The notes beneath the pieces are model-generated. The model had not been told where the DNA came from. It did no database searches and worked only from the letters and a program-made list of their open reading frames with translations. A DNA stretch of 64,000 bases. It comes from Verrucomicrobiota bacterium (GTDB taxonomy: Bacteria > Verrucomicrobiota > Verrucomicrobiia > Verrucomicrobiales > Akkermansiaceae). Shown here in pieces: positions 1-64,000 of the stretch (position 1 is its first letter; every line of letters starts with the position of its first letter). Made by a program: the position numbers and the translations under genes. The DNA lies in NCBI GenBank assembly GCA_030835305.1, contig JAURPJ010000038.1:1-64000 (forward strand). The letters are read 5' to 3'.

Positions 1-2
1 AC

Positions 3-560
3 GAAGAAAGCTGGACCGACCCCGAACCTTCCCACGAGCAACTCCTCAACGATCTTGAGCCAGCACTCCAGGGATTTTCTAACTTTCCGTTTCTAGAAGG
101 GGCAGATTACTCACGCTTTTTCTTTATCGACTCCCGGACAGCCTGGGCAGAAATGTTCCGGAATCCTCCAACCACAACTGCCGAGGTTCTTCACCCCAAT
201 CAACAAGCCCGAAAGCCAGTCGAGATCGCCTTCCCGAACCCGGGACCGGAAGTCATTCACGAAAATACACTCGGCGAACTGGGCCTCCGCTTATGGCTGG
301 AACCATTGGCGGGAATGGACGAATCCGGATTGCTGGCAGCGCAATGGAGGGGCGACCGATACCAACTCCGCCGCAATCCGGACGGCCAATTTGTCCTCAT
401 CTGGAAGATCGTATTTTCGGATGAGCAATCAGCCAAAAACCTCGTGGCAGAGGTGGAACGCTCCATGATCCGGCGACTTCGCGAAAGTCAGGCTCTGCGC
501 CAGATCGAAGTCACCCCGTCGGGAACACTCGTCACTTTTTCCAATTCACCGAAGAAATGA
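3..560 (+). CDS. Hypothetical protein, 5' end outside the window
   Basis: The reading frame is open from base 3, upstream of the first ATG at 153, so the true start lies before the window. The visible 185 residues contain a segment reading GDRYQLRRNPDGQF followed by IWKIVFSD and an amphipathic tail. This resembles the end of large bacterial secreted proteins in which a substrate-like strand (GDRY) precedes a conserved tryptophan strand, but I cannot name a family with confidence. Its stop overlaps the ATG of the acylphosphatase gene (ATGA), which suggests translational coupling. Function unknown. Confidence 0.65.
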   Translation, partial: EESWTDPEPSHEQLLNDLEPALQGFSNFPFLEGADYSRFFFIDSRTAWAEMFRNPPTTTAEVLHPNQQARKPVEIAFPNPGPEVIHENTLGELGLRLWLEPLAGMDESGLLAAQWRGDRYQLRRNPDGQFVLIWKIVFSDEQSAKNLVAEVERSMIRRLRESQALRQIEVTPSGTLVTFSNSPKK

Positions 561-835
561 ACTCCACCAAACGCGTCATTTTTAGCGGCCGGGTTCAAGG
601 AGTGGGATTTCGCTACACCACCAAGCAACTGGCTCTTGGGTTCGACCTCGTTGGCTCGATTCGAAACCAAAAGGACGGAACGGTCGAATTGAAAGTGATG
701 GGAGAAGAGAACGAAGTGAACGACTTCATCACCGAGATCGTCGACGAATCCGAACTTGCCGGGCTCATTAAAGAGCACCGAATCTGGGACCTCGACCCGC
801 TGACGGACTGCCGCGGATTTACGATTACGAGTTAG
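557..835 (+). CDS. acyP: Acylphosphatase
   Basis: A 92-residue protein with the acylphosphatase signature. The phosphate-binding loop reads GRVQGVGFRYTT, with the catalytic Arg in GFR, and the central strand reads NQKDGTVELKVMGE in place of the usual N-x-x-DG-x-VE; the Asn of this strand is the second catalytic residue in the family. The enzyme hydrolyses the carboxyl-phosphate bond of acyl phosphates such as 1,3-bisphosphoglycerate in the cytosol. Length and motifs match the family. The start overlaps the stop of the upstream gene by four bases. Confidence 0.95.
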   Translation: MNSTKRVIFSGRVQGVGFRYTTKQLALGFDLVGSIRNQKDGTVELKVMGEENEVNDFITEIVDESELAGLIKEHRIWDLDPLTDCRGFTITS

Positions 836-1982
836 TTTTTGATGACCCGATAATATTTTCCGGTCAATGCGGAAGCAGGCCCAACGGCATCAAAGGTTCC
901 TTCCTCGCCATCCGTCCAGGAAATCGGTCCCCCGTTCCCCTTGAAGCATAGAATCAAATTGACCCAACTACATCCGATGTCTTTGAGAGCGGCTGCGTCA
1001 ACATTCGTGACTTCCCGGCAGAGCACTTCGCCACCCACCGCGAAAGTAGCTTCCATGAGAAGGTTTTGCAGGTTGCCAGCACCAACTGTTCCAAAATAAA
1101 GAGACTTTCCGAAAGGAGAAATCTTCGAATCATACTTGTTGTTCTTCCAATGACAATTCCTTCGATGATGGACTTACGATCTCAAGTCCGGTGCGGACCT
1201 CTCCGGTATCAGCTTGAAGAGCCTGCACTGTATTTTCACCAACAAAGTAGTTGCCCACGATTAGGCTACGAAATTCCGCAGCCGATCGCGCCTTCAAACC
1301 AAGACTGTGGCCGATCTCATGCAATGCGATTCTGTAAAAATCCAAGCTAGTGCCACCCTCAGGTTGCGAAGGATCAAAACTCCAATCCCGATCCAGGTCG
1401 AAAGAGACGGTGCCCCCAATGAGTGCCAACGAACCCAGTCCCGCGTTGAAGTCGTGATTCACAAAACTTTCCGGATCAGAATAGACAAGGGCTAAATTCG
1501 CGGCACCACTGATCGGAGCCCCCCGGACCGAGGCGCCCTGGGGGCCTGGCTCCCGCGAATAAAATCCACACATCCTGGTCCAAGGAAAATCATTCAAGAT
1601 ACTCGTTTGCAGGGCTTTGAGCAGTAATCACGTAGAAATCACTAGATCCACTGGCCGCAGCGCTCAACACGTGAAGCCCGGCATCGGATAAATAATCTGA
1701 AACTACCCGTCCACAAAACTCTCATCACACATCTCCACAGGAAGCGGAGTCTGATTCACAATACCACTCCAGCGAGCCGCGACAGCCTCAATAATGGCTT
1801 TCGCCGAAGGATTTTCGAGAAAACCCTCCGTGTCGTAGAGATAATCGACTTGGATCACGATCCCTTGAAGAGGAACGCGAGCGAGGGCAATTAGTAGCAA
1901 CGACTTCGCCCTCTAAGGTTACGCAAATCGCCTGAGGTGACAAATCAAACCATCTTCCCAGATTTAGCACCAGCGTGATCAA
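832..1982 (-). pseudogene. Matrixin-like zinc metalloprotease relic
   Basis: Three minus-strand fragments in different frames together spell a secreted matrixin-type protease. An N-terminal part (about 1900-1703) reads IVIQVDYLYDTEGFL. A middle part (about 1597-1130) ends in ALHEIGHSLGLK, which matches the HExxHxxGxxH-type zinc site except that the third ligand is not visible. A C-terminal part (1056-832) reads VTNVDAAALKDIG, the usual end of this domain, followed by a short sandwich-like tail. Frame changes and missing joins show the gene is broken. The 5' end overlaps the end of the thioredoxin-like gene by four bases. Exact limits are approximate. Confidence 0.75.
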
Positions 1983-2686
1983 TTACTCGAAATTTCAGAC
2001 TTTTTTATAATTTTTTGATCTTCCTCAGAGAGTTTGTTAATTTGATAGCTGACGACTTTTCCACTTTTCATCTGGAAATGGACCTTGCCGTCCTCGATTT
2101 TTTCCACCGAAGCAAGCATTTGACGGCCTGTCCCATCGGTCCATTGTCGCATTGGGATGATCGAGTCTTCTGCGACGCGGACAGCTGGTTTTTCAAGATT
2201 CTTCCCATCAGCTGTGGCCGCCTTGATTTGAACTTCAAACTGATCATCATTGGGGTGACCGTGAAAAACAAGACGGCCGTCGGGCGCAAAAACCACGGCG
2301 TAAGGAAGTCCGGAGACTGAAATTGGACCGGTAACGCCGTCCGTGATGCTATATCCAACATTCTGTTTCTTCAAAACCTCCGCGATTTGGTTTTTCCCGG
2401 AGTGATAAATCTCCGCTCCAATGATGGTGAGCCCCTTTTCACGATATTCCTCGTCCAACTTTTTGAGACGGGCGAGCCCCTTCAGACAAGAGGAGCATCC
2501 CACTCCCCAATACTGGATCACAACCGGCTTCCCCTTCAGACTGCGAGTCGTCACCGGCTTCCCGAAGAGAGAATTCCCCAGTTCCCAGTCCGAAAGTCGG
2601 TGCTGAACCACCTGATTTTCGTCAGCACTGGCTGCGTTTATAAAGATCCCGACAGCCAGGATGACCCACAAGATTTTAAAATTCAT
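1979..2686 (-). CDS. Secreted TlpA/ResA-like thioredoxin with SHD1-like tail
   Basis: A 235-residue protein with an N-terminal signal peptide (MNFKILWVILAVGIFINAASA). The thioredoxin domain spans about residues 30-150, with an active site reading WGVGCSSCLKG (CxxC) and a cis-Pro-like strand SGLPYAVVFAPDG. Residues about 180-230 (RQWTDGTGR, then SVEKIEDGKVHFQ, ending KLSEEDQKII) look like the SHD1-type domain common in planctomycete and verrucomicrobial secreted proteins. The likely role is periplasmic thiol-disulfide exchange. It is unclear whether it acts in cytochrome maturation or on other envelope proteins. Confidence 0.85.
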   Translation of the reverse strand: MNFKILWVILAVGIFINAASADENQVVQHRLSDWELGNSLFGKPVTTRSLKGKPVVIQYWGVGCSSCLKGLARLKKLDEEYREKGLTIIGAEIYHSGKNQIAEVLKKQNVGYSITDGVTGPISVSGLPYAVVFAPDGRLVFHGHPNDDQFEVQIKAATADGKNLEKPAVRVAEDSIIPMRQWTDGTGRQMLASVEKIEDGKVHFQMKSGKVVSYQINKLSEEDQKIIKKSEISSN

Positions 2687-2720
2687 CTGGAGAGGCTACA
2701 CCTCACACACAGAAATCCTT

Positions 2721-3218
2721 TCAATCCCCACCCCGGCCACGAATGTTTAGAAGCGCCCGAAAGAAAACCATCAAGCCCCCCACCAGAAACAATGCTGGAA
2801 ACCAAATCGAATAGCCTGGGGCTTTCGTTTCATGCTCCAGCAGAGCCTCGGTTGGGTCATCGGGATTGACAAAGGCCTCGACCTTGCTCCCGGGCGGAAA
2901 TTTCTCAACCATTGGCAAAATCTTGCTTTCCTTCTTTAAATAGGGGTTTTCACGACGTTTTAGCCGATTTCCCCGGTAAAATTCACCATCGACCATATAT
3001 TCATAAACCAAATTGTGAGAGTACTCCTTGGCATTGCCTATCTGCCGGTCTCCCACCTCGGACACAACAACCACGGCAGGATACCCCGGCCATTCCCGCG
3101 TTTCCTTGGCACGGAGATAACCGCGGCCAAGCACAAAAACGAAAAAGCCCCCCATTACCGCCAAGGCCAAGCCGATGAATGCCAGATAGAGATATCCCCC
3201 GATGCCGTGCTTTTTCAC
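2721..3218 (-). CDS. DUF3592 membrane protein
   Basis: A 165-residue protein with two membrane segments (about residues 8-32 and 137-158) flanking an extracytoplasmic part. That part contains HNLVYEYMVDGEFYRG and FPPGSKVEAFVNPDDPTEALLE, the hallmark strands of DUF3592 proteins. The molecular function of this family is not established. It is divergently arranged with yqeY, whose start is about 80 bases away. The start at MKKHGIGG gives a normal membrane-protein N-terminus. Confidence 0.85.
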   Translation of the reverse strand: MKKHGIGGYLYLAFIGLALAVMGGFFVFVLGRGYLRAKETREWPGYPAVVVVSEVGDRQIGNAKEYSHNLVYEYMVDGEFYRGNRLKRRENPYLKKESKILPMVEKFPPGSKVEAFVNPDDPTEALLEHETKAPGYSIWFPALFLVGGLMVFFRALLNIRGRGGD

Positions 3219-3296
3219 GAGCCATCATTATCACAATCCAACCTTCCCGCAAGACCCGTGCTTGCACCTGGTCAAGATTCCCGCCAAAACACTCCC

Positions 3297-3752
3297 ATGA
3301 GCATTTTTGCAGAAACTGTCATGGACGACCTCAAGACCGCAATGAAAGCCAAGGATTCCGTGGCTCTCACCACTCTCCGCGCTCTCAAGACCGCCCTCAC
3401 CAACGCCGCCATTGAATCCGGCAATAAGGACAACGTGATTGAAGAAGCCGATGCCCTCGCCATCGTCCGCAAGCAGATTAAACAGCGCAACGACTCAATC
3501 GAACAGTTCGAGAGTGCCGGCCGCCCCGAACTCGCCGAAACCGAGAAAGCCGAAATCGCGGTTCTCGAAAACTACCTCCCCGCCGCCATGAGTGCCGAGG
3601 AAGTCTCTGCCATCGTAGCCGCTGCCGTCACCGAAACCGGAGCCAGCAGCCGTGCCGACATGGGCAAGGTTATGGGCATCGTGCAGGCCAAAACCGCCGG
3701 CCGCGTTGACGGTAAGACCCTCTCACTAGAGGTCATAAAGCACCTTGCCTAG
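3297..3752 (+). CDS. yqeY: GatB/YqeY domain protein
   Basis: I place the start at the ATG at 3297 (MSIFAETVMDDLKTAMKAKD), because earlier in-frame codons do not look like the family. The 151-residue product has the typical YqeY sequence: KxKDxxALTTLRALKTAL near the N-terminus, then FESAGRPELAETEKAEI and VLENYLPAAMS. YqeY proteins resemble the tRNA-binding tail of the GatB amidotransferase subunit, and a role in tRNA-dependent amidation is inferred, not shown. It lies nine bases upstream of ispD and probably shares its transcript. Confidence 0.93.
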   Translation: MSIFAETVMDDLKTAMKAKDSVALTTLRALKTALTNAAIESGNKDNVIEEADALAIVRKQIKQRNDSIEQFESAGRPELAETEKAEIAVLENYLPAAMSAEEVSAIVAAAVTETGASSRADMGKVMGIVQAKTAGRVDGKTLSLEVIKHLA

Positions 3753-3761
3753 CGGAAACAG

Positions 3762-4403
3762 ATGAGCTTTGCCGCCATCATCGTCGCCTCCGGTTCCTCG
3801 CGGCGCATGGGCTTTGACAAGCTCGCCACCAAGTGGAACGACAGGCCGGTTCTCTGGCACAGCGTCCGGGCGTTTTCGTCATTGGATGTAATCTCCCAGG
3901 TCATCGTCGTCACCACACCCGAACGCTTCATGTGGCTCGTCGACCTAGGGCCAAAACTCCTTCGTGTCGATGGTGGAGTCGAAAGATCAGACTCGGTCGC
4001 CTCCGGCCTCACCGCCTTAAACGACAACATCACCCACGTCGCCATTCACGATGGCGCCCGACCTATGGTCTCGCCCGCTTCAATCCGCACCACTTTCTCT
4101 GCTGCCGAAGAAACAGGGGCCGCCAGTCTCGCGCGACGCGTCACGGAAACTCTTAAGCGAGCCACACCCGAAGGTGTCACCACTGAATCCGTCTCCCGCG
4201 ACGATCTTTGGATCATGGAAACGCCCCAGATTTTTTCAACTGGCCTCATTAAAAAGGCCTACCAAAACGTCACCTCCGGCAATGCCCAAATCACCGACGA
4301 AGTCTCAGCCCTTCAACTCCTGGGCCAGGGCACCACTCTCGTCGAAAACCCCTCCCCTAACCCCAAGATCACAGTTCAAGCTGATCTCGACGCCCTGTCA
4401 TGA
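3762..4403 (+). CDS. ispD: 2-C-methyl-D-erythritol 4-phosphate cytidylyltransferase
   Basis: This 213-residue enzyme joins CTP to methylerythritol phosphate in the non-mevalonate isoprenoid pathway. The N-terminal nucleotide-binding loop reads AAIIVASGSSRRMGFDK. Downstream are GGVERSDSVASGL, HVAIHDGARPMVS, ETPQIF and TDEVSALQ, all in the family order. The gene follows yqeY with nine bases between. A polyprenyl diphosphate synthase, a later consumer of isoprenoid precursors, lies about 9 kb downstream. Length and motifs fit a functional enzyme. Confidence 0.95.
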   Translation: MSFAAIIVASGSSRRMGFDKLATKWNDRPVLWHSVRAFSSLDVISQVIVVTTPERFMWLVDLGPKLLRVDGGVERSDSVASGLTALNDNITHVAIHDGARPMVSPASIRTTFSAAEETGAASLARRVTETLKRATPEGVTTESVSRDDLWIMETPQIFSTGLIKKAYQNVTSGNAQITDEVSALQLLGQGTTLVENPSPNPKITVQADLDALS

Positions 4404-4470
4404 TGTCCCGGATGAATACCCGGACGGAGCTGCCAGAATTGGCACCGTATTCCAAAAGGCCATAAAAGCG

Positions 4471-5175
4471 CTAAGCCCTCCTGCGGCAGTGCAAAAAGCC
4501 AAAGAGGCCGATCGCCAACAAGACCGCTGACGACGGCTTGGGGATAAAGACCAAGAACACATCGACGTAATTTACAAACGGTCCTCCGGCTACCTCTGAA
4601 ACTTGAATTGAAGTGATCGTTTCTCCCGGGTTGTAAAACCTTATCCAGCTTGCAGAATTGCTGGCCGAAGCTGTTACCAAGTTAGTGGAGACATAACTGT
4701 AAGTCACGCCAACCGTGAGTAGATTCCCGGCAGCAGAAGGAGTCGTAATCAGACCAAAGTGCGTCAAACCCGCATCCGGAGTCCACGTCTCCGGACCACC
4801 GTTCACAAAAGCCTAGCGGGATCCGGAGGCTTTCGAGGCAACTCCATCCTCCCGTTCAAATCGAGAAGCTCCTGAAATCTTCTCTGCCAAAGCCACGGAT
4901 TCATTGGAAAAATTCCCGGCTCCAAAGATTCCCCCGGCATCCAACACTCCTCCGATCTCAAGATCGTTGATCGACACAATGAGATCCTGCATCGACGCCA
5001 AAGAAAAGCTCCCCAATTCATTGGTCACATCCACATCGCCACCAACATCGATCGTAGCCACCACAGCAGCAACCGAGACTTCAGTCTGTATTGTCGGGGC
5101 TGATATCCCTGCCAACGAACGAAGCCTGGCATTTCCATTTTTGTATGGTGGACGATCTAGGAACCAGAGTCTCAA
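4471..5175 (-). pseudogene. PEP-CTERM-type protein with an in-frame stop
   Basis: Two minus-strand open stretches in the same frame (5175-4813 and 4806-4471) are separated by a TAG at 4813-4815. The second half ends in PKPSSAVLLAIGLFGFLHCR, a PEP-CTERM-like sorting tail (Pro-rich start, one membrane helix, Arg cluster). The first half contains DLEIGGVLDAGGIFGAGNF and other beta-rich sequence. Read together they look like one exported, exosortase-type protein broken by a stop codon. Two independent small genes are possible, but the shared frame and the lack of a good start for either half argue against this. Confidence 0.55.
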
Positions 5176-5331
5176 ACTTGCAAGCAGATAAATGATAAGC
5201 GATCAGGCAAGGAGCGAATCGCCATTGAGCGTCTACCCTTACCCGCCATCGCAAGCCTCGGCTAGATCACCACTGCCCACCCCGGGCGAAGGGAGCTTTC
5301 AAAAACGCTTTAATTGTGTCACCCTTCCGGC

Positions 5332-6072
5332 ATGACTTTTAAAATCCCCGCCCTAATTTTCTCTGTTTTGTTTCTGGTTCTCCAGTCCTGCTCCATCGGG
5401 ACCCCCGCCCGAACGACCACCAAACAAGCCGTCGCCAAAGAGTGGCCAAGGATCCAATCCGCGATCGCCGCGCAGCGGAGAGCCGACCATCCAAACTACA
5501 ATCCCAAGTGGATTTACATCGTGGACCCCGCCACCCAACGGATGCAGGTCATCTCGCTAAAAACCCGCGAAGTTCGCATGACGCTTCGTTGCGGAACCGG
5601 AAGACGAGGTCTTGGCACCGCCCACGCCCAAACTCCCCCGGGCTTCTTCACCATGGGGGGAGTCCGTATTGCCAGGAATGCCGATTCCTCCATTCAAACC
5701 GGTGACTCCAAACTAGGCGTCAGCGGCATATACGCTGAAATCCTGTACCCACCTACCCACCCCGATCCCAAGCTTCGGGGCTATGTTCCAAACGGCGTGG
5801 TCATCCACTCCTACAATCCGGAGGCCAGCGAGATGCTCCGCCAACGCCGTACTCAACGAATGATCGGCCGGGTCCCCTGCACCACCGGCTGCCCGGTGCC
5901 CGATATAGACGAAGCTCACAAGCTGATCCCTTATCTCAGGCAATCAGCCGGCAAGTTTGACCCTACCACCAAACCCAACGCCAACCTTCGAGTACTGCTG
6001 AGCACAGGCCAAGTGAAACAGTATCAAAGGAATCAACTTGGCGATCCCATCTATATCCTGAACCGTCAGTAA
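5332..6072 (+). CDS. L,D-transpeptidase-like lipoprotein
   Basis: I choose the ATG at 5332 (MTFKIPALIFSVLFLVLQSC) because it gives a lipoprotein signal with a Cys at the lipobox. The 246-residue product has IYIVDPATQRMQVISL, TPPGFFTMGG, GVVIHSYN and finally RVPCTTGCPVP. This order (a TPxG strand, a conserved His, then a catalytic Cys in a Ser/Thr-x-GC context) is that of murein L,D-transpeptidase-like (YkuD-2 type) domains, which crosslink or trim peptidoglycan. It is expected at the outer or inner envelope face. The substrate is not known. Confidence 0.85.
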   Translation: MTFKIPALIFSVLFLVLQSCSIGTPARTTTKQAVAKEWPRIQSAIAAQRRADHPNYNPKWIYIVDPATQRMQVISLKTREVRMTLRCGTGRRGLGTAHAQTPPGFFTMGGVRIARNADSSIQTGDSKLGVSGIYAEILYPPTHPDPKLRGYVPNGVVIHSYNPEASEMLRQRRTQRMIGRVPCTTGCPVPDIDEAHKLIPYLRQSAGKFDPTTKPNANLRVLLSTGQVKQYQRNQLGDPIYILNRQ

Positions 6073-6189
6073 TGACGGTGGATCGGTCTTGTTCCTGAAT
6101 TCCCCGGCCCTTCAGGTCCCCGCCCGATTCACGTTAAGCGAGGATTTTCTAACTTTTCTTTTTTTGTAAGAGGACATTGCCTCCAACAC

Positions 6190-6773
6190 GATTCATAATC
6201 CCATCAACATATCCCCAAATACAAAACTCTCTTCTACCATCGCGCTACTCGTTGTCGCGCTTGGCGTCGCGGTCTTTTTCATCTTCCAGGATGGCTATGA
6301 CGAAAGCACCATCCTCACTGCCTAGCAGCTTTCACGGAATGAGGAAGGTGTGTATTACAGAACCATTGTCACCTCGACTGTCAAGGGATAGATCGAGGAC
6401 AAGGACTGGGGCGTCGAAAAGAAAGTCACCCTCATCAACGAAGGCGAGACTGATTTCATTCGTGAATTGAAATCCGTCGCCAAGGATCACTCAGAAATGG
6501 TATTCGGATTGAAAATCCTCCGAACCGCTGGACCTCACCGAGCTTGAGATTGAGGTTCATGGAAAAGAAATCCTGGCCGAAAGCGTCAGACTGACCGGAT
6601 CGCTCATTCAAATCGGCGAGACCTCAAACATCTTGCTCAACTTTGAAGCAGAGTTCACCGAGGCGGCTGTCTTGGACCTCCCAAACTTCCTTGAAGCTGA
6701 ATATAGCGCCCATTTAAAATTCGAACGCCCTCTTTCGAAACCGGTCCTTCTGAAGAACTTCCCTCAGAACTAG
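6190..6773 (+). pseudogene. Relic of a membrane or secreted protein
   Basis: The plus strand encodes recognisable protein-like sequence broken by stops and frame changes. It starts with a hydrophobic segment (IALLVVALGVAVFFIF), then in-frame stops near 6325 and 6390. It continues with KKVTLINEGETDFIRELK and, in another frame, with VHGKEILAESVRLTGSLIQI and LDLPNFLEAEYSAHLKFE. I do not recognise the family. A single N-terminal membrane helix and an extracytoplasmic beta-rich part can be seen. Limits are approximate. Confidence 0.5.
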
Positions 6774-6778
6774 TCCGG

Positions 6779-7283
6779 CTATTTGATCTGAAGTCCGGTT
6801 TTCTTGAGCGCAGTTTCGCGATCGACCAAGAAGCCGCCATGATAACCAGAGACGGAATAGCCCTTGTGAACCGCAACCTTAAAATCAAGAGTCTTGACCG
6901 CCTTCACCTTCTTCTTGATGGTTTTCGTGGGAGTTTTCACGACAACCGATAGCTCGTGTATCCCCGCATCAGCATGGACCTTCACGACCCTCCACCCTTC
7001 TTGGTCACCCTATTGGTCAAGGAAATGGCATCATTGGGCTCCACCCATCGGTTGGCGATCTTCTGGTCCGCTGCGATAAGCCTCCCGATCACCAACCAAA
7101 CATGCCCCCCGTCCTCCTTAAGGATCTCAATTATAGAACCATCACGATGCCTATCGGTGATCGCACCCTTGAGGGTCCGCTTGGTCTCCTGATCGGTCCA
7201 AGAACGTGAGTATTTTTAAGCTAGCGGAGCTCAGCCTCACTGCCACCACCTTGCGAGATCGTCAGCATAAGGAGCAAAAACAT
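6779..7283 (-). pseudogene. Secreted SHD1-like protein relic
   Basis: From an ATG at 7283 a short signal-peptide-like start (MFLLLMLTISQGGGSEAEL) is followed by a stop. A segment in another frame then reads TDQETKRTLKGAITDRHRDG and EPNDAISLTNRVTKKGG, which resembles the SHD1-type domain. A further frameshift leads into KVHADAGIHELSVVVKTPTK and KGYSVSGYHGGFLVDRE, ending at 6779. The gene is inactivated by at least two lesions. It lies tail-to-tail with the preceding relic, so this 1.1 kb is a degraded patch. Confidence 0.55.
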
Positions 7284-7438
7284 AGCTTTGGCGTGGCCAT
7301 TCCCTGACTTAACAAGCCAAATTCGGAGTGTTAAAGCGATTGCAAGTGATCATCGAACAGGTCTGATCCAATAGACTCATCCTGCCATTCACAAAAAATT
7401 TTCTTTTGCCACGCGAAATCCGATTTTAGCGTTCGAAT

Positions 7439-7849
7439 ATGTCCAGCGGAATTAGCGTCGTTTGCGAGCCCGAGATTGAAGATCTTGAAGCCTATTTTGA
7501 GGAATTGGCAGCAGTCTATGAAGAACTGGCGACTCTCCTTAAAGACGAAGGAGTGGATATCCTCCCCTATCTTTTTTGCCCTGACAGTGATCTCTCCGAA
7601 GAGGAGGCGGACGCGGCCGGATACACAAAGGAAGACAAAGCCGTTATGAAGATCATCGTGACCGAGGATTTCCATGACGCCGACGAGGTCTACGATGACA
7701 TCAACACCGCCGCGGATCTGGTTCGCGCGATGGATGACGATCTTTTCGAGAATGGAAAAAAAGCCCTCCTCGACGATCTCGAAGGACTTGCTGAGACACT
7801 GGAAATCCCGGTCGAGGAAAAAGTCACCGTACAACTTCTCCGGGGATAA
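7439..7849 (+). CDS. Small acidic hypothetical protein
   Basis: A 136-residue, very acidic protein with no signal peptide or membrane segment. It is rich in Glu, Asp and Leu (for example YFEELAAVYEELATLLKDEG and AADLVRAMDDDLFENGKKAL) and probably mostly helical. I do not recognise the family. It is followed by a clear terminator at 7877-7913, which supports it as a real monocistronic gene. The start MSSGISVVCEPEIEDLEAY is the first ATG in the frame. Confidence 0.7.
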   Translation: MSSGISVVCEPEIEDLEAYFEELAAVYEELATLLKDEGVDILPYLFCPDSDLSEEEADAAGYTKEDKAVMKIIVTEDFHDADEVYDDINTAADLVRAMDDDLFENGKKALLDDLEGLAETLEIPVEEKVTVQLLRG

Positions 7850-7876
7850 ATCCGACTACGGAAACAGTTCAAAAAT

Positions 7877-7913
7877 AAAAGCCAGGGAGAGTCTACTCCG
7901 TCCGGCTTTTTTT
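7877..7913 (+). terminator. Intrinsic terminator after the acidic protein gene
   Basis: The arms AAAAGCC (7877-7883) and GGCTTTT (7904-7910) form a hairpin with further pairing inside (GGGAG with CTCC) and a run of seven T. It lies 28 bases after the stop at 7849 and before the convergent gene ending at 7932. Confidence 0.75.
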
Positions 7914-7931
7914 GGATGCCGAATCACCCTC

Positions 7932-8510
7932 CTAAAAACGAAATCCAATTGAGAGATCGTAAGCGGTGGTGTCCTCAGTCAGGAACTGGTCATCCAAAAG
8001 CGAAAAGTCCTCCCTCCAGAGATGTCTGACGCCAATCTGCGCGACAAAACTTTTACCAATCCTGGCCCGGAAACCAACGAAGGCCTGTCCAACAAAATTG
8101 GTATCGGAATCGATCGGAAAATCAAAGCGGTCATCCAAACTGACATACTCGATTCCGGCTCCGGCTCCGCCATAAAAGGAAACCGCGCTGCTTAACTTGG
8201 CTTCCAATTCGTAGTTCAGCGTAAAATTGGAAAAATCGATATCACCATCTTCAAAAAAGGTCCGCCCGCCACGCCCCACGAATTCGAGTTCGGCATCATC
8301 GGAATGTCCAAGAAACTCGAAAAACAAGTTATGGGCGAAGGCATCGTCCTCATAAACCGTTCCCCGCAGTTGCAGAAAGCCATAACCCTGACCGGGACTT
8401 TCCATATACCCTCCGCCAAGTATGATGTCACCATTGATTCCGGCGAACTGGGCCTGAGAGGCGGAGGTGAATCCCAAGATTCCCATAACTGTCATCAGTG
8501 TCTTTTTCAT
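7932..8510 (-). CDS. Outer-membrane beta-barrel-like protein
   Basis: A 192-residue protein with a signal peptide (MKKTLMTVMGILGFTSASQA). Alternating polar and hydrophobic strands follow, including GFLQLRGTVYEDDAF, FTLNYELEAKLSSAVSFYGG and VAQIGVRHLWREDFS. The protein ends in YDLSIGFRF, whose terminal Phe is typical of barrels inserted by the BAM machinery. The small size suggests an 8-stranded barrel. The ligand or function cannot be read from the sequence. Confidence 0.75.
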   Translation of the reverse strand: MKKTLMTVMGILGFTSASQAQFAGINGDIILGGGYMESPGQGYGFLQLRGTVYEDDAFAHNLFFEFLGHSDDAELEFVGRGGRTFFEDGDIDFSNFTLNYELEAKLSSAVSFYGGAGAGIEYVSLDDRFDFPIDSDTNFVGQAFVGFRARIGKSFVAQIGVRHLWREDFSLLDDQFLTEDTTAYDLSIGFRF

Positions 8511-8528
8511 AATTTTTTAATAGTTGAG

Positions 8529-9107
8529 TTAATTTTTTATTTTATACGAAGATGATCGCACCGAAGTCGGTCTTGACGATCCTCCACCACGATATCCACT
8601 GCGCCCCCAGAGTCCCCATCCACCACCCCACCGCCCGCGGCTCACCCCACCCCCAACCACGGGAGTAACCATTCCGCCGTTGACATTCGGTGGCTGAACA
8701 TCCGCAGGAAGCAGCTCTTTGTAGCGATCACGATAAGACTTCGAAGCGTCTTTCACAGTATAAATGGTGAAACCGAATTGACTGGCCACATTGGGAATCA
8801 GCGCTCCTTTCTCGGCGTAAATCTTGCTCCGATTGACTCCTTTTTTGAAGCCCAAGAGTGCTCCACCGGCCTCGACGAAGTAGCGATTTCTGGAACTGTA
8901 TAAAACCTCCAGGGTACTACCGTTTGGAATGAAGACATCACTATCCACAACGGTTTTGTTGACCGTTCGTCCCGGAGGAGCTTTCAAATCGGCACCAACT
9001 GTTCGCGAGCCGGAGCAACTTGCAAGAAACAAAGCCGGGGTCGCAAAGAAGAGGAAACGCGCAACACGCACGCAGATTGAAACGAGGGAGCCAGGTTTTT
9101 TATTCAT
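8529..9107 (-). CDS. Putative lipoprotein with Gly-rich tail
   Basis: A 192-residue protein with a signal and lipobox (FFATPALFLASC, modified Cys near residue 30). The middle region includes VFIPNGSTLEVLYSSRNRYF and SQFGFTIYTVKDASKSYRDR. The last 45 residues are Gly/Arg/Ser rich (GGGVSRGRWGGGWGLWGRSG), suggesting a flexible or surface-exposed tail. It lies 18 bases upstream of the beta-barrel gene on the same strand, so the two may be cotranscribed. No family recognised. Confidence 0.65.
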   Translation of the reverse strand: MNKKPGSLVSICVRVARFLFFATPALFLASCSGSRTVGADLKAPPGRTVNKTVVDSDVFIPNGSTLEVLYSSRNRYFVEAGGALLGFKKGVNRSKIYAEKGALIPNVASQFGFTIYTVKDASKSYRDRYKELLPADVQPPNVNGGMVTPVVGGGVSRGRWGGGWGLWGRSGYRGGGSSRPTSVRSSSYKIKN

Positions 9108-9146
9108 GGGTAGGGAAACGTCCGCCAGACTCTCCCATGCTCCATG

Positions 9147-9788
9147 TTAGAGGCAAGCCAGAATCGCCGACGGCTCAGCATAGTCATCAAACCGAAGAGC
9201 AGTTTCAATCACCGGCCCGATCCCGACCAACTTCCACCCCAGATTACTCGTCGCTTCGACATCCCAGGGGGCATCCCCAAAGTAAATCACTTCGGTAAAC
9301 CGTGCCTGATGGGCACGGGCCGCACGATCGAGAGCCTGAAGCATAATATGCTCACGAACCACTGCATCCGAGGCACTCGCAAGAGGCAGGCCTGCGATTT
9401 CAAAACCCGCCGTCTCCAGCTTGTAGCGCGCGGAATCTTCGTGCGCCCCGGTGGCAAAAGCCACAGCATGATCCGGAGATCCCACCAGAGCGTTCACAAA
9501 CTCGATGGCGCCCGGAATGGCCTGAAATAAAGCCCTTGGTTGTTCCCGGAGGCCTTTCACAAGGTGCTCGTGAAAGGCCTTGGTGAGTGCCCCACTCATT
9601 GGCCGGTCGCAGTAGCGCTGGGAAATTTCCTGGGCTACTCCACTGTCGGTGGCGAACTGGTATTGGGACCAGTCGGCTTCAAAATCTTCCACACCCAGAA
9701 CTTCCCGCACGGCCCGAATGAAACACTCGGAATCGACCGCATTGGTCTGCGTAAGAGTGCCGTCGATATCAAAGATCACGACTTTCAT
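9147..9788 (-). CDS. HAD-family phosphatase (phosphoglycolate phosphatase-like)
   Basis: A 213-residue HAD hydrolase. Motif I is VVIFDIDGTLTQTNAVD, with the nucleophile and acid/base Asp pair. Motif II is seen around VAFATGAHEDSARYKLE. Motif IV is VIYFGDAPWDVEATSNLGWK. The cap and core order match the phosphoglycolate phosphatase-like subfamily, but the substrate cannot be fixed. The ATG overlaps the stop of the vWA gene (TGATG), so both are likely translated from one message. Confidence 0.85.
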   Translation of the reverse strand: MKVVIFDIDGTLTQTNAVDSECFIRAVREVLGVEDFEADWSQYQFATDSGVAQEISQRYCDRPMSGALTKAFHEHLVKGLREQPRALFQAIPGAIEFVNALVGSPDHAVAFATGAHEDSARYKLETAGFEIAGLPLASASDAVVREHIMLQALDRAARAHQARFTEVIYFGDAPWDVEATSNLGWKLVGIGPVIETALRFDDYAEPSAILACL

Positions 9789-10864
9789 CAGTCATAATTG
9801 GAACTCGTCATGTCTTCCGCAGAACTGCCGACAAGGCGCTTGCCTTTGTAGATCATCGAGAACTTGCCACCGGTTTCCTCGGCGATCATGAGGAGCTGCC
9901 CGGCCGGAGTCCCCGGGAGCTCGAAAGCGATGGTATCGATTGGGATCCCCTCGGGATTGAGTTCCTCCATCTTTCCAAGAACATAATCCGCATCGGTCGG
10001 CTCTCCGTCGGAAAGAAGGTATACGATATTTGGGTTGGGGGTCATGGAGAAAGCCATTTTAAGAGGAGGATACCAATTGGTTCCACCTTTGGCCGGCATT
10101 TTTTGGATCGCGTCTACAACGACTCCCTTGAGGCGCTCCGAGGCCGGATACCAGTTCACGTCAGGGACTTTTCCATTTCCACGGAACCCTTTCATGTAGT
10201 GGTTCGGACCTTCGGTATCGATGGTCCAACCAGTGGTTGAGAAAAAAATCACGGAAACGTTCATGCTGGCCGGAAGAGCATTGATGGAGCGCACCAGCTC
10301 CTTCTTGAGAGCCTGGATTCGCGTTCCACCCCCGCCCTCGGCGTCCGACTCCATGGAGCCCGAAAAATCGACGATAAAAACGACGTTCCTTCCCTTTCGG
10401 CGGCTGCCAAAAAAGGTCGCTCCACCACCGCCATCACCATCACCTTCGCCGGTTCCAAATCCGGGACCAAAGTCTTCTTCCATGCCAAACATGCTGTCGG
10501 GATTTGCGGTCACCGGAATGGGGACAGCCACCGGAGATTGCGACTGCGACGCAATGACCTTGGCCATCGATGAACTCGCCCCCGGAGGCTTCGGCTGGGC
10601 GTTGTTCGTCAATTCCTTCATCCTGACCGGCGGTTCCTCCTCCGGGGTCGCGGCCTGATAGGTCACGATTTGGGGGATATTCTTGGTGGTGGGAATCATC
10701 GCGATGAGCCACAGAATCGCGATCACCACTCCAAATCCGAGAAGACCGGTCACAGCCGACTGAATACTCTCCTGCCGGCGCTGGCGCTCCACAGCCATCT
10801 TGACGGCATGGCTATTCGCCGCCAATTGCGCGGTATCAGTCTCGGTCACATAAATATCGCTCAT
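9788..10864 (-). CDS. Membrane-anchored von Willebrand factor A protein
   Basis: This 358-residue protein has one membrane helix near residues 42-62 (VTGLLGFGVVIAILWLIAMI). A Pro/Gly/Asp-rich linker follows (GFGTGEGDGDGGGGATFFG), then a C-terminal vWA domain from about residue 165. The metal-binding MIDAS motif reads VVFIVDFSGSM, and later strands read GGTNWYPPLKMAF and IVYLLSDGEPTDADYV. Such proteins bind partners through a divalent metal site. The adjoining HAD gene is probably coupled, but the shared role is unknown. Confidence 0.85.
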   Translation of the reverse strand: MSDIYVTETDTAQLAANSHAVKMAVERQRRQESIQSAVTGLLGFGVVIAILWLIAMIPTTKNIPQIVTYQAATPEEEPPVRMKELTNNAQPKPPGASSSMAKVIASQSQSPVAVPIPVTANPDSMFGMEEDFGPGFGTGEGDGDGGGGATFFGSRRKGRNVVFIVDFSGSMESDAEGGGGTRIQALKKELVRSINALPASMNVSVIFFSTTGWTIDTEGPNHYMKGFRGNGKVPDVNWYPASERLKGVVVDAIQKMPAKGGTNWYPPLKMAFSMTPNPNIVYLLSDGEPTDADYVLGKMEELNPEGIPIDTIAFELPGTPAGQLLMIAEETGGKFSMIYKGKRLVGSSAEDMTSSNYD

Positions 10865-10940
10865 GATCTTGCTCTCCTTCTAATAAAGGTGAAACGCACT
10901 GGCGAGGAGATTCCATAGCGCAAATCTTGCAATCAGAAAA

Positions 10941-10972
10941 AACGCCCCGCCGGTAAAAACCAGCAGAGCGTT
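10941..10972 (-). terminator. Intrinsic terminator after the 731-residue protein gene
   Basis: The arms 10941-10953 and 10960-10972 pair over 13 positions, allowing G-U pairs, around a six-base loop. On the minus strand the hairpin is followed by a T run (10936-10940). It lies about 40 bases past the stop at 11011. Confidence 0.75.
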
Positions 10973-11010
10973 TAGAGCAGACCTTCTAATAAACTGTTCC
11001 TTAAATCAAT

Positions 11011-13206
11011 TTACTTCAAGTTGAAGTGAATCGAAGTCCTGGCTTCTCCATTCTCCATGCGGGTGTGAGCCGTCATGTCCTTGAACTGGGCAAAGGCTGC
11101 GAGAAACTTTTGAATCAGTGGAAGGTTCTCGTTAAAGTCGTCGCGCATGTATTCATTCTCAAAGATCTCCTCCGAGTTCTCCTTCAGGAGCTTAACCCAA
11201 TACTCGGCCATTGCGTGAGCGGCCGAGAAATCAATGCGGGTGTAGCTTCCCTTGCGAACAGGTCCGTCACCGCCGGCCACGAGCTTCTTGTCGAGCTCGG
11301 CGATGAACTTCTGGGACGTTGAGAAATAGAAGTGCTTGTCGGAGATTCCAACCACCGGACGTGCGTCCTTGGTCGAGAACTGAATTGCCGTGCTGTAATA
11401 GGTGACACCATCTTTCGTGTTGTCATCGAACTCCTGCATTGGGATTTCAGTCCCCTGGACTTCCTTAACCGTCTTGAGAATATTGCTGATAGAGCCCTCA
11501 ATTTTCTTCCAGGCGATCGACATTTTCTCACGATCAGTCACGGGAGTTACATAAGCAATGCGAGGGATCAAACCCTTCTCGATAATCGCTCCGGGAACCT
11601 CCGGGACGCGGGGAAGAGTTCCCTTGGTATCGATGATCAAAGCTCCTTCGTCACCGGTTCCCTGGGCCCAGTCGGTCGTCATGGCGGTCCAGATATTCTT
11701 AAGGTCTCCGGCGCCCATTTCGTCGAACATCTTAAAGCCTTCGCGAAAGTCGCGGAAGTCGCCATCATCGATCTCCATTTCGGCCACCCGTGATGCCATC
11801 AAATAAGCGGCCTGACCGAGCGAATCCATCATATCATGCACCTTCCCGGTGAACTCGGGATTCGAGCGGCTGTTGCTGAAGAAAACAACGCCATCCATGT
11901 CACCAAGTCCCGCAAAGCTGTGGGCGGTCTCGGTATCTATCGAAGGAAGATTGCTTCCGCCGTGGCTTTCAAACTTGAAGCCATCTTCGATGAAGGCCAC
12001 CGAACCGGTTTGGCTAAAATCAAACATATCAAAGATTTTGTCCTCAACTCTGGCAACGTGACCGAGAAGAGCCTGAATGTCGCGGGTGTCACCAAAAACC
12101 TCTGCCTCGGCGAGTCCGGCCTTCAACCCGTTGGCCATCGACGCAAGAACTTCGTTTGCTCCTCCGATGACTTTCATCGCTTCCTCCTCGCCAAACACCA
12201 GCATGCGAATGTCCTTGTCAAGGTAATCTTTGAGGAAATCCATCCCTTCATTCGCCACGAGCGAATCCTCGGGTTTGGCTGGGAATTTCAGCCCATCAAG
12301 TGAGTCGCCAAGATAGACAACGATGTAGCTATCTTTCACCCCGATCGCGATACTAAGGTTCTTCTTGGCTACAGCGGCTAAGACCCGGTCAACCATGGCA
12401 CGGGATCCGAAAAATTCGGTCATCTCTTGCTTGCTGTCCTCATCGGCCAAGGCGGCCAACTTCTTGCCACTAATCGTCATCCCATTCAAAGCAACGCCAT
12501 CCTTCTCCATTTCGATTTCGTCAAAAGGAGCTTCTTCAGCGAGGTCAAAGAGCGAAAGGATTCCACCGATCATCATCTCGGAAATCTGAGTGCGCATCTC
12601 CTCGTCGCTCACCTTGAAACCGATCGTAACGGGTGGCATCTTGGACTTCTCAAAAATTGGAACTCCGGCTTCCGGATCGCCCAAAATAGAACTAAACATC
12701 GACATTGCGATGCCCTGCATCTCATCGGGATTGGCATCATCATCCATGGTCAGGGCTGCCAACTTCACCATCATTTTCATTTGATGGAAGGAAGACGAAT
12801 TATTGATGGCCTGGAGATTTACGGCCTGATCACCGGCCGTATCGCCAAAGGCGGCAAAGATCTCCTCGCCAACCACCGCCTTTAAAATCTGAAAATTCTG
12901 ATCCTCTTCAAGCTCTCCAAGATCTTCACCCTGATCTACCATCATCTGGGCGATGACCTTGCCCAGATCGGTCTTCAAAAGACGCTGATACATGTCGTAT
13001 CCTCCCAGAATCGAGATATACCCTTCACTGTTCTTAGGAACATGGGCCGCAAAGCCCAGTTTCTTGATAACAGCCTCGGGAGGCACTTTGGCCGTTAAAG
13101 TTGAATCGGCCTCATTTTGGATTAAATGAGTCGCCGGCTCTCCCCAGGAAGGAAGGATGAGTAGGGCTCCCGAAATCACAGGGAGGAGTGTTGTGTTTAG
13201 TTTCAT
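11011..13206 (-). CDS. Large secreted protein of unknown function (DUF3352-like)
   Basis: A 731-residue protein with a signal peptide (MKLNTTLLPVISGALLILPS). It alternates helical acidic stretches with short strands, such as VPKNSEGYISILGGYDMYQR, GEEIFAAFGDTAGDQAVNL and KGLIPRIAYVTPVTDREKM. There is no membrane segment after the signal and no catalytic motif I can identify. The overall pattern, a long soluble exported protein with repeated VGIS/YFSTS-type strands, is similar to DUF3352-like proteins of the PVC group, but I hold that loosely. It is followed by its own terminator. Confidence 0.65.
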   Translation of the reverse strand: MKLNTTLLPVISGALLILPSWGEPATHLIQNEADSTLTAKVPPEAVIKKLGFAAHVPKNSEGYISILGGYDMYQRLLKTDLGKVIAQMMVDQGEDLGELEEDQNFQILKAVVGEEIFAAFGDTAGDQAVNLQAINNSSSFHQMKMMVKLAALTMDDDANPDEMQGIAMSMFSSILGDPEAGVPIFEKSKMPPVTIGFKVSDEEMRTQISEMMIGGILSLFDLAEEAPFDEIEMEKDGVALNGMTISGKKLAALADEDSKQEMTEFFGSRAMVDRVLAAVAKKNLSIAIGVKDSYIVVYLGDSLDGLKFPAKPEDSLVANEGMDFLKDYLDKDIRMLVFGEEEAMKVIGGANEVLASMANGLKAGLAEAEVFGDTRDIQALLGHVARVEDKIFDMFDFSQTGSVAFIEDGFKFESHGGSNLPSIDTETAHSFAGLGDMDGVVFFSNSRSNPEFTGKVHDMMDSLGQAAYLMASRVAEMEIDDGDFRDFREGFKMFDEMGAGDLKNIWTAMTTDWAQGTGDEGALIIDTKGTLPRVPEVPGAIIEKGLIPRIAYVTPVTDREKMSIAWKKIEGSISNILKTVKEVQGTEIPMQEFDDNTKDGVTYYSTAIQFSTKDARPVVGISDKHFYFSTSQKFIAELDKKLVAGGDGPVRKGSYTRIDFSAAHAMAEYWVKLLKENSEEIFENEYMRDDFNENLPLIQKFLAAFAQFKDMTAHTRMENGEARTSIHFNLK

Positions 13207-13751
13207 AGTCAGCTCTATTTATACGCGATTAAGCGTAGTTTGGTTAATTACAAAAATCGAAGATTTTTGGACCTATCGTTCATTTGTGAGCGATTTCATC
13301 ACATCTCCAACCTGCAAGGACAAATGAGTCGTTGAATTCGATGGTGTTTCAGTGCCATGGGAAGACATTGGGGGCTTTTAGCCGAGCTTGTGGGGGAGTT
13401 TGACCATGCCCGCTCGGTCCTCCATTCCGCCTTTACGCAGGCTGCAAGCAATCATAATGCCATTCTTGATCAGCCGTCCCGATCCCTTTCAGCTATCCGG
13501 GTTGGAGCTTTTGAAAAAATTCGGGCATCCTCGGAAGCCTCCCTGCAATTCCGGGATATTTGCTTTCCAGCGAATTGTGCCACCCTGCCAGAACCACCAA
13601 CCCGCCCCAAATCAGCCGGTTACCTGAAGATGTCATCTTTGCAATCAAACCCGAAAATTCTCATTCGCCACGGATTAAAATTCAACCCTTCATTCTTTTT
13701 CATTCATAAAAATTGCAATTTTCAGTATTTAGTGAAAATTCAGTTGTGCCA
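13207..13751. other. Intergenic stretch without a convincing gene
   Basis: About 545 bases separate two divergent genes. Short open frames exist here but none has a plausible start, signal or conserved motif. The last 80 bases before the polyprenyl synthase are AT-rich (TTCATTCATAAAAATTGCAA), consistent with promoter DNA. I see no repeat or RNA structure that stands out. Confidence 0.5.
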
Positions 13752-14753
13752 ATGATAACGATTCGTGGAACCGACAATCCGGGGCTTTTTCCCTTCGATC
13801 TGATCCGTCCTCACATTGAGAAAGTCGAAGCCTGCATTAGCGAACAAGTGCGTGATTTCGATCCCGGCGTAGAGCCCTACATAGAATATATCTGCGGAAC
13901 CAGCGGCAAACGTATTCGCCCTGCCCTCGCGGTCCTCACCGGCGGCGCGACCGGAAGCTTGCAAGACGATCACATTAATCTCGGAGTGATCTTGGAGCTC
14001 ATCCACATGGCGACCTTGGTCCATGATGACATCATTGATGGCGCTTCTTCACGCCGAAAAGTCCCCACCGCCAACGCAAAGTGGGGAAACGGCATGGCAG
14101 TCCTACTAGGCGACGCCCTCTTCTCGCACGCCCTCAAGCTCTCGACCGACTTCAGTGATCTCGCGCTGAGCCGTGCCATCAGCCTGGCCTCCCGCGAAGT
14201 CTGCCAAGGCGAAATCCTTCAATCCCAGCGCCGTTTCGACCTCAACGTCACCAAAAAGGATTACTTCAAGATGATCGAGATGAAGACCGGGGCACTCTTC
14301 GCCGCTGCCTGCCAACTCGCCGCTATCATCTCCGGCACTTCCAAGGCGGTCAGCGATGCCATGTTCGACTACGGCATGAAGCTCGGTACCGCCTACCAGG
14401 TTTACGACGACGTGGTCGATCTCATCGGTACCGAGGATCAAATCGGTAAAACCCTCGGTACCGATCTCGAAAAAGGAAAGCTCACCCTTCCGATTCTCAA
14501 TCTCCTCGAGAGAGCCAACCCCAAACAAAAGGAACAACTCTCCAAGCGCATCATCGAGCACCAACCGCTCGACCTTCCGGTCCTTGTCGGCATTGCCGAA
14601 TACGAAGGCTCCATGTCCGACGCCATCGACACCGCCGGCCAACTCGTGGCCGAAGCTCGTGATACTCTCAAGCTCCTCGACGCCTCCGAGTTCGCCGATG
14701 CCATGAACAACATCACCCTCTTCGTCGACCAACTCCTCGCCGGCTGTCGATAA
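13752..14753 (+). CDS. Polyprenyl diphosphate synthase
   Basis: I choose the ATG at 13752 (MITIRGTDNPGLFPFDLIRP). The 333-residue enzyme condenses isopentenyl diphosphate units into an all-trans prenyl chain. Family motifs are GTSGKRIRPAL, the first Asp-rich motif within HMATLVHDDIIDGASSRRK, GDALFS, MKTGALFAAACQL, and the second Asp-rich motif in GTAYQVYDDVVDLIG followed by GKTLGTDLEKGKLTLP. The product length, probably for quinone side chains, cannot be deduced. The cyclophilin gene follows 41 bases later. Confidence 0.93.
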   Translation: MITIRGTDNPGLFPFDLIRPHIEKVEACISEQVRDFDPGVEPYIEYICGTSGKRIRPALAVLTGGATGSLQDDHINLGVILELIHMATLVHDDIIDGASSRRKVPTANAKWGNGMAVLLGDALFSHALKLSTDFSDLALSRAISLASREVCQGEILQSQRRFDLNVTKKDYFKMIEMKTGALFAAACQLAAIISGTSKAVSDAMFDYGMKLGTAYQVYDDVVDLIGTEDQIGKTLGTDLEKGKLTLPILNLLERANPKQKEQLSKRIIEHQPLDLPVLVGIAEYEGSMSDAIDTAGQLVAEARDTLKLLDASEFADAMNNITLFVDQLLAGCR

Positions 14754-14794
14754 GGCCTTTTCAGACGCTAGATTCGCGCTAGATTGTCGCCCAC

Positions 14795-15283
<489 letters not shown>

Positions 15284-15305
15284 TTTTCCTCAAACTCTTT
15301 TCAAT

Positions 15306-15338
15306 GCCCGCCCGGTCACTCAACCGGCGGGCTTCTTT
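15306..15338 (+). terminator. Intrinsic terminator after the cyclophilin gene
   Basis: The arm GCCCGCCCGGT (15306-15316) pairs with ACCGGCGGGC (15323-15332), with one bulged C, and is followed by a T-rich tract. It begins 23 bases after the stop. Confidence 0.75.
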
Positions 15339-15409
15339 ACGGACCATGCCGCAAGTTTAAAACTCTTCGCTTGGAAGTTGACTCAATTGCAGGAATATTC
15401 ACTCCAATC

Positions 15410-15856
15410 GTGAGATCCATCACCTGGCTCATCCTCGCCCTCTCAACTTCCCCTGGCTTCGCCAACAAGGAACTCATCACAAAGCTGGACGAACTCTTCG
15501 ACCTGCGCATCAAGGTCAACAGGAAATACAAAGAACAATTCACGGAAGAGGCCAAAAATCTCGAGAATGCCTAAGCTAGGAAGTTTCTCGTTAAAAGCGA
15601 AAACGACTACGGTCAAAAATGGATCGACTACCTCGAACACATGAAAACCAGCCCGGACATCAAAGCCCGGCTTCTCGTCCTGCACCTCGAAATCGTCGGC
15701 GACCTCAACAACGGATACTACGAACTCGAAGGCGCCTCTGGACTTGTCGAAAAAGCCAAAGCAAAAACCGCCATCACCAAATGGAAAAAAGCCCTCAAAA
15801 AGCTGGAAGAAGCCGAAGCTCTTTACAAAGCAATGCCTAAAAAGAGGAAAGAGTAG
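15410..15856 (+). pseudogene. Small exported protein with an in-frame stop
   Basis: From a GTG at 15410 the frame gives a signal-like start (VRSITWLILALSTSPGFA) and a charged helical part. It is stopped by TAA at 15572-15574, then stays open in the same frame to 15856 (ARKFLVKSENDYGQKWIDYL, ending KKLEEAEALYKAMPKKRKE). One point change would restore a protein of about 148 residues rich in Lys and Glu. It is either a pseudogene, a sequencing error or a gene split by one stop. No family recognised. Confidence 0.55.
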
Positions 15857-15913
15857 ACCTCTACCTCTTCTTCCCGAAAAATAATGCCTGCGGCCACGTA
15901 TTAATCAGTCCTT

Positions 15914-17812
15914 ATGAAAACACTCAGTCGGACCCTTGCCTTCGCACTCAGCGTGTCCGGTCCCGTGTCTTCACAGGTCCACCCCGTCATCATTGACAAC
16001 TGCACCAAGTGCCACGGCGGTGTGAAACAAAAAGGCGGCCTCGACCTCCGCACCATTGAGGCCGCGCTCAAAGGTGGCGAGACCGACACCGCCCTCATTC
16101 CCGGAGACGCCAAAAAAAGTCCGCTTTATCAGGTCGTCCAAGTCGATTCCGACCCCCACATGCCACCAAAAAAGCAGCTGCCTCCCGAGGAAATTCAAGC
16201 CCTTAAAGTCTGGATCACCGATCTTAAAATCACTCCGCCCAAGGAACTCGTTCTCCCCGATCCAGCCAGGCAACCAGCCGAGATCATCAACCAACTCATT
16301 TCACAAAAATGGCAGGAGGAACAAATCGCCCCCGCGCCTCCCTCGGACGACGCGACCTTCGTCCGCCGCGTCCACCTCGACCTCCTCGGCCGTATCCCGC
16401 GCATGTCCGAACTCAACGCCTTCCTCGCGGATCAAAACCCTCAAAAGCGCAACCTCCTCGTCGATCGCCTAACCAATTCCGACGAATACGCCGATCACCT
16501 CGCCCACGTTTTCAATATCGTATTCCTCGACCGCGCCCACCTTCGCAAACGCAACCCCGACCATCGCACCTCTTGGCTCAACTACCTCCGCTGGGCCTTC
16601 AAAACCAACCGCCCTTGGGATCAAATCGGCCGCGACCTCGTCCTTGCCCGTCCAAAGTCAGACCCGGAACGTGGTGCCTCCTGGTTCCTCTACGATCAAC
16701 TCGACGACCATAGCCAAATCGCCACCCGCGTCTCCCGCACCCTCCTAGGCAAGCAAGTCCAGTGCGCCCAGTGCCACGACCACCCTGTCGCCCCCGAAAT
16801 CGAACAACGCCATTACTGGGGACTTGTCGCTTTCTTCAACCGCAGCCTCAACGTCAAAACCCCCCAAGGCCCGCGCGTCGCCGAACGGGCCGGCGGCGGC
16901 TACGACCAATTCGCCAACCTCGAAGGCAAGACCGACCAATCCCAACTCATCCTCTACTCTAATAAAATCATCCCCGAAGCTGGCGGCAAACAAAGCAACG
17001 ATTCACCAGAACTCTACTCCGTCGCCCCGCCCGAGCAATGGTTCCGTCAACTCAAGAAAGACGAAAAACTAAAAAAAGACCTCCCCAATCTCCCCGTCCC
17101 AAAGTTCTCCCGTCGCGAAGCCTTCGCCAAGGCCCTCACCTCTGACAATCCCGACTTCTCACGCGCCATCGTCAACCGGATCTGGGCCCTCATGTTCGGA
17201 CACGGCCTCGTCCACCCCGTCGACCTCATGGACTCCGCACACCCGGCGAGCCATCCCGAACTCCTCGCATGGCTCGCCCGTGATTTTGAAAAGAACGGCT
17301 ACAATCTCCGACGCCTCATCCGCCAAATAGCCAAGTCCACTCCCTACCAACTCAATTCCCGCCCCGCCCCCTCTGCCGGACAACCACCGCTCGATTCCTT
17401 TTTCGCCCGCGCCCTCGACAAACCACTCTCCGCCGAAGCCCTCACCCGCTCCCTCCGCATCGCCCTGGGCCACGAAGAGCCAAACGACAAGACCCTCCGA
17501 AACCAGCTCGCCAAGATCTTCCCCGACCTTTTCGCCGAGAACTTCTCCCCCTCCGTTCAACAAACCATGTTCCTGACCAACGGTCCGCTCTTCGAAAAAC
17601 TCATCGCGGACTCACCCCTTCTCGACAAACTAAAGGGTATAGAGGATCCCCAAGTCCTCGTCCGGGAAACCTTTCTAAATATCCTCACCCGTGAACCCGA
17701 CGAAGAAGAAAAAGAACGCTCCCTCTCCTTCGTGGAAGCCAAGACCCCCTCCTCTATCACCCAATTCTGCTGGGCCCTCCTCACCAGTGCCGAATTCCGC
17801 ATCAACCACTAA
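15914..17812 (+). CDS. PSD1-type cytochrome, DUF1549/DUF1553 protein
   Basis: A 632-residue exported protein with signal MKTLSRTLAFALSVSGPVSS. A planctomycete cytochrome C domain follows, with a haem motif CTKCHGG near residue 30 and PLYQVVQVDSDPHMPPKKQL behind it. Next comes DUF1549 (VRRVHLDLLGRIPRMSELNA), a second CxxCH in VQCAQCHDHPVAPEIEQRHY, and DUF1553 toward the C-terminus (SRAIVNRIWALMFGHGLVHP). These proteins are abundant in the PVC group and are found with DUF1501 partners. They are thought to act in polymer or sulfated-sugar breakdown, but the reaction is unproven. First gene of a three-gene operon. Confidence 0.92.
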   Translation: MKTLSRTLAFALSVSGPVSSQVHPVIIDNCTKCHGGVKQKGGLDLRTIEAALKGGETDTALIPGDAKKSPLYQVVQVDSDPHMPPKKQLPPEEIQALKVWITDLKITPPKELVLPDPARQPAEIINQLISQKWQEEQIAPAPPSDDATFVRRVHLDLLGRIPRMSELNAFLADQNPQKRNLLVDRLTNSDEYADHLAHVFNIVFLDRAHLRKRNPDHRTSWLNYLRWAFKTNRPWDQIGRDLVLARPKSDPERGASWFLYDQLDDHSQIATRVSRTLLGKQVQCAQCHDHPVAPEIEQRHYWGLVAFFNRSLNVKTPQGPRVAERAGGGYDQFANLEGKTDQSQLILYSNKIIPEAGGKQSNDSPELYSVAPPEQWFRQLKKDEKLKKDLPNLPVPKFSRREAFAKALTSDNPDFSRAIVNRIWALMFGHGLVHPVDLMDSAHPASHPELLAWLARDFEKNGYNLRRLIRQIAKSTPYQLNSRPAPSAGQPPLDSFFARALDKPLSAEALTRSLRIALGHEEPNDKTLRNQLAKIFPDLFAENFSPSVQQTMFLTNGPLFEKLIADSPLLDKLKGIEDPQVLVRETFLNILTREPDEEEKERSLSFVEAKTPSSITQFCWALLTSAEFRINH

Positions 17813-19134
17813 TGCCTAAGCCAGATCCATCTCAAAACTGCGGCTCTCCGGACCACAACATCCACCGCCGCAAGTTCCTCCAGGGCCTCTCCGCCGGCAC
17901 GATCTCCAGCATGAGTTTCGCCGGCCTTTTCGGTGCCCCCGCCTTTGCCCAGATAGCAAAGAAAAAGCAAAAGCACTGCATCCTCTTATGGCTCTGCGGC
18001 GGCCCATCCCAGTTCGAAACTTGGGACCCAAAACCCGGAACCACCACCGGCGGCCCCTTTAAAAGCATCTCCACCAAGGTCCCCGGCACCCACTTCTCGG
18101 AACTCATGCCGAAGTGCGCCTCCATCGCCGACAAGCTCGCCGTCATCCGCTCGATGAAAACAACCGCCAAGGAGCACACCGAAGGCATCAACCTCCTCCA
18201 ACGCGGCCACGCCCCACGCCCGCCGTTCACCCGACCCACCCTCGGCTCGGTCCTTGCGCAACAACTCGGCCAACTCGAGTCCAAAATCCCCAACTTCATC
18301 CTTCTCGATCCCTGCCCCGAGGGCAACGAATTCAAAGGCTTCAAAGCCGGTAACTGGGCCGGCTGGCTTGGCGCGGAATACTCTCCAGTCCGCGTTGGCG
18401 GCGAATTCAAAATCCCAGACGCACATAGGCTCGACTCCATCACCGAGGATGACCACGAAGCCCGCGAAGCCCTCCGCAAATTCTTCAGCAAGAAGTACGA
18501 AAATGACCGTAGATCAGCGGCAGCAGGCTCCTGGAACGCCACCTTTGAGCGCGTCAACGGGCTCATGAGCTGCGCCCATCTTTTCAATCTTGAGCGTATC
18601 CCCCGGGCAGACCGCGACCGCTACGGCTCCGGCGCCTTCGGCCAACACGCCCTCCTCGCCCGCACCCTCGTCGAAGAAGGCGCCCCCTTCGTCATGGTCG
18701 CCAATGGCATGCCGTGGGACAGCCACGTCTTCAACCACGAGATCTATCAAATGGTCGTTCCCGACCTCGACAACATCATCTTCCAACTTACCAAAGACCT
18801 CGAAGACCGAGGCATGCTCGAGGATACCCTTGTCATCGCCATGGGAGAATTTGGACGCTCCCCATGGATCAACCAGGCCCGTGGCCGCGACCACTTCCCC
18901 GACGCTTGGTCTCTCGCCATGGCCGGCGGCGGCGTTCAGGGCGGCGCCCTCGTCGGAGCCACCGACAAATACGGAGCGGAGGTGACCGACAATCCCTTCA
19001 ACGAGGAAAATCTCTTCGCCACCATCTTCTCAGCTCTCAGTATCGACCCCCACGCCGAGTTCAATATCCCCGGCTTCCCCACCTTCCACCACGTCGAAAA
19101 CAAAGCCGACCCCATCAAACAAATCCTCTCATGA
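17812..19134 (+). CDS. DUF1501 protein
   Basis: A 440-residue protein of the DUF1501 (sulfatase-fold-like) family. It has a Tat-like N-terminus with an RRKF motif (HRRKFLQGLSAGTISSMSFA). Typical family strands follow: ILLWLCGGPSQFETWDPKPG, TLVIAMGEFGRSPWINQARG and RDHFPDAWSLAMAGGGVQGG. Its ATG overlaps the stop of the DUF1549/1553 gene by one base, so the two are coupled. Export folded by Tat suggests a cofactor or metal. The catalytic activity is not established. Confidence 0.92.
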   Translation: MPKPDPSQNCGSPDHNIHRRKFLQGLSAGTISSMSFAGLFGAPAFAQIAKKKQKHCILLWLCGGPSQFETWDPKPGTTTGGPFKSISTKVPGTHFSELMPKCASIADKLAVIRSMKTTAKEHTEGINLLQRGHAPRPPFTRPTLGSVLAQQLGQLESKIPNFILLDPCPEGNEFKGFKAGNWAGWLGAEYSPVRVGGEFKIPDAHRLDSITEDDHEAREALRKFFSKKYENDRRSAAAGSWNATFERVNGLMSCAHLFNLERIPRADRDRYGSGAFGQHALLARTLVEEGAPFVMVANGMPWDSHVFNHEIYQMVVPDLDNIIFQLTKDLEDRGMLEDTLVIAMGEFGRSPWINQARGRDHFPDAWSLAMAGGGVQGGALVGATDKYGAEVTDNPFNEENLFATIFSALSIDPHAEFNIPGFPTFHHVENKADPIKQILS

Positions 19135-20204
19135 ACTCTCCATCCCTCAAAAAGGCAAAGGAGATCAAGCTCCCCAGCCACGTCCTCGACCTCACCCTCG
19201 GCAAGGATAACCAGATTTACGCCGCCTGCCTCGACGGCGGCATTTACGAAGTCTCCACCAAGTTGAAACTCCTCGGCGAGGCCTACAAGAAAATCGCCCG
19301 GCATGACAACTACGCCTCCGGCGTCAACTGGTCCGCAGCCCGGAACACCCTCATCTCCGGCAGTTACGATGGCGATCTCAAATGGATCGATCCCGGTGAG
19401 AAGAAAGAAACAAAAACCGTCAAGGCCCACAATTTTTGGTCCTGGCAAAGCCGCCTCTCACCCGACGGCTTGCTCCTCGCCACCACCACCGGGCAATACC
19501 TTTGCGGCGGCTACAAATACGAACCCGCTCCCGAAACCGAACCCTCGGTCAAAGTCTTTGACATCGAGACCGGCGAACTCCGTCATTCATTCCCCCACAC
19601 CCCACCGGTTCAATCCGTTGCCTTTTCCAACAACGGGAAACTCCTCGCCGCAGGCAACCTGATGGGTGAAGTTATCCTCTGGGACCTTTCACAGAACGGC
19701 AAGGAAATCGCCCGTATTAAAACCCCCGACTTCACCGGCTGGGGCATCATCAAGGGCCATTACTATACCGGTGGCGTCTTCGCTCTTCACTTCGCTCCCG
19801 ATGACCAATCCCTCTACCTTGCCGGCATGGGCTCCACCACCGACCCCGCCGCCGGAAACGGCAAACAGCTCTGGCAAAAGTTCACCTGGAAAGATGGAGT
19901 AAAAAAAGAAGCCGCCGCAGCTAACTCAGAAATCGGCGAAGGCCTCATGGAAACCCTCGCTTTTCACCCCGCCGGAAAATTTTTTATCATGGCCGGTCGC
20001 ATTTTCAAAGGTGACTGGAACGCGGCCCTCTTCGACCACGAGAGCGGTTCAAAGCTCCACCACCAAAACGTCGGCTTTCGCATCTCCGCCTCCACCTTCA
20101 CCCCAGATGGTAAAACCCTCTACCTCGCTGGCGGCGCCAATCAAGGCCGCCCCAGCGAAGAAAAAAAATGGGGACGTATCGTGATCTACGAAGTCATCAG
20201 CTGA
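19131..20204 (+). CDS. WD40-type beta-propeller protein
   Basis: The real start is the ATG at 19131, which overlaps the DUF1501 stop (ATGA). The 357-residue product has repeated propeller strands such as LISGSYDGDLKWIDPG, SVAFSNNGKLLAAGNLMGEV followed by ILWDLS, and ALHFAPDDQSLYLAGM. There is no signal peptide, so it may act in the cytoplasm or be exported with its partner. In PVC bacteria such propellers often close DUF1549/DUF1501 operons; the role is unknown. Confidence 0.88.
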   Translation: MNSPSLKKAKEIKLPSHVLDLTLGKDNQIYAACLDGGIYEVSTKLKLLGEAYKKIARHDNYASGVNWSAARNTLISGSYDGDLKWIDPGEKKETKTVKAHNFWSWQSRLSPDGLLLATTTGQYLCGGYKYEPAPETEPSVKVFDIETGELRHSFPHTPPVQSVAFSNNGKLLAAGNLMGEVILWDLSQNGKEIARIKTPDFTGWGIIKGHYYTGGVFALHFAPDDQSLYLAGMGSTTDPAAGNGKQLWQKFTWKDGVKKEAAAANSEIGEGLMETLAFHPAGKFFIMAGRIFKGDWNAALFDHESGSKLHHQNVGFRISASTFTPDGKTLYLAGGANQGRPSEEKKWGRIVIYEVIS

Positions 20205-20496
20205 TTGTTATTCGACCCAAGCCGACAGGTCTGCCTCTTTTCGCATGCGATGTTCGGAATCATGCAAGACTCGCATCTTTTCTCACCTTCTCTGTCAAGA
20301 TTCACTTTTCTTCATGCCCCATCGGCAAAGGTTTCCAGATTCCGGTGCGGATTTACCTCAGTTGAATTTTGTTTGTTGTACGCATGTCATTTAAATTTCG
20401 GATGGAGTTCGAAATTCCGAACGTGCGCTTTTGTGTTTGGCCGTGATTGATAGAGATTACAGATTTATACTGTTTTCTAGATTTAGCATCCCAGTC

Positions 20497-23400
20497 ATGA
20501 GTGCCTTACATCCCCTCACAACAAGCTTGTTTTTGTTTGTGATTACAATTGGAGCCGCGTTGGCTGCATCTGTTTCGTGGACCAGTGGCGTGGTCACCGG
20601 AGATACCGTCGTGAGTAATGATGGGAGTTTGATCGAGGCCTGTAATTTTGGAAATGCCTTTGCCTCATCCCCCGTCGTTAATGGTGTTCTTTTTAAGACG
20701 GTCGATTTTACCGCGTCGGAGAGTCCGTCGTATCTCGTGGGGCTCACCTACAATACCGGGGAGAACGGGAAACTTCCGGGATCCGGAGTAAATGAACTGG
20801 CAGATACCATTGCCTATCGAAGCGGAGCGAATCCTCAGACGGCACTCTTAACTGGCTTGACGATTGGTTTGGATTACGAGGTTCAGTTTTTCTACTATCA
20901 CAATACGGTCAATCGAAGTGTCACCATTCTTGATGACGGAGGGAACGACGTCACCTTGAGCGAGACAGGCGAGCCATTATACGCGACCGGTGTTTTTACA
21001 GCCGATGCCACGACACAGTCTCTGACCTTTGATGCCAGCACCGGCTCCCAGTTTTTGAATGCCTATCAATTACGGCAGCGGGCTTTGATACCACCCCTCG
21101 TTCTGAACGAGGTCGTCATCAGTGAATTCATGGCTTCCAATGGGCAATCACTCGATGACGGAGATGGGGAGTCATCGGATTGGATTGAGATCTGGAACTC
21201 CACCAACGAAACTGTGGACCTTGCGGGTTGGGTATTGACCAATTCACACGGGAAGGCCGGCGGCTTGGTGTTCCCGTCTCTTTCACTTCCTCCCAACGAT
21301 TTTCTCGTTGTTTTTGCCTCGGGCCAGCACGGATATGTCGATTCCGAAGGAAATTTGCATGCCGGTTTCAAGCTGAGTAAAGATGGAGGTTATTTGGCTT
21401 TGCTGAAACCAGACGGTGAGGGGGGATTGGAGCTGGCAGATCAGTATTTCCAATACCCCGCCCAAGAAATGGATGTCAGCTACGGAATCTTTGGGACCGA
21501 AGTTACCCCCGACGTGGGTTATCTGGATCGCCCAACGCCCGCGTCAACCAACGCTGACGCTGGATATGCCGGGTTTTTGGGCGATACTTCCTTTCATCCG
21601 GATCGAGGCTTCTATGAGGATCCAATTGTCGTGACGATTGAGGCCGGTCAGCCGGATGCGGTGATTCGCTATACGACCGACGGATCCGAGCCAACGCCCA
21701 CCAATGGCATCGATTATCCGGCAGGTTTGGGGATCCCGGTCACCACCACCACGACCCTGCGGGCGGCAGCCTTCAAGGATGGGCTACGGCCGAGTAATAT
21801 CGCTACCCATACCTATCTTTTCGCAAGAGATGTGGTCGACCAGCCCTCCGCTCCGGAAGGGTTTCCCCTGACCTGGACCGGAGCGGACTATGGCATGGAT
21901 GATGAACCGACAGATCTTGCCTTGATTGCTGGCGATAGCGGATTTGGCGTTGAAGAAGCAAAGACCGTGATCCGGGAGGCCTTGCTGGAACTTCCCACGA
22001 TGTCACTGGTGATGAATACGGATGATTGGTTTGGCCCGTCCGGGATTTACCGGAACAGCACTGCGAAGGGCTTGACCTGGGAACGCGCTTGTTCCGCCGA
22101 ATTGATTTTCCCCGATACTCTTGAGGGAAAGTCCTTTCAAATTGACTGTGGAGTGAGGATTCAGGGGAATACCTCCCGGAACGCATCGGCAAATCCAAAA
22201 CACTCACTGCGTTTGGCCTTTCGGGGCGAATATGGTGAATCAAAGCTCCGCTATCCCTTTTTTGGCAAGGATGGCCCGTCGGAGTTTGACACCATCGTGT
22301 TGCGTTCCAATTCACAGGATGGATGGGTTTATAGCTCGGAGAGAAATCGTATGGGGCAATTTGTGAGAGATGCCTGGGCGCGTGAGACCCATCGCCGGAT
22401 GGGGCATACCTCGCCTGACAGTAATTGGGTCCACTTGTATCTGAATGGGCTCTACTGGGGAGTCTATAACCCGACCGAGCGACCGGATTCGGCCCACGGG
22501 GAATCCTATTACGGGGGAGATAAGCAAAATTGGGATGCTATCAAAAATCATGAAGAAGTGCTTGATGGCAATGGGGATTCCTATCGTCAACTCCTTGGGT
22601 TGATTCAGAACGACCCGAATAACTGGAATGCCGGTTATCGTGATTTGTCCGATACTAATGACTATATGGCCGTCTTGGAGGTCATTGAGGTGGAATTGCT
22701 CATCGATTACATGATCCACAACATGTATGCGGCTGCCGATGACTGGCCGGGCAACTTTTACATGGGGTATGACCGGACCGGGGCCAACGGAGGATGGAAG
22801 TTCTACGATTGGGACAACGAGCACGGAATGAAAAACCCTGTGACGCTGAATCGAACAATTCCGCACAGCCGCGACGACGATTCTCCGACCAAATTCCATC
22901 ATGCCTTAAGATCCAACCCGGAGTATCGTCAGCTTTTTGCGGACCGGCTGCACAAAGCCTTCTTCAACGGCGGTGTTTTACACGTGGATCCGGAGCATCC
23001 CCGATGGGACCCGGCTTATCCTGAAAGGAACGTCCCGGCTGCGCTTTGGATGGAACTGACCGGAGAGATTGAGACGGCTCTGATTGCCGAGTCGGCTCGA
23101 TGGGGCGACTATCGTAAATCAACTCCTTATACTGTGTTTAATGAGTTTCAGGCCTTGAGAAACGACTTGCTGCAAAATTGGTTTCCGGAGAGATCATCGG
23201 TTGTCCTTTCCCAATTTCAACAGCAAGGGCTTTACCCCGACGTTCCAGCCCCAGCTTTGAATCAATTCGGGGGGGCAGTGCCTCGTGGCTTTTCTCTGGA
23301 AATGGGCGGGCTGGAGAACGGGACCATTTATTACACGACCGATGGCAGTGACCCCCGGGTTCCGGCTGGCAGTGGAACCGAGACGATCCTGATTGGGGAC

Positions 23401-24891
23401 GATACGGAGCTCAGGGTGATTGTTCCGACTTCCTCCAATCCGGGGATTAATTGGAGGAATATCGGCTTCGATGATCAGTCGTGGGCCGCCGGCACCGGCG
23501 GACTTGGCTATGAAACCGTTTCCGGTAATTATGATTCTTTGATCGGATTCTCTGTAAAGGAAATGTTTGGTAACAACGAATCAGTTTACATCCGGATTCC
23601 CTTTGAAATCGCCAATGAGGAGACTCTGGCGCAGATCGGTTCCCTGACCTTGCAGATGCGATACGATGATGGCTTTGTTGCTTACTTAAATGGAATACGG
23701 GTTGCAGCCGCAAATGAACCGGCAATCCCAAGCTGGCAGTCCGGGGCCACCCGGAGCCACCCTGATTTTCAGGCTGTGAATGCAATCCCATTCAATATTT
23801 CGGAACATCTGGATCTACTTCGGGTCGGGGAAAACGTACTAGCCATTCACGGACTGAACCAAGGTATCACCAGCAGCGACTTTTTGATCAGTCCCCGGTT
23901 GGTTACCGGTAGTTTCGCCTCAGTTGGAATTTCTCCAACTGCCTTGCGATACAAGGAAGCGGTGACTCTGGAAACGACCGGGGTCGTTCGGGCCCGGTCT
24001 TTCGATGGTGGAGAATGGTCTGCTCTGAGTGAAGCCTCGTATGTAGTCGGAGCGCCGGCGACATCGAAAAACCTCGTTGTTTCAGAAATTATGTATCATG
24101 CCGAAGGAGGGGCGGAGTATGACTACCTTGAACTAATGAATGTCTCAGGGACTGCCACCATTGAGCTCAGTGGAGTGAGATTTGCTGAGGGAATCAAATT
24201 TGAGTTTCCCTTTGGTTCGAGTCTCCTTCCCGGTGAAAGAATACTACTGGTCGAGGATCTTGTCGCTTTCGCCGCTCGATATGGACATGACCATCCGGTG
24301 GCAGGTCAATACGTGGGTAAGCTGGACAACGGAGGAGAGCGTCTTGTTTTATTGGGCCTGGAGCAGGTGGTCATCCAGGATTTTGTATACGATGATGAAG
24401 GAGGCTGGCCCATCCGGCCTGACGGAGCCGGGGCTTCTTTGGTTTTGATTGCTCCTGAAAATCTCCCTGTTCACGGCAACTCAATCAGCTGGAGATCGAG
24501 TGTCTCCCCCGGGGGAAATCCGGGAGGGAGTGATGCCACCCGTTTTACTGGGGATGCTCATGCTGATTTTGATCAGGATTTGATACCCGCACTACTCGAG
24601 TACGCCCTCGGATCTTCTGATCTGGAATCCAACCCTTCGATCGCTCCAACAGTCAGTTCCTACGGCGATTCCACCGTATTTCGTTTTACCCGGAACCTTG
24701 CGGCGGATGATCTCACCTACCATGTCGAGACTTCTACTGATCTTCAAGCCTGGAGTTTGATAACGGAGACCACGAATGGGGTTTCAACGTTAGATTCAGG
24801 CGATGGATACCTCCTGATCTCGTATCAATCCGCCCCAATTTCCGAGGGTATCAGCCGAAGGTATTGGCGACTACGGGTATCACTACGTTAA
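20497..24891 (+). CDS. Giant exported CotH / lamin-tail protein
   Basis: I prefer the ATG at 20497 (MSALHPLTTSLFLFVITIGA) because it begins a signal peptide. The 1,464-residue protein has an N-terminal beta domain and a lamin-tail domain (VVISEFMASNGQSLDDGDG, DWIEIWNS). A chitobiase-type strand repeat follows (AVIRYTTDGSEPTP), then a CotH kinase-like domain (GVRIQGNTSRNASANPKHSL, WVHLYLNGLYWGVYNPTER). After a second chitobiase-type repeat (GTIYYTTDGSDPRV) comes a second lamin-tail domain (VVSEIMYHAEGGAEYDYLEL). It is probably a surface protein. The promoter region is not obvious. Confidence 0.88.
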   Translation: MSALHPLTTSLFLFVITIGAALAASVSWTSGVVTGDTVVSNDGSLIEACNFGNAFASSPVVNGVLFKTVDFTASESPSYLVGLTYNTGENGKLPGSGVNELADTIAYRSGANPQTALLTGLTIGLDYEVQFFYYHNTVNRSVTILDDGGNDVTLSETGEPLYATGVFTADATTQSLTFDASTGSQFLNAYQLRQRALIPPLVLNEVVISEFMASNGQSLDDGDGESSDWIEIWNSTNETVDLAGWVLTNSHGKAGGLVFPSLSLPPNDFLVVFASGQHGYVDSEGNLHAGFKLSKDGGYLALLKPDGEGGLELADQYFQYPAQEMDVSYGIFGTEVTPDVGYLDRPTPASTNADAGYAGFLGDTSFHPDRGFYEDPIVVTIEAGQPDAVIRYTTDGSEPTPTNGIDYPAGLGIPVTTTTTLRAAAFKDGLRPSNIATHTYLFARDVVDQPSAPEGFPLTWTGADYGMDDEPTDLALIAGDSGFGVEEAKTVIREALLELPTMSLVMNTDDWFGPSGIYRNSTAKGLTWERACSAELIFPDTLEGKSFQIDCGVRIQGNTSRNASANPKHSLRLAFRGEYGESKLRYPFFGKDGPSEFDTIVLRSNSQDGWVYSSERNRMGQFVRDAWARETHRRMGHTSPDSNWVHLYLNGLYWGVYNPTERPDSAHGESYYGGDKQNWDAIKNHEEVLDGNGDSYRQLLGLIQNDPNNWNAGYRDLSDTNDYMAVLEVIEVELLIDYMIHNMYAAADDWPGNFYMGYDRTGANGGWKFYDWDNEHGMKNPVTLNRTIPHSRDDDSPTKFHHALRSNPEYRQLFADRLHKAFFNGGVLHVDPEHPRWDPAYPERNVPAALWMELTGEIETALIAESARWGDYRKSTPYTVFNEFQALRNDLLQNWFPERSSVVLSQFQQQGLYPDVPAPALNQFGGAVPRGFSLEMGGLENGTIYYTTDGSDPRVPAGSGTETILIGDDTELRVIVPTSSNPGINWRNIGFDDQSWAAGTGGLGYETVSGNYDSLIGFSVKEMFGNNESVYIRIPFEIANEETLAQIGSLTLQMRYDDGFVAYLNGIRVAAANEPAIPSWQSGATRSHPDFQAVNAIPFNISEHLDLLRVGENVLAIHGLNQGITSSDFLISPRLVTGSFASVGISPTALRYKEAVTLETTGVVRARSFDGGEWSALSEASYVVGAPATSKNLVVSEIMYHAEGGAEYDYLELMNVSGTATIELSGVRFAEGIKFEFPFGSSLLPGERILLVEDLVAFAARYGHDHPVAGQYVGKLDNGGERLVLLGLEQVVIQDFVYDDEGGWPIRPDGAGASLVLIAPENLPVHGNSISWRSSVSPGGNPGGSDATRFTGDAHADFDQDLIPALLEYALGSSDLESNPSIAPTVSSYGDSTVFRFTRNLAADDLTYHVETSTDLQAWSLITETTNGVSTLDSGDGYLLISYQSAPISEGISRRYWRLRVSLR

Positions 24892-25540
24892 AAAAACCAC
24901 ACCTTCGAACAGGTGTGGGTTTGATTCTTGGCCCCGTTGCAGGATCTCGGAAAGCCGTTCCAGCCGACAACGTGAAGCTGGTTTGTTCTCCTTGGGATTC
25001 GTAGCTGTCAGTATGCTCGGCCCAAGATCCCTTCAGATCACGCGAGGCCGACACCCCATAGACCACACCAAGGCGGGAATTCCAGGTAATGGCTACGCTT
25101 CCAGCGGTATCGCGATCGATTGAGGTGATCTCGAACGAGGCGGTTCCAGCAATTTCCCCAAGTGTCGAACCGAAAGCCATCTTGGCCGGAGACATGGCTC
25201 CTTTCCAAAGGGAGACGTCATCGACAAATCCCTCGACAAGGCGACATGAAGTCGCACGCAGGATTACTCCAATCGAGGAAGTGTCGAGGTCCGGGGAGAG
25301 AATATCTTTAAAAATTCAATCTGCCCGATCGAGAACGCCATCCACATGGAGTTGGATTCTTTGGTTGGCGTGATTGTGGGTGCAGGCGATATGGAGCCAG
25401 GTCCCGTCGAGCGCCTGTCCGGTCGAGAACTGGTGATTGTATGCTCCGGCATCATCACGAAGATATACATCGAAGCTGTTGTCGGCGAATCCATCTCCAT
25501 CAGAGTCGCTGAGCAGGGGGATAGTCCCAGCTGAAATTTC
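24851..25540 (-). pseudogene. LamG/concanavalin-like domain fragment
   Basis: The minus strand reads DSDGDGFADNSFDVYLRDDA and ALDGTWLHIACTHNHANQRI, then QLHVDGVLDRAD and a stop. It then continues in another frame with VEGFVDDVSLWKGAMSPAKM and a beta-rich tail. This is the core of a LamG-type jellyroll domain. There is no start codon or signal, and the 5' end abuts the stop of the alcohol dehydrogenase gene, so the fragment is truncated and frameshifted. Confidence 0.6.
24895..24922 (+). terminator. Intrinsic terminator after the CotH gene
   Basis: The arm AACCACACCT (24895-24904) pairs with AGGTGTGGGTT (24911-24921) around TCGAAC, four bases after the stop, with one extra G. An A run before and a T run after make it potentially bidirectional with the converging relic. 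Confidence 0.7.
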
Positions 25541-25543
25541 GGC

Positions 25544-26551
25544 TCAAGGCTTTAAAAGAACCTTTAAAAGCCCCTCTTTCCCATCCCTGGATCGTTGAAA
25601 ATAATCTGCTCCCTCTTCGAGCGATGCCACTGCAGAAATCAAGGGCTTCACTTGAATCTCACCACTCACGATTGCCTCCAAAGCCTCCTTCGTTTCCCCC
25701 GCTGCCGCGCAGGATCCCAGCAAAGAAATCTCGCGCGTCACCACCCACTGCAAGGCAAGCGGCACTTCCGCCACCACATTGCCAACCAAACCCACGCGGC
25801 CACCTTTCCGAACCGATTTCACGGCCTTCTCGAGCGTCGGTGCCGCACCTACGACCTCCATTGCGATATCAAATTCATCCCCGCAATCTTCCCCCGGGGT
25901 GAAGGCACCAGTCGCCCCCAAATCCAACGCCAAATCCAATCGTTTGCGATCCATATCCACCGCCACGACCTCACCGGCCCCCGCTCTCTTCAATGCCTGG
26001 ATGACCAAAAGGCCAATCAATCCCGAACCCACGACCAAGGCGCGCTCGCCCGGCCTTACCTTCACCAAATTCACCGCGTGCAGGGCCACCGCCAGTGGCT
26101 CGGTAAAAGCCGCTTCTTCAAACCCCAATCCTTCCGGCATTCTCTCTAAAATCCGGGCCGGCACCACCACCCACTCGGCGAAAGCACCATCGCGTTTAAA
26201 CTCCTGACACGACACGCCCATGACCTGGCGTTCGTGACACAGATTGGTCTCGCCGCGATCACAGTGCTCGCACTTCCCACAGTAAACCATCGAATCGAAA
26301 GAGACCCGGTCTCCTTCACTCCAGCCCGACACTCCCGCTCCCACCTCTTCAATCACCCCGCTCGCTTCATGCCCCATGATCATGGGAGGAATGCGACGCC
26401 CGCTGCTGTTGTCCATCCCGTGGACATCGCTTCCACAAATCCCGCAGCACGACACCTTGATGAGAACCTCATCAGACTGGGGCACAGGTTTTGGCTTCTC
26501 GGATACGACAAATTCAGACGGCGCAACAAGCTCGAGGACTTTCATGTGCAC
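25544..26551 (-). CDS. Zinc-dependent alcohol dehydrogenase (polyol dehydrogenase-like)
   Basis: A 335-residue medium-chain dehydrogenase. The catalytic zinc region reads CGICGSDVHGMD and MGHEASGVIEEVG, the structural zinc lobe has CGKCEHCDRGETNLC, and the NAD-binding loop reads ALVVGSGLIGLLVIQALKRA. Sequence and length match sorbitol/galactitol/threonine-dehydrogenase-like enzymes, but the substrate cannot be assigned. The start may be either of two close ATGs (26551 or 26545). It could serve sugar catabolism like the fucose operon but is 18 kb away. Confidence 0.9.
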   Translation of the reverse strand: MHMKVLELVAPSEFVVSEKPKPVPQSDEVLIKVSCCGICGSDVHGMDNSSGRRIPPMIMGHEASGVIEEVGAGVSGWSEGDRVSFDSMVYCGKCEHCDRGETNLCHERQVMGVSCQEFKRDGAFAEWVVVPARILERMPEGLGFEEAAFTEPLAVALHAVNLVKVRPGERALVVGSGLIGLLVIQALKRAGAGEVVAVDMDRKRLDLALDLGATGAFTPGEDCGDEFDIAMEVVGAAPTLEKAVKSVRKGGRVGLVGNVVAEVPLALQWVVTREISLLGSCAAAGETKEALEAIVSGEIQVKPLISAVASLEEGADYFQRSRDGKEGLLKVLLKP

Positions 26552-26784
26552 AGCATGCGGATCACTTCATCGACAGGCAAATCTTTACGACGAGATCTTC
26601 CTCACCCTCGTGGATCTGAAAGGGAGAAGACTTTTCAGAGCGCATCAACTTTTTGGCCCGCCGGCGCCTCATTCCCCGGAGTCTGGAGACGGACATTTCG
26701 AGCCCCCCTGTTCCTCTAACAAAAAATTCGTTTTCAGGCACACTTTCAGTTGCGCTTTGAAAAATCAGGGTTCCCGTTGGCGAA

Positions 26785-27363
26785 ATGAAAAAATTACTCG
26801 CTCTTCTCCTTCTGACCGCGGCCCCGTCCTGCGTCGCTCAAGACGCTACCGTCGAAAAACCCACCTACCAATCGGAAGCTCCACTGCCCGAAGGTTGGCC
26901 CGCCCCCGGGCCCTACGATCAGGTTTCCGAAAAAACCTACCCCAAATACCGCGCTGCCGTCACCGCGGGTGGCAGCGGCATGTCTTTCTGGACTCTCTTC
27001 AGCCACATCAAAAAGAAGGACATCCCCATGACGGCTCCGGTCGAAATGAAGATGGAAAACAAGGGTGACAAGATGCAAAAGGTCAACATGGCTTTCCTCT
27101 ACCAGAACACCGAAGTCGGATCCACCGGAGCTGACGGTAAAAAGGTTGAGGTCAAGGACATCGAAACCTCCAAAGTGCTGAGCTACACTTGGATGGGTGC
27201 CGATTCCACGGCACAGGTCAAAAAGGCCAAGGAGGCCCTCGATGCCGAACTGAAGAAAAGAGGGGTCAAAGCCGAGTCCTTCCGCATGCTGGGTTACAAC
27301 GGTCCCGGCACGCCGCGCAAAAAGCACACCTACGAGCTTCAAGCGATCCTGCCCGCCAAGTAG
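26785..27363 (+). CDS. SOUL-family haem-binding protein
   Basis: A 192-residue exported protein with signal MKKLLALLLLTAAPSCVAQD. It has the family motif KKDIPMTAPVEMKMENKGDK and the closing strand PRKKHTYELQAILPAK. SOUL proteins bind haem or related tetrapyrroles. The signal peptide puts this one in the periplasm or as a lipoprotein-like export. It is convergent with the large dehydrogenase gene that ends at 27371. Confidence 0.92.
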   Translation: MKKLLALLLLTAAPSCVAQDATVEKPTYQSEAPLPEGWPAPGPYDQVSEKTYPKYRAAVTAGGSGMSFWTLFSHIKKKDIPMTAPVEMKMENKGDKMQKVNMAFLYQNTEVGSTGADGKKVEVKDIETSKVLSYTWMGADSTAQVKKAKEALDAELKKRGVKAESFRMLGYNGPGTPRKKHTYELQAILPAK

Positions 27364-27370
27364 GGGACTT

Positions 27371-30300
27371 CTACGACCTGAGAAACGCCAAAAGGTCGCT
27401 CATCGACTGCAAATCGATCACCGCTTCGAGTCCCTCCGGCATGAGGGACTTCCCGGAGCTCGTGATCGATTTTATATTTTTGCGGAGGATGTTGTTTTCA
27501 ACTCCCCCCGCTCTCCTCAGCGTCAGTCCTGAACCCGATTCGCCCACGATGCTGCCCGTCACCGTTTGCCCATTCTTGAGAGTTACAAAATACTGCACGA
27601 AGTTCGCTAAAACCTCCCGGTTCGGATCGAGAATTTGAATCAGCACCGACCCGGGATCGCGATTCCTGATCGTCGCAATGTCAGGTCCGATCTCATAACC
27701 TTCCCTCCCGTGCCGATGGCAGGAGAGACAGTTTTTTCGGAAAACCTCGCCCCCCTTTTTTGAATCACCGGCAAGCTTCAGGGCAGCCTGATATTTTTGG
27801 ACGACCTGATTACGAGAAGTTCCATTTGCCGTGAACAACTTCTTTGCCAGGGTTCGCACGGTTGGCTTGGCGTGTTGCAAAAGCCGACTTTGCCGGACCA
27901 AGGGAATCTGGTGAGCAGGAATCTCTTCCTCTTTCATTGCTTTCAGAAGATCTTCGAGCCACCCATCCCGACCCAAGAGAAGCTCAATGACCTCGGCCCG
28001 GACCAAGGGAGAAAGCCCCGGAAGGCGGCCAATCAACTCCCCCGCCGAATCCTTCTTTCCAAATTCCGCGATTTTTGCCAAGGCCGCTTGCTGAACTTCC
28101 ACAGCCCGGGAAGAATCAAGAAGCGCATAAAGATCACTAACAACTCGATCGCCCCCCTGCCCCAGAAGCTTCACCGCCTCGACTTGCCGGACCGGTGGCA
28201 CACCCTCTGTTCCCAGCAGCACACGCGCCTTTTCCACCAGGGCCGCCATCACTTCAATCGCTTCCGGATAGTCATTCAAAGCCGACCCTGAACTCTTTAA
28301 TCCCTCACCCAATTTCGACATCAATGTCTCAACCGGAAACCCGGGCAAAAAGCTTTTCAAACTCTCCAAACAAGCCACGACTTCCCTCTTCTCATGACGA
28401 GCTCCGATCACATAGGCCAGCGGCTCAAAAAGCGGGCTTTGCCCGGTCTGCTTTTGAAGATTCTTAAAAACCGGCCAAGCCATCTCAGGCGGGGCACTCA
28501 GCACCGCAAAACGCATCCAGGAATCACCGGCGTCGCGAATTGCCATCTTCGCAAGCACGGAGGCAACCTCCTCGCCATCGAACTCCCCGAGCGTAAGAGC
28601 AGCCTGAAATCTCACCCGGAGATCTTCATCCGTTGCCAATTCAAAAAGTCGTTCATGCAATCCCAGGAATTCCTTTCGATAGAGACCCAGGCCATGCTCC
28701 CGCATCCCAGCGGAAGGGTCCATGAGAGCAGCCTTGAGATCACTTTCTTCAAGCCCTCCCAAAGCGGCAAGGGTATGAAGGGCATGGAGCCGTGCCACCT
28801 CCGATCCACTCTCGCGAAGCAACGCACGCAAGCCCGGAAAGGCGTCCTCCCCGGCTCTCTCAACAATCAACCTTCCCGCCGTGTCTCGCCACCATCCGTT
28901 CGGATTTTCCAAAGTCGCGATCAACTCAGACAAAGCGACCTCACCCAAACGGGGAGGCCGCGGCGCTTGAAAACCCTTCGGCGCCAGTCGATAAATCCGA
29001 CCCAGATCCCGCCCTGACCGAAAATCAACCATCTCCAAAATCTCCGGCACCATCGAATCCGGAGTCTCAATTGTTTCGCGATACATATCCACGACATGAA
29101 GAGTCCCATCAGGGGCATTCACCAGGTTCGCAGGCCGAAACCAATTATCAGTGGACCTCAAAAACTCGCTCTTCACCTCGGTCCTCTTACTGGCGAAGGT
29201 CATCCCGTTCGGAGTCAAACTTCGGCGATGAATCAAATTCCCCTGCACGTCTCCCACAAACAAATTCCCGCGAAATTCCTCCGGGTAAACCGCGCCCCGG
29301 TAAATCTGCAATCCCGCGCAACCGCTGAAAACATCGTGAGCTACCGAAGGCGCGGGGTATTTTCTTTCGTCCGCAAGACGCAACTTCGTCCGAGCCAGAC
29401 GCCACTCTTCAATTCCGCTCGCTCGGTAAATTGAAGAGTCGTTCCACAAATTCATTTTGGCCATCGGGATCGGCAGAAAAGGATTCCGATCGAGACCTTT
29501 CGAAGGCAGCACCACATGCACCGCCGGCTTGGAATTCTGACTCAAAAAACGATTTCCCCAGTCATCCATGGCATTTCCAAACTGCTCGCAACCCGGAATC
29601 GCTTCGAACTTGCGGGTCCCCGGATGAAATCGAAAATCACGCCCTCGAATCGAAACCGGTTTCGCGTCGGCCTCCTCAGGATTCTTGATCTCACCGCCAC
29701 TGTTTGATCCCGCTCCATAAATCCAGTGGTCCAGCCCCCAGATCAAATTATTGGCAGTCCCCTCGTCGTTGCGAAATCCGAACCCGGTGAAAACCTTCTC
29801 CCGGTGATCCGCCCGGCCATCTCCCGTCGTATCTTTGAGATACCAAAGATCCGGAGCGGCCACCACGTAGATGCCACCATCCCAACAGCAGATCCCGGTT
29901 GGCCATGCGAGCCCTTCCGCAAAAACCCCACTTGTCTCGTAGTGGCCATTGCCATCCTCATCCTTGAGTAGACGAATGCAGCCATCAGGCCCGTCGCTCT
30001 TGCCATGATGTGACGGAAACTTGAGATACTCGGCGGCATACATCAGCCCGCTCTCATCGTAACTCACCACGATGGGCTCGTGCACCTGGGGCTCGCCGGC
30101 CACCAATTGCATCTCAAAGCCCGGCAGGGTTTCAAAGGTTGCCATCGCCTCTTTGGGAGCCTTTGGCCCCACCCGCCCCTGCTTCTTTTTCTTGTCTACT
30201 GCCAGCAACTTCTTCATCGCGGCCATGAGAACCTTCTCAGACCCCGGCCCCACCGCACTGGCCGACGGACTGGTTTCATACCCACCTTGCTCGTATGCAA

Positions 30301-31564
30301 CCTCCGTCCCGATATATCCCGTCCCGTATTCTCCGTAAGCCGCCATCGCGACCTTGAGATCCGAACGCATCGACTTTGCTGCCAACTGATACTCCACAAA
30401 CAACTCACCCGGCATATGCAGAACCCGGGAGTCACCGACCGACAAACAGGAAACATCAATCTGCTCCCCCGCCTGATGACGCAGCATGAAAGCAGCCTGA
30501 TCCACCTTCGCAAAATACCCTCGACCCGGTTCCTTTCTTAGCGCCTCCATCACCGCGTCTTCATCCTTCAAGTGATCGGCCAACGGAAGGCGCACCTTCT
30601 CCACTTCAAAACGAATCCCATCCGGATCAACCGGCCACTTCTCGGTCGCCTTCCACGCCTCAAGCATCCCTTTGGCCATTCGGTTCGCGAGGATCATGCG
30701 GTTCTCCTTATTGCCGTCATTGTATTTTCCGGCGCCCAGATTTCCACCCGCCCCATTGAAATGCACATGCAAAGCCTCAGGCACTCCCTGCCCCCGCATG
30801 AACCTCGCAATCCCCGGAAAGTCAGGACTAGGCGTTCCCGTCCGATAATAACTCTGGGGATGACAGGCGTAGTAACTCAACACCGCCACCGGCTTGTTTT
30901 GATTCCAAAACGAAAGAAGCGAAACATCCGGGTCGATCGTGCCTTCCGGCTCGGCCCGCAGCGCCGGATCACGCGTCGCGGTGTAGCGCACCGCCCTCAC
31001 CTTGCCATCGGGTCCCAGCAGCCGTCGATTCGAGGCCACTTTTTGGACCGCCGCCTCACCCCAACCATAATGAGTCACTTCCCGAGCCCTTGGGATTGCG
31101 TCCCGAATCGCCGCCGCGGCCCGACCGATCACCTTCCGATGAAAATCTCCCTTCGTCCGGTCATATCCCCTCAGACCAAATTCCTTCACCAACTTCTCCG
31201 CCGTAAAATCACAACCCGGCGCATCGTGCTGATGGAGCGCGTGAAGCGCCACCCGGTCGCGCGTTGTCCCTGCTGCCTTTGCCAGGGAGTCTCGAAACCA
31301 TTCATAGCCCTCATTAGCCAACCCAATCCAATCGATCGCGCACATCACAATGGGTTTGTCCGGTCCCAAAATGATAACGCCCCGGCATCGCAAAGAAAGC
31401 TCAGGGCTCTTTTCCACCATGGTGTAAGCCATCGCCGAACCCATCGGCGGCGTCACATCAATATCGAAAGTCGCCACCCGGAGCGTCGCCTCCTTCTGCT
31501 TTCCCGCCCCAGCAGCAAAGAAGGCGGCTACCAATACGATTGAGAGGAAAAGAGTACACTTCAC
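27371..31564 (-). CDS. Ceramidase-like / PVC dehydrogenase / cytochrome c fusion protein
   Basis: A 1,397-residue exported protein with signal [20 protein letters not shown]. Residues about 30-440 look like a neutral/alkaline ceramidase-type N-terminal domain ([49 protein letters not shown]). From about 470 a PVC-type membrane-bound dehydrogenase propeller follows ([40 protein letters not shown]). HEAT-type repeats and a C-terminal cytochrome c with [17 protein letters not shown] near residue 1300 close the protein. Ceramidase-like domains in PVC proteins often act on other amide or ester substrates, so the reaction is open. Transcribed alone. Confidence 0.88.
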   Translation of the reverse strand: [1397 protein letters not shown]

Positions 31565-31661
31565 CTCTAAACAAAACCATACTAAACGCTCTCTGCCAAG
31601 ATCGCAGCCAGACGAAGTCGTGACAACAATCGACCAAACAGTCTAAAGTCTCTCCAGCGTC

Positions 31662-32081
31662 ATGCTCACCGACCCAGTCAACATCAACTTCCATTGCCCG
31701 CCGGTTGATCCGCTCGGAAAAGACCACGTCATCGGGAAGCTCCGCTTTCTCCCTGACCAAGTCGAATTATCGTGGCGCCTCAAAGGCAACGTTTTTACCG
31801 GTGGCAAAAGCGAGATGGTTTCGAGAACCCTCCCCTATGGTGAAATCGAACACGTCGAGCTCGTGAAAAAGTGGTGGAAGATCCGCCGCCTCATCTTCCG
31901 GGTCTCCGACCCCAAACTCCTTGGCGACATACCCGTCGCCGAAATGGGAAAACTTGAAATGGAAATCGAAGACCGCTCCCACGAGGAAGCCAGGAAGCTG
32001 AAATCACTTATCGATTTCAAGCGCTCGATTTTTCTGCTCGACGCCCAGGAAGACCGATTGAAAGCCATGCGTGACAGCTAA
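31662..32081 (+). CDS. Hypothetical protein
   Basis: A 139-residue soluble protein without signal or membrane segment. It begins with beta strands (GKLRFLPDQVELSWRLKGNV), a WW-containing segment (VELVKKWWKIRRLIFRVSDP) and ends in a charged helix (HEEARKLKSLIDFKRSIFLL). It resembles small PH-like or GRAM-like folds, but this is only an impression. It lies 57 bases upstream of the PQQ-propeller gene, so cotranscription is possible. Confidence 0.65.
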   Translation: MLTDPVNINFHCPPVDPLGKDHVIGKLRFLPDQVELSWRLKGNVFTGGKSEMVSRTLPYGEIEHVELVKKWWKIRRLIFRVSDPKLLGDIPVAEMGKLEMEIEDRSHEEARKLKSLIDFKRSIFLLDAQEDRLKAMRDS

Positions 32082-32137
32082 GGATTGCTGACATTTCCGC
32101 TCGAATCGCCGAAACACAGCCTCACAAAACCAAACCC

Positions 32138-33385
32138 ATGAAAACCTGTATCCTCCCTCTCATCCTCACCCTCTCGACCTTTGCGCAAAACACCTGGCCC
32201 CGATTCCGTGGCGAGGACGGCACCGGAGTCTCATCTGCCAAAATCCCAACCGAGCTTGCCGATGACACCCTCCTCTGGTCGACCAAGCTCCCCGGCCCCG
32301 GATCCAGCTCCCCCGTCATCTGGAAGGACAAACTCTTCGTCACCAGCGAGAACCGCGACAAGAAAACCATCGCTTTGATCTGTCTCGATGCCAAGTCCGG
32401 CAAGACCGTCTGGAGCAAGCCGCTCGCCGTGGGTGATTATCATCTCCACCGATTCAACAACACCGCCGCTTCCAGCCCAGCTGTGAACGATAAAGCAGTC
32501 GTCGTCAGCTGGTTTGACGGACCGTCGAACAAGGCCATGCTCACGGCATTTGATCACTCGGGTTCCAAACTCTGGGACTACGTGATTGGCGAAGCCAAAA
32601 CCCAGCACGGCTTCAACCTCCAACCGGTCATTCATCAAGACCAGGTTGTTCTTGCCCACATCCACATGGAAGATGGGTTTGTCGGTAGCGTCTCCCTCAA
32701 GACCGGCAAGGACACGTGGAAAGCGAACTACAAGGGAGGGGGAGAAAAAACCAGCTACGTCACCCCCTTGGTCCGCAAGACCTCAACCGGGCACGAAGTG
32801 GTCGTCGCAAGCCACGCGCACGGAGTCTTTGCTCTCGACTTCGCAACCGGCAAGGAAAACTGGTCACTCCCTGGCACCATGAAACAACGAACCATCGTGT
32901 CCCCTATCAACGTTCTTGCAGGATCGGGCAGCAAGGATTCCTTGATCGCCGTCGGCTGTAAAAGCGGAGTCTATTTCACCGTCCGCCCTCCTGTAGAAAA
33001 AGAAGAGGCCGCTGAAATCGCATGGCGCATGAAGGGCAAAACACCTTACGTCCCGACTCCCGTTTCCAATGGTAAGACCGTTTTCGCCCTCTCCGACGGC
33101 GGAATGCTTACAGCACTCGATGCCAAATCCGGCGAGGTCAAATGGACCCAGCAGATGCAGGCCAATTTCTACGCCTCACCTGTCATCGCCGATGGTAAAC
33201 TTCTCGCCCTTTCCCGCGAAGGCGAGATGGTCACTGCGGATGTTTCCGACGGCTACCAGGAGCTCTCACGCTGCTCCCTTTCTCTGGGCCCCGAATCCGA
33301 GTGGAGCGACGCCACTCCGGCCATCGCTCATGACAAAATCTATATCCGACTCGGCGCGAGGATCGATTGTTTCGGCAAAAAATAA
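32138..33385 (+). CDS. Exported PQQ-type beta-propeller protein
   Basis: A 415-residue protein with a signal peptide (MKTCILPLILTLSTFAQ). PQQ-like blade repeats follow: WPRFRGEDGTGVSSAKIPTE, LICLDAKSGKTVWSKPLAVG, FALDFATGKENWSLPGTMK and TALDAKSGEVKWTQQMQ. The proteins of this family in the PVC group are outer-membrane or periplasmic propellers, some acting as dehydrogenases with PQQ. No catalytic motif can be confirmed here. It is followed closely by the secreted PEP-synthase-like gene. Confidence 0.9.
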   Translation: MKTCILPLILTLSTFAQNTWPRFRGEDGTGVSSAKIPTELADDTLLWSTKLPGPGSSSPVIWKDKLFVTSENRDKKTIALICLDAKSGKTVWSKPLAVGDYHLHRFNNTAASSPAVNDKAVVVSWFDGPSNKAMLTAFDHSGSKLWDYVIGEAKTQHGFNLQPVIHQDQVVLAHIHMEDGFVGSVSLKTGKDTWKANYKGGGEKTSYVTPLVRKTSTGHEVVVASHAHGVFALDFATGKENWSLPGTMKQRTIVSPINVLAGSGSKDSLIAVGCKSGVYFTVRPPVEKEEAAEIAWRMKGKTPYVPTPVSNGKTVFALSDGGMLTALDAKSGEVKWTQQMQANFYASPVIADGKLLALSREGEMVTADVSDGYQELSRCSLSLGPESEWSDATPAIAHDKIYIRLGARIDCFGKK

Positions 33386-33437
33386 ATGATTGGCGTTTGA
33401 CCTGACGAAGATCCGGGCGCCATTTAGTTTACTTCCC

Positions 33438-35642
33438 ATGAAATTTGTTCTCCTCTGCGCCTACTTTTGCGCTCCCCTCCTCGGGCAAAACATCCCCGAT
33501 CTGACCAAGACCGGAGATGGCAAATTTCAGGTTGAGATAACCCCTGGCAGCAACCACTACTCGCGCCTTCTCCGTTCACGCGATCTCATCAACTGGGAAG
33601 CCGTCGCACTCGGACCATCCTCGACAGAACCTTACACGCTTGCCGACTCGGCCCTCCCCCGACCAAACGGCTTCTACCGCGTCGACCTCGTCCCGACCAA
33701 CTCTCCAGAGGATTCCGACGGAGACGGTCGCAGCGATCTGACGGAATTAGCCGCGAACCATGGCCTCAATGCAGCTGATCCCATTCCTACTCTTGACGGC
33801 AATATCTTCCTTGCCTCCCAAGCCAGCTACGACGCTCTCTCAAAGCGGGACAACTTCCCGGGAGCGCAAAACGTCAAAGAGGTGAAATTTCTCATCACCA
33901 ATATTCGCACCAACCCGGAGCTCTACTTCTTTAATATCAATCGGAACCAACACCACTACGACTTCGCCACCAACGTTCTCAAATTCCCCCGGAACTACAA
34001 CGCATTCACCAGCGCCACCTACATCAGTGCGGCAAATCGCCAGAACCTCGCCGGCTCACTGGTTTCGCACGATAATTACATTGCTCCCGATGGGACCAAA
34101 GGGATTTATACCCTCGAATTCTGGCCCACCGATCCGGTCGCCTTCGAGTGGATCGAACTGGCCTACGAGATCATTGCGAAGAACGCACCCTTCATCACGC
34201 GCCTGGCCTATCACGCTCCCAGCGAAACCCAACGCCAACTCCAAAAAGTAAATCAGGCCAAGTACGACGCATCCTCGATTCACACCATCGAAACCGACGA
34301 TCTTTTCTCCAGCACCACCTATCAACCGATGAACCAACAAGAAGCCTTCGGGCGGCTTGTGGTCTCAACCGGAGCGGAAACCCTCTCCGCCCGCGATATT
34401 GTCATCTTCAACAACCTCCCCAATGACCTCACCTATGTCTCGGGTATTATCACCGAAGTCCCCCAGACCCCACTCTCGCACGTCAATCTCAAGGCCCAGC
34501 AAAACGACACCCCGAACGCCTACATTGCAGACGCCGCAAACCACCCTGACATCGCCCCTCTCATCGGCCAAAATATCTTCTATCGTGTCACTGCGGAAGG
34601 GTTCGAAATCCGCGCCGCCACCCAGCAGGAGGTCGAGGACTACTTCGAGTCAATTCGCCCCACCGAGTCCTCGTCACCCCCCCGGGATCTGAGTGAGACC
34701 GAAATCACTCCGCTTTCCGAGGTCACCTTCGCCGAGAGCGATTCATTCGGAGGGAAATCCGCCAACGTTGCCGAATTACGACGACTCTTTCCGAATAATG
34801 CACCCGATGGATTCGCCATTCCCTTCTACTTTTACCACCAATTCATGATTCACAACCGCTTCTACCCACAGGTGGCAGCAATGATCTCCAATCCTGATTT
34901 TCAAAGTAATCCCGCACTTCGGGAATCGCTTCTGGCCAACTTTCGCGACCAAATCAAAAATAAGAGCACCATGCCCGAATGGATGTATTTGGCACTGACC
35001 GATCTCCAGAAAAGCTTTCCATCCGATATCACTCCCCGCCTTCGCTCCAGTGCCAATGCCGAGGACACCACCAGTTTCAACGGCGCTGGTCTATATAACT
35101 CATTCACCCACAAGCCAGACGAAGGTCATATCAGCAAGAGTGTAAAGCAGGTCTGGGCAAGCCTCTGGAATTACCGGGCTTACGAGGAGCGTGAGTTTTA
35201 CCGCATCAGCCACGTTTCTTCCGCGATGGGGATCCTCGTTCACCCCAATCAAAAGAACGAACAAGCCAACGGCGTCGCCGTCGCCAAAAACATTTTCGAC
35301 CCCAACTGGGAAGGTTACTACTTCAATGCTCAAACCGGAGAGAACCTTGTCACCAATCCCGAAGCCAATTCCACTCCGGAAGAGCTCCTCGCTGCCAAGC
35401 TTTTTGGAAACTCCCAATTCGAGATTCAATACATTCGTTACTCCAACCAGGTCCCTGAGGGCGAGACCGTGCTGACACGCACTCAGGTTCTGGACCTTGT
35501 CGAAGATTTAAAGATTATCAATGCGCGCTTTAAATCTCTCTACAATGAGAGGCTGAACCGGAACTTTGCCATGGAGATCGAATTCAAAATCATCGAGTCC
35601 GGTGAAATCTCCATCAAACAGGCGCGCCCTTACGTCAACTGA
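33438..35642 (+). CDS. Exported PEP-synthase-like protein (swivelling-His plus ATP-grasp)
   Basis: I choose the ATG at 33438 (MKFVLLCAYFCAPLLGQ) because it starts a signal peptide. The 734-residue product has a short beta domain and a calcium-type DSDGDGRSD motif. A segment reading TPLSHVNLKAQQNDTPNAY matches the swivelling phosphohistidine domain of PEP-utilising enzymes and dikinases. A PPDK_N/PEP-synthase ATP-grasp-like domain follows (SFGGKSANVAELRRLFPN, LRSSANAEDTTSFNGAGLYN). PEP and ATP are cytosolic, so an exported form is unusual. The role is unknown. It converges on yaaA with no gap. Confidence 0.85.
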   Translation: MKFVLLCAYFCAPLLGQNIPDLTKTGDGKFQVEITPGSNHYSRLLRSRDLINWEAVALGPSSTEPYTLADSALPRPNGFYRVDLVPTNSPEDSDGDGRSDLTELAANHGLNAADPIPTLDGNIFLASQASYDALSKRDNFPGAQNVKEVKFLITNIRTNPELYFFNINRNQHHYDFATNVLKFPRNYNAFTSATYISAANRQNLAGSLVSHDNYIAPDGTKGIYTLEFWPTDPVAFEWIELAYEIIAKNAPFITRLAYHAPSETQRQLQKVNQAKYDASSIHTIETDDLFSSTTYQPMNQQEAFGRLVVSTGAETLSARDIVIFNNLPNDLTYVSGIITEVPQTPLSHVNLKAQQNDTPNAYIADAANHPDIAPLIGQNIFYRVTAEGFEIRAATQQEVEDYFESIRPTESSSPPRDLSETEITPLSEVTFAESDSFGGKSANVAELRRLFPNNAPDGFAIPFYFYHQFMIHNRFYPQVAAMISNPDFQSNPALRESLLANFRDQIKNKSTMPEWMYLALTDLQKSFPSDITPRLRSSANAEDTTSFNGAGLYNSFTHKPDEGHISKSVKQVWASLWNYRAYEEREFYRISHVSSAMGILVHPNQKNEQANGVAVAKNIFDPNWEGYYFNAQTGENLVTNPEANSTPEELLAAKLFGNSQFEIQYIRYSNQVPEGETVLTRTQVLDLVEDLKIINARFKSLYNERLNRNFAMEIEFKIIESGEISIKQARPYVN

Positions 35643-36422
35643 TTAAGAAGCACCTTCTTTTCGAAGGAACACCAAAGTCGAGTCATCCGAATCCTTCTTC
35701 GAGAATCGATACCCTACCGTCTTGAACTTTTGTAGATCCTTGGGATCGGTAATCCCATTGCGCACAATATAATCCGCCATCATCCCACGCGCCTTCTTGG
35801 CAAAAAATGAGATGATTTTGTAAATCCCGTTTTTCTCATCCTTGAAAACCGGCGTGATAAGTTCACCGGCAAGATCTTTCTTCTTAACCGCCGAGAAATA
35901 CTCGTTCGAAGCAAGGTTCACCACGAAGCCGGAGCCCGATTTTTTCAAATCCGCGTTCAATGACTTCGTCAGCGAATCCCCCCAAAACTCATAAAGGTTC
36001 TTCCCTCTTTTATTTGGGAATTTCGTCCCCATCTCCAGGCGGTAAGGCTGCATCAAATCAAGGGGCCGCAGGGCCCCGTAAAGTCCTGATAAAATCCGCA
36101 CCCGCTTCTGCGCCACCTCGAATTCCTCTTTGCCCCACTGGTCCAGCTCAATGCCCTGATAAACATCGCCGGTGAAAGCCAGAATCGCAGGACGGGAGTT
36201 TCCTTTGGTAAACTCCTCCTCCCAACTCGCAAAACGATCATGATTCAACTGGGCAAGCGTGTCACTGATCGACATCAACTTGCCCAGCTTTCCCACTGAA
36301 AGCTTCCGCAAGTGCGAGATCAATTCTGCAGAATCCTCAATGAAGCGAGGCTTGGTCGCACGTTTTGTCAAAAGCGGCGACTCGTAGTCCAACGACTTGG
36401 CGGGTGACAGAAGAACAATCAT
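35643..36422 (-). CDS. yaaA: YaaA family protein
   Basis: I choose the ATG at 36422 (MIVLLSPAKSLDYES), the normal family start, instead of one 18 codons earlier. The 259-residue protein carries the YaaA/DUF328 motifs AFTGDVYQGIELDQW, VRILSGLYGALRPLDLMQPY, RLEMGTKF and FVVNLASNEYFSAVK. In E. coli YaaA reduces iron and DNA damage under peroxide stress. The gene lies tail-to-tail against the PEP-synthase-like gene and is divergent from the glmM fragment. Confidence 0.93.
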   Translation of the reverse strand: MIVLLSPAKSLDYESPLLTKRATKPRFIEDSAELISHLRKLSVGKLGKLMSISDTLAQLNHDRFASWEEEFTKGNSRPAILAFTGDVYQGIELDQWGKEEFEVAQKRVRILSGLYGALRPLDLMQPYRLEMGTKFPNKRGKNLYEFWGDSLTKSLNADLKKSGSGFVVNLASNEYFSAVKKKDLAGELITPVFKDEKNGIYKIISFFAKKARGMMADYIVRNGITDPKDLQKFKTVGYRFSKKDSDDSTLVFLRKEGAS

Positions 36423-36564
36423 GTGCAGCAACTTTGCCTCCAGCTCGCGAAATTGCAACCCGTGACAGATTGTCAAAATGAGCCGCCTTGAAGGGTAGCC
36501 GAGGACCTTCCAATTTGTTTTGAACGAAGTCCCCCACCGTGCTAGTGTGCCCGTTCCTATTCTT

Positions 36565-36855
36565 ATGAATCAATTATTTGGGACGGATGGCATCCACGGA
36601 GTTGCCAACGAATACCCCATCACCCCCGAAGTGGCCCTCCGCATCGCCCGGGCTGTTGCCCGCGTCCTGCATGCCAAGGACAGGGGCCGCCACAAGGTTG
36701 CCATTGGCAAAGACACCCGCGCCTGTGGCTACATGCTCGAAACCACCCTCACCTCCGGCCTTGTCAGCGAAGGAGCCCGCTTCCTTCTTACCGGCCCTGT
36801 GCCCGCCTCAAAGTCTGCCCCATCGACCAACCCCGCAATCTGGCCCATTCAGTAA
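36565..36855 (+). pseudogene. glmM: Truncated phosphoglucosamine mutase (5' fragment)
   Basis: The ATG at 36565 starts MNQLFGTDGIHGVANEYPIT, the N-terminus of GlmM, and similarity continues to about residue 80 (VSEGARFLLTGPVP). The sequence then changes to unrelated residues and stops at a TAA at 36853-36855 inside the proposed attachment core. Conserved positions are changed: DGIRG is DGIHG and KDTRxSGY is KDTRACGY, which suggests relaxed selection. The catalytic serine loop and the rest of the protein are absent. GlmM makes glucosamine-1-phosphate for the cell wall and is normally essential, so another copy must exist elsewhere. Confidence 0.85.
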
Positions 36856-36856
36856 C
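36851..36856 (+). repeat. Proposed left attachment core (AGTAAC)
   Basis: AGTAAC here is repeated at 44732-44737. The two copies bracket the GpC-free tract: the last host GpC is at 36843-36844. Joining the ends at this core gives a GpC-free circle junction in which ATTCCA (right end) and TGGAAT (left end) form short inverted arms, as expected for a serine-integrase attP. Six bases is short, so this is an inference. Confidence 0.5.
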
Positions 36857-36936
36857 AGTGGAATAGATTTCGTGAGATAAAGTGTGAGGATGTAGATTAC
36901 GGTTTCGATATCATCGTTGAAACAGAGATCCTTACA

Positions 36937-37182
36937 TTGAAGGATCTCCCACAAGATCAATTAGATCGTCTCTTAATGATCGAGTCTCTGTATTCTCGGG
37001 GACTCACTTCAGTTCAGATATCTGACTTCCTTAATGAAAATCAGATCATGAGTCCAACTGGACTCAAATATACCGGGAAACTTGTTTGGATGACTAACTA
37101 CAAGTTTCAAAATCGAAAAAAACGGATCAAGGGTACCCGTGTATCTGTTGATCAGGATTATTTTTACGTCAAACAAAAGTAA
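36937..37182 (+). CDS. Small helix-turn-helix-like protein next to the recombinase
   Basis: The first possible start in the frame is a TTG at 36937 (read as Met-Lys-Asp-Leu-Pro). There is no ATG or GTG between the stop inside the attachment core and this codon. The 81-residue basic product contains IESLYSRGLTSVQISDFLNE, a helix-turn-helix-like stretch, followed by SPTGLKYTGKLVWMTNYKFQ. This resembles DNA-binding tails found with serine recombinases. It ends five bases before the ATG of the small recombinase and may be a recombination directionality factor or regulator. No alanine. Confidence 0.6.
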   Translation: MKDLPQDQLDRLLMIESLYSRGLTSVQISDFLNENQIMSPTGLKYTGKLVWMTNYKFQNRKKRIKGTRVSVDQDYFYVKQK

Positions 37183-37186
37183 GAGT

Positions 37187-37786
37187 ATGGAAAGAGTAGT
37201 TATCTATGGTCGAGTCTCAACTAGTGAACAGACTACTGAGAATCAGATCGGTTTTCTTAAAGAGATCGTTGAGAGAAATGGTTGGGAGTTGGTTGAATCC
37301 TATGTCGACGAAGGAATCTCTGGAACTAAGGGGAGAGAAAAACGACCTGAGTTTGATCGATTGTGTAAGGACATGATCCGAAGACGATTTAATCGGATTC
37401 TAGTATGGGATATCTCACGACTTGGTCGATCTCTCCAACATCTTGTTGAATTCTTAAATGACGTTCAATCAGTGAACTGTCATCTATACATCCATCAATC
37501 TGGATTAGATACTTCGACTCCTTCAGGTCGAATGATGTTCCAAATGGTTGGGGTGTTTTCCGAGTTCGAAAGGTCAATGATCTCTGAAAGAGTCAAATTG
37601 GGTTTAAAACGAGTAAAATCAAAAGGGACTATATTGGGTCGACCAAAGTCAATCGATGAAGATCTAAAAGAGAAAATCTGGATCCTTATTGATGAGGGGA
37701 ATTCCTATTCTCAGATCTCAAAGAAAACAGGGATCTCAAAAATGTCTATTTCTCGAGTCAACAAGGAAAGATTGGAGTCCGTTTAG
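37187..37786 (+). CDS. Small serine recombinase (resolvase/invertase type)
   Basis: I choose the ATG at 37187 (MERVVIYGRVSTSEQTTENQ). The 199-residue protein has the nucleophile in GRVSTSEQ (Ser at about residue 11), the catalytic-core strands SRLGRSLQHLVEFLNDVQ and TPSGRMMFQMVGVFSEFERS, the long E helix and a C-terminal helix-turn-helix (YSQISKKTGISKMSISRV). It should cut and rejoin DNA at short dyad sites, as in Hin or Tn3 resolvases. It may resolve multimers or invert a segment. The catalytic core is kept although the protein contains no alanine. Confidence 0.93.
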   Translation: MERVVIYGRVSTSEQTTENQIGFLKEIVERNGWELVESYVDEGISGTKGREKRPEFDRLCKDMIRRRFNRILVWDISRLGRSLQHLVEFLNDVQSVNCHLYIHQSGLDTSTPSGRMMFQMVGVFSEFERSMISERVKLGLKRVKSKGTILGRPKSIDEDLKEKIWILIDEGNSYSQISKKTGISKMSISRVNKERLESV

Positions 37787-37796
37787 GATCGTCCAA

Positions 37797-38537
37797 TCAC
37801 GGTGTCCTTTTAGGAAAGAGTCCTAAGGTTACGTTTCCCAAAAGAGTCCAACACCGTTTAAAGATCATTCTCTTCGATTTAAGAAAATCGTCTTTGATAT
37901 GTCCTCTCTCTAGATCGAAGTCTCTTTCATAATCTTCACCAAAGAATGAGTATGGAAGGATCCTTCTCTTCGAATTCGATCTAATCTCCTTACCAAAGTT
38001 AATCAGTATCTCGTTGGTGATAAAAGGGATTTCATTCTTCTCTGGATCTCCCTTCTTGAAGTTGTTCCAGACAAATTCAAAAAAGAGAAAATTCTCGTAT
38101 TCCAACTGTGGATTGAGATTCCGTTTTGAGTATGGAGAGAAATGAGGTCTGGTGTAATTCTTCAAGTCGAGTTCCTTTTTCTTCTCCTTGATGACCTGTT
38201 TAATCTCTTCAAGAAAACATTTCCCGTCTCTAAGTGGGATCGAGAGATCTAATGAGTATGGATCCGTTGAGAGAGTTTCAGGAGATACTTTCAATCTAGT
38301 CCATTCAAAGAGATGTGGTTTCTCCGTCCAGATGTCATGGAAGTCTCTTTTCCGATAATTTCCTAAGGGTCGGTAAAAGTCTTTCGATTTAATGAGGTTG
38401 TCTTTAAGTGTCGGATATTTCTTCGAGATCTCGTGGGATAATTTGAGATATTTGATCCAAGTCAAATAGAAGAGTTTCCCGTCATCCATTTTGTATTCTT
38501 GGAAATTCTTCCTCTTATTGAATCTGGACTTACTCAT
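37797..38537 (-). CDS. Hypothetical protein, element-encoded
   Basis: A 246-residue basic, Lys/Phe/Tyr-rich soluble protein. Visible features are an N-terminal helical part (YLTWIKYLKLSHEISKKYPT), a middle block LRDGKCFLEEIKQVIKEKKK and a C-terminal block ending DDFLKSKRMIFKRCWTLLGN followed by VTLGLFPKR. I do not recognise the family. It is the last gene of the leftward block and lies tail-to-tail with the small recombinase (10 bases apart). No alanine and no cysteine cluster beyond isolated residues. Confidence 0.7.
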   Translation of the reverse strand: MSKSRFNKRKNFQEYKMDDGKLFYLTWIKYLKLSHEISKKYPTLKDNLIKSKDFYRPLGNYRKRDFHDIWTEKPHLFEWTRLKVSPETLSTDPYSLDLSIPLRDGKCFLEEIKQVIKEKKKELDLKNYTRPHFSPYSKRNLNPQLEYENFLFFEFVWNNFKKGDPEKNEIPFITNEILINFGKEIRSNSKRRILPYSFFGEDYERDFDLERGHIKDDFLKSKRMIFKRCWTLLGNVTLGLFPKRTP

Positions 38538-38614
38538 TACTACTTCAGGGGATTACAGTCATTTAGGATCCTTCGAAGGTAAGTTCTATTCGAATCACCT
38601 CTACCCCATTTTCA

Positions 38615-39577
38615 TCATCGATTCAGGATATTCAGGTATTTTTGTTTGATGAGGTAGACAAGATAATCAATGTCGAACCCTTTAGTTACCGAGATTTTAT
38701 ATTTTCCACCTTTCACACCTGATTTGAATGTCCATGTCAATTCCTTCGAGATCTTCTTCGGATCATCAATGGTGAAAAAATTATCAAACTTCGAACCGTC
38801 CGGATGAATCTGACCCCGATTGAGGTCAATGATTAGTTTCGTTTTTCGAACATGAATGAAACAAACTTTCTTGTGGTTGTATCCAAGTGAGATGTATCTG
38901 GGGATGGACTCTATGTAAGTATCCTCAAATTCCAAAAGTCGTTCAGAGATCTCATTCCACAATTCTTTGATGTCTGAATTCGAATCTTTAAAATGATCAT
39001 CTATATTTACCGTCTTTAATTCGTTTGAGACGTCACTCATGACTCCCTGGGTCTTCGGATCCGAAATAGATTCGATACTTTCCTTAGAAGTGGAGTGATG
39101 TTGATCCAAGATGACTACTCCGTTTGAGAACCTCTTGATTTCCCAAAGTTCAAAAGGGAGGTTTTTAAAATTAACACTATCCTTTTGGTAGGAATTAAAA
39201 GAGGGGGAGATAAACACCACTCGAGATTGAGACCAGTCAACATCCTCGATCTTTAGGACACGATTGAAATACTGAGATAAAGTCAGGAGGAATTCTGACT
39301 TATTATTCAGAAGTAACTGAAGATAGGTGTACCCCTGATCGATAACAGAATAACTACATCCCCTCTTATACTCAATAATGACGAATGAATTAGTCTCTTC
39401 GTCGAAACAAAGGGTATCCAGACGGTATTTCTGGACGGTCAATTCCGACGAAATGAAGAGATATCCAAAGATCGTATCAATGTTCTTCTCGACTAACTCC
39501 TGGATATCCCTCTCCAGTTTAAAAGGTTCGTTTGAAACCTCCTTAAGGACTAGATCCTTTGTATTGAATAGTTTCAT
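38615..39577 (-). CDS. NucS-like PD-(D/E)XK nuclease with DUF5655-like tail
   Basis: A 320-residue protein. Residues about 15-160 match the DUF91/NucS-type nuclease fold (COG3586-like): RLDTLCFDEETNSFVIIEYK supplies Asp54, Glu69 and Lys71 of a PD-(D/E)XK site, followed by a helix with YTYLQLLLNNKSEF. The C-terminal part from about residue 210 (LEFEDTYIESIPRYISLGYN, FIHVRKTKLIIDLNRGQIHP) looks like DUF5655. NucS-like enzymes cut mismatched or branched DNA; members elsewhere are of unknown role. It is 40 bases from the HNH nuclease gene upstream and may work with it. No alanine. Confidence 0.85.
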   Translation of the reverse strand: MKLFNTKDLVLKEVSNEPFKLERDIQELVEKNIDTIFGYLFISSELTVQKYRLDTLCFDEETNSFVIIEYKRGCSYSVIDQGYTYLQLLLNNKSEFLLTLSQYFNRVLKIEDVDWSQSRVVFISPSFNSYQKDSVNFKNLPFELWEIKRFSNGVVILDQHHSTSKESIESISDPKTQGVMSDVSNELKTVNIDDHFKDSNSDIKELWNEISERLLEFEDTYIESIPRYISLGYNHKKVCFIHVRKTKLIIDLNRGQIHPDGSKFDNFFTIDDPKKISKELTWTFKSGVKGGKYKISVTKGFDIDYLVYLIKQKYLNILNR

Positions 39578-39616
39578 CTCATTCCTAGGTGAACCGAATC
39601 TACAACCATCCTTCCA

Positions 39617-40363
39617 TCAACGGTCTGGTGAAATAAGGGTCTTCAGTTCTGAAATGGTCAACCAAGGTTTCTTTCGGTGGATCATTCGGTGACAGTTTGA
39701 ACAAACCAATGATAAGTCGTCAAGTGAAGTTTTCTCACCCGGAGTAATCTCGGATATTGGTTTAATGTGGTGACACTCAATAAACCCATCTCCTAGTGGA
39801 CCGTATGTTTTCACAAAATCAAACCCACAACATTCACACACTAGGGATCCTGATTCCCTTCGAACTTTGTCTTTTTTCCGTTGAATGATCTTACGGTCCC
39901 GTTCCCTTGTCCTGTGTAGTTTGGTGAGAAGTCGACCTTCTTCTACTTCAAACTTATCATCGTCATCTAGATCAACTTCGACGACATGTTCTCCCGAACT
40001 AATCAATATCTGGATTGAAGATGAAATATTTCGGAGTTCGTCCCTATCGTTCTCAAATCTTCTGAATAGTTCCTCATCTAGTGTTGATCCTCCCTTTAAA
40101 CCGTCACCCTTATGTTGATCGTTGAAGTGGTGAAAATTCATCAACTTCATGTAAACACCGTTTGGATTCCGATATGTATCGGTTAGGTCATGACCGATCT
40201 TTTCGGTCAAAGATCTCAAGAGGTAACTTAGTTCTTTGATCTGATTGGAGGATTTTTCGGGGATTCTCGGATAATGTTCGAAGTAAAAGTCTAACGTGAG
40301 GATTATTTCATCTCGAGACCACTTCGGATTTCGTTTGATTTTAGGATCACCTTTTCCCGACAT
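39617..40363 (-). CDS. McrA-like HNH endonuclease
   Basis: A 248-residue protein with an N-terminal helical, sequence-reading-like region (PKWSRDEIILTLDFYFEHYP) and a C-terminal HNH domain. Zinc pairs are seen in SLVCECCGFDF (Cys176, Cys179) and LVCSNCHRMIH (Cys221, Cys224), with the catalytic ECHHIKPISE between them. The layout matches McrA-type and other predicted restriction HNH enzymes, which cut foreign or modified DNA. In this element it sits with a NucS-like nuclease, so a defence or counter-defence module is likely. No methyltransferase is present. No alanine. Confidence 0.92.
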   Translation of the reverse strand: MSGKGDPKIKRNPKWSRDEIILTLDFYFEHYPRIPEKSSNQIKELSYLLRSLTEKIGHDLTDTYRNPNGVYMKLMNFHHFNDQHKGDGLKGGSTLDEELFRRFENDRDELRNISSSIQILISSGEHVVEVDLDDDDKFEVEEGRLLTKLHRTRERDRKIIQRKKDKVRRESGSLVCECCGFDFVKTYGPLGDGFIECHHIKPISEITPGEKTSLDDLSLVCSNCHRMIHRKKPWLTISELKTLISPDR

Positions 40364-40399
40364 TACTAGATTTCAAAGAACCTAGTGACCCTACTAATC

Positions 40400-40501
40400 C
40401 CGTAACAAAATCAAATGTTTTTGTTACGGAAAAATTCGAGAGGAGAATCATTGATTTATCAATGGTTTCAGACACCTCCTTCCGAAAGGTTTTTGTTACG
40501 G
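40400..40501. repeat. Hairpin and direct repeats of GTTTTTGTTACGG
   Basis: GTTTTTGTTACGG occurs at 40417-40429 and 40489-40501. A near-exact reverse copy (CCGTAACAAAA) at 40400-40410 forms an 11-bp hairpin with 40419-40429. The region lies between the end of the small gene at 40496 and the HNH start at 40363. It could be a terminator, an operator for the nuclease genes or a binding site of the ribbon-helix-helix protein. Confidence 0.6.
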
Positions 40502-40750
40502 TTTGGAATTGAACCGTTTCATAAGTGAGAGGAGATTTTTGTCCTGTGTTCCTACCCCAATCCCTAATCCTGTAATGTAGGATAACAACTTGTTCTGTTG
40601 GGAGATCAGTTTGTTTTGTTCAATCGGATCCTTCTCCTGTTCGATTCGTTTAGAAAGTCCTCTGATTCTTAAAACTATGGTCCCGACAGTAAGTTTTACC
40701 CAAATTGGGTATCGTCGTCGTTCTGTGATGAATTCCTTAAATGTCAACAT
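40496..40750 (-). CDS. Small hypothetical protein downstream of the RHH gene
   Basis: I choose the ATG at 40750 (MLTFKEFITERRRYPIWVKL), 16 bases after the upstream gene ends, because a longer version would overlap that gene. The 84-residue product is basic and helical (NKLISQQNKLLSYITGLGIG and VGTQDKNLLSLMKRF). It resembles no family I know. Its position, directly after a ribbon-helix-helix protein, suggests a shared transcript. The stop codon lies within one copy of the GTTTTTGTTACGG repeat. No alanine. Confidence 0.65.
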   Translation of the reverse strand: MLTFKEFITERRRYPIWVKLTVGTIVLRIRGLSKRIEQEKDPIEQNKLISQQNKLLSYITGLGIGVGTQDKNLLSLMKRFNSKP

Positions 40751-40766
40751 TACCCCAAAGTTCTGA

Positions 40767-41042
40767 TTAATAGGAATCCTCCCAACGATATCCGTTAGGT
40801 GGTCTCGATGGATCCCATGGTCGACTCTCGACAATATCAGTCTCAGGTTCGTTATTCTTTTCAATAGTCTGGATCAAATCGTTAATCCGACCGTCCTCGT
40901 GAATGAGTTGATACTCTCTCCGACAGTACTCTTCGATCATTGTGTTTAAGATGGAGGTCCGTGTAACTCGTTTGAAGTTTACTAGTTTATCAAAGTTCTT
41001 TTTGAGATGGTTTGGAATATTGAAGTTAATAAGGGTCGTCAT
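40767..41042 (-). CDS. Ribbon-helix-helix (CopG/Arc-like) protein
   Basis: A 91-residue protein whose first 45 residues form the ribbon-helix-helix pattern: a short strand (MTTLINFNIPNHLKKNFDK) then TSILNTMIEEYCR as the second helix. The tail is acidic and Pro-rich (RPWDPSRPPNGYRWEDSY). Such proteins bind operators as dimers and often autoregulate plasmid copy number or nuclease genes. It could control the downstream HNH and NucS-like genes. No alanine. Confidence 0.82.
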   Translation of the reverse strand: MTTLINFNIPNHLKKNFDKLVNFKRVTRTSILNTMIEEYCRREYQLIHEDGRINDLIQTIEKNNEPETDIVESRPWDPSRPPNGYRWEDSY

Positions 41043-41104
41043 TATTGTATTTATTCGGTTGATAGGGATTTTCCTGGGGGTTCTTATTTTTTAATTTGGA
41101 TCTA

Positions 41105-41431
41105 CTAATTCATGAATTGTTCAAGGGACGAGATAGGTTCTTCATGTTTATCTCCCTCGTTAACCTTCAATTCCTTAATGAACATTCGGAAATAAAATAA
41201 TGGATTATCATCAAGAGGATCCTGTAGTTGTCTAAATCTTGTTTCTTTCACAAGGAGTTTAGACAGTCCTTTAAACTGATTAAAGGTGACAGGTCTTCCT
41301 CGGTTAATCTTTCTCTGAATCTCCTCCAAAATGGGTTTCATCCATATGTGGTCTTTTCTCAAGTACATCGAAATGTATTGGTTTAATTCATTTCTTCGTT
41401 TTGATTTAATCTGTTGAAATGTTGTTTTCAT
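41105..41431 (-). CDS. Small basic hypothetical protein
   Basis: A 108-residue basic protein with helical parts (KSKRRNELNQYISMYLRKDH, MKPILEEIQRKINRG, KGLSKLLVKETRFRQLQD). No family recognised. It may bind DNA because of its Arg/Lys content. It lies between the ribbon-helix-helix gene and the stable hairpin at 41484-41513, all on the minus strand. No alanine. Confidence 0.62.
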   Translation of the reverse strand: MKTTFQQIKSKRRNELNQYISMYLRKDHIWMKPILEEIQRKINRGRPVTFNQFKGLSKLLVKETRFRQLQDPLDDNPLFYFRMFIKELKVNEGDKHEEPISSLEQFMN

Positions 41432-41483
41432 AATCGGTCCTTGTGGAAGGTATTATGGTTTAGATGTTGATATAGAGGTGTAC

Positions 41484-41513
41484 TAAAGGAGAATTCTTCG
41501 GAATTCTCCTTTA
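41484..41513 (-). terminator. 13-bp perfect stem with TTCG loop
   Basis: 41484-41496 pairs perfectly with 41501-41513 around TTCG, giving a C(UUCG)G-type very stable loop on the plus strand. It lies 30 bases past the end of the candidate HUH gene. A second 10-bp stem (41527-41536 with 41551-41560) overlaps the 3' end of that gene. It is most likely a terminator or transcript-end stabiliser. Confidence 0.65.
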
Positions 41514-41542
41514 ACCACATTGAGGGACTGATGTTGGGAATT

Positions 41543-42043
41543 TTATCCAACAACATCAGTGATTTTAAGGTTCCCCCAATCTATGAAACAACTAACATTA
41601 GAACCTTTTGATTTACTCTTCAGTTGATAATCTAACCAACCTCGGTAATCGTAGATCTCCTTAACACAGATATTTTGATATCCATATTTGGTTTTCAACC
41701 AGGAGTCAGAAATCAGTTTCTCAAAAGTTACCAAATCAATATGATCCGGTCGTTGTAAGGTTAAGTGTATGTGGTTACGGATAAGATCATTACCCTCGAA
41801 AACAGGAATTACTGAAAGACGTTTGTCATATCGATTGAAAGAACTTCCATAGACAGACTTATTCAATCGATTCATAAAGTGACGGATATTCACCGAAAGG
41901 GATTCTTTATCCACCTTCGAACTGAATGACTTCCTAAACTGTCCCTCAATTCTTTGTTTTACTGTTAACGTAACTGATAAAGGATTGGGGATTCTTTTGG
42001 AAACCAACCATTCAAGGGTCTTTTCAATAATCTCTTTTTCCAT
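41543..42043 (-). CDS. Candidate HUH-type replication initiator
   Basis: A 166-residue protein in which three motifs occur in the order of HUH endonucleases. Motif I-like SVTLTVKQ (residues 23-30), motif II HIHLTLQRP (His91 and His93) and motif III GWLDYQLKSK (Tyr139 with Lys142) are visible. HUH enzymes nick one strand through a tyrosine to start rolling-circle replication or transfer. Iterons and palindromes lie directly upstream. The protein is short, and motif I is weak, so this is inference. It could instead be a related unknown phage-like protein. No alanine. Confidence 0.65.
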   Translation of the reverse strand: MEKEIIEKTLEWLVSKRIPNPLSVTLTVKQRIEGQFRKSFSSKVDKESLSVNIRHFMNRLNKSVYGSSFNRYDKRLSVIPVFEGNDLIRNHIHLTLQRPDHIDLVTFEKLISDSWLKTKYGYQNICVKEIYDYRGWLDYQLKSKSKGSNVSCFIDWGNLKITDVVG

Positions 42044-42227
42044 TGGTTCTATTTCTTCAATGTAACCTCTCTTCTCACACCATATTTGTATTTATCTGAT
42101 ATTTATCTGATATTTATCATTAATTGTAATTATTTTATGTTTTTCTAGTAATTAGGATGTACAGAAGTAACAAAGTATAATACGATACATCATCGATGAT
42201 GTAGATTTCGGTTTAACCGAGTCCGTC
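42044..42227. other. Candidate replication origin region
   Basis: Upstream of the HUH-like gene are 11-bp tandem units (ATTTATCTGAT at 42090-42100 and 42101-42111, then a partial unit at 42112-42120). An AT-rich stretch, an 18-bp palindrome TACATCATCGATGATGTA (42186-42203) and a dyad TCGGTTTAACCGA (42208-42220) follow. Helical-period iterons next to an initiator gene are typical of replication origins. No nick site can be defined by eye. Confidence 0.5.
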
Positions 42228-42776
42228 TTATTCTGTCTCTGGATACATATCCAAATCATCGTAAAAACTTATCTTTGGGGTCCGAAGGAATTCCGGATTG
42301 TCACTATATGAGGGTCCCCAATCTCTCTCTTCTTCCTTAATCTCACCACCTTCAACCCCTTCGGTCACTCTTTCATATAACTCCTTGTATTCTCTTGAAT
42401 TCGGATCTCCCAAACACAGGTGTAAAAGGATGAAATATCGATTTACGACCCAATCTGTCTCAACATCCCATTCAACTTTCGAAGTTGGGTTCAAATATTT
42501 GTTTATCCAATAATCTACATCAATGACACCCTTTACGATTTCACGTACTTTGGGATCATCTTGAAAAATCTTATATCGTTGGATAAGATCAAATACACCA
42601 TTAATTACAAAGTCGTATTTAACAACCCCTGAAGGGTTCCATTTTTTAAATGGTTCTAGATCAAAATCATTGGGATGATCGATCTTCTCCTTCGTTATCA
42701 TCTGGACAAAATAATTCTCGGTTTCATTATTAGTTTTGTGTTTCTTTTTATCGGTATTTGTTTTTCTGTTTTTCAT
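42228..42776 (-). CDS. Acidic hypothetical protein, first gene of the leftward block
   Basis: A 182-residue protein with a basic, Asn/Lys-rich start (MKNRKTNTDKKKHKTNNETE) and an acidic remainder (GVEGGEIKEEERDWGPSYSD). I do not recognise a family. It starts 177 bases before the integrase gene, on the opposite strand, so the gap at 42777-42953 is a divergent promoter region. Its stop is followed by the palindromes of the putative origin. No alanine. Confidence 0.62.
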   Translation of the reverse strand: MKNRKTNTDKKKHKTNNETENYFVQMITKEKIDHPNDFDLEPFKKWNPSGVVKYDFVINGVFDLIQRYKIFQDDPKVREIVKGVIDVDYWINKYLNPTSKVEWDVETDWVVNRYFILLHLCLGDPNSREYKELYERVTEGVEGGEIKEEERDWGPSYSDNPEFLRTPKISFYDDLDMYPETE

Positions 42777-42842
42777 ATGTTTTTGTGATCACTTTTATTA
42801 TTTGATCGTGTCTATTGTATCTGAAAATCACACGATGTGGAT

Positions 42843-42918
42843 GGGTCATCGACTCCCAAAGTTGATGACCCTTAATTCTTAATTATGGTGGGATATCGAC
42901 TCCCAAAGTTGGTGTCCC
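42843..42918 (+). promoter_or_regulatory. Two tandem structure-conserved hairpins upstream of the integrase
   Basis: Two 29-base units lie at 42843-42871 and 42890-42918. Both have the same 5-base loop (CCCAA) and a 12-bp stem. The second differs at three stem positions and keeps pairing through G-U pairs on the plus-strand RNA (T opposite G); on the minus strand these would be A-C mismatches. This indicates an RNA structure in the integrase leader, 35 bases before the ATG at 42954. It may bind a regulator or the integrase itself. Confidence 0.65.
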
Positions 42919-42953
42919 ATTTCAAAACACATTGATCCTGATATCCTTTCAAT

Positions 42954-44684
42954 ATGAAGGATCTCTCTCGAATTAACTCATCGATAATCCGAAAAAATAA
43001 CGATGTACATCTAGGGGAAGATTTAATAGAAAATCAGATCACAGAATACTTACACATCTACACTCGGGTATCCACTTCTCATCAGGAAGAAGATGGAACG
43101 AGTCTAGAATCCCAACTCGAATTGGGTATCGAAAGATCGAAGAAAATTGGTCTTAAATATAAGATTTGGAATGAGGGAGGGAAATCTAGTTCTAAGGACG
43201 ATCTCAGTAATCGTCCAGTCCTCACGGAATTACTCAGTCTTATTGATGAAGGTGAAGTTCAACATCTTTATGTCTACAACACGGATAGACTCTCACGTAA
43301 CTTAAATACGTGGGGTATGATTAGATTTAAACTAATCAAGAACAATGTCATCCTCCATACTCCCACAGGTCCACTCCCCCTATCGGATCCTACAACGAAT
43401 CTACTCATTGGAGTTTTAACAGAGATTTCTCAATACGAGAATCAGATCAGAACAGAACGATTTCGTCAGGGTAAACTGAAACGAATAAAACAAGGTGGAT
43501 GGATTGGGGGTCCTCCCCCATTTGGATACTCGATTGAAAAAAGTAAACTGGTTCCAAATAAAGAAGAACAGAAATGGGTTCGGTTTATTTTTGAGTGTTA
43601 TAAAGGGGGTGATTCACTTGATGACATTCGATCGAAACTGTTGAAGAACTCCGTCCAAACTCGTCGAGGGAATCCCGTTTGGTGTCACAGTTCGATTGAA
43701 AAACTTTTGACCAACACTCACTACGGAGGACATTTTTCTTATACCGATAAGAAATCCGATGAAACGATCAGACTTACGTGTCCAAGGTTGTTACCGTCTT
43801 CATTGATCAAGTCAGTCAGGGATATCCGAAACTCCAGATCATATGGTAAACGTGGAAATAGGAGGACAAAGACTAGTAATCAAAAATACACCTATCTTCT
43901 TACTGAACTCCTCGTTTGTGGTCATTGTGGATCATTCTATGGTGGTAATTACAAGAAGACTCAGACTTCGTATTACTCGTGTCGTCAGAAAACAGAGAAG
44001 TTTCGTACTAGATTTACCGATCGTCATGTCGTCTGTGGTTCAAATAGAAATATCAGGATCGACAGAACTGATGAAATCGTTTGGGAAACAGTCGTCGATG
44101 TAATCTCCAAATCTCATCTTTTTAAGGAAGATGTAAAAAATGAACTCCTTGGAAAGACTTCCGTAAGGAAGTCACAAAGTGAGATCAAAAGATCACAAAA
44201 CAAACTAAGGAAACTTAAAAAGGAGATCGATGAGGTTACTCACTCTATTATCAACTTTGAAACCTCGGTCTTAATTGGTAATCGGGATAAGATTGAAGGT
44301 AAGAAAATCGTGAAGAATCTCGAGATACATAGGGAGACTTTGGAGTCACAAGTTGAGGAAATTAACCAGTCTATTTTGGAGGAAGAGAAACAGAAAACTT
44401 GGATTGATTGGGTAAAGGAATTCGGATCTCGAATTGAAAAGATCAAGGATCCTGACTTCTCAATAGAGGATCGTAAGAGTGTTATCAAAGGGGTGGTAAA
44501 TCAAATCGTGGTTTCAAATAAGGATGTTCGTAAACATGAACTTAAGATTGAGTTCAGACTTCCCTACGTTGGTGATTCCATTGAATTCAAGGATCAGAAA
44601 AAGAAGTCCAAGGGTTACAAAGTTAAAAATGGTCGGAAGATCAAAGGAGTCATCGTTGATTTGTTAAAAAAAACAAAGGTGTGA
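42954..44684 (+). CDS. Large serine integrase
   Basis: A 576-residue serine recombinase. The catalytic domain starts near residue 34, with the nucleophile in YTRVSTSHQEEDGTSLESQL (Ser40), and TDRLSRNLNTWGMIRFK behind it. A recombinase domain (GWIGGPPPFGYSIEKSK) follows, then a zinc ribbon with LLVCGHCGSFYGGNYK and SYYSCRQK, and a coiled coil (about 400-490, KSQSEIKRSQNKLRKLKKEI). This is the usual order of phage-type large serine integrases, which insert a circular element at a short core. It lies at the element's right end, with the stop about 50 bases from the proposed attR core. No alanine, which is exceptional for this length. Confidence 0.95.
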   Translation: MKDLSRINSSIIRKNNDVHLGEDLIENQITEYLHIYTRVSTSHQEEDGTSLESQLELGIERSKKIGLKYKIWNEGGKSSSKDDLSNRPVLTELLSLIDEGEVQHLYVYNTDRLSRNLNTWGMIRFKLIKNNVILHTPTGPLPLSDPTTNLLIGVLTEISQYENQIRTERFRQGKLKRIKQGGWIGGPPPFGYSIEKSKLVPNKEEQKWVRFIFECYKGGDSLDDIRSKLLKNSVQTRRGNPVWCHSSIEKLLTNTHYGGHFSYTDKKSDETIRLTCPRLLPSSLIKSVRDIRNSRSYGKRGNRRTKTSNQKYTYLLTELLVCGHCGSFYGGNYKKTQTSYYSCRQKTEKFRTRFTDRHVVCGSNRNIRIDRTDEIVWETVVDVISKSHLFKEDVKNELLGKTSVRKSQSEIKRSQNKLRKLKKEIDEVTHSIINFETSVLIGNRDKIEGKKIVKNLEIHRETLESQVEEINQSILEEEKQKTWIDWVKEFGSRIEKIKDPDFSIEDRKSVIKGVVNQIVVSNKDVRKHELKIEFRLPYVGDSIEFKDQKKKSKGYKVKNGRKIKGVIVDLLKKTKV

Positions 44685-44731
44685 AAGAGATGAATAATAA
44701 TTATCTAACGAAATTCATTCCATCACCGTCG

Positions 44732-44737
44732 AGTAAC
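44732..44737 (+). repeat. Proposed right attachment core (AGTAAC)
   Basis: Second copy of AGTAAC, 48 bases after the integrase stop. The first host GpC follows at 44739-44740. The outer flanks, 36850 and 44738, join to a host sequence that keeps an open reading frame across the junction (LAHSVTAKKEERISPDYLPF), which I do not recognise. The 78 bases after this copy hold no clear gene. Confidence 0.5.
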
Positions 44738-44819
44738 CGCCAAGAAAGAGGAAAGAATATCACCAGACTACCTCCCCTTCACTCTCGACGCCCTGGAGTG
44801 CGTCGGTCCGTGTTTCGCC

Positions 44820-45488
44820 TCAAAGCGGGAGCTCTTCCTTCTGCCCCAAAAATTTTGGGGTAGTTTTCAAGACATTGACATCGAGCCACATCTTCACCCG
44901 GGCCAGTTTTTCCCGTGAATCGGTTTTCCTCGCAGCCGGACCGGTCACACTTTTCGCATTGAGACCGACCACTTCCAGGCCAACCGATTCCGCCAAGTAG
45001 ACTGCTCGTTCGTTGTGAAATTTCTGCGAGATTAAAACCATTTTCTCCACTCCAAAGATCTCTTTGGCCCGCACCACTGAATCCAATGTCCGCAGTCCGG
45101 CGTAATCACAAACGATCTTGTCTTCAGGCACTCCCTCCGCGACCAAAGCATCTTTAATATCCTGTGGCTCATTGTAGTCATGGAAATGATTGTCACCTGA
45201 GACGATGAAGCACTTCACCTTTCCCGCATTCCACACGGCAACCGCCGCCTCGATACGATATTTGAAGTAGAGATTCTTCCGCCCTTGAAAGCTCTTGTTA
45301 CAGCCAAAGACCAAAGCGACATTGGTCTCGGGAACATCGCTCGCATCTTCATAGAGCTTCCCCTCTGCCGCTTTCGAGGCAGCGTGATCCGCATAAAAAA
45401 TCAAAGATCCGGAGAGCAGAATACCCGCCACTCCCAGCAAAAAGAGCCACTTCACCACCTTTAAAAAAACCTTGGCTTTCTTCATCAT
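44820..45488 (-). CDS. SanA/YdcF-like (DUF218) membrane protein
   Basis: A 222-residue protein with one N-terminal membrane helix (VVKWLFLLGVAGILLSGSLI). A DUF218 domain follows: VALVFGCNKSFQGRKNLYFK, KCFIVSGDNHFHDYNEPQDI and KMVLISQKFHNERAVYLAES. SanA-type proteins affect envelope barrier and vancomycin resistance in E. coli, with an unknown reaction. Its ATG overlaps the SDR stop (four bases), so it is the last gene of the fucose operon transcript although its role there is unclear. The gene ends just after the element's right flank. Confidence 0.88.
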   Translation of the reverse strand: MMKKAKVFLKVVKWLFLLGVAGILLSGSLIFYADHAASKAAEGKLYEDASDVPETNVALVFGCNKSFQGRKNLYFKYRIEAAVAVWNAGKVKCFIVSGDNHFHDYNEPQDIKDALVAEGVPEDKIVCDYAGLRTLDSVVRAKEIFGVEKMVLISQKFHNERAVYLAESVGLEVVGLNAKSVTGPAARKTDSREKLARVKMWLDVNVLKTTPKFLGQKEELPL

Positions 45489-46267
45489 GACTTTCTGTCG
45501 TTCCGATAAGATCGATCCAGGTGCACATACCCTCCATCCGAATAGATAATCTGCCCGGTGGTATGGCTCGATTTGTCGGAAGCTAAAAAGACGACCGCAT
45601 TCGCAATTTCTTCCGCACCTGTCATGCGCTGCCCCAGCGGGATGCGTTCACAAACTTCGGCAAGGTATCCAACGGGATCCTCTTTTCCTTGTGCCCATGA
45701 TTCATACATGGGCGTCAACACCTCAGCCGGGGCGACGGCATTCACACGAATTCCAAACTTCGCCAAATCGAGAGCCCACTCCCGCGTCAGCGCATTCATC
45801 GCTCCCTTCGAAGCCGCGTAACCTGAAGTTTCCCCCTGCCCGGTCTCAGGAACCTTCGAGGTCACATTCACGATGAAGCCTTTTGCTTCAATCAGGGCAT
45901 CCAGGGCATAATGAGTGAGCGCATAAACGTGCACGATGTTCCGCCGCAAAGACTGCACAAAATCATCCACTCCGCTGCGCAACGACACCCTGTCATTGAC
46001 TCCGGCGTTATGAACCAGCCCGTCGATCCGACCGAAATTCTCAAGGGTCTCCAAGATGGCATTCCGGCATGCCTCGTCGGAAGTGAGTTCGGCTTCAATT
46101 GCTCTCCCAGTCCCGAGCTTATCAATGAGTGTGCGCCCCTCTTCCTGCGTTCGTCCCACGATGACCGGAATGGCACCTTCGGCGGCAAATCCCTCGACAC
46201 ACGCCGCACCAATCCCCCTTGAGCCGCCAGTCACAACGACCACTTTGTCTTTCAGTCCCAGATCCAT
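45485..46267 (-). CDS. SDR family L-fucose dehydrogenase (predicted)
   Basis: A 260-residue short-chain dehydrogenase. The NAD-binding loop reads VVVVTGGSRGIGAACVEG and the active site YxxxK is in SGYAASKGAMNALTREWALD. The C-terminal signature SHTTGQIIYSDGGYVHLDRS and the N-terminus MDLGLKDKVVVVTGG are those of L-fucose dehydrogenases. It would oxidise L-fucose to L-fucono-1,5-lactone. The flanking fuconate dehydratase and keto-acid genes support this. The protein starts 11 bases after the dehydratase gene ends. Confidence 0.85.
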   Translation of the reverse strand: MDLGLKDKVVVVTGGSRGIGAACVEGFAAEGAIPVIVGRTQEEGRTLIDKLGTGRAIEAELTSDEACRNAILETLENFGRIDGLVHNAGVNDRVSLRSGVDDFVQSLRRNIVHVYALTHYALDALIEAKGFIVNVTSKVPETGQGETSGYAASKGAMNALTREWALDLAKFGIRVNAVAPAEVLTPMYESWAQGKEDPVGYLAEVCERIPLGQRMTGAEEIANAVVFLASDKSSHTTGQIIYSDGGYVHLDRSYRNDRKS

Positions 46268-46278
46268 CGACCCGAAGT

Positions 46279-47610
46279 CTAGTCCGTTTCAAACTCAAAG
46301 TGAACCCCACACTTTGCCTCGGGCCGCCCGCGCCAAACATCTCCGACCGGAAAAGTATGATCTCTCAAAAACTCCTCCCGGAATTCCAGACCCCACCCCA
46401 GAGCTTCAGGAGTGACGTAATGCCCTCCTTTCATCCGGACCGGTTGTTCAACCGCATCCTGCAAAAAATCGATATACTCGACCAATTGCGTTTCCGAATG
46501 CCCGCTCACCGCAATTTGATCCCACATTCCATAGTGCTGAATCATATTACAAAGGGCGATTCCACCTCCGTGCGGACAAACCGGCACGCCAAACTTCGCG
46601 GCCATCAAAATGATGGCCATGACATCGTTCACTCCGGCCACTCTCACGGCATCGATCTGGCAATATCCGATTGCTCCGCTCTTCAGCAGTTGCTTGAAAA
46701 TCACAGGCGAAGCCGCGTGCTCGCCACAGGCAAACCGAAACGATTCTTCCCTGAAGCTTTCAGAAAGTTCAAGATACCCCAGAACATCATCCCGGGCGAT
46801 CGGCTCCTCCACCCACTTCAGATCAAACGGTCCATAGTTCGAAACGTGCTTCTTCGCTTCCTCCACCCCCCAAAATTGATTGGCATCCACCATCAACGAT
46901 TGCTCGTCGCCAATCGCTTCCCGCATGAACCTGATCCGCGCCACGTCCTCGTAAGAATTCAAGCCCACCTTCACCTTGAAGGCGTCAAATCCTTGCTCCT
47001 GCAGTTTGCGAACCGTCGCCAAAATCGCCTCATCACTCAGCCCCAACCATCCGGCTGTGCAGTAGGCTTTCGGCCCGACATCGTTCATCTGCATCTCACG
47101 GGACGCCTTTTTTTGGGCCGCCTTTTTCAGAATTCCCAACGCCTCTTCAGGAGTCAACGCATCCTTCAAATTCCTCCAGTCGATACAATGAACTACGAAC
47201 TCCGGCTCAAGATCCACGAGCAGTTTCCAAAGCGGCTTCCCCTCGGACTTGGCCCACAAATCCCACATCGCATTAATGATCGCCCCACAAGCCATGCGAA
47301 AGACCCCGTCGTGCAACCAACGCAACTGGTGATGATCATTCAACCTCCGATACAGTTTCACCGGAGCCTCACAAAACTCCTCCAAAGTCGTGCCTACCAC
47401 CAAAGAGGCGAGGTCTTCGATTCCATAACCAATCCAGTCCGTTCCCGCCCCAACGGTGAAGACCACGGACACGCCTGTCAGCCCGCCGTCGGTTTCCAGA
47501 TGCAGCACTGCGGACGAATAATCCGGAGCTTTATGAAAAGGATCCGAGCCCAACATCTCGTCCGAGGTCGGAACCCGAACATCGATCACTTTCGCAGAAG
47601 TAATTTTCAT
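46279..47610 (-). CDS. L-fuconate dehydratase
   Basis: A 443-residue enolase-superfamily enzyme. The catalytic Lys is in FDAFKVKVGLNSYED (KxK), metal ligands lie in LMVDANQFWGVEE, LKWVEEPIARDD and RFACGEHAAS, and the His dyad in VPVCPHGGGIAL. The N-terminal capping domain starts KVIDVRVPTSDEMLGSDPFH, as in fuconate dehydratases. It removes water from L-fuconate to give 2-keto-3-deoxy-L-fuconate. Length is normal. It lies in the middle of the fucose operon. Confidence 0.93.
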   Translation of the reverse strand: MKITSAKVIDVRVPTSDEMLGSDPFHKAPDYSSAVLHLETDGGLTGVSVVFTVGAGTDWIGYGIEDLASLVVGTTLEEFCEAPVKLYRRLNDHHQLRWLHDGVFRMACGAIINAMWDLWAKSEGKPLWKLLVDLEPEFVVHCIDWRNLKDALTPEEALGILKKAAQKKASREMQMNDVGPKAYCTAGWLGLSDEAILATVRKLQEQGFDAFKVKVGLNSYEDVARIRFMREAIGDEQSLMVDANQFWGVEEAKKHVSNYGPFDLKWVEEPIARDDVLGYLELSESFREESFRFACGEHAASPVIFKQLLKSGAIGYCQIDAVRVAGVNDVMAIILMAAKFGVPVCPHGGGIALCNMIQHYGMWDQIAVSGHSETQLVEYIDFLQDAVEQPVRMKGGHYVTPEALGWGLEFREEFLRDHTFPVGDVWRGRPEAKCGVHFEFETD

Positions 47611-47614
47611 GCCG

Positions 47615-48472
47615 CTAGCGTTCTTTCACTGCCACTTGTTTTTGGGAGCCCAAGCCATCGATTCCCAGCTCAACCACATCGCCTTCTTTCAAATAGAAGG
47701 GCGGATCAAAGCCAAGCCCAACTCCAGCCGGCGTTCCGGTCGAGATCACATCGCCCGGCAGCAGGGTCATGAAATTGCTGAGATAGCTGATCACTTGTTG
47801 GATGTTAAAAATAAAATCCGAGGTGTTTCCATCCTGTAACTTCTCGCCATTCAAACTTAACCAAAGCCCCAGATTATTGGGATCAGCGACCTCGTCACTC
47901 GTCGCCAAATAGGGTCCAAATGGCGCGTAGGTATCAGCTGATTTCCCCTTCACCCACTGCCCTCCTTTCTCCAGCTGCCACTCGCGCTCCGAGTAATCAT
48001 TATGTACTCCATACCCGGCGACGTAATCCAAGGCCTCCTCTTCACTGACATACTTGGTCCGCTTTCCGATCACCACCGCCAACTCCACTTCCCAATCGGT
48101 CTTTTCGGAATCCCGTGGAATGACGATCTCATCATTCGGACCGGCCCAAGCGGTCGTCGCCTTAAAAAACACCACCGGCTCACTCGGTGGTTCCATCCCT
48201 GCCTCCTTGGCGTGCGAAGCATAGTTCAAGCCGATGCAGACAACCTTCGATGGGCGCGCCACCGCCGGAGCCAGCTTGACGTCACCAGCATTCACCCGAG
48301 GCAACGAATCCCCACGTTCTTGTAAAAACTTCTCCAGCCTCTCCAATCCATTGTTCTCAAAAAATGCCTCCCCCCAGTCCTCGCCAAATTCAGCGCAATT
48401 CAGGATCTCGGTTTCAGTCGTAAAAATACCAGGCACGACCGTGCCGTTCTCGTAATATCGGGTCAGTTTCAT
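47615..48472 (-). CDS. FAH-family hydrolase (2,4-diketo-3-deoxy-L-fuconate hydrolase)
   Basis: A 285-residue fumarylacetoacetate-hydrolase-type enzyme. The conserved fold strands are VVCIGLNYASHAKEAGMEPP, DWEVELAVVIGKRTKYVSEE and DVISTGTPAGVGLGFDPPFY, with metal-binding Glu and Asp residues. In the fucose pathway this family cleaves 2,4-diketo-3-deoxyfuconate into pyruvate and lactate. The gene lies between the dehydratase (four bases away) and the upstream dehydrogenase (13 bases). The neighbourhood supports this assignment; sequence alone could also suit other acyl-pyruvate hydrolases. Confidence 0.88.
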   Translation of the reverse strand: MKLTRYYENGTVVPGIFTTETEILNCAEFGEDWGEAFFENNGLERLEKFLQERGDSLPRVNAGDVKLAPAVARPSKVVCIGLNYASHAKEAGMEPPSEPVVFFKATTAWAGPNDEIVIPRDSEKTDWEVELAVVIGKRTKYVSEEEALDYVAGYGVHNDYSEREWQLEKGGQWVKGKSADTYAPFGPYLATSDEVADPNNLGLWLSLNGEKLQDGNTSDFIFNIQQVISYLSNFMTLLPGDVISTGTPAGVGLGFDPPFYLKEGDVVELGIDGLGSQKQVAVKER

Positions 48473-48485
48473 CAGTCTAAATTTT

Positions 48486-49235
48486 CTATCTCAACAAAGT
48501 CGCACCGCCATCGATATCATAAGCCGAGCCCGTAATGAAGGCGGCCTTATCCGAGCACAAAAACGCGGCTAGCTCCGCAACCTCGGACGGTTTCCCCATT
48601 CGCCCGATCGGTTGATATTCGGAAAGCTTTTGGAACATTCCGGCCCGCTCCTCTTCGGGGTAGTTTTTCTCCAGGTAACCATCCACAAATGGCGTGTGAA
48701 TCCGGGCCGGGCAAAGGCAGTTCGCTCGAATTCCTTCCGACAAATAGTCCCGGGCAACCGACAAGGTCATCGATAACGCCGCCCCTTTCGACATCGAATA
48801 AGCGAAGCGTTCTTGAATCCCAACCTTGGCCGCCATCGATGCCATATTCACAATCGCTCCGCCCCCGGCTTCGATCATCTTCGGAATCGCAAAGTGAATG
48901 CAGTGATAAATCCCCTTCACATTCACGCCATAAATCCGGTCCATTTCCTCGGGCGTGGTATCGCCAACTTTGCCGATCGAGGCAATCCCCGCACAATTCA
49001 CCAAAGCATCCACCTTTGCAATCTTCGCAAAAACCTCCCTCACCGAATCCGTCGACGACACATCACACGCGATGGATTCAGCACTGCCTCCGGCCTCCTC
49101 GATCAAAGCAACCGTCTCAGATCCGGCGGCCTCATCAAGATCGAGAATGACGAGATGACAACCATCTTCCGCCAGTCGCTGACAAATCGCCCTGCCAATT
49201 CCTGACCCACCTCCGGTAACAACTGCATCTTCCAT
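48486..49235 (-). CDS. SDR family 2-keto-3-deoxy-L-fuconate dehydrogenase (predicted)
   Basis: A 249-residue short-chain dehydrogenase with the NAD loop VTGGGSGIGRAICQRLAEDG and active site FAYSMSKGAALSMTLSVARD. It closes with ITGSAYDIDGGATLLR. It is the first gene of the operon and probably oxidises 2-keto-3-deoxy-L-fuconate to the 2,4-diketo acid. The gap upstream (49236 onward) holds the promoter, which I cannot define. The lactonase and sugar transporter are not in the window. Confidence 0.85.
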   Translation of the reverse strand: MEDAVVTGGGSGIGRAICQRLAEDGCHLVILDLDEAAGSETVALIEEAGGSAESIACDVSSTDSVREVFAKIAKVDALVNCAGIASIGKVGDTTPEEMDRIYGVNVKGIYHCIHFAIPKMIEAGGGAIVNMASMAAKVGIQERFAYSMSKGAALSMTLSVARDYLSEGIRANCLCPARIHTPFVDGYLEKNYPEEERAGMFQKLSEYQPIGRMGKPSEVAELAAFLCSDKAAFITGSAYDIDGGATLLR

Positions 49236-49715
49236 GGTTTGTTTCTACCGGGAATAAGTGCCAAATCTCTTCCCCCGAAGCAAGCACACACCCCCCGCCA
49301 CCCGGACAACCGTCGTCAAAAATTCGTTTTTGGGGCTACTCAAACGACAGCCACCTCCATCAAGAGCACCCCTACCGACTCCTTTCCCTCGAAAAGCCGG
49401 AAAGAATTCCTCAGCTACTTTCACTCTCCAAACTCAACTACGGCTTCAAGTTCTCCATCCCGGAGCAAGTTGTAAGTCCTACTCTAGGTCTTGGTTTTCG
49501 CATCATAATCGGTCTGCCAGAAATCATTGCCATGCGTGCTTTGGTCCACCACCTCGCCATTCACCTTGAGAACGAAGCCCTGGTGGGAACTTAAACCCGT
49601 GAAGGGGTTGGTCTCCAAATGCAGCAGTGCTAAAAAAGTCCGAAAAACGGATCCAGACGATAAACTGCTCATGTTCTCATGATTTCTTCTATTTCATAAA
49701 TTCGACTTTTTGAAT
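49236..49715. other. Intergenic region with a possible short relic
   Basis: About 480 bases upstream of the fucose operon and downstream of an ArsR relic. A 62-codon minus-strand frame at 49484-49672 ends with GFVLKVNGEVVDQSTHGNDF and could be a small protein or gene fragment. It has no clear signal or family. No terminator or repeat stands out. Confidence 0.35.
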
Positions 49716-50072
49716 ATGGAGACTAAGTCAACGCATATGGCAAAAAAGAGACAGATATCGCCCAAGGCTCTCGCAAAACTTGGAGCAGTGTTCAAGGTCC
49801 TCGGAGACATAGGGAGGTTGGCTCTTGTACAGGAACTCAAGCAGGGGGGGAAACCCGTTGGCGAACTTTTTAAACTAACGGATTAGGGACAAGCGACCGT
49901 TTCAAAAAGCCTCAAAATGATGAGCGAAGCTGGCTTGCTGGAGAGAAAGAAGGAGGGCGTGCGTGTTTTTTACCGGGTTGAAGACCGCCTCGTCTTTGAC
50001 TTGTGCGAGCTGGTTTGTGGGAAACTGAATCGCGACCACAAAGTTCTGAGCGAAATCGAGTATTCCATTTGA
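49716..50072 (+). pseudogene. ArsR-type regulator with an internal stop
   Basis: From the ATG at 49716 (or 49737) the frame encodes MAKKRQISPKALAKLGAVFK, a helix-turn-helix core and SEAGLLERKKEGVRVFYRVE, the pattern of ArsR-type repressors. A TAG at 49884-49886 interrupts it between FKLTD and GQATVSKSLKMM, in the middle of the recognition helix region. The frame remains open on both sides. A point mutation in a once functional regulator is the simplest reading. Its target genes are not obvious. Confidence 0.7.
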
Positions 50073-50157
50073 GTCTCACCGGTCTGCCCCCCGGGGCTGG
50101 TGAATCCAAAAAAGAGGGGGCAGGACGATCAATCACCTGCACAAAAAAGGCATCGCT

Positions 50158-50616
50158 CTAGGCTAAACTGATCACGAAGAACGGTCTCTTCTTGAGTTCT
50201 TCATCGAAGTTCACCAAAGCATGACCAAAACCCATTTGGGCTTCGTCCGGAGAATGAGACAAGGGCACAAAGACCTCCTGTTTTAAAAATTTCAGTTCCG
50301 CAACGGCCTCCTTCACCACGGTGTAGCCGCCATCAAAATTATGTTTTTCACGCAAACGATCCCAAATCATCTTTGCGCTGTGGCGCTGCTTGCAAGGCAT
50401 ATTCATGTCGGATTTTAAGACCTCCACAATCCAGTCATGGTTAGCATCAATCTTGGGTTCGGGCTTCTTGGGTCGCCGGTATCCGGGCGGAACCGAATGA
50501 GCCAACATCTTTTGAATAGTTTCCTAGTGCAGATCCTCTTCCTTCATCACAGGACGCTTACTACGCTTCTCTATCAGTAGTTTTCGGCGCACTCACGCCC
50601 ATTGTTCCATGTCCAT
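50158..50616 (-). pseudogene. IS21-type istA transposase relic
   Basis: Starting at the ATG at 50616 the minus strand reads MDMEQWA, a stop, VRRKLLIEKRSKRPVMKEED, a second stop (TAG), and then ETIQKMLAHSVPPGYRRPKK. This is the N-terminal order of IstA. It continues with MIWDRLREKHNFDGGYTVVK and QEVFVPLSHSPDEAQMGFGH, then ends in unrelated residues. No istB or end inverted repeat is seen. The copy is truncated and inactivated by two stops. Confidence 0.8.
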
Positions 50617-50859
50617 ATACAGGTATCCTTTCTTGAATTCATAGCGCTTTTACCCAGACCCGAAAACCGTATCGCTTTTGCCATGGCCTTTACCGGAAAG
50701 ATGGCGTTAGTCCATCTCGACTCTAAAAATGCATGAGGGCTACCCAATGAGGCTCATTTACACTAAAAATTGCTCTTTTCCCCTCCTCCAAAAAAAATTT
50801 TGCAAGGTGGGCGAAATTGGTAGTATAGTAACAATCTTTCTTTCTCACGAAGCCACCGT

Positions 50860-53070
50860 ATGTCCTGTTCTCTTTTCAAACTCAACCCGCAGTCAGGCAC
50901 GCAACCGTCGCGCTCATCCGCGTTGGCCATCGCAGGTGTTACTGTAGTTTTGCTAACCCCCTTTGCCTCCGCCAAAACCTGGGTGGATTCGACCGGGAAT
51001 CCGCTGAACGGGGATTTCCTTGGCTTAAAGGACGGCAAGGTGGCCATTCGTCTGGAGGATGGAAAGACGAACCAGATTCCATTGCAGGCTCTTTCAAAGG
51101 TCGATCAGGAGTTCGCAAAGAAGCGCAGCTTTACCTATAAGGCCGAGCTAGTCGCCCTTGCGGTCAGGCGGATCAATGCAGCAGTCGAGAATGGGCTCAA
51201 GGAGCAGGATCTGAAATACAACGGCGGGCTTAACGACCACATGTTCCTCCGTCGTATCTACCTCGATCTGGCGGGGCGCATTCCCAACTACAAGGAGGCC
51301 AGGGATTTCCTCAACTCGCGCAGTCCGCAGAAGCGTCAGGAGCTGATCACGAAGCTCCTCAGCTCGGTTGACTACACCAGCCACAACTACAACTACTTCG
51401 CGGAACAATTGCGCATCCAGTCGCGCTTCCCCGGAACCGTCTTGCGCAACGACACTTTCATCTACTGGCTCAAGGAGCAGATTCAGACGAACCGTCCCTA
51501 CGACGAGCTGGTGCGTGAACTGATTACCGCTGAAGGCCGCATTTGGGATAATCCCGCGGTGAGCTATCACCTCCGGGACAAGGACATGAAACTCGATCAT
51601 GTCGCCTTCATGGGAAAAGTGTTCCTCGGTACCGACATCACTTGCGCGCAGTGTCATGACGATCCCTTCAGCAACTGGACGCAGTACGAGTATTACGAGC
51701 TTGCGGCCTACCTCTCCGGTTTGGAGCACAAGGGACCCAAGCCCAAAAACACTGCCATCCCGAACCGAAAGCAGATCGAGCAGTATCTGGCCCAGAAGAA
51801 CAATCTCGATCCCAGTAAGGAGGAGGATAAGGAAAAGCTCCGCAACTTAGTTCGCCGCTATGACCGTCCGCTGCGTGACATCGACCGAGCTGGCGAGTTC
51901 GTGGTCCACAGCGTAAAGGACCGCCCGATGCGTCTTCCCGCGACCTACCAATACGATGACGCCATGCCACAGGAGGTCGTTCCACCCCGTATTCTCTTTG
52001 GAAAAGAACAGGGTGCCGCGGTGGCCGCCCTCACTCCCCGCGAGCGCCTTGCCGCTTGGTTGACCTCCCGCGACAACAAGAAGTTTGCAATGAATATCGC
52101 CAACCGGATGTGGGCCAAATTCATGGGCCGCGGGGTCTCCGAACCGCTCCACAACATCAACCCGCGCAAGGCTTACAATCCTGAACTCCTCAAGGTTCTC
52201 GCCGAGGAAATGCTAGTTCTCGATTTCGACCTCAAGGCCTTTGCTTGGGTCATCGTCAACACCAAGGCCTATAACCAGCTCGCCACCCGCACCAAATCGT
52301 CCGAAGCGGATCCTTATTATTTCCAGGGACCCATCCTACGCCGCATGACCGCAGAACAGGTCTGGGATTCCATGATGACCCTCATGCTTGGGGACCCGAA
52401 TCAATTCCGCCTCGAGTCCGGTGAGGAAGTTAACGAAGTGATGAACCTGGCCGGCCAGAGCCCTTCCTCGGTCGAAGCCTTCCTCGCTTCGCTGGATGAA
52501 TACAACAAGTTCCGTCCCGAAAACCTCATCGTGAACGCCGAGGGTGTTTCCATTCTCGAAGCCAAGTTGGCCCCTCAGGAAACGGCGGGGGCATTTGGCA
52601 CAAACCTGACGAGGCCTCCCTTCAAAAAGATGGAAGGCAAGTCCGCTGAGGGAGCGATGGCCGAACTGATGAACCAGGCCAAGAAAAAGAAGATCCTCCT
52701 CGCCCGCGCCTCCGAGCTTCCACAGCCCTCCGACCCGGCTCACTTCCTAAGCCAATTTGGCCAGTCGCAACGCACCTTTGTCATCCGGGCGAGCTCGCTC
52801 GACGGGTCGGTGCCCCAGGTCATGGAGCTTATGAACGGTTACACCACCGAGATTCTCACCCAGCCGGGTTCCAAGATCTTTATGGACATGAAGAATCTCC
52901 GCTCGAACTTCGAGAAAGCAGATGTCGTCTTCATGAGCATTCTCAGTCGCCGCGCGGTCGGCAACGAACACAACCTCATCGACAAGGAGCTTCGCTCTGG
53001 AAGCGACGAGGTCTTTGCCGACCTCATCTGGGCCCTCCTCAACACTCCTGAGTTCCTCTTCGTCAAGTAA
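50860..53070 (+). CDS. DUF1549/DUF1553 protein with N-terminal SHD1-like domain
   Basis: A 736-residue exported protein. After a signal-like segment (ALAIAGVTVVLLTPFASA) an SHD1-like domain spans about residues 40-85 (TWVDSTGNPLNGDFLGLKDG). A DUF1549 part begins MFLRRIYLDLAGRIPNYKEA, with a CxxCH in DITCAQCHDDPFSNWTQYEY, and a DUF1553 part follows (FAMNIANRMWAKFMGRGVSE). Unlike the earlier paralogue it lacks the N-terminal CTKCH haem module. It is 20 bases upstream of a DUF1501 gene. Confidence 0.9.
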   Translation: MSCSLFKLNPQSGTQPSRSSALAIAGVTVVLLTPFASAKTWVDSTGNPLNGDFLGLKDGKVAIRLEDGKTNQIPLQALSKVDQEFAKKRSFTYKAELVALAVRRINAAVENGLKEQDLKYNGGLNDHMFLRRIYLDLAGRIPNYKEARDFLNSRSPQKRQELITKLLSSVDYTSHNYNYFAEQLRIQSRFPGTVLRNDTFIYWLKEQIQTNRPYDELVRELITAEGRIWDNPAVSYHLRDKDMKLDHVAFMGKVFLGTDITCAQCHDDPFSNWTQYEYYELAAYLSGLEHKGPKPKNTAIPNRKQIEQYLAQKNNLDPSKEEDKEKLRNLVRRYDRPLRDIDRAGEFVVHSVKDRPMRLPATYQYDDAMPQEVVPPRILFGKEQGAAVAALTPRERLAAWLTSRDNKKFAMNIANRMWAKFMGRGVSEPLHNINPRKAYNPELLKVLAEEMLVLDFDLKAFAWVIVNTKAYNQLATRTKSSEADPYYFQGPILRRMTAEQVWDSMMTLMLGDPNQFRLESGEEVNEVMNLAGQSPSSVEAFLASLDEYNKFRPENLIVNAEGVSILEAKLAPQETAGAFGTNLTRPPFKKMEGKSAEGAMAELMNQAKKKKILLARASELPQPSDPAHFLSQFGQSQRTFVIRASSLDGSVPQVMELMNGYTTEILTQPGSKIFMDMKNLRSNFEKADVVFMSILSRRAVGNEHNLIDKELRSGSDEVFADLIWALLNTPEFLFVK

Positions 53071-53090
53071 ACCTCCAACTCCGCCTCTCA

Positions 53091-54368
53091 ATGATAGACA
53101 CTTTTAAGAATTTCGACGACATCGACCGTCGCGACTTCCTCACCGGAACGGCCGCCGCCGCTCTCGGGGTAAGCATTCTTCCCAACCTTGCGGTTGGCGA
53201 AGAACAGGAAGTCATCAAGCCCGGCGCGCACGCCACAGCCAAGAACGTCATCTTCCTCTACATGGCGGGCGGAATGCCGCATGTGGACACCTTTGATCCC
53301 AAGATTCCCAGCCATATCGCCGGGGGCTCCTCTCCGATCGCTACAAACGCGAGTGGACTTCAGATTGCCAGTCACCTCCCCAATATGGCCAAGCAGGCCG
53401 ACAAGTTTGCGGTGGTGCGTTCCATGACCACCAAGACCGGTGATCATGCCGGCGGGAACTACCTCATGCACACCGGCTTCAGCCGGCAGCCCGGCCAAAG
53501 CCATCCGCAAATGGGATCATGGGCGCAGCACTTTCTCGGTCGCCGCAACAAGCTCATTCCAGACAGCATTGTCATCGGAGGCGGAAACCCCGGACCAGGA
53601 TTCTTCCGTCCCGATCACAGTCCGCTTCCCATCGGCGACCCCAGCCGCGGCCTCAAGGATCTCGTTCCCAAGATCGATAAGAAGCGCTTCGAGCGCCGCA
53701 TGAAGTACGCCAAGGCTTTTAGCGAGACCTTTGAGGAAGGGTTTCCACACGACGACGTACGCGCCTATGCGGATTTCTACGAGGAAACAGTCAAGCTCTT
53801 TGACGACAAGACCACCGAACTTTTCGACATCAACAAGGAGCCTGCCGAGATAAAGAGCCTTTATGGCAATTCCCGCTTTGGGCGGGGCTTGCTCCTCGCC
53901 CGTCGCCTCGTCGAAAACAACGTTCGCTACGTCGAGGTCCAGCTTGGTGGTTGGGACGGCCAGCACGGGAACTACAACGCCGGGGCAAACCGTGCCAGTG
54001 AGATGGACGGGCCGGTGGCGGCTTTGTTACAGGACCTTGAAGCCCGCGGACTCCTCAAGGAGACAATGGTCGTTCTCACCACCGAGTTCGGCAGGACTCC
54101 AAAGATCAATCAACGTGGCGGACGCGATCACTTCCCGAAAGCGTTCTCGGTTATGCTTGCCGGCGGCGGGGTCAATGGGGGCCAGTATATTGGTGAAACA
54201 GATGAGAATGCCAGCAGCATCAAGAGCGACCGCTTTGGGCCCAAGGATCTTCACACGACAATCGCCTATGCTCTCGGCCTACCAATCGACAAGCGGGTCC
54301 ACCCGGGCGGCGGACGTCCCTTCTTCGTGGGTGACCGTGGCAAGGTTATCAAGCAAGCCTTTGCGTGA
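53091..54368 (+). CDS. DUF1501 protein
   Basis: A 425-residue protein with a Tat-like N-terminus (DDIDRRDFLTGTAAAALGVS). Family strands are NVIFLYMAGGMPHVDTFDPK, VRYVEVQLGGWDGQHGNYNA and TMVVLTTEFGRTPKINQRGG. It is the partner of the DUF1549/DUF1553 gene, 20 bases downstream. Unlike the first operon there is no WD40 gene after it. A terminator follows. Confidence 0.92.
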   Translation: MIDTFKNFDDIDRRDFLTGTAAAALGVSILPNLAVGEEQEVIKPGAHATAKNVIFLYMAGGMPHVDTFDPKIPSHIAGGSSPIATNASGLQIASHLPNMAKQADKFAVVRSMTTKTGDHAGGNYLMHTGFSRQPGQSHPQMGSWAQHFLGRRNKLIPDSIVIGGGNPGPGFFRPDHSPLPIGDPSRGLKDLVPKIDKKRFERRMKYAKAFSETFEEGFPHDDVRAYADFYEETVKLFDDKTTELFDINKEPAEIKSLYGNSRFGRGLLLARRLVENNVRYVEVQLGGWDGQHGNYNAGANRASEMDGPVAALLQDLEARGLLKETMVVLTTEFGRTPKINQRGGRDHFPKAFSVMLAGGGVNGGQYIGETDENASSIKSDRFGPKDLHTTIAYALGLPIDKRVHPGGGRPFFVGDRGKVIKQAFA

Positions 54369-54390
54369 TCGCTGAAAGCCGTTCCCACCA

Positions 54391-54435
54391 AAACCACCCA
54401 GCCCAATGCCCCCGCACCGACGGGCTGTGGTGTTT
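54391..54435 (+). terminator. Intrinsic terminator after the DUF1501 gene
   Basis: The arm AAACCACCCAGCCC (54391-54404) pairs with GGGCTGTGGTGTTT (about 54422-54435) with G-U and one offset. It lies 22 bases past the stop. Confidence 0.7.
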
Positions 54436-54651
54436 GGAAGATGGAATCCTAAGGGGTTCCCCCATCATCTATTTTTCGAGGCGGGAAAAAACAAACAATT
54501 CGGGTATTCTACGATTTTAATCTGCAGCCTGCTTGGCATAGAAGCCCGGAATCGGCCGGACAGGAATTGTCCGGGCCCGGATTTTCAAACGTCTTCTCCA
54601 GCCCCCGCCGCCCGCACTTTTTCAGCCAGCCAAACGACCATTGTTACATTG

Positions 54652-54885
54652 TTATTCTCCCGCTGCTTTCCACTCACCACTCCCAACCTTCAGCTCTTCT
54701 GTTTTTAAACCCCACCATATTGTTCTGATGAAACGAGGACTTTCATCGGATGACTTGACCAACTCGACCGACTGAAAAAAATCTCCAATGCATCCGCCAA
54801 CCAGAAGAAGAATCAAGAGGGTAAAGGACAACTTAAGTGTTATTTTTTTCACTGAAGAATTTAATCTCGACAAGAACCGGGTCAA
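54652..54885 (-). CDS. Small putative lipoprotein
   Basis: A 77-residue product with a basic start and hydrophobic run ending in a lipobox (LSFTLLILLLVGGC), followed by an acidic soluble tail (SVELVKSSDESPRFIRTIWW). It lies alone between a terminator and a gap. It may be real, but there is no family support. Confidence 0.45.
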   Translation of the reverse strand: MTRFLSRLNSSVKKITLKLSFTLLILLLVGGCIGDFFQSVELVKSSDESPRFIRTIWWGLKTEELKVGSGEWKAAGE

Positions 54886-55333
54886 TGTTGGGGTAAGACT
54901 TCCGCCCGATTCAAGTATATTTTATATTTCTTTTTCTTGTACATCGGTCAATTTTTCTGCGCCGAGCCTCTATGGCTGCCGGTTGAGCCCGGCAGCCCTT
55001 TCAAGTCGATCGGTCATTGATTGAGATACGGTGCGTATCACTTTTTTCGGGGCTATCTGAATTGATACCTTATCTGACACCAAGGGCTATTGAACAATTG
55101 AAGATAAACTCCCACGCACCCCAGCCTTCTTGAACGCGAGAACGATATCCGCTTTAAGGGATGTCGAAAAAAAAATCTTGAAAACGGAGACTCCATTACT
55201 CTCCGACCTGAGGATTGGGTTGAACGAAAAACCCAGCCAAAGAGGCTGATCGATCACCACAGCCGCGTTCCGCCGTTAGATCATTCGCTGACAAGCCAGG
55301 CTCCGAAGCAGCGTAGGTAGCCTCCACAAACCT
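54886..55333. other. Intergenic stretch with one hairpin
   Basis: About 450 bases without a convincing gene. A strong hairpin GGCTGCCGG (54974-54982) with CCGGCAGCC (54989-54997) lies here, followed by a short T-containing run. It might be a terminator for a plus-strand transcript. Confidence 0.5.
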
Positions 55334-56227
55334 ATGAAGAAATTCTGGCTCTCTCTCCTGTCAATCACTCTACCGGCCTCCGCGGTCACTTTTGAGGACA
55401 ACGACACCGTCGTTCTTCTCGGAAACACCGTCATCGAACGTGCCCAAAAATACGGATACTTCGAAACTGCGATCAGCCTCTCCGCCGGGAAAAACAACCT
55501 TAAGTTCCGTAATCTCGGCTGGAGCGGTGACACTGTGTTCGGCACCGCAAGAAGCTACTTCGGCCCTCCCAAGGAAGGATTCGATCGCCTCAAATCCGAC
55601 CTCACCGAACTCAAGCCCAACGTCGTCATCGTCTGCTACGGAGCCGTCGCCGCCTTCGACGGAGAAAAAGGCCTCCCCGAATTCATTTCCGGATACGAAA
55701 CTCTTCTCTCCATGATCAAATCATCGGCAGCCCCCCGGGAGATTGTCATCGTCTCGCCCCCGCCCGCCGAATCTCTCGGCGCACCCATGCCCGACATGGC
55801 GGAACACAACAAGCGCCTCGCCCTTTACTCCGAAGCCCTCGGCGACTTGGCAGCCAAACACAAACTCCGGTTCGCCGACTTCTTCACCACGCTAGGCAGT
55901 AGCAAAGGCCTTACTGACAACGGCCTCCACTTCACCAGTGAAGGCTATCAAACCGCCTCTCCAAAATTCGTCGAAGCCCTCGGCATCAACCTTGCCACCG
56001 GCAACCAACTCCAAAGCGAGCACGCCCGCAAACTCCGCGAAGCCACCGTCGCCAAAAACAAGCTCTTCTTCTTCCGCTGGCGCCCTGCCAACGAAACCTA
56101 CCTCCGTCTCTTCCGCAAACACGAGCAAGGCAACAACGTCAGAGAGCTCCCGATGTTTGACCCGCTCATCGCCGAGGCCGAAAAGGAAATCGAAGCCCTC
56201 AAGAAAACCACTCTTTCCCTCAAGTAG
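55334..56227 (+). CDS. SGNH/GDSL-type hydrolase
   Basis: A 297-residue exported protein (signal MKKFWLSLLSITLPASAV). It shows an SGNH-hydrolase-like pattern: block I-like VVLLGNTVIERAQKYGYFET, FRNLGWSGDTVFGTARSYFG, and the DxxH block GLTDNGLHFTSEGYQTASP. The usual GDSx nucleophile position is replaced by an Asn-Thr sequence, which is a known variation in this verrucomicrobial/planctomycete group, so activity is uncertain. It is the first gene of a three-gene operon with a large dehydrogenase and a VCBS-repeat protein. Confidence 0.82.
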   Translation: MKKFWLSLLSITLPASAVTFEDNDTVVLLGNTVIERAQKYGYFETAISLSAGKNNLKFRNLGWSGDTVFGTARSYFGPPKEGFDRLKSDLTELKPNVVIVCYGAVAAFDGEKGLPEFISGYETLLSMIKSSAAPREIVIVSPPPAESLGAPMPDMAEHNKRLALYSEALGDLAAKHKLRFADFFTTLGSSKGLTDNGLHFTSEGYQTASPKFVEALGINLATGNQLQSEHARKLREATVAKNKLFFFRWRPANETYLRLFRKHEQGNNVRELPMFDPLIAEAEKEIEALKKTTLSLK

Positions 56228-56229
56228 AA

Positions 56230-59200
56230 ATGATCACCCGACTTCTCTTCACGGTCTCCCTCACGACCCTTTCCGCCATCGCGCAACGTGGCCTCAAGGA
56301 CATTCCCGATCCTGATCCGGTTAAACAAGCCGCTGCCTTCAACCTGCCGGAAGGCATGGAGATCCAGCTCGTCGCTTCCGATCCCATGATCGCAAAACCG
56401 GTGCAGATGAACTTCGATTCCCAGGGGCGCATCTGGCTCGTTTCCAGCGGAATGTATCCTCACATCGTTCCCGGCGCCGAGGAAAACGACAAGGTCCTCA
56501 TTCTTGAAGACACCAATGGCGACGGCGTCGCCGACAAGCGCACCGTTTTCGCCGACGACCTCCACATTCCCACCGCCGTCCTTCCGGCCGATGGCGGAGC
56601 TTACGTCGCCAACTCGACCGAGATCATTTTCCTCAAGGACACGGATGGAGATGACAAGGCCGACCACCGCCGTGTCGTGCTTTCAGGTTTCGGCACCGAA
56701 GACACCCACCACCTCGTCCACACCTTCGAGCAGGGCCCGGACGGCATGCTTTACTTCTTGCAGTCCATCTACATCCACAGCCATCTCGAAACCCCCTATG
56801 GCGTCCGTCGCCTCATGGGAGGAGGCGTTTGGCACTTCCGACCCGAAACCCAACGCGCTGAAATCCTCTCCAAAGGTCTCATTAACCCCTGGGGATTTAT
56901 CTTTGATGAACACGGACAAACCTTCGCCACCGACGGTGCCGGCGGCCAGGGAATCAACGATATTTTCCCGCGCTCCGTTTTCCGGACCTCACCCGGAGCC
57001 CAACGCATCGTCGACGGACTCAACCCCGGCCAGCCCAAGCTCTGCGGCCTTGAAATCCTCTCCGGATCCCATATCCCCGATAAGCTTCGCGGCGTCCTCA
57101 TCGCGCCCGATTTCCGGGGTCACCGCATCAATGCCTACCGCCTCACTCCCGAGGGCTCATCTTACAAGTCCACCCGCATCGATGACTTCCTGAGTTCCTC
57201 CCACCGCGCCTTCCGACCCATCGATGTTAAAATGGGGCCCGACGGCGCGCTTTACATTGCCGATTGGTATAACCCCATCATCCAGCATGGCGAGGTCGAC
57301 TTCCGCGACGAACGCCGTGATCACTCGCGCGGACGCATCTGGCGCGTCACTTTCAAAGACCGCCCTCTGATTGAGAAGAAGAACTTCTCCGAATCTTCCA
57401 TCGAAGATCTCGTGGTCCACCTCCTTTCAAAAGAACGCGTCCACCGCGAACAGGCCAGAAGCGAGCTTCGCACCCGCAACCGCGGGGAAGTTCTCGCAAA
57501 GCTCGCCCTCTGGAACAACCGGCTCACCGGAGACTTTGCGCGTATGCAGTTCATGTGGACTTATCAGGCTCTCAACCACACTCCGGTCGACCTGATCAAG
57601 TCGCTCATCGCATCCGATGACCCCCGCTACCGCGCTGCTGCCCTTCGAGTGATCTACCACCGTCACGAAGAAGTCCCCGGTGCCGCCGAAATCGTAAAAA
57701 ATGCCATCAATGATGACAACGGACGCGTCCGTCTCTGGGCCGTCAGCTGCCTCGCCCAAATGCCCGGACCTGACTCTGTCCCAACCGCTTTGCAAGCCCT
57801 CGATCACCCCGTCGACAAAACGATGGACTTCGCACTCTGGTCCATCGTCCGGGAACACCAGGAATACTGGGCTCCCAGATTCGAAGCCGGAAAGCCCGTC
57901 TTTGGCGACAAGCTCCCACACCTCATCTTTGCAATGAAGGCCCTCGGGAAATCACTCTCACTCGAGTCCATCTTCACCAGTGTCGATAACGGAAGCCTCA
58001 CCCCGACCGAGCGCAAGGATGCCATTTCGGTGATCTCGCAAGTCGGCTCCGCAAGCGACCTCAGCCGCCTTCTCAAGTTGGCTCCCAAAGAACCGGCCAT
58101 CCTTGAGCAACTCGTCACCGCCGCGCAAATCCGCAAATTACAACCCAAGTCAGGAAAAGAACAACTCCTTCCCTTCCTGGATTCGGACCAACCCGCGATT
58201 TTCGCCAGCGCCGCCAAACTGACCGGCCTCTGGAAATTTGCTCCCGCCCGCGAGAAGCTGGTGGCTGCTTTCACCCAGTCAACCGCCAAACGACAAGCCG
58301 CCGCCGAGGGCCTCCGCCTCTTTGGTGATCAGGAAACGATCAAGCTATTCGTCAAACTTTCCAGGGACTCTCCCGATGAAGCCACCCGCGCTATCGCGGT
58401 CAAGGAACTGGCCAGAATTGCTCCCGATCGGGCCGCCGCCAGCGCCGTCACTCTCTTGCAAAAAGACACCGATGGAAAGGACGAACACGGACTGTTCTCC
58501 AGCTTCCTGCAAAGCACCCGGGCCTCCACCTCGCTCGCCAAAGCACTCAAGGACAAAACCCTTCCCACCAAGATCGCCACCCTCGGCCTTCAGCGCGCGG
58601 GCACTTCCGGGCGTCCTCCAAAAGACCTGATGGCCGCCCTGCAAACCGCCGGAAATCTTAAACCAATGTCGCAACAACTCTCTGCCGCCGAGATGGCCAA
58701 ACTCGTCGATCGTGTGCAGAAGGAAGGCGACCCTCATCGCGGCGAAACCATCTATCGCCGCACCGACCTCCAATGCACCGCCTGCCACGCCATCGGCGGA
58801 GTCGGCAGTCCCATCGGCCCGGATCTCGTCAGCATCGGAGCCAGCGCCCCGGTCGACTACCTCATCACCTCGCTCCTTAATCCCAATGACAAGATCAAGG
58901 AAGGTTATCACACCACCCTCGTCAGCGAGAAAAATGGCAACGCCCATACCGGCGGCCTCGTGAGCGAGAGCGACACCGAAGTGGTCCTCCGTGATTACGC
59001 CGGAAAGATGAATCGCATCGCCCGCGCCGACATTAAAAACATCACCATCAGCCCCGTCTCCATGATGCCTCCCGGCCTGACTGCGGGACTTCGCGAAGAC
59101 CAATTCGTTGACCTGGCACGATTCCTCTCTGAGTTGGGCAAGGACGGTGATTTCAAGGTCAGCGCCAAGCCCATCATCCGCGATTGGAAGGTCCTGCAAC

Positions 59201-59580
59201 CCCATCCGCGCACCGTCGATGGCATGGGCCACTATGGCACCGCCGTCTTCGCCGAAAGATTTGAGGGCTACCAATGGCAACCCTATGGCAGCAAGGTCGG
59301 CGGAGAACTCGTCCCATCCGAACTTCCCAAGGTAAAAGGCCGTGGCCACAATACCTGGGGAGTGGCCCGCTTCGGCATCACGCAAAAAGGAAAAGTGAAA
59401 TTGAAAATCAACGACACCACCTTGCTCGATCTCTTCGCAGGAAAAAAAGAAATCGACCTCCCCGAAAAAGGACCGGCAATCATCGAACTCACCGGAAATG
59501 AAGATCCGGAACATTTCACTCTCGCCGTGAATTCCGCTTACCGGCAGACTCCGGTCTTACTCGAACTCGTCACCGAATGA
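56230..59580 (+). CDS. PVC-type haem-binding membrane dehydrogenase
   Basis: A 1,116-residue exported protein with signal MITRLLFTVSLTTLSAIA. The propeller domain has FNLPEGMEIQLVASDPMIAK and GGAYVANSTEIIFLKDTDGD. A helical repeat region follows (RYRAAALRVIYHRHEEVPGA), and a cytochrome c lies near residue 850 with DLQCTACHAIGGVGSPIGPD. A further beta domain closes the protein. It is probably exported and passes electrons to the respiratory chain. It starts three bases after the SGNH gene and overlaps the next ATG by four bases. Confidence 0.9.
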   Translation: MITRLLFTVSLTTLSAIAQRGLKDIPDPDPVKQAAAFNLPEGMEIQLVASDPMIAKPVQMNFDSQGRIWLVSSGMYPHIVPGAEENDKVLILEDTNGDGVADKRTVFADDLHIPTAVLPADGGAYVANSTEIIFLKDTDGDDKADHRRVVLSGFGTEDTHHLVHTFEQGPDGMLYFLQSIYIHSHLETPYGVRRLMGGGVWHFRPETQRAEILSKGLINPWGFIFDEHGQTFATDGAGGQGINDIFPRSVFRTSPGAQRIVDGLNPGQPKLCGLEILSGSHIPDKLRGVLIAPDFRGHRINAYRLTPEGSSYKSTRIDDFLSSSHRAFRPIDVKMGPDGALYIADWYNPIIQHGEVDFRDERRDHSRGRIWRVTFKDRPLIEKKNFSESSIEDLVVHLLSKERVHREQARSELRTRNRGEVLAKLALWNNRLTGDFARMQFMWTYQALNHTPVDLIKSLIASDDPRYRAAALRVIYHRHEEVPGAAEIVKNAINDDNGRVRLWAVSCLAQMPGPDSVPTALQALDHPVDKTMDFALWSIVREHQEYWAPRFEAGKPVFGDKLPHLIFAMKALGKSLSLESIFTSVDNGSLTPTERKDAISVISQVGSASDLSRLLKLAPKEPAILEQLVTAAQIRKLQPKSGKEQLLPFLDSDQPAIFASAAKLTGLWKFAPAREKLVAAFTQSTAKRQAAAEGLRLFGDQETIKLFVKLSRDSPDEATRAIAVKELARIAPDRAAASAVTLLQKDTDGKDEHGLFSSFLQSTRASTSLAKALKDKTLPTKIATLGLQRAGTSGRPPKDLMAALQTAGNLKPMSQQLSAAEMAKLVDRVQKEGDPHRGETIYRRTDLQCTACHAIGGVGSPIGPDLVSIGASAPVDYLITSLLNPNDKIKEGYHTTLVSEKNGNAHTGGLVSESDTEVVLRDYAGKMNRIARADIKNITISPVSMMPPGLTAGLREDQFVDLARFLSELGKDGDFKVSAKPIIRDWKVLQPHPRTVDGMGHYGTAVFAERFEGYQWQPYGSKVGGELVPSELPKVKGRGHNTWGVARFGITQKGKVKLKINDTTLLDLFAGKKEIDLPEKGPAIIELTGNEDPEHFTLAVNSAYRQTPVLLELVTE

Positions 59581-60773
59581 AGCTCCTCAAACTCACCCTC
59601 CCCATCGGACTCGTTGCCATCGGAATCGCCGCCCGCGATTCCGTAAAAGACAAACCCAGCCACACCCGCCAGGTCGTCGATCCAGGCGTTTACACCGAAG
59701 GAGCCTCCTTTGGCGATGTCGATGGCGATGGCAAGATCGACCTCCTCGCAGGTCCCTTCTGGTGGTCAGGCCCTGACTTTAAGAAATCAAACCGCTACCG
59801 CCCCGGCGAGGCCGTGCCCGCCAAAGGATACGCTCACAACTCCTTCCAGAGTTGGGTTCTCGACGTCAACGGCGACGGACGCAACGACATCTTCCAGGTC
59901 GCACACGATGGAAAATTCCACCTCGACCTCTACCTGCAACCGGAAATGCCTTCCGAGAACTGGACGATGCATCGCGTCGCCGCCAAAATCGGGAACGAGT
60001 CTCCCGAGATGACCGATCTCACCGGAAACGGGAAACTCGAACTTGTGGCGATGAAAGACGGTCGCTTTGGCTTCTTTACTCCTGACCCCAATGCCCCGGA
60101 AAAGCCCTGGACCTTTCACTCTATTTCCCCCGAGCGTACCAAGTCACCCTACTATCACGGCCTTGGCTTCGGCGATCTCAATGGAGATGGACGCACCGAC
60201 GTTCTCGAAAAGGAAGGTTGGTATGAAGCTCCCGAAGATCCTTTGAAGCCCGGCAACTGGAACTTCTCTCACTATCCCTTTTCGCGGGCTGGTGGGGCCC
60301 AGATGCTCGTCTTTGACATCGACGGCGATGGCGACAACGACGTCGTCTCAAGCACCGCAGCTCACTCTTGGGGGTTAGCTTGGTTCGAAAACCACAAGAG
60401 AGAAGGCCGGATCACCTTTAAGAAGCACACTCTCGTTCCCGAGAACAAATCACCCGGCGTCGGCGGCGTAACCTTTAGCCAGGCCCACTCCCTGGTGGCA
60501 GGCGACTTTGACAAAAACGGCCTCACTGACTTCGCCACCGGCAAACGCTATTTCGCCCACAACGGTCGCGACCCTGGTGCCGACCAAGCCGCCGTCCTCT
60601 ATTGGTTTGAGCTCGTCCGCGACGAAAACGGGGTTCGCTTCATACCCCACCTGCTGGACTCTGACTCCGGGGCTGGCACCCAACTTGCAGCGGCCGATGT
60701 TAATGGAGACGGCATCACCGACATTGGTGTGGGCAATAAAAAGGGCGTCTTTATCTTCACGAGTTCCAAATAA
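59577..60773 (+). CDS. FG-GAP/VCBS-repeat exported protein
   Basis: A 398-residue protein with a short hydrophobic start (MKLLKLTLPIGLVAIGIAA) and calcium-binding DxDGDG repeats: ASFGDVDGDGKIDLLAGPFW, VNGDGRNDIFQVAHDG, LNGDGRTDVLEKEG and DIDGDGDNDVVSST. FG-GAP repeats build seven-bladed propellers on the cell surface. It overlaps the dehydrogenase stop (ATGA), so expression is coupled. Role unknown. Confidence 0.9.
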   Translation: MKLLKLTLPIGLVAIGIAARDSVKDKPSHTRQVVDPGVYTEGASFGDVDGDGKIDLLAGPFWWSGPDFKKSNRYRPGEAVPAKGYAHNSFQSWVLDVNGDGRNDIFQVAHDGKFHLDLYLQPEMPSENWTMHRVAAKIGNESPEMTDLTGNGKLELVAMKDGRFGFFTPDPNAPEKPWTFHSISPERTKSPYYHGLGFGDLNGDGRTDVLEKEGWYEAPEDPLKPGNWNFSHYPFSRAGGAQMLVFDIDGDGDNDVVSSTAAHSWGLAWFENHKREGRITFKKHTLVPENKSPGVGGVTFSQAHSLVAGDFDKNGLTDFATGKRYFAHNGRDPGADQAAVLYWFELVRDENGVRFIPHLLDSDSGAGTQLAAADVNGDGITDIGVGNKKGVFIFTSSK

Positions 60774-61178
60774 CCGGAGCCTCTCGCAATTAACCCCAAA
60801 TCAGCCGACTCAACTTTGCCGACTGTCCCGAGAGCCATCGGAAAAAGACCAAATGAGAGTGCTCTGAAGGAGCTGCTTTTCAGGCAAGACAAGGGGCGGT
60901 TGCCGCGTACGTAAAGTGAAGGACTCCACCAATAATTTCCAAATCCCAAATTTTCGTTTTATTGGACTCAGCTCATTGTCGACACGAGTCGAAAACGGAG
61001 AACCGGCTCAACAACGACCTTTCTTGCTTCACGGGAAATATTTTCCGTCATTGTGAAAGGCAAGGATACTTGGACTACAAATCCGGCTTTCGCATGCCAC
61101 TACACCGATAAGCCAAAACCTCCATTTACGTGCTTGAACATCCACACAAAAATTATATTGCGCTAGGGAAATTCGATC

Positions 61179-61259
61179 ATGAATAGCAAAATTCTTCCCG
61201 TTCTATCCGCCCTTCTCGGTAGCCTCGAGATGCTTGGCCTCCTCCACCCTCGTCGCTAG
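61179..61259 (+). CDS. Possible 26-residue peptide
   Basis: An ATG-to-TAG frame encodes MNSKILPVLSALLGSLEMLG followed by LLHPRR. It lies before a strong terminator hairpin and 77 bases upstream of the giant protein start. The hydrophobic core and basic end could be a leader or a membrane peptide. Chance is not excluded. Confidence 0.3.
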   Translation: MNSKILPVLSALLGSLEMLGLLHPRR

Positions 61260-61287
61260 GTTCTCCGGACCAGACCCGGTTTTCAAG

Positions 61288-61319
61288 ATCCGTCCGGAGC
61301 CTCTTCAGGACGGATTTTT
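61288..61319 (+). terminator. Terminator-like hairpin upstream of the giant CotH-like gene
   Basis: ATCCGTCC (61288-61295) pairs with GGACGGAT (61308-61315) followed by a T run. It ends about 17 bases before the ATG at 61336, so it either ends the small upstream transcript or acts as an attenuator. Confidence 0.65.
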
Positions 61320-61335
61320 CTTTGCTATCCTCTTT

Positions 61336-64000
61336 ATGAAAACTCTCCTCGCCAGCCTCCTCGTTTCCGCCCCTCTTCTTGGTTCGGAACTCCTCACCCC
61401 CTCTTCAACCCAGCTTCTGGCTGGCACCGAATTTTTCCCCGCTGCCAATCTTACCAACGGGTCCGGGCTCTCCCAAATCCCCACCCTCTCGAATTACGCG
61501 GCCACCACCCATACCAATGCAAGCGGGTCCTCCGCCTGGACCACCGACGCCCCCGGCGGTGGATCGGCCGACTACTTCGCCCTGAACCCCGCCTCCGCAC
61601 CCCTTCCCGTCTTCCTTCTCACCTTCGCCAAAGAACATGAATTCACCGATTTCATTTACTGGGGATACCACTTTGGCGCTCCCAATGGTAATGAAGTGAA
61701 ATCCTTCACCCTCGAATTCTCTTCCGACAACGGAAGCTCCTTCCACTCATCGACCAACCTCAGCTCACCCGCAATTTCACGGGCCAATCCAACCACCCTC
61801 GCCCTCGGTGGTCCCTTTACCGCCAACACCATCCGCCTCACCCTCACCGACAACTGGTTCGAAAACTTTGGCGGCGGCGACCGCGCAGGTCTTGGCGAAA
61901 TCCGCTTCATCGGCACGACCCCCGTCGACCCCACCCCCGTCATCGAAGCCCCTCGCCTCGTCGACTTCGGTTCCCACCCCACCAACCCCGGCCCGCTCAT
62001 CCATCCTCTCGCCATTTCAAACTCCGGCGGACTTGAAGACCTCATCGTTTCAGTCACCCCCGTTTCTGCAGGCCCCTTCTCCGTCACTGCACAAAACCTC
62101 ATCATCCCTGCCGGCCAATCTCAAAGCCTCACCCTTTCCTTCGACTCCCCGATCGATGGATGCTTCCGGGAATCTCTCACTCTCACCAGCAACGACTCGG
62201 ACAACCCCAGCTTGAAAATCACCCTCCTCGCCGCCCTGAACTGCACTTTCCCCGTTCCAGAGCAACCCGAATTCTCCCGTGAAGAAGGAACCTTCACCGA
62301 ACCGTTCCTCCTCACTCTCAACACAGGCGAGCCCGACGCGACCATTCTCTACACCCTTGATGGATCTCTTCCCGATTACGAAAACGGTCTTGTTTACGAC
62401 GGTCCACTTTCCATCAATTCAACCACTCAAGTCCGAGCTTCCTCGTACTTTCCCGGTGCGGAACCCGCAGTTCGAACCCGTTCATACCTCAAACTAACTC
62501 CCGAGGTCGCCTCCTACTCTTCCAAACTGCCCATCCTGGTGATCGACAACTTTAATAGCGGAAGCATCCCGAACAAGGGCTGGAGCACCAGCACCCAAAC
62601 CGGAAGCGGCTTGCAACAAGTCGCCCGGCAGCCCGCGTTTCTTGGTGTTTTTGAACGAGACCCCAGCAGCAACTCCGCCAACCTCGAGCAAGAACCTGCC
62701 CAAACCTCCCGCATTGGAATCCGGGTTCGGGGGGCCTTTTCATCCACCTGGACCCCAAAGCCATATTCGATCGAAACCTGGAAGACGGATACGAATGACG
62801 ACAGAGCCATCAAGATTCTCGGCATGGCTTCGGAGTCCGACTGGATTCTTTACTACCCGCACCCCTCCTATGACCGGACGATGCTCTACAATACTTTCAT
62901 TTGGGAATTGAGCCGCCAAACCGGCCGCTGGGCTCCGGAGTTTCGATTCGTCGATCTCTTCGTGAATGAAAACGGAGGAGATCTCACCATGGCCGATCGC
63001 AAAGGAGTTTATGTTTTCCTTGAGAAGACGAAACGCGATGACAAGCGACTCGAATTTGACAAACTCTCCGAAGACGGATCGACCGGAGGCTGGATCAACA
63101 GCATCAACCGGATGGATCCCATTCCGGTTGGGGGATTTCCGGCAGAAAACGGAGCCACCTCTCCACAATTTTTTCATACCGCAGGGCCCAACCGGGTGCA
63201 GTCAACCGCGCCTAATGTTTCGGGCTCCGGAGACGACATCCCGAGACAATACAATGCCTTCATTAACTTCGAAGATCCCAACGGCTATCGAATTAACGCC
63301 GCACAAAGATCGGCCATCGAAAAGTGGTTCCGCGATTTTGAAGACGTTCTCTATGACGATGACATTTGGAGGGATCCTGAGATTGGCTACCGAAAGCACC
63401 TCGATACCACCGACTTCATTGACTACATGCAGATGCTGACTCTGGCCAAGCAAGGCGACGGACTTTTGCTCAGCATGTTCCCCTGGGTGTCCTCCGATGA
63501 TCGTAAACTCCGGATGGGCCCCATGTGGGACTTCAACAACGGCGCCTACGGTGGACCGACGACCGGGACTCTTTACTTCCGGCCGGAACGACTTTGGTAT
63601 AGGAGACTCTACGACGATCCCGACTTCCAACGCGAGTATGAAGACCGCTGGTTTGACCTCCGTGAGGGACCACTTTCCAATGCCAACATGGTAGCGATTA
63701 TCGATGCTCAGGTTTCCGAAATTACGACCGGCCTCGCTGACAATCAAAACGGCCTCACCGCCTCGTCATGGAACAGTCGGGTCAACTCGATGAAATCGTG
63801 GCTTCAGTCACGCGCCAACTGGATCGACTCAAACTTCATTGCCCCCCCTGACTTCAGCTTTGCAGGCGGTCCTGTTTCCAACGACTTCCAACTTGAAATC
63901 GCAAACACAACAGGTCAAGGCGGCACAATTTATTATTCGCTCGATGGCAGCGAGCCCATCGATTCGCAAACCACTTACGCCGGCCCGCTCAGTCTCATCC
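61336..64000 (+). CDS. Giant exported CotH-like protein, 3' end outside the window
   Basis: The frame is open from the ATG at 61336 to the end of the window (888 codons shown). It begins with a signal peptide (MKTLLASLLVSAPLLGS) and a discoidin-like N-terminal domain (NTIRLTLTDNWFENFGGGDR). Chitobiase-type repeat strands (ATILYTLDGSLPDYENG and TIYYSLDGSEPI) surround a CotH-kinase-like domain (GIRVRGAFSSTWTPKPYSIE, RMGPMWDFNNGAYGGP). It is a second large CotH protein, less similar to the first at 20.5 kb. Surface location is likely. The end and any sorting signal are outside. Confidence 0.85.
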   Translation, partial: MKTLLASLLVSAPLLGSELLTPSSTQLLAGTEFFPAANLTNGSGLSQIPTLSNYAATTHTNASGSSAWTTDAPGGGSADYFALNPASAPLPVFLLTFAKEHEFTDFIYWGYHFGAPNGNEVKSFTLEFSSDNGSSFHSSTNLSSPAISRANPTTLALGGPFTANTIRLTLTDNWFENFGGGDRAGLGEIRFIGTTPVDPTPVIEAPRLVDFGSHPTNPGPLIHPLAISNSGGLEDLIVSVTPVSAGPFSVTAQNLIIPAGQSQSLTLSFDSPIDGCFRESLTLTSNDSDNPSLKITLLAALNCTFPVPEQPEFSREEGTFTEPFLLTLNTGEPDATILYTLDGSLPDYENGLVYDGPLSINSTTQVRASSYFPGAEPAVRTRSYLKLTPEVASYSSKLPILVIDNFNSGSIPNKGWSTSTQTGSGLQQVARQPAFLGVFERDPSSNSANLEQEPAQTSRIGIRVRGAFSSTWTPKPYSIETWKTDTNDDRAIKILGMASESDWILYYPHPSYDRTMLYNTFIWELSRQTGRWAPEFRFVDLFVNENGGDLTMADRKGVYVFLEKTKRDDKRLEFDKLSEDGSTGGWINSINRMDPIPVGGFPAENGATSPQFFHTAGPNRVQSTAPNVSGSGDDIPRQYNAFINFEDPNGYRINAAQRSAIEKWFRDFEDVLYDDDIWRDPEIGYRKHLDTTDFIDYMQMLTLAKQGDGLLLSMFPWVSSDDRKLRMGPMWDFNNGAYGGPTTGTLYFRPERLWYRRLYDDPDFQREYEDRWFDLREGPLSNANMVAIIDAQVSEITTGLADNQNGLTASSWNSRVNSMKSWLQSRANWIDSNFIAPPDFSFAGGPVSNDFQLEIANTTGQGGTIYYSLDGSEPIDSQTTYAGPLSLI

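Follow-up and report, generated by a model that had tools for sequence, protein, structure and literature searches.

Staphylococcal cassette chromosome (SCC) elements carry large serine recombinases (CcrA, CcrB, or CcrC), insert at the 3' end of a conserved gene (rlmH), and bring defence cargo with them. The conserved 3' end of glmS is the target of Tn7 and its relatives. CviJI-type endonuclease, from a chlorella virus, has the site RGCY and a relaxed activity on GC. Short palindromic restriction targets are lost from small mobile DNA according to a study of plasmids, in which 4-6 bp targets are under-represented by degree (Shaw, Rocha and MacLean 2023, PMC10359461). The element described below departs from the avoidance set out in that study (PMC10359461), since a whole dinucleotide is gone from 7.9 kb and relatives lack entire degenerate GC-centred sets.

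The window, i.e. the whole stretch of DNA analysed, is 64,000 nucleotides from a Verrucomicrobiota bacterium. Its element resembles SCC in having a large serine recombinase, a position at the 3' end of a conserved gene, and defence cargo. However, its target is glmS and not rlmH, and it carries a likely HUH Rep gene. The recombinase stays below all the curated Ccr cut-offs (CcrB 94.5 bits against 900, CcrA 51.9 against 700, CcrC 42.6 against 900), and given these scores and the glmS target membership of SCC was rejected. The element shares its target with Tn7, but uses a serine recombinase and is inserted within the last glmS codons, which it replaces in frame. No transposase or TnsA-E type domain was found when 10 of its proteins were scanned against Pfam, so a Tn7-like transposon was also rejected.

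As judged from the sequence, the element occupies the 3' end of glmS and supplies the last codons of the host gene (Table 1). Positions 586-607 of TIGR01135 match 36798-36863 (E 0.008), and the flanks joined without the element read LKVCPIDQPRNLAHSITVE*, giving an intact GlmS C-terminus. A short direct repeat, CATTC, and a restorable empty site are thus present, as in large-serine-recombinase integrative elements; a candidate att core, AGTAAC, was rejected in favour of CATTC. The predicted recombinase has the resolvase, recombinase, and zinc-ribbon domains that make up the set of such elements. The original prediction took the element to be 36857-44737 with ends matching the GpC-free tract; the edges do agree to within 18 bases, but the CATTC repeats fit better than those limits. 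The GpC-free bases beyond the element, six on the left and 18 on the right, are presumably due to chance. Directly to the left, glmM is broken off after about 77 codons and fused to the last glmS codons; a reading of this flank as glmM alone was rejected because it ends in glmS codons, and the junction may be a mis-join.

Table 1. Features of the element and its insertion site (position in the window, strand, basis; L numbers are loci compared with it).
Feature	Position	Strand	Basis or remark
glmS end: host codons to 36850 (..PRNLAHS), then element-supplied last codons and stop (VTVE*)	36798..36866	+	
Tract without GpC	36845..44738	.	dinucleotide gap count
Left direct repeat CATTC, likely crossover region (crossover point inferred)	36846..36850	.	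sequence
Integrative element, 7,870 bp (one CATTC copy counted, right end)	36851..44720	.	sequence
Backbone gene, 81 aa	36937..37182	+	common to L005, L006, L004, L039
Small serine resolvase/invertase, 199 aa	37187..37786	+	PF00239 E 2e-42; 84% identity to L005
Cargo, 246 aa, family searches without match	37797..38537	-	
Cargo: PDC-S18 phage-defence candidate	38615..39577	-	PADLOC E 5e-96, residues 1-314
Cargo: HNH endonuclease	39617..40363	-	PF01844 E 5e-10
Backbone gene; 83 aa common with relatives; start uncertain, overlaps next gene	40496..40864	-	
Backbone gene, Arc/CopG-like regulator, weak match	40767..41042	-	PHROG E 0.0085
Backbone gene, 108 aa, no assigned function	41105..41431	-	shared with relatives
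Backbone: likely HUH rolling-circle replication protein	41543..42043	-	PF23343 E 0.011
Gene, 182 aa, no assigned function	42228..42776	-	
Large serine recombinase, 576 aa, alanine-free	42954..44684	+	PF00239, PF07508, PF13408 above cut-off
Right direct repeat CATTC	44716..44720	.	sequence
Displaced original host glmS end (..SITVE*)	44721..44736	+	

The PDC-S18 protein displays a NucS-like nuclease domain and a DUF5655, both weak and just under the Pfam cut-off, and its predicted fold partly matches EndoMS/NucS (E 4e-5, TM 0.24 of the query). The C-terminal part of the HNH endonuclease is McrA-like (6ghc, E 2e-4). For the putative HUH protein, the L005 homologue matches PF23343 at E 2.5e-4; both matches lie under the curated cut-off.

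An exact recount found no GpC in 36845..44738, where about 282 are expected from base composition (283 in 36857-44737), bearing out the earlier claim that none of some 300 expected occurs between 36843-36844 and 44739-44740 and that chance is excluded. The gap of 7,896 bases between these two GC steps is the longest in the window; the second-longest GC gap is 122 bases, and for any other dinucleotide the longest is 532 (TA). All ten NGCN contexts are empty. The host DNA in the same window has 3618 GpC against 3896 expected (observed/expected, o/e, 0.92 and 0.95), and the depletion is confined to the element. CpG, GG, and CC remain common, as had been noted (271 CG, o/e 0.96; GG 1.29, CC 1.14), while GA (1.44) and TC (1.66) exceed expectation. 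The counts against shuffled and codon-preserving nulls that had been suggested were run. The same proteins written with the codon usage of five host ORFs would contain 212-272 GpC (200 runs), and a within-protein shuffle of the element's own synonymous codons gives 53-89 (500 runs). The 925 non-coding bases should hold about 29 GpC and hold none, in agreement with the claim that both genes and gaps are affected. Without any G followed by C, each of the 11 predicted proteins is devoid of alanine. Single substitutions that create a GpC make up 2,982 of the 23,610 possible in the element, and we infer that a count of zero is compatible with fewer than about 24 neutral changes after the last purge.

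Relatives were grouped by their recombinase, and most of them also sit at glmS. Some carry methylase and defence-candidate cargo. It had been asked whether the empty dinucleotide is always the same, and it is not: relatives lack GGCC, CGCG, RGCY, VGCB, BGCV, or VGCB plus BGCV, or follow no GC rule, while the window element lacks NGCN. Given as observed/expected counts of each site set per element, RGCY is 0/117 in L019, and VGCB is 6/162 in L014, 32/330 in L076, and 3/151 in L006. L005 has BGCV 13/165 and RGCY 8/82, element F has VGCB 13/233 and BGCV 29/280, and L021 has BGCV 0/99 together with CATG 0/46 and GATC 0/54. GGCC is the single avoided site in L039 (0/47) and L017 (0/25), and CGCG in L041 (0/12) and L042 (0/11), while L040, L004, L015, and L018 show no GC-centred rule by the criterion used. 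With thresholds fixed after the pattern was seen, a degenerate GC-centred rule is found in eight of 16 elements, three of which (L005, L006, and F) are closely related to one another, and in none of 12 other loci or six host blocks. The 12 comprise L003 and L020 of the recombinase family, L022 and L023 with distant recombinase matches, and loci from the PDC-S18 or resolvase searches. Left out of the 16 were L007 (a near copy of L006), L016 (part of L076), L002 (1.95 kb), L003 (mostly host), L020 (4.4 kb), and L022 and L023 (weak matches). L014, L015, L017, L018, L019, L021, and L076 were taken as whole or nearly whole contigs, host flanks included. RGCY, the CviJI site, is the rule of L019, and the rules of all other GpC-poor relatives but L021 include it. 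To our knowledge VGCB and BGCV do not follow the relaxed order of CviJI, and we know of no restriction site of either type.

The avoided words are self-complementary, which is trivial for a bare GC but informative in the relatives. On the sense strands of nine loci the two members of a reverse-complement pair are mostly avoided alike, as double-stranded recognition predicts; unequal pairs are AGCA 3/43 against TGCT 14/37 in L021, and AGCG 10/14 against CGCT 2/11 in L019. In the window element AGCA/TGCT, which falls outside VGCB plus BGCV, is 0/49, so either one further rule or a genuine 2-bp reader would be required. The palindromes GATC, TCGA, and CTAG are not avoided there, and CCGG (5/15) and GTAC (9/23) are avoided in part. 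As other palindromes are mostly kept, a multitude of ordinary enzymes does not explain the loss of GpC. Among odd-length and 6-bp degenerate palindromes, four of 432 tested in the window pass the depletion cut, all of them AATT- or AAWTT-like.

GpC loss also varies within elements. In L005 and L006 the o/e is 0.05 and 0.11 in the backbone, 0.16 and 0.18 in shared cargo, and 0.74 and 0.64 in private cargo. The private cargo of L006 has VGCB 1/30, yet xGCA contexts are kept (44/40). Purging has gone further in the backbone than in private cargo in three of the four elements examined; the exception is F (private cargo 0.12, backbone 0.19), which speaks against a simple age gradient. The related elements give the impression of less advanced stages of one purging process.

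The source genome has one copy of the element, and no second fully GpC-free locus was found among the DNA loci obtained. Alanine-free proteins make up 28 of 120 recombinase, 89 of 120 PDC-S18, and 18 of 120 HNH homologues among the best 120 of 855, 3831, and 1868 matches; the searches rank by shared words, which favours alanine-free proteins when the query has no alanine. Extreme GpC loss seems to recur, to judge by these proteins; two of the alanine-free matches, P0060 and P0216, are labelled Flavobacteriaceae. A quick recombinase tree was made with three of the 120 rows (500 aa or shorter) left out. The recombinase profile matches in 32 of 288 genomes of the phylum (E up to 1e-30) and in five of 384 of the class (E up to 1e-80), the source genome among the latter; the four strong relatives have GpC o/e 0.87-1.13. 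For PDC-S18 there are matches in 15 of 387 phylum genomes, the source genome included, and the other 15 loci (2-4 kb each) are GpC-normal. The source genome alone matches this profile among 97 relatives, and the small resolvase among 384 class genomes. In plasmid and phage collections all recombinase and PDC-S18 matches are below 60% identity, and P0034, a cluster of alanine-free homologues, has no match in viral contigs.

Restriction-site avoidance, a form of selection already known, is suggested by the graded flank rules of the relatives. We put at roughly 0.7 the probability that the absence of GpC results from putative restriction-type endonucleases with GC-centred sites destroying incoming copies that bear a site. 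The original prediction of a mobile element without GpC stands, and for the cause that it left open the graded relatives suggest restriction avoidance. The element would move as unprotected double-stranded DNA and meet such nucleases at each transfer; copies with a site would be cut and sites progressively lost, until a nuclease or nuclease set jointly reading bare GC had nothing left to cut. Newly captured cargo would be GpC-rich at the start and be purged over time. The nuclease would most likely come from recipient cells or resident competing elements whose own GC sites are protected by modification. No bare-GC nuclease or methyltransferase was found, and a search of the host draft (96.9% complete) for C5 methylases, the one type sought, gave no match (PF00145, E up to 0.001).

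The nuclease might also be the element's own, PDC-S18 or HNH cutting GpC-containing DNA and sparing the element. The sole fully GpC-free element seen as DNA does carry both genes, the listed PDC-S18 homologues are alanine-free far more often than those of the recombinase or HNH, and the PDC-S18 model in part resembles NucS/EndoMS. However, three strongly GpC-poor elements, L005, L006, and F, yielded no homologue of the PDC-S18 or HNH gene, more than three alanines occur in 14 of the 120 PDC-S18 homologues listed, more distant ones lie in GpC-normal DNA, and GpC abounds in the host chromosome, all of which makes such a weapon unlikely. A cause acting on RNA or protein, i.e. avoidance of alanine or an mRNA-cutting enzyme reading GC, would fit the alanine-free proteins and the few unequal pairs in L021 and L019, but non-coding bases and codon junctions are GpC-free too and most pairs are avoided alike; although an RNase might conceivably read a self-complementary pattern, we consider this highly improbable.

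Methylation or deamination of GpC cytosines, with decay to GpT/ApC, appears only slightly more probable than a cause in RNA or protein. Of 392 GpC sites in the recombinases of L039-L042, 100 read GT or AC in the window, compared with 16 of 204 when the GpC-normal L041 is the target; eight of the 14 residual GpC in the resolvases of relatives likewise read GT or AC in the window. Yet single transitions and transversions at lost GpC stand at 100:123, near the 73:104 for CpG in the same comparison, and the substitution spectra give no clear deamination signature. The excess is in GA and TC, whereas GT is about as expected and AC lower, and decay would yield neither an exact zero nor rules such as RGCY, VGCB, and BGCV. 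The possible glmM-glmS mis-join would suit an assembly or synthetic artefact. This is the least probable cause, because 90%-identity clusters of the recombinase and the PDC-S18 protein recur on five and 12 contigs, and GpC-poor relatives in other collections have the same backbone and site.

Restriction-site avoidance would here extend a known selection to a whole dinucleotide, at a strength of which no report was found. Among the top matches of searches in mostly open-access journal papers, none describes a mobile element free of alanine or of a whole dinucleotide, and the term PDC-S18 occurs in none of the papers covered. Restriction avoidance mostly takes the form of a statistical deficit, but in this element it is absolute, acts at the level of the dinucleotide, and reshapes the proteome. 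For protein design, enzymes that naturally lack alanine are also interesting. If a 2-bp cutter or several GC-centred cutters are at work, gene transfer would face a barrier of a new kind, and such an enzyme would be useful in itself; bare GC, if read as such, would be the shortest restriction site imaginable. Read as a record of cut sites, the relatives would allow unknown restriction specificities to be deduced from nothing but the sequence of the elements, and the number of GpC could show, like a clock, the time elapsed since an element last passed between cells. Quite tentatively, a widespread restriction system may read bare GC and the glmS-element family answer it by a total absence of GC and alanine; the elements themselves may be its source, residents at glmS excluding their siblings, with the ladder GGCC, RGCY, VGCB/BGCV, GC as the record of an arms race.

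The tract enclosing the window's integrative element contains no GpC dinucleotide, as the original prediction held, while 283 are expected from base composition and 282 from flanking dinucleotides (Poisson P ~3e-123). When the proteins were kept and encoded with the codons of five host ORFs, 212-272 GpC were obtained (200 runs), and shuffling the element's own synonymous codons gave 53-89 (500 runs). The absence extends to the gaps, where about 29 GpC are expected in 925 non-coding bases. CpG, GG and CC do remain common, their observed/expected ratios (o/e) of 0.96, 1.29 and 1.14 being normal or high, and GA (1.44) and TC (1.66) are elevated. All 11 predicted proteins lack alanine, since GCN codons are impossible without GpC. 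As 2,982 of the 23,610 single substitutions (12.6%) would create a GpC, the zero probably reflects very recent or continuing purging.

Features of the window element, its flanks and two related loci (window positions unless a locus is named)
Location	Feature	Description
36845-44738	GpC-free tract	
36851-44720	Integrative element	7,870 bp, at the 3' end of glmS
36577-36866	Truncated glmM	Ends after about 77 codons, directly joined to the last glmS codons
36798-36863	Left flank	Last 22 positions of TIGR01135 (glmS model)
36846-36850, 44716-44720	CATTC repeat	
	Left end	81-aa gene and small serine resolvase
	Cargo	246-aa unknown, PDC-S18 defence candidate, HNH nuclease
	After cargo	Four small backbone genes, among them those for an Arc/CopG-like regulator and a probable HUH replication protein
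	Next gene	182-aa unknown
	Right end	Large serine recombinase
L005:2833-4821	662-aa fusion	QueC/asparagine-synthase-like domain and C5 DNA methylase
L039:9205-16209	GGCC-free element	C5 methylase (Druantia-type model) and 1049-aa unknown protein

Joining the flanks at CATTC gives an intact GlmS end (LKVCPIDQPRNLAHSITVE and a stop codon); in the integrated state the in-frame VTVE and stop codon come from the element. The host GlmS C-terminus (PRNLAK/HSVTVE) was found in 10 of 18 loci scanned and some such match in 13, with none in L003, L015, L017, L018 and L042. No complete glmM or glmS was found elsewhere in the draft genome. Either, then, two genes that are usually essential have been deleted, or the glmM/glmS junction is a mis-join, lying about 44 bases to the left of the element. 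Part of the predicted structure of PDC-S18 (mean pLDDT 86.5) aligns with EndoMS/NucS (E 4e-5, TM 0.24 of the query).

GpC loss is graded among the elements compared, which are related by recombinase. The o/e is 0.00 in the window element, 0.17 in contig F, 0.20 in L005 and L021, 0.24 in L006 and 0.28 in L019, followed by 0.47 (L014), 0.72 (L076), 0.82 (L004), 0.86 (L039), 0.90 (L018) and 0.97-1.30 (L040-L042, L015, L017). What remains depends on the bases flanking GC. Flank sets S where S-GC-S' is nearly absent were scanned for, using thresholds chosen after the flank pattern had been seen (summed count no more than 0.12 of expectation, no single context above 0.25, at least 8 expected, P <1e-4). 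RGCY is nearly absent from L019 (observed/expected counts 0/117) and L005 (8/82), VGCB from L014 (6/162), L076 (32/330), L006 (3/151) and F (13/233), and BGCV from L021 (0/99), F (29/280) and L005 (13/165); being closely related, L005, L006 and F do not count as independent cases. The window element lacks NGCN altogether (0/282). Single palindromes are avoided in L039 (GGCC, 0/47), L017 (GGCC, 0/25), L041 and L042 (both CGCG). The scan gave no avoided site in L004 and L015, and RGCY is low yet present in L004 and L018. No degenerate GC rule was found in 12 other fetched loci (three avoid GGCC, two of these also CTAG) or in six host blocks (one with CTAG). On the sense strand AGCC/GGCT, AGCG/CGCT and CGCC/GGCG mostly drop together in nine loci, with AGCA/TGCT in L021 and AGCG/CGCT in L019 as exceptions; such pairing is the trace that double-stranded, palindromic recognition would leave.

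In L005 and L006, genes common to related elements (backbone) have lost more GpC than cargo found in one element only: o/e is 0.05 and 0.11 for the backbone, 0.16 and 0.18 for shared cargo, and 0.74 and 0.64 for private cargo. In L039 backbone and cargo give 0.72 and 0.92. F is an exception, with private cargo at 0.12, backbone at 0.19 and shared cargo at 0.24. The shared cargo of L005 and L006 has lost nearly all contexts, the union of VGCB and BGCV, but retains AGCA/TGCT (20/26.6 and 22/25.6). Only VGCB is depleted in L006 private cargo (1/30.3), and no GC context is missing from that of L005. The genes seem to bear the imprint of the site rules they went through.

In some relatives, sites without a GC core are nearly absent as well. 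L021, a distant relative on a 12-kb contig, fully lacks BGCV, CATG and GATC, and has a CpG o/e of 0.24 with CpG sets nearly absent, so that this single contig documents many avoided sites. Also nearly absent are CTAG in L019 (this site is scarce in parts of the host DNA too), ACGT and TCGA in L018, CCGG in L017, and GTAC in both L040 and its host. In the window element no CG-, AT- or TA-core palindrome class is avoided by the scan criterion, CCGG (5/15) and GTAC (9/23) being only low. This points to a single agent that reads GC, or to a set of GC-centred ones, rather than to many ordinary enzymes. A true 2-bp GC reader is the bolder, rather doubtful version. MAATTK (AATT with A/C before and T/G after) is perhaps a second avoided site of the window element, occurring 3 times against 22.6 expected; AAATTT is missing (9.8 expected) and GAATTC occurs 12 times.

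The most likely cause is restriction, exerted by recipient cells or by resident elements (probability about 0.72). Cutting of this type accords with a count of exactly zero, with the rules for flanking bases, with the symmetry of the two strands and with the spread into non-coding DNA, and methylase and defence-candidate genes on some elements also agree with it. Shaw et al. (2023, PMC10359461) report that plasmids avoid short restriction targets, small and broad-host-range ones more strongly. Other known systems with which the element can be compared are SCC, Tn7 and CviJI. Mutational loss through methylation and deamination fits less well and is improbable as the cause, but may contribute: in one comparison transitions and transversions at lost GpC stand at 100:123, near the 73:104 at lost CpG, while GT/AC outcomes at GpC are commoner (100/392) than between GpC-normal relatives (16/204), which speaks slightly in its favour. 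No C5 methylase was found in the host draft.

The window element's backbone also occurs, with different cargo, in the viral-collection contigs L005, L006 and F, where no PDC-S18 or HNH homologue was found. The QueC-like/C5-methylase fusion, which may be a novel enzyme of DNA modification or defence, is cargo in L005 with homologues in L006 and F, and F also carries a type I methylase. The L076 contig (of which L016 is part) and that of L019 hold two large recombinase genes each, one of L019's being cut by the contig end, and L076 has three glmS-end copies, as if elements were stacked at one site.

Among the best 120 homologues listed for each protein, 28 of the recombinase, 89 of PDC-S18 and 18 of HNH are alanine-free, and a further 25, 17 and 28 have 1-3 alanines. 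When 117 recombinases are placed on a quick tree, seven changes are needed to separate alanine-free rows from those with 1-3 alanines, the 66 rows with more alanine being excluded from this count, and at least six changes are forced by well-supported branches. Because such homologues are many and the label changes on the tree, extreme GpC loss seems to recur, as judged from hits known as proteins alone and from a biased, word-based search.
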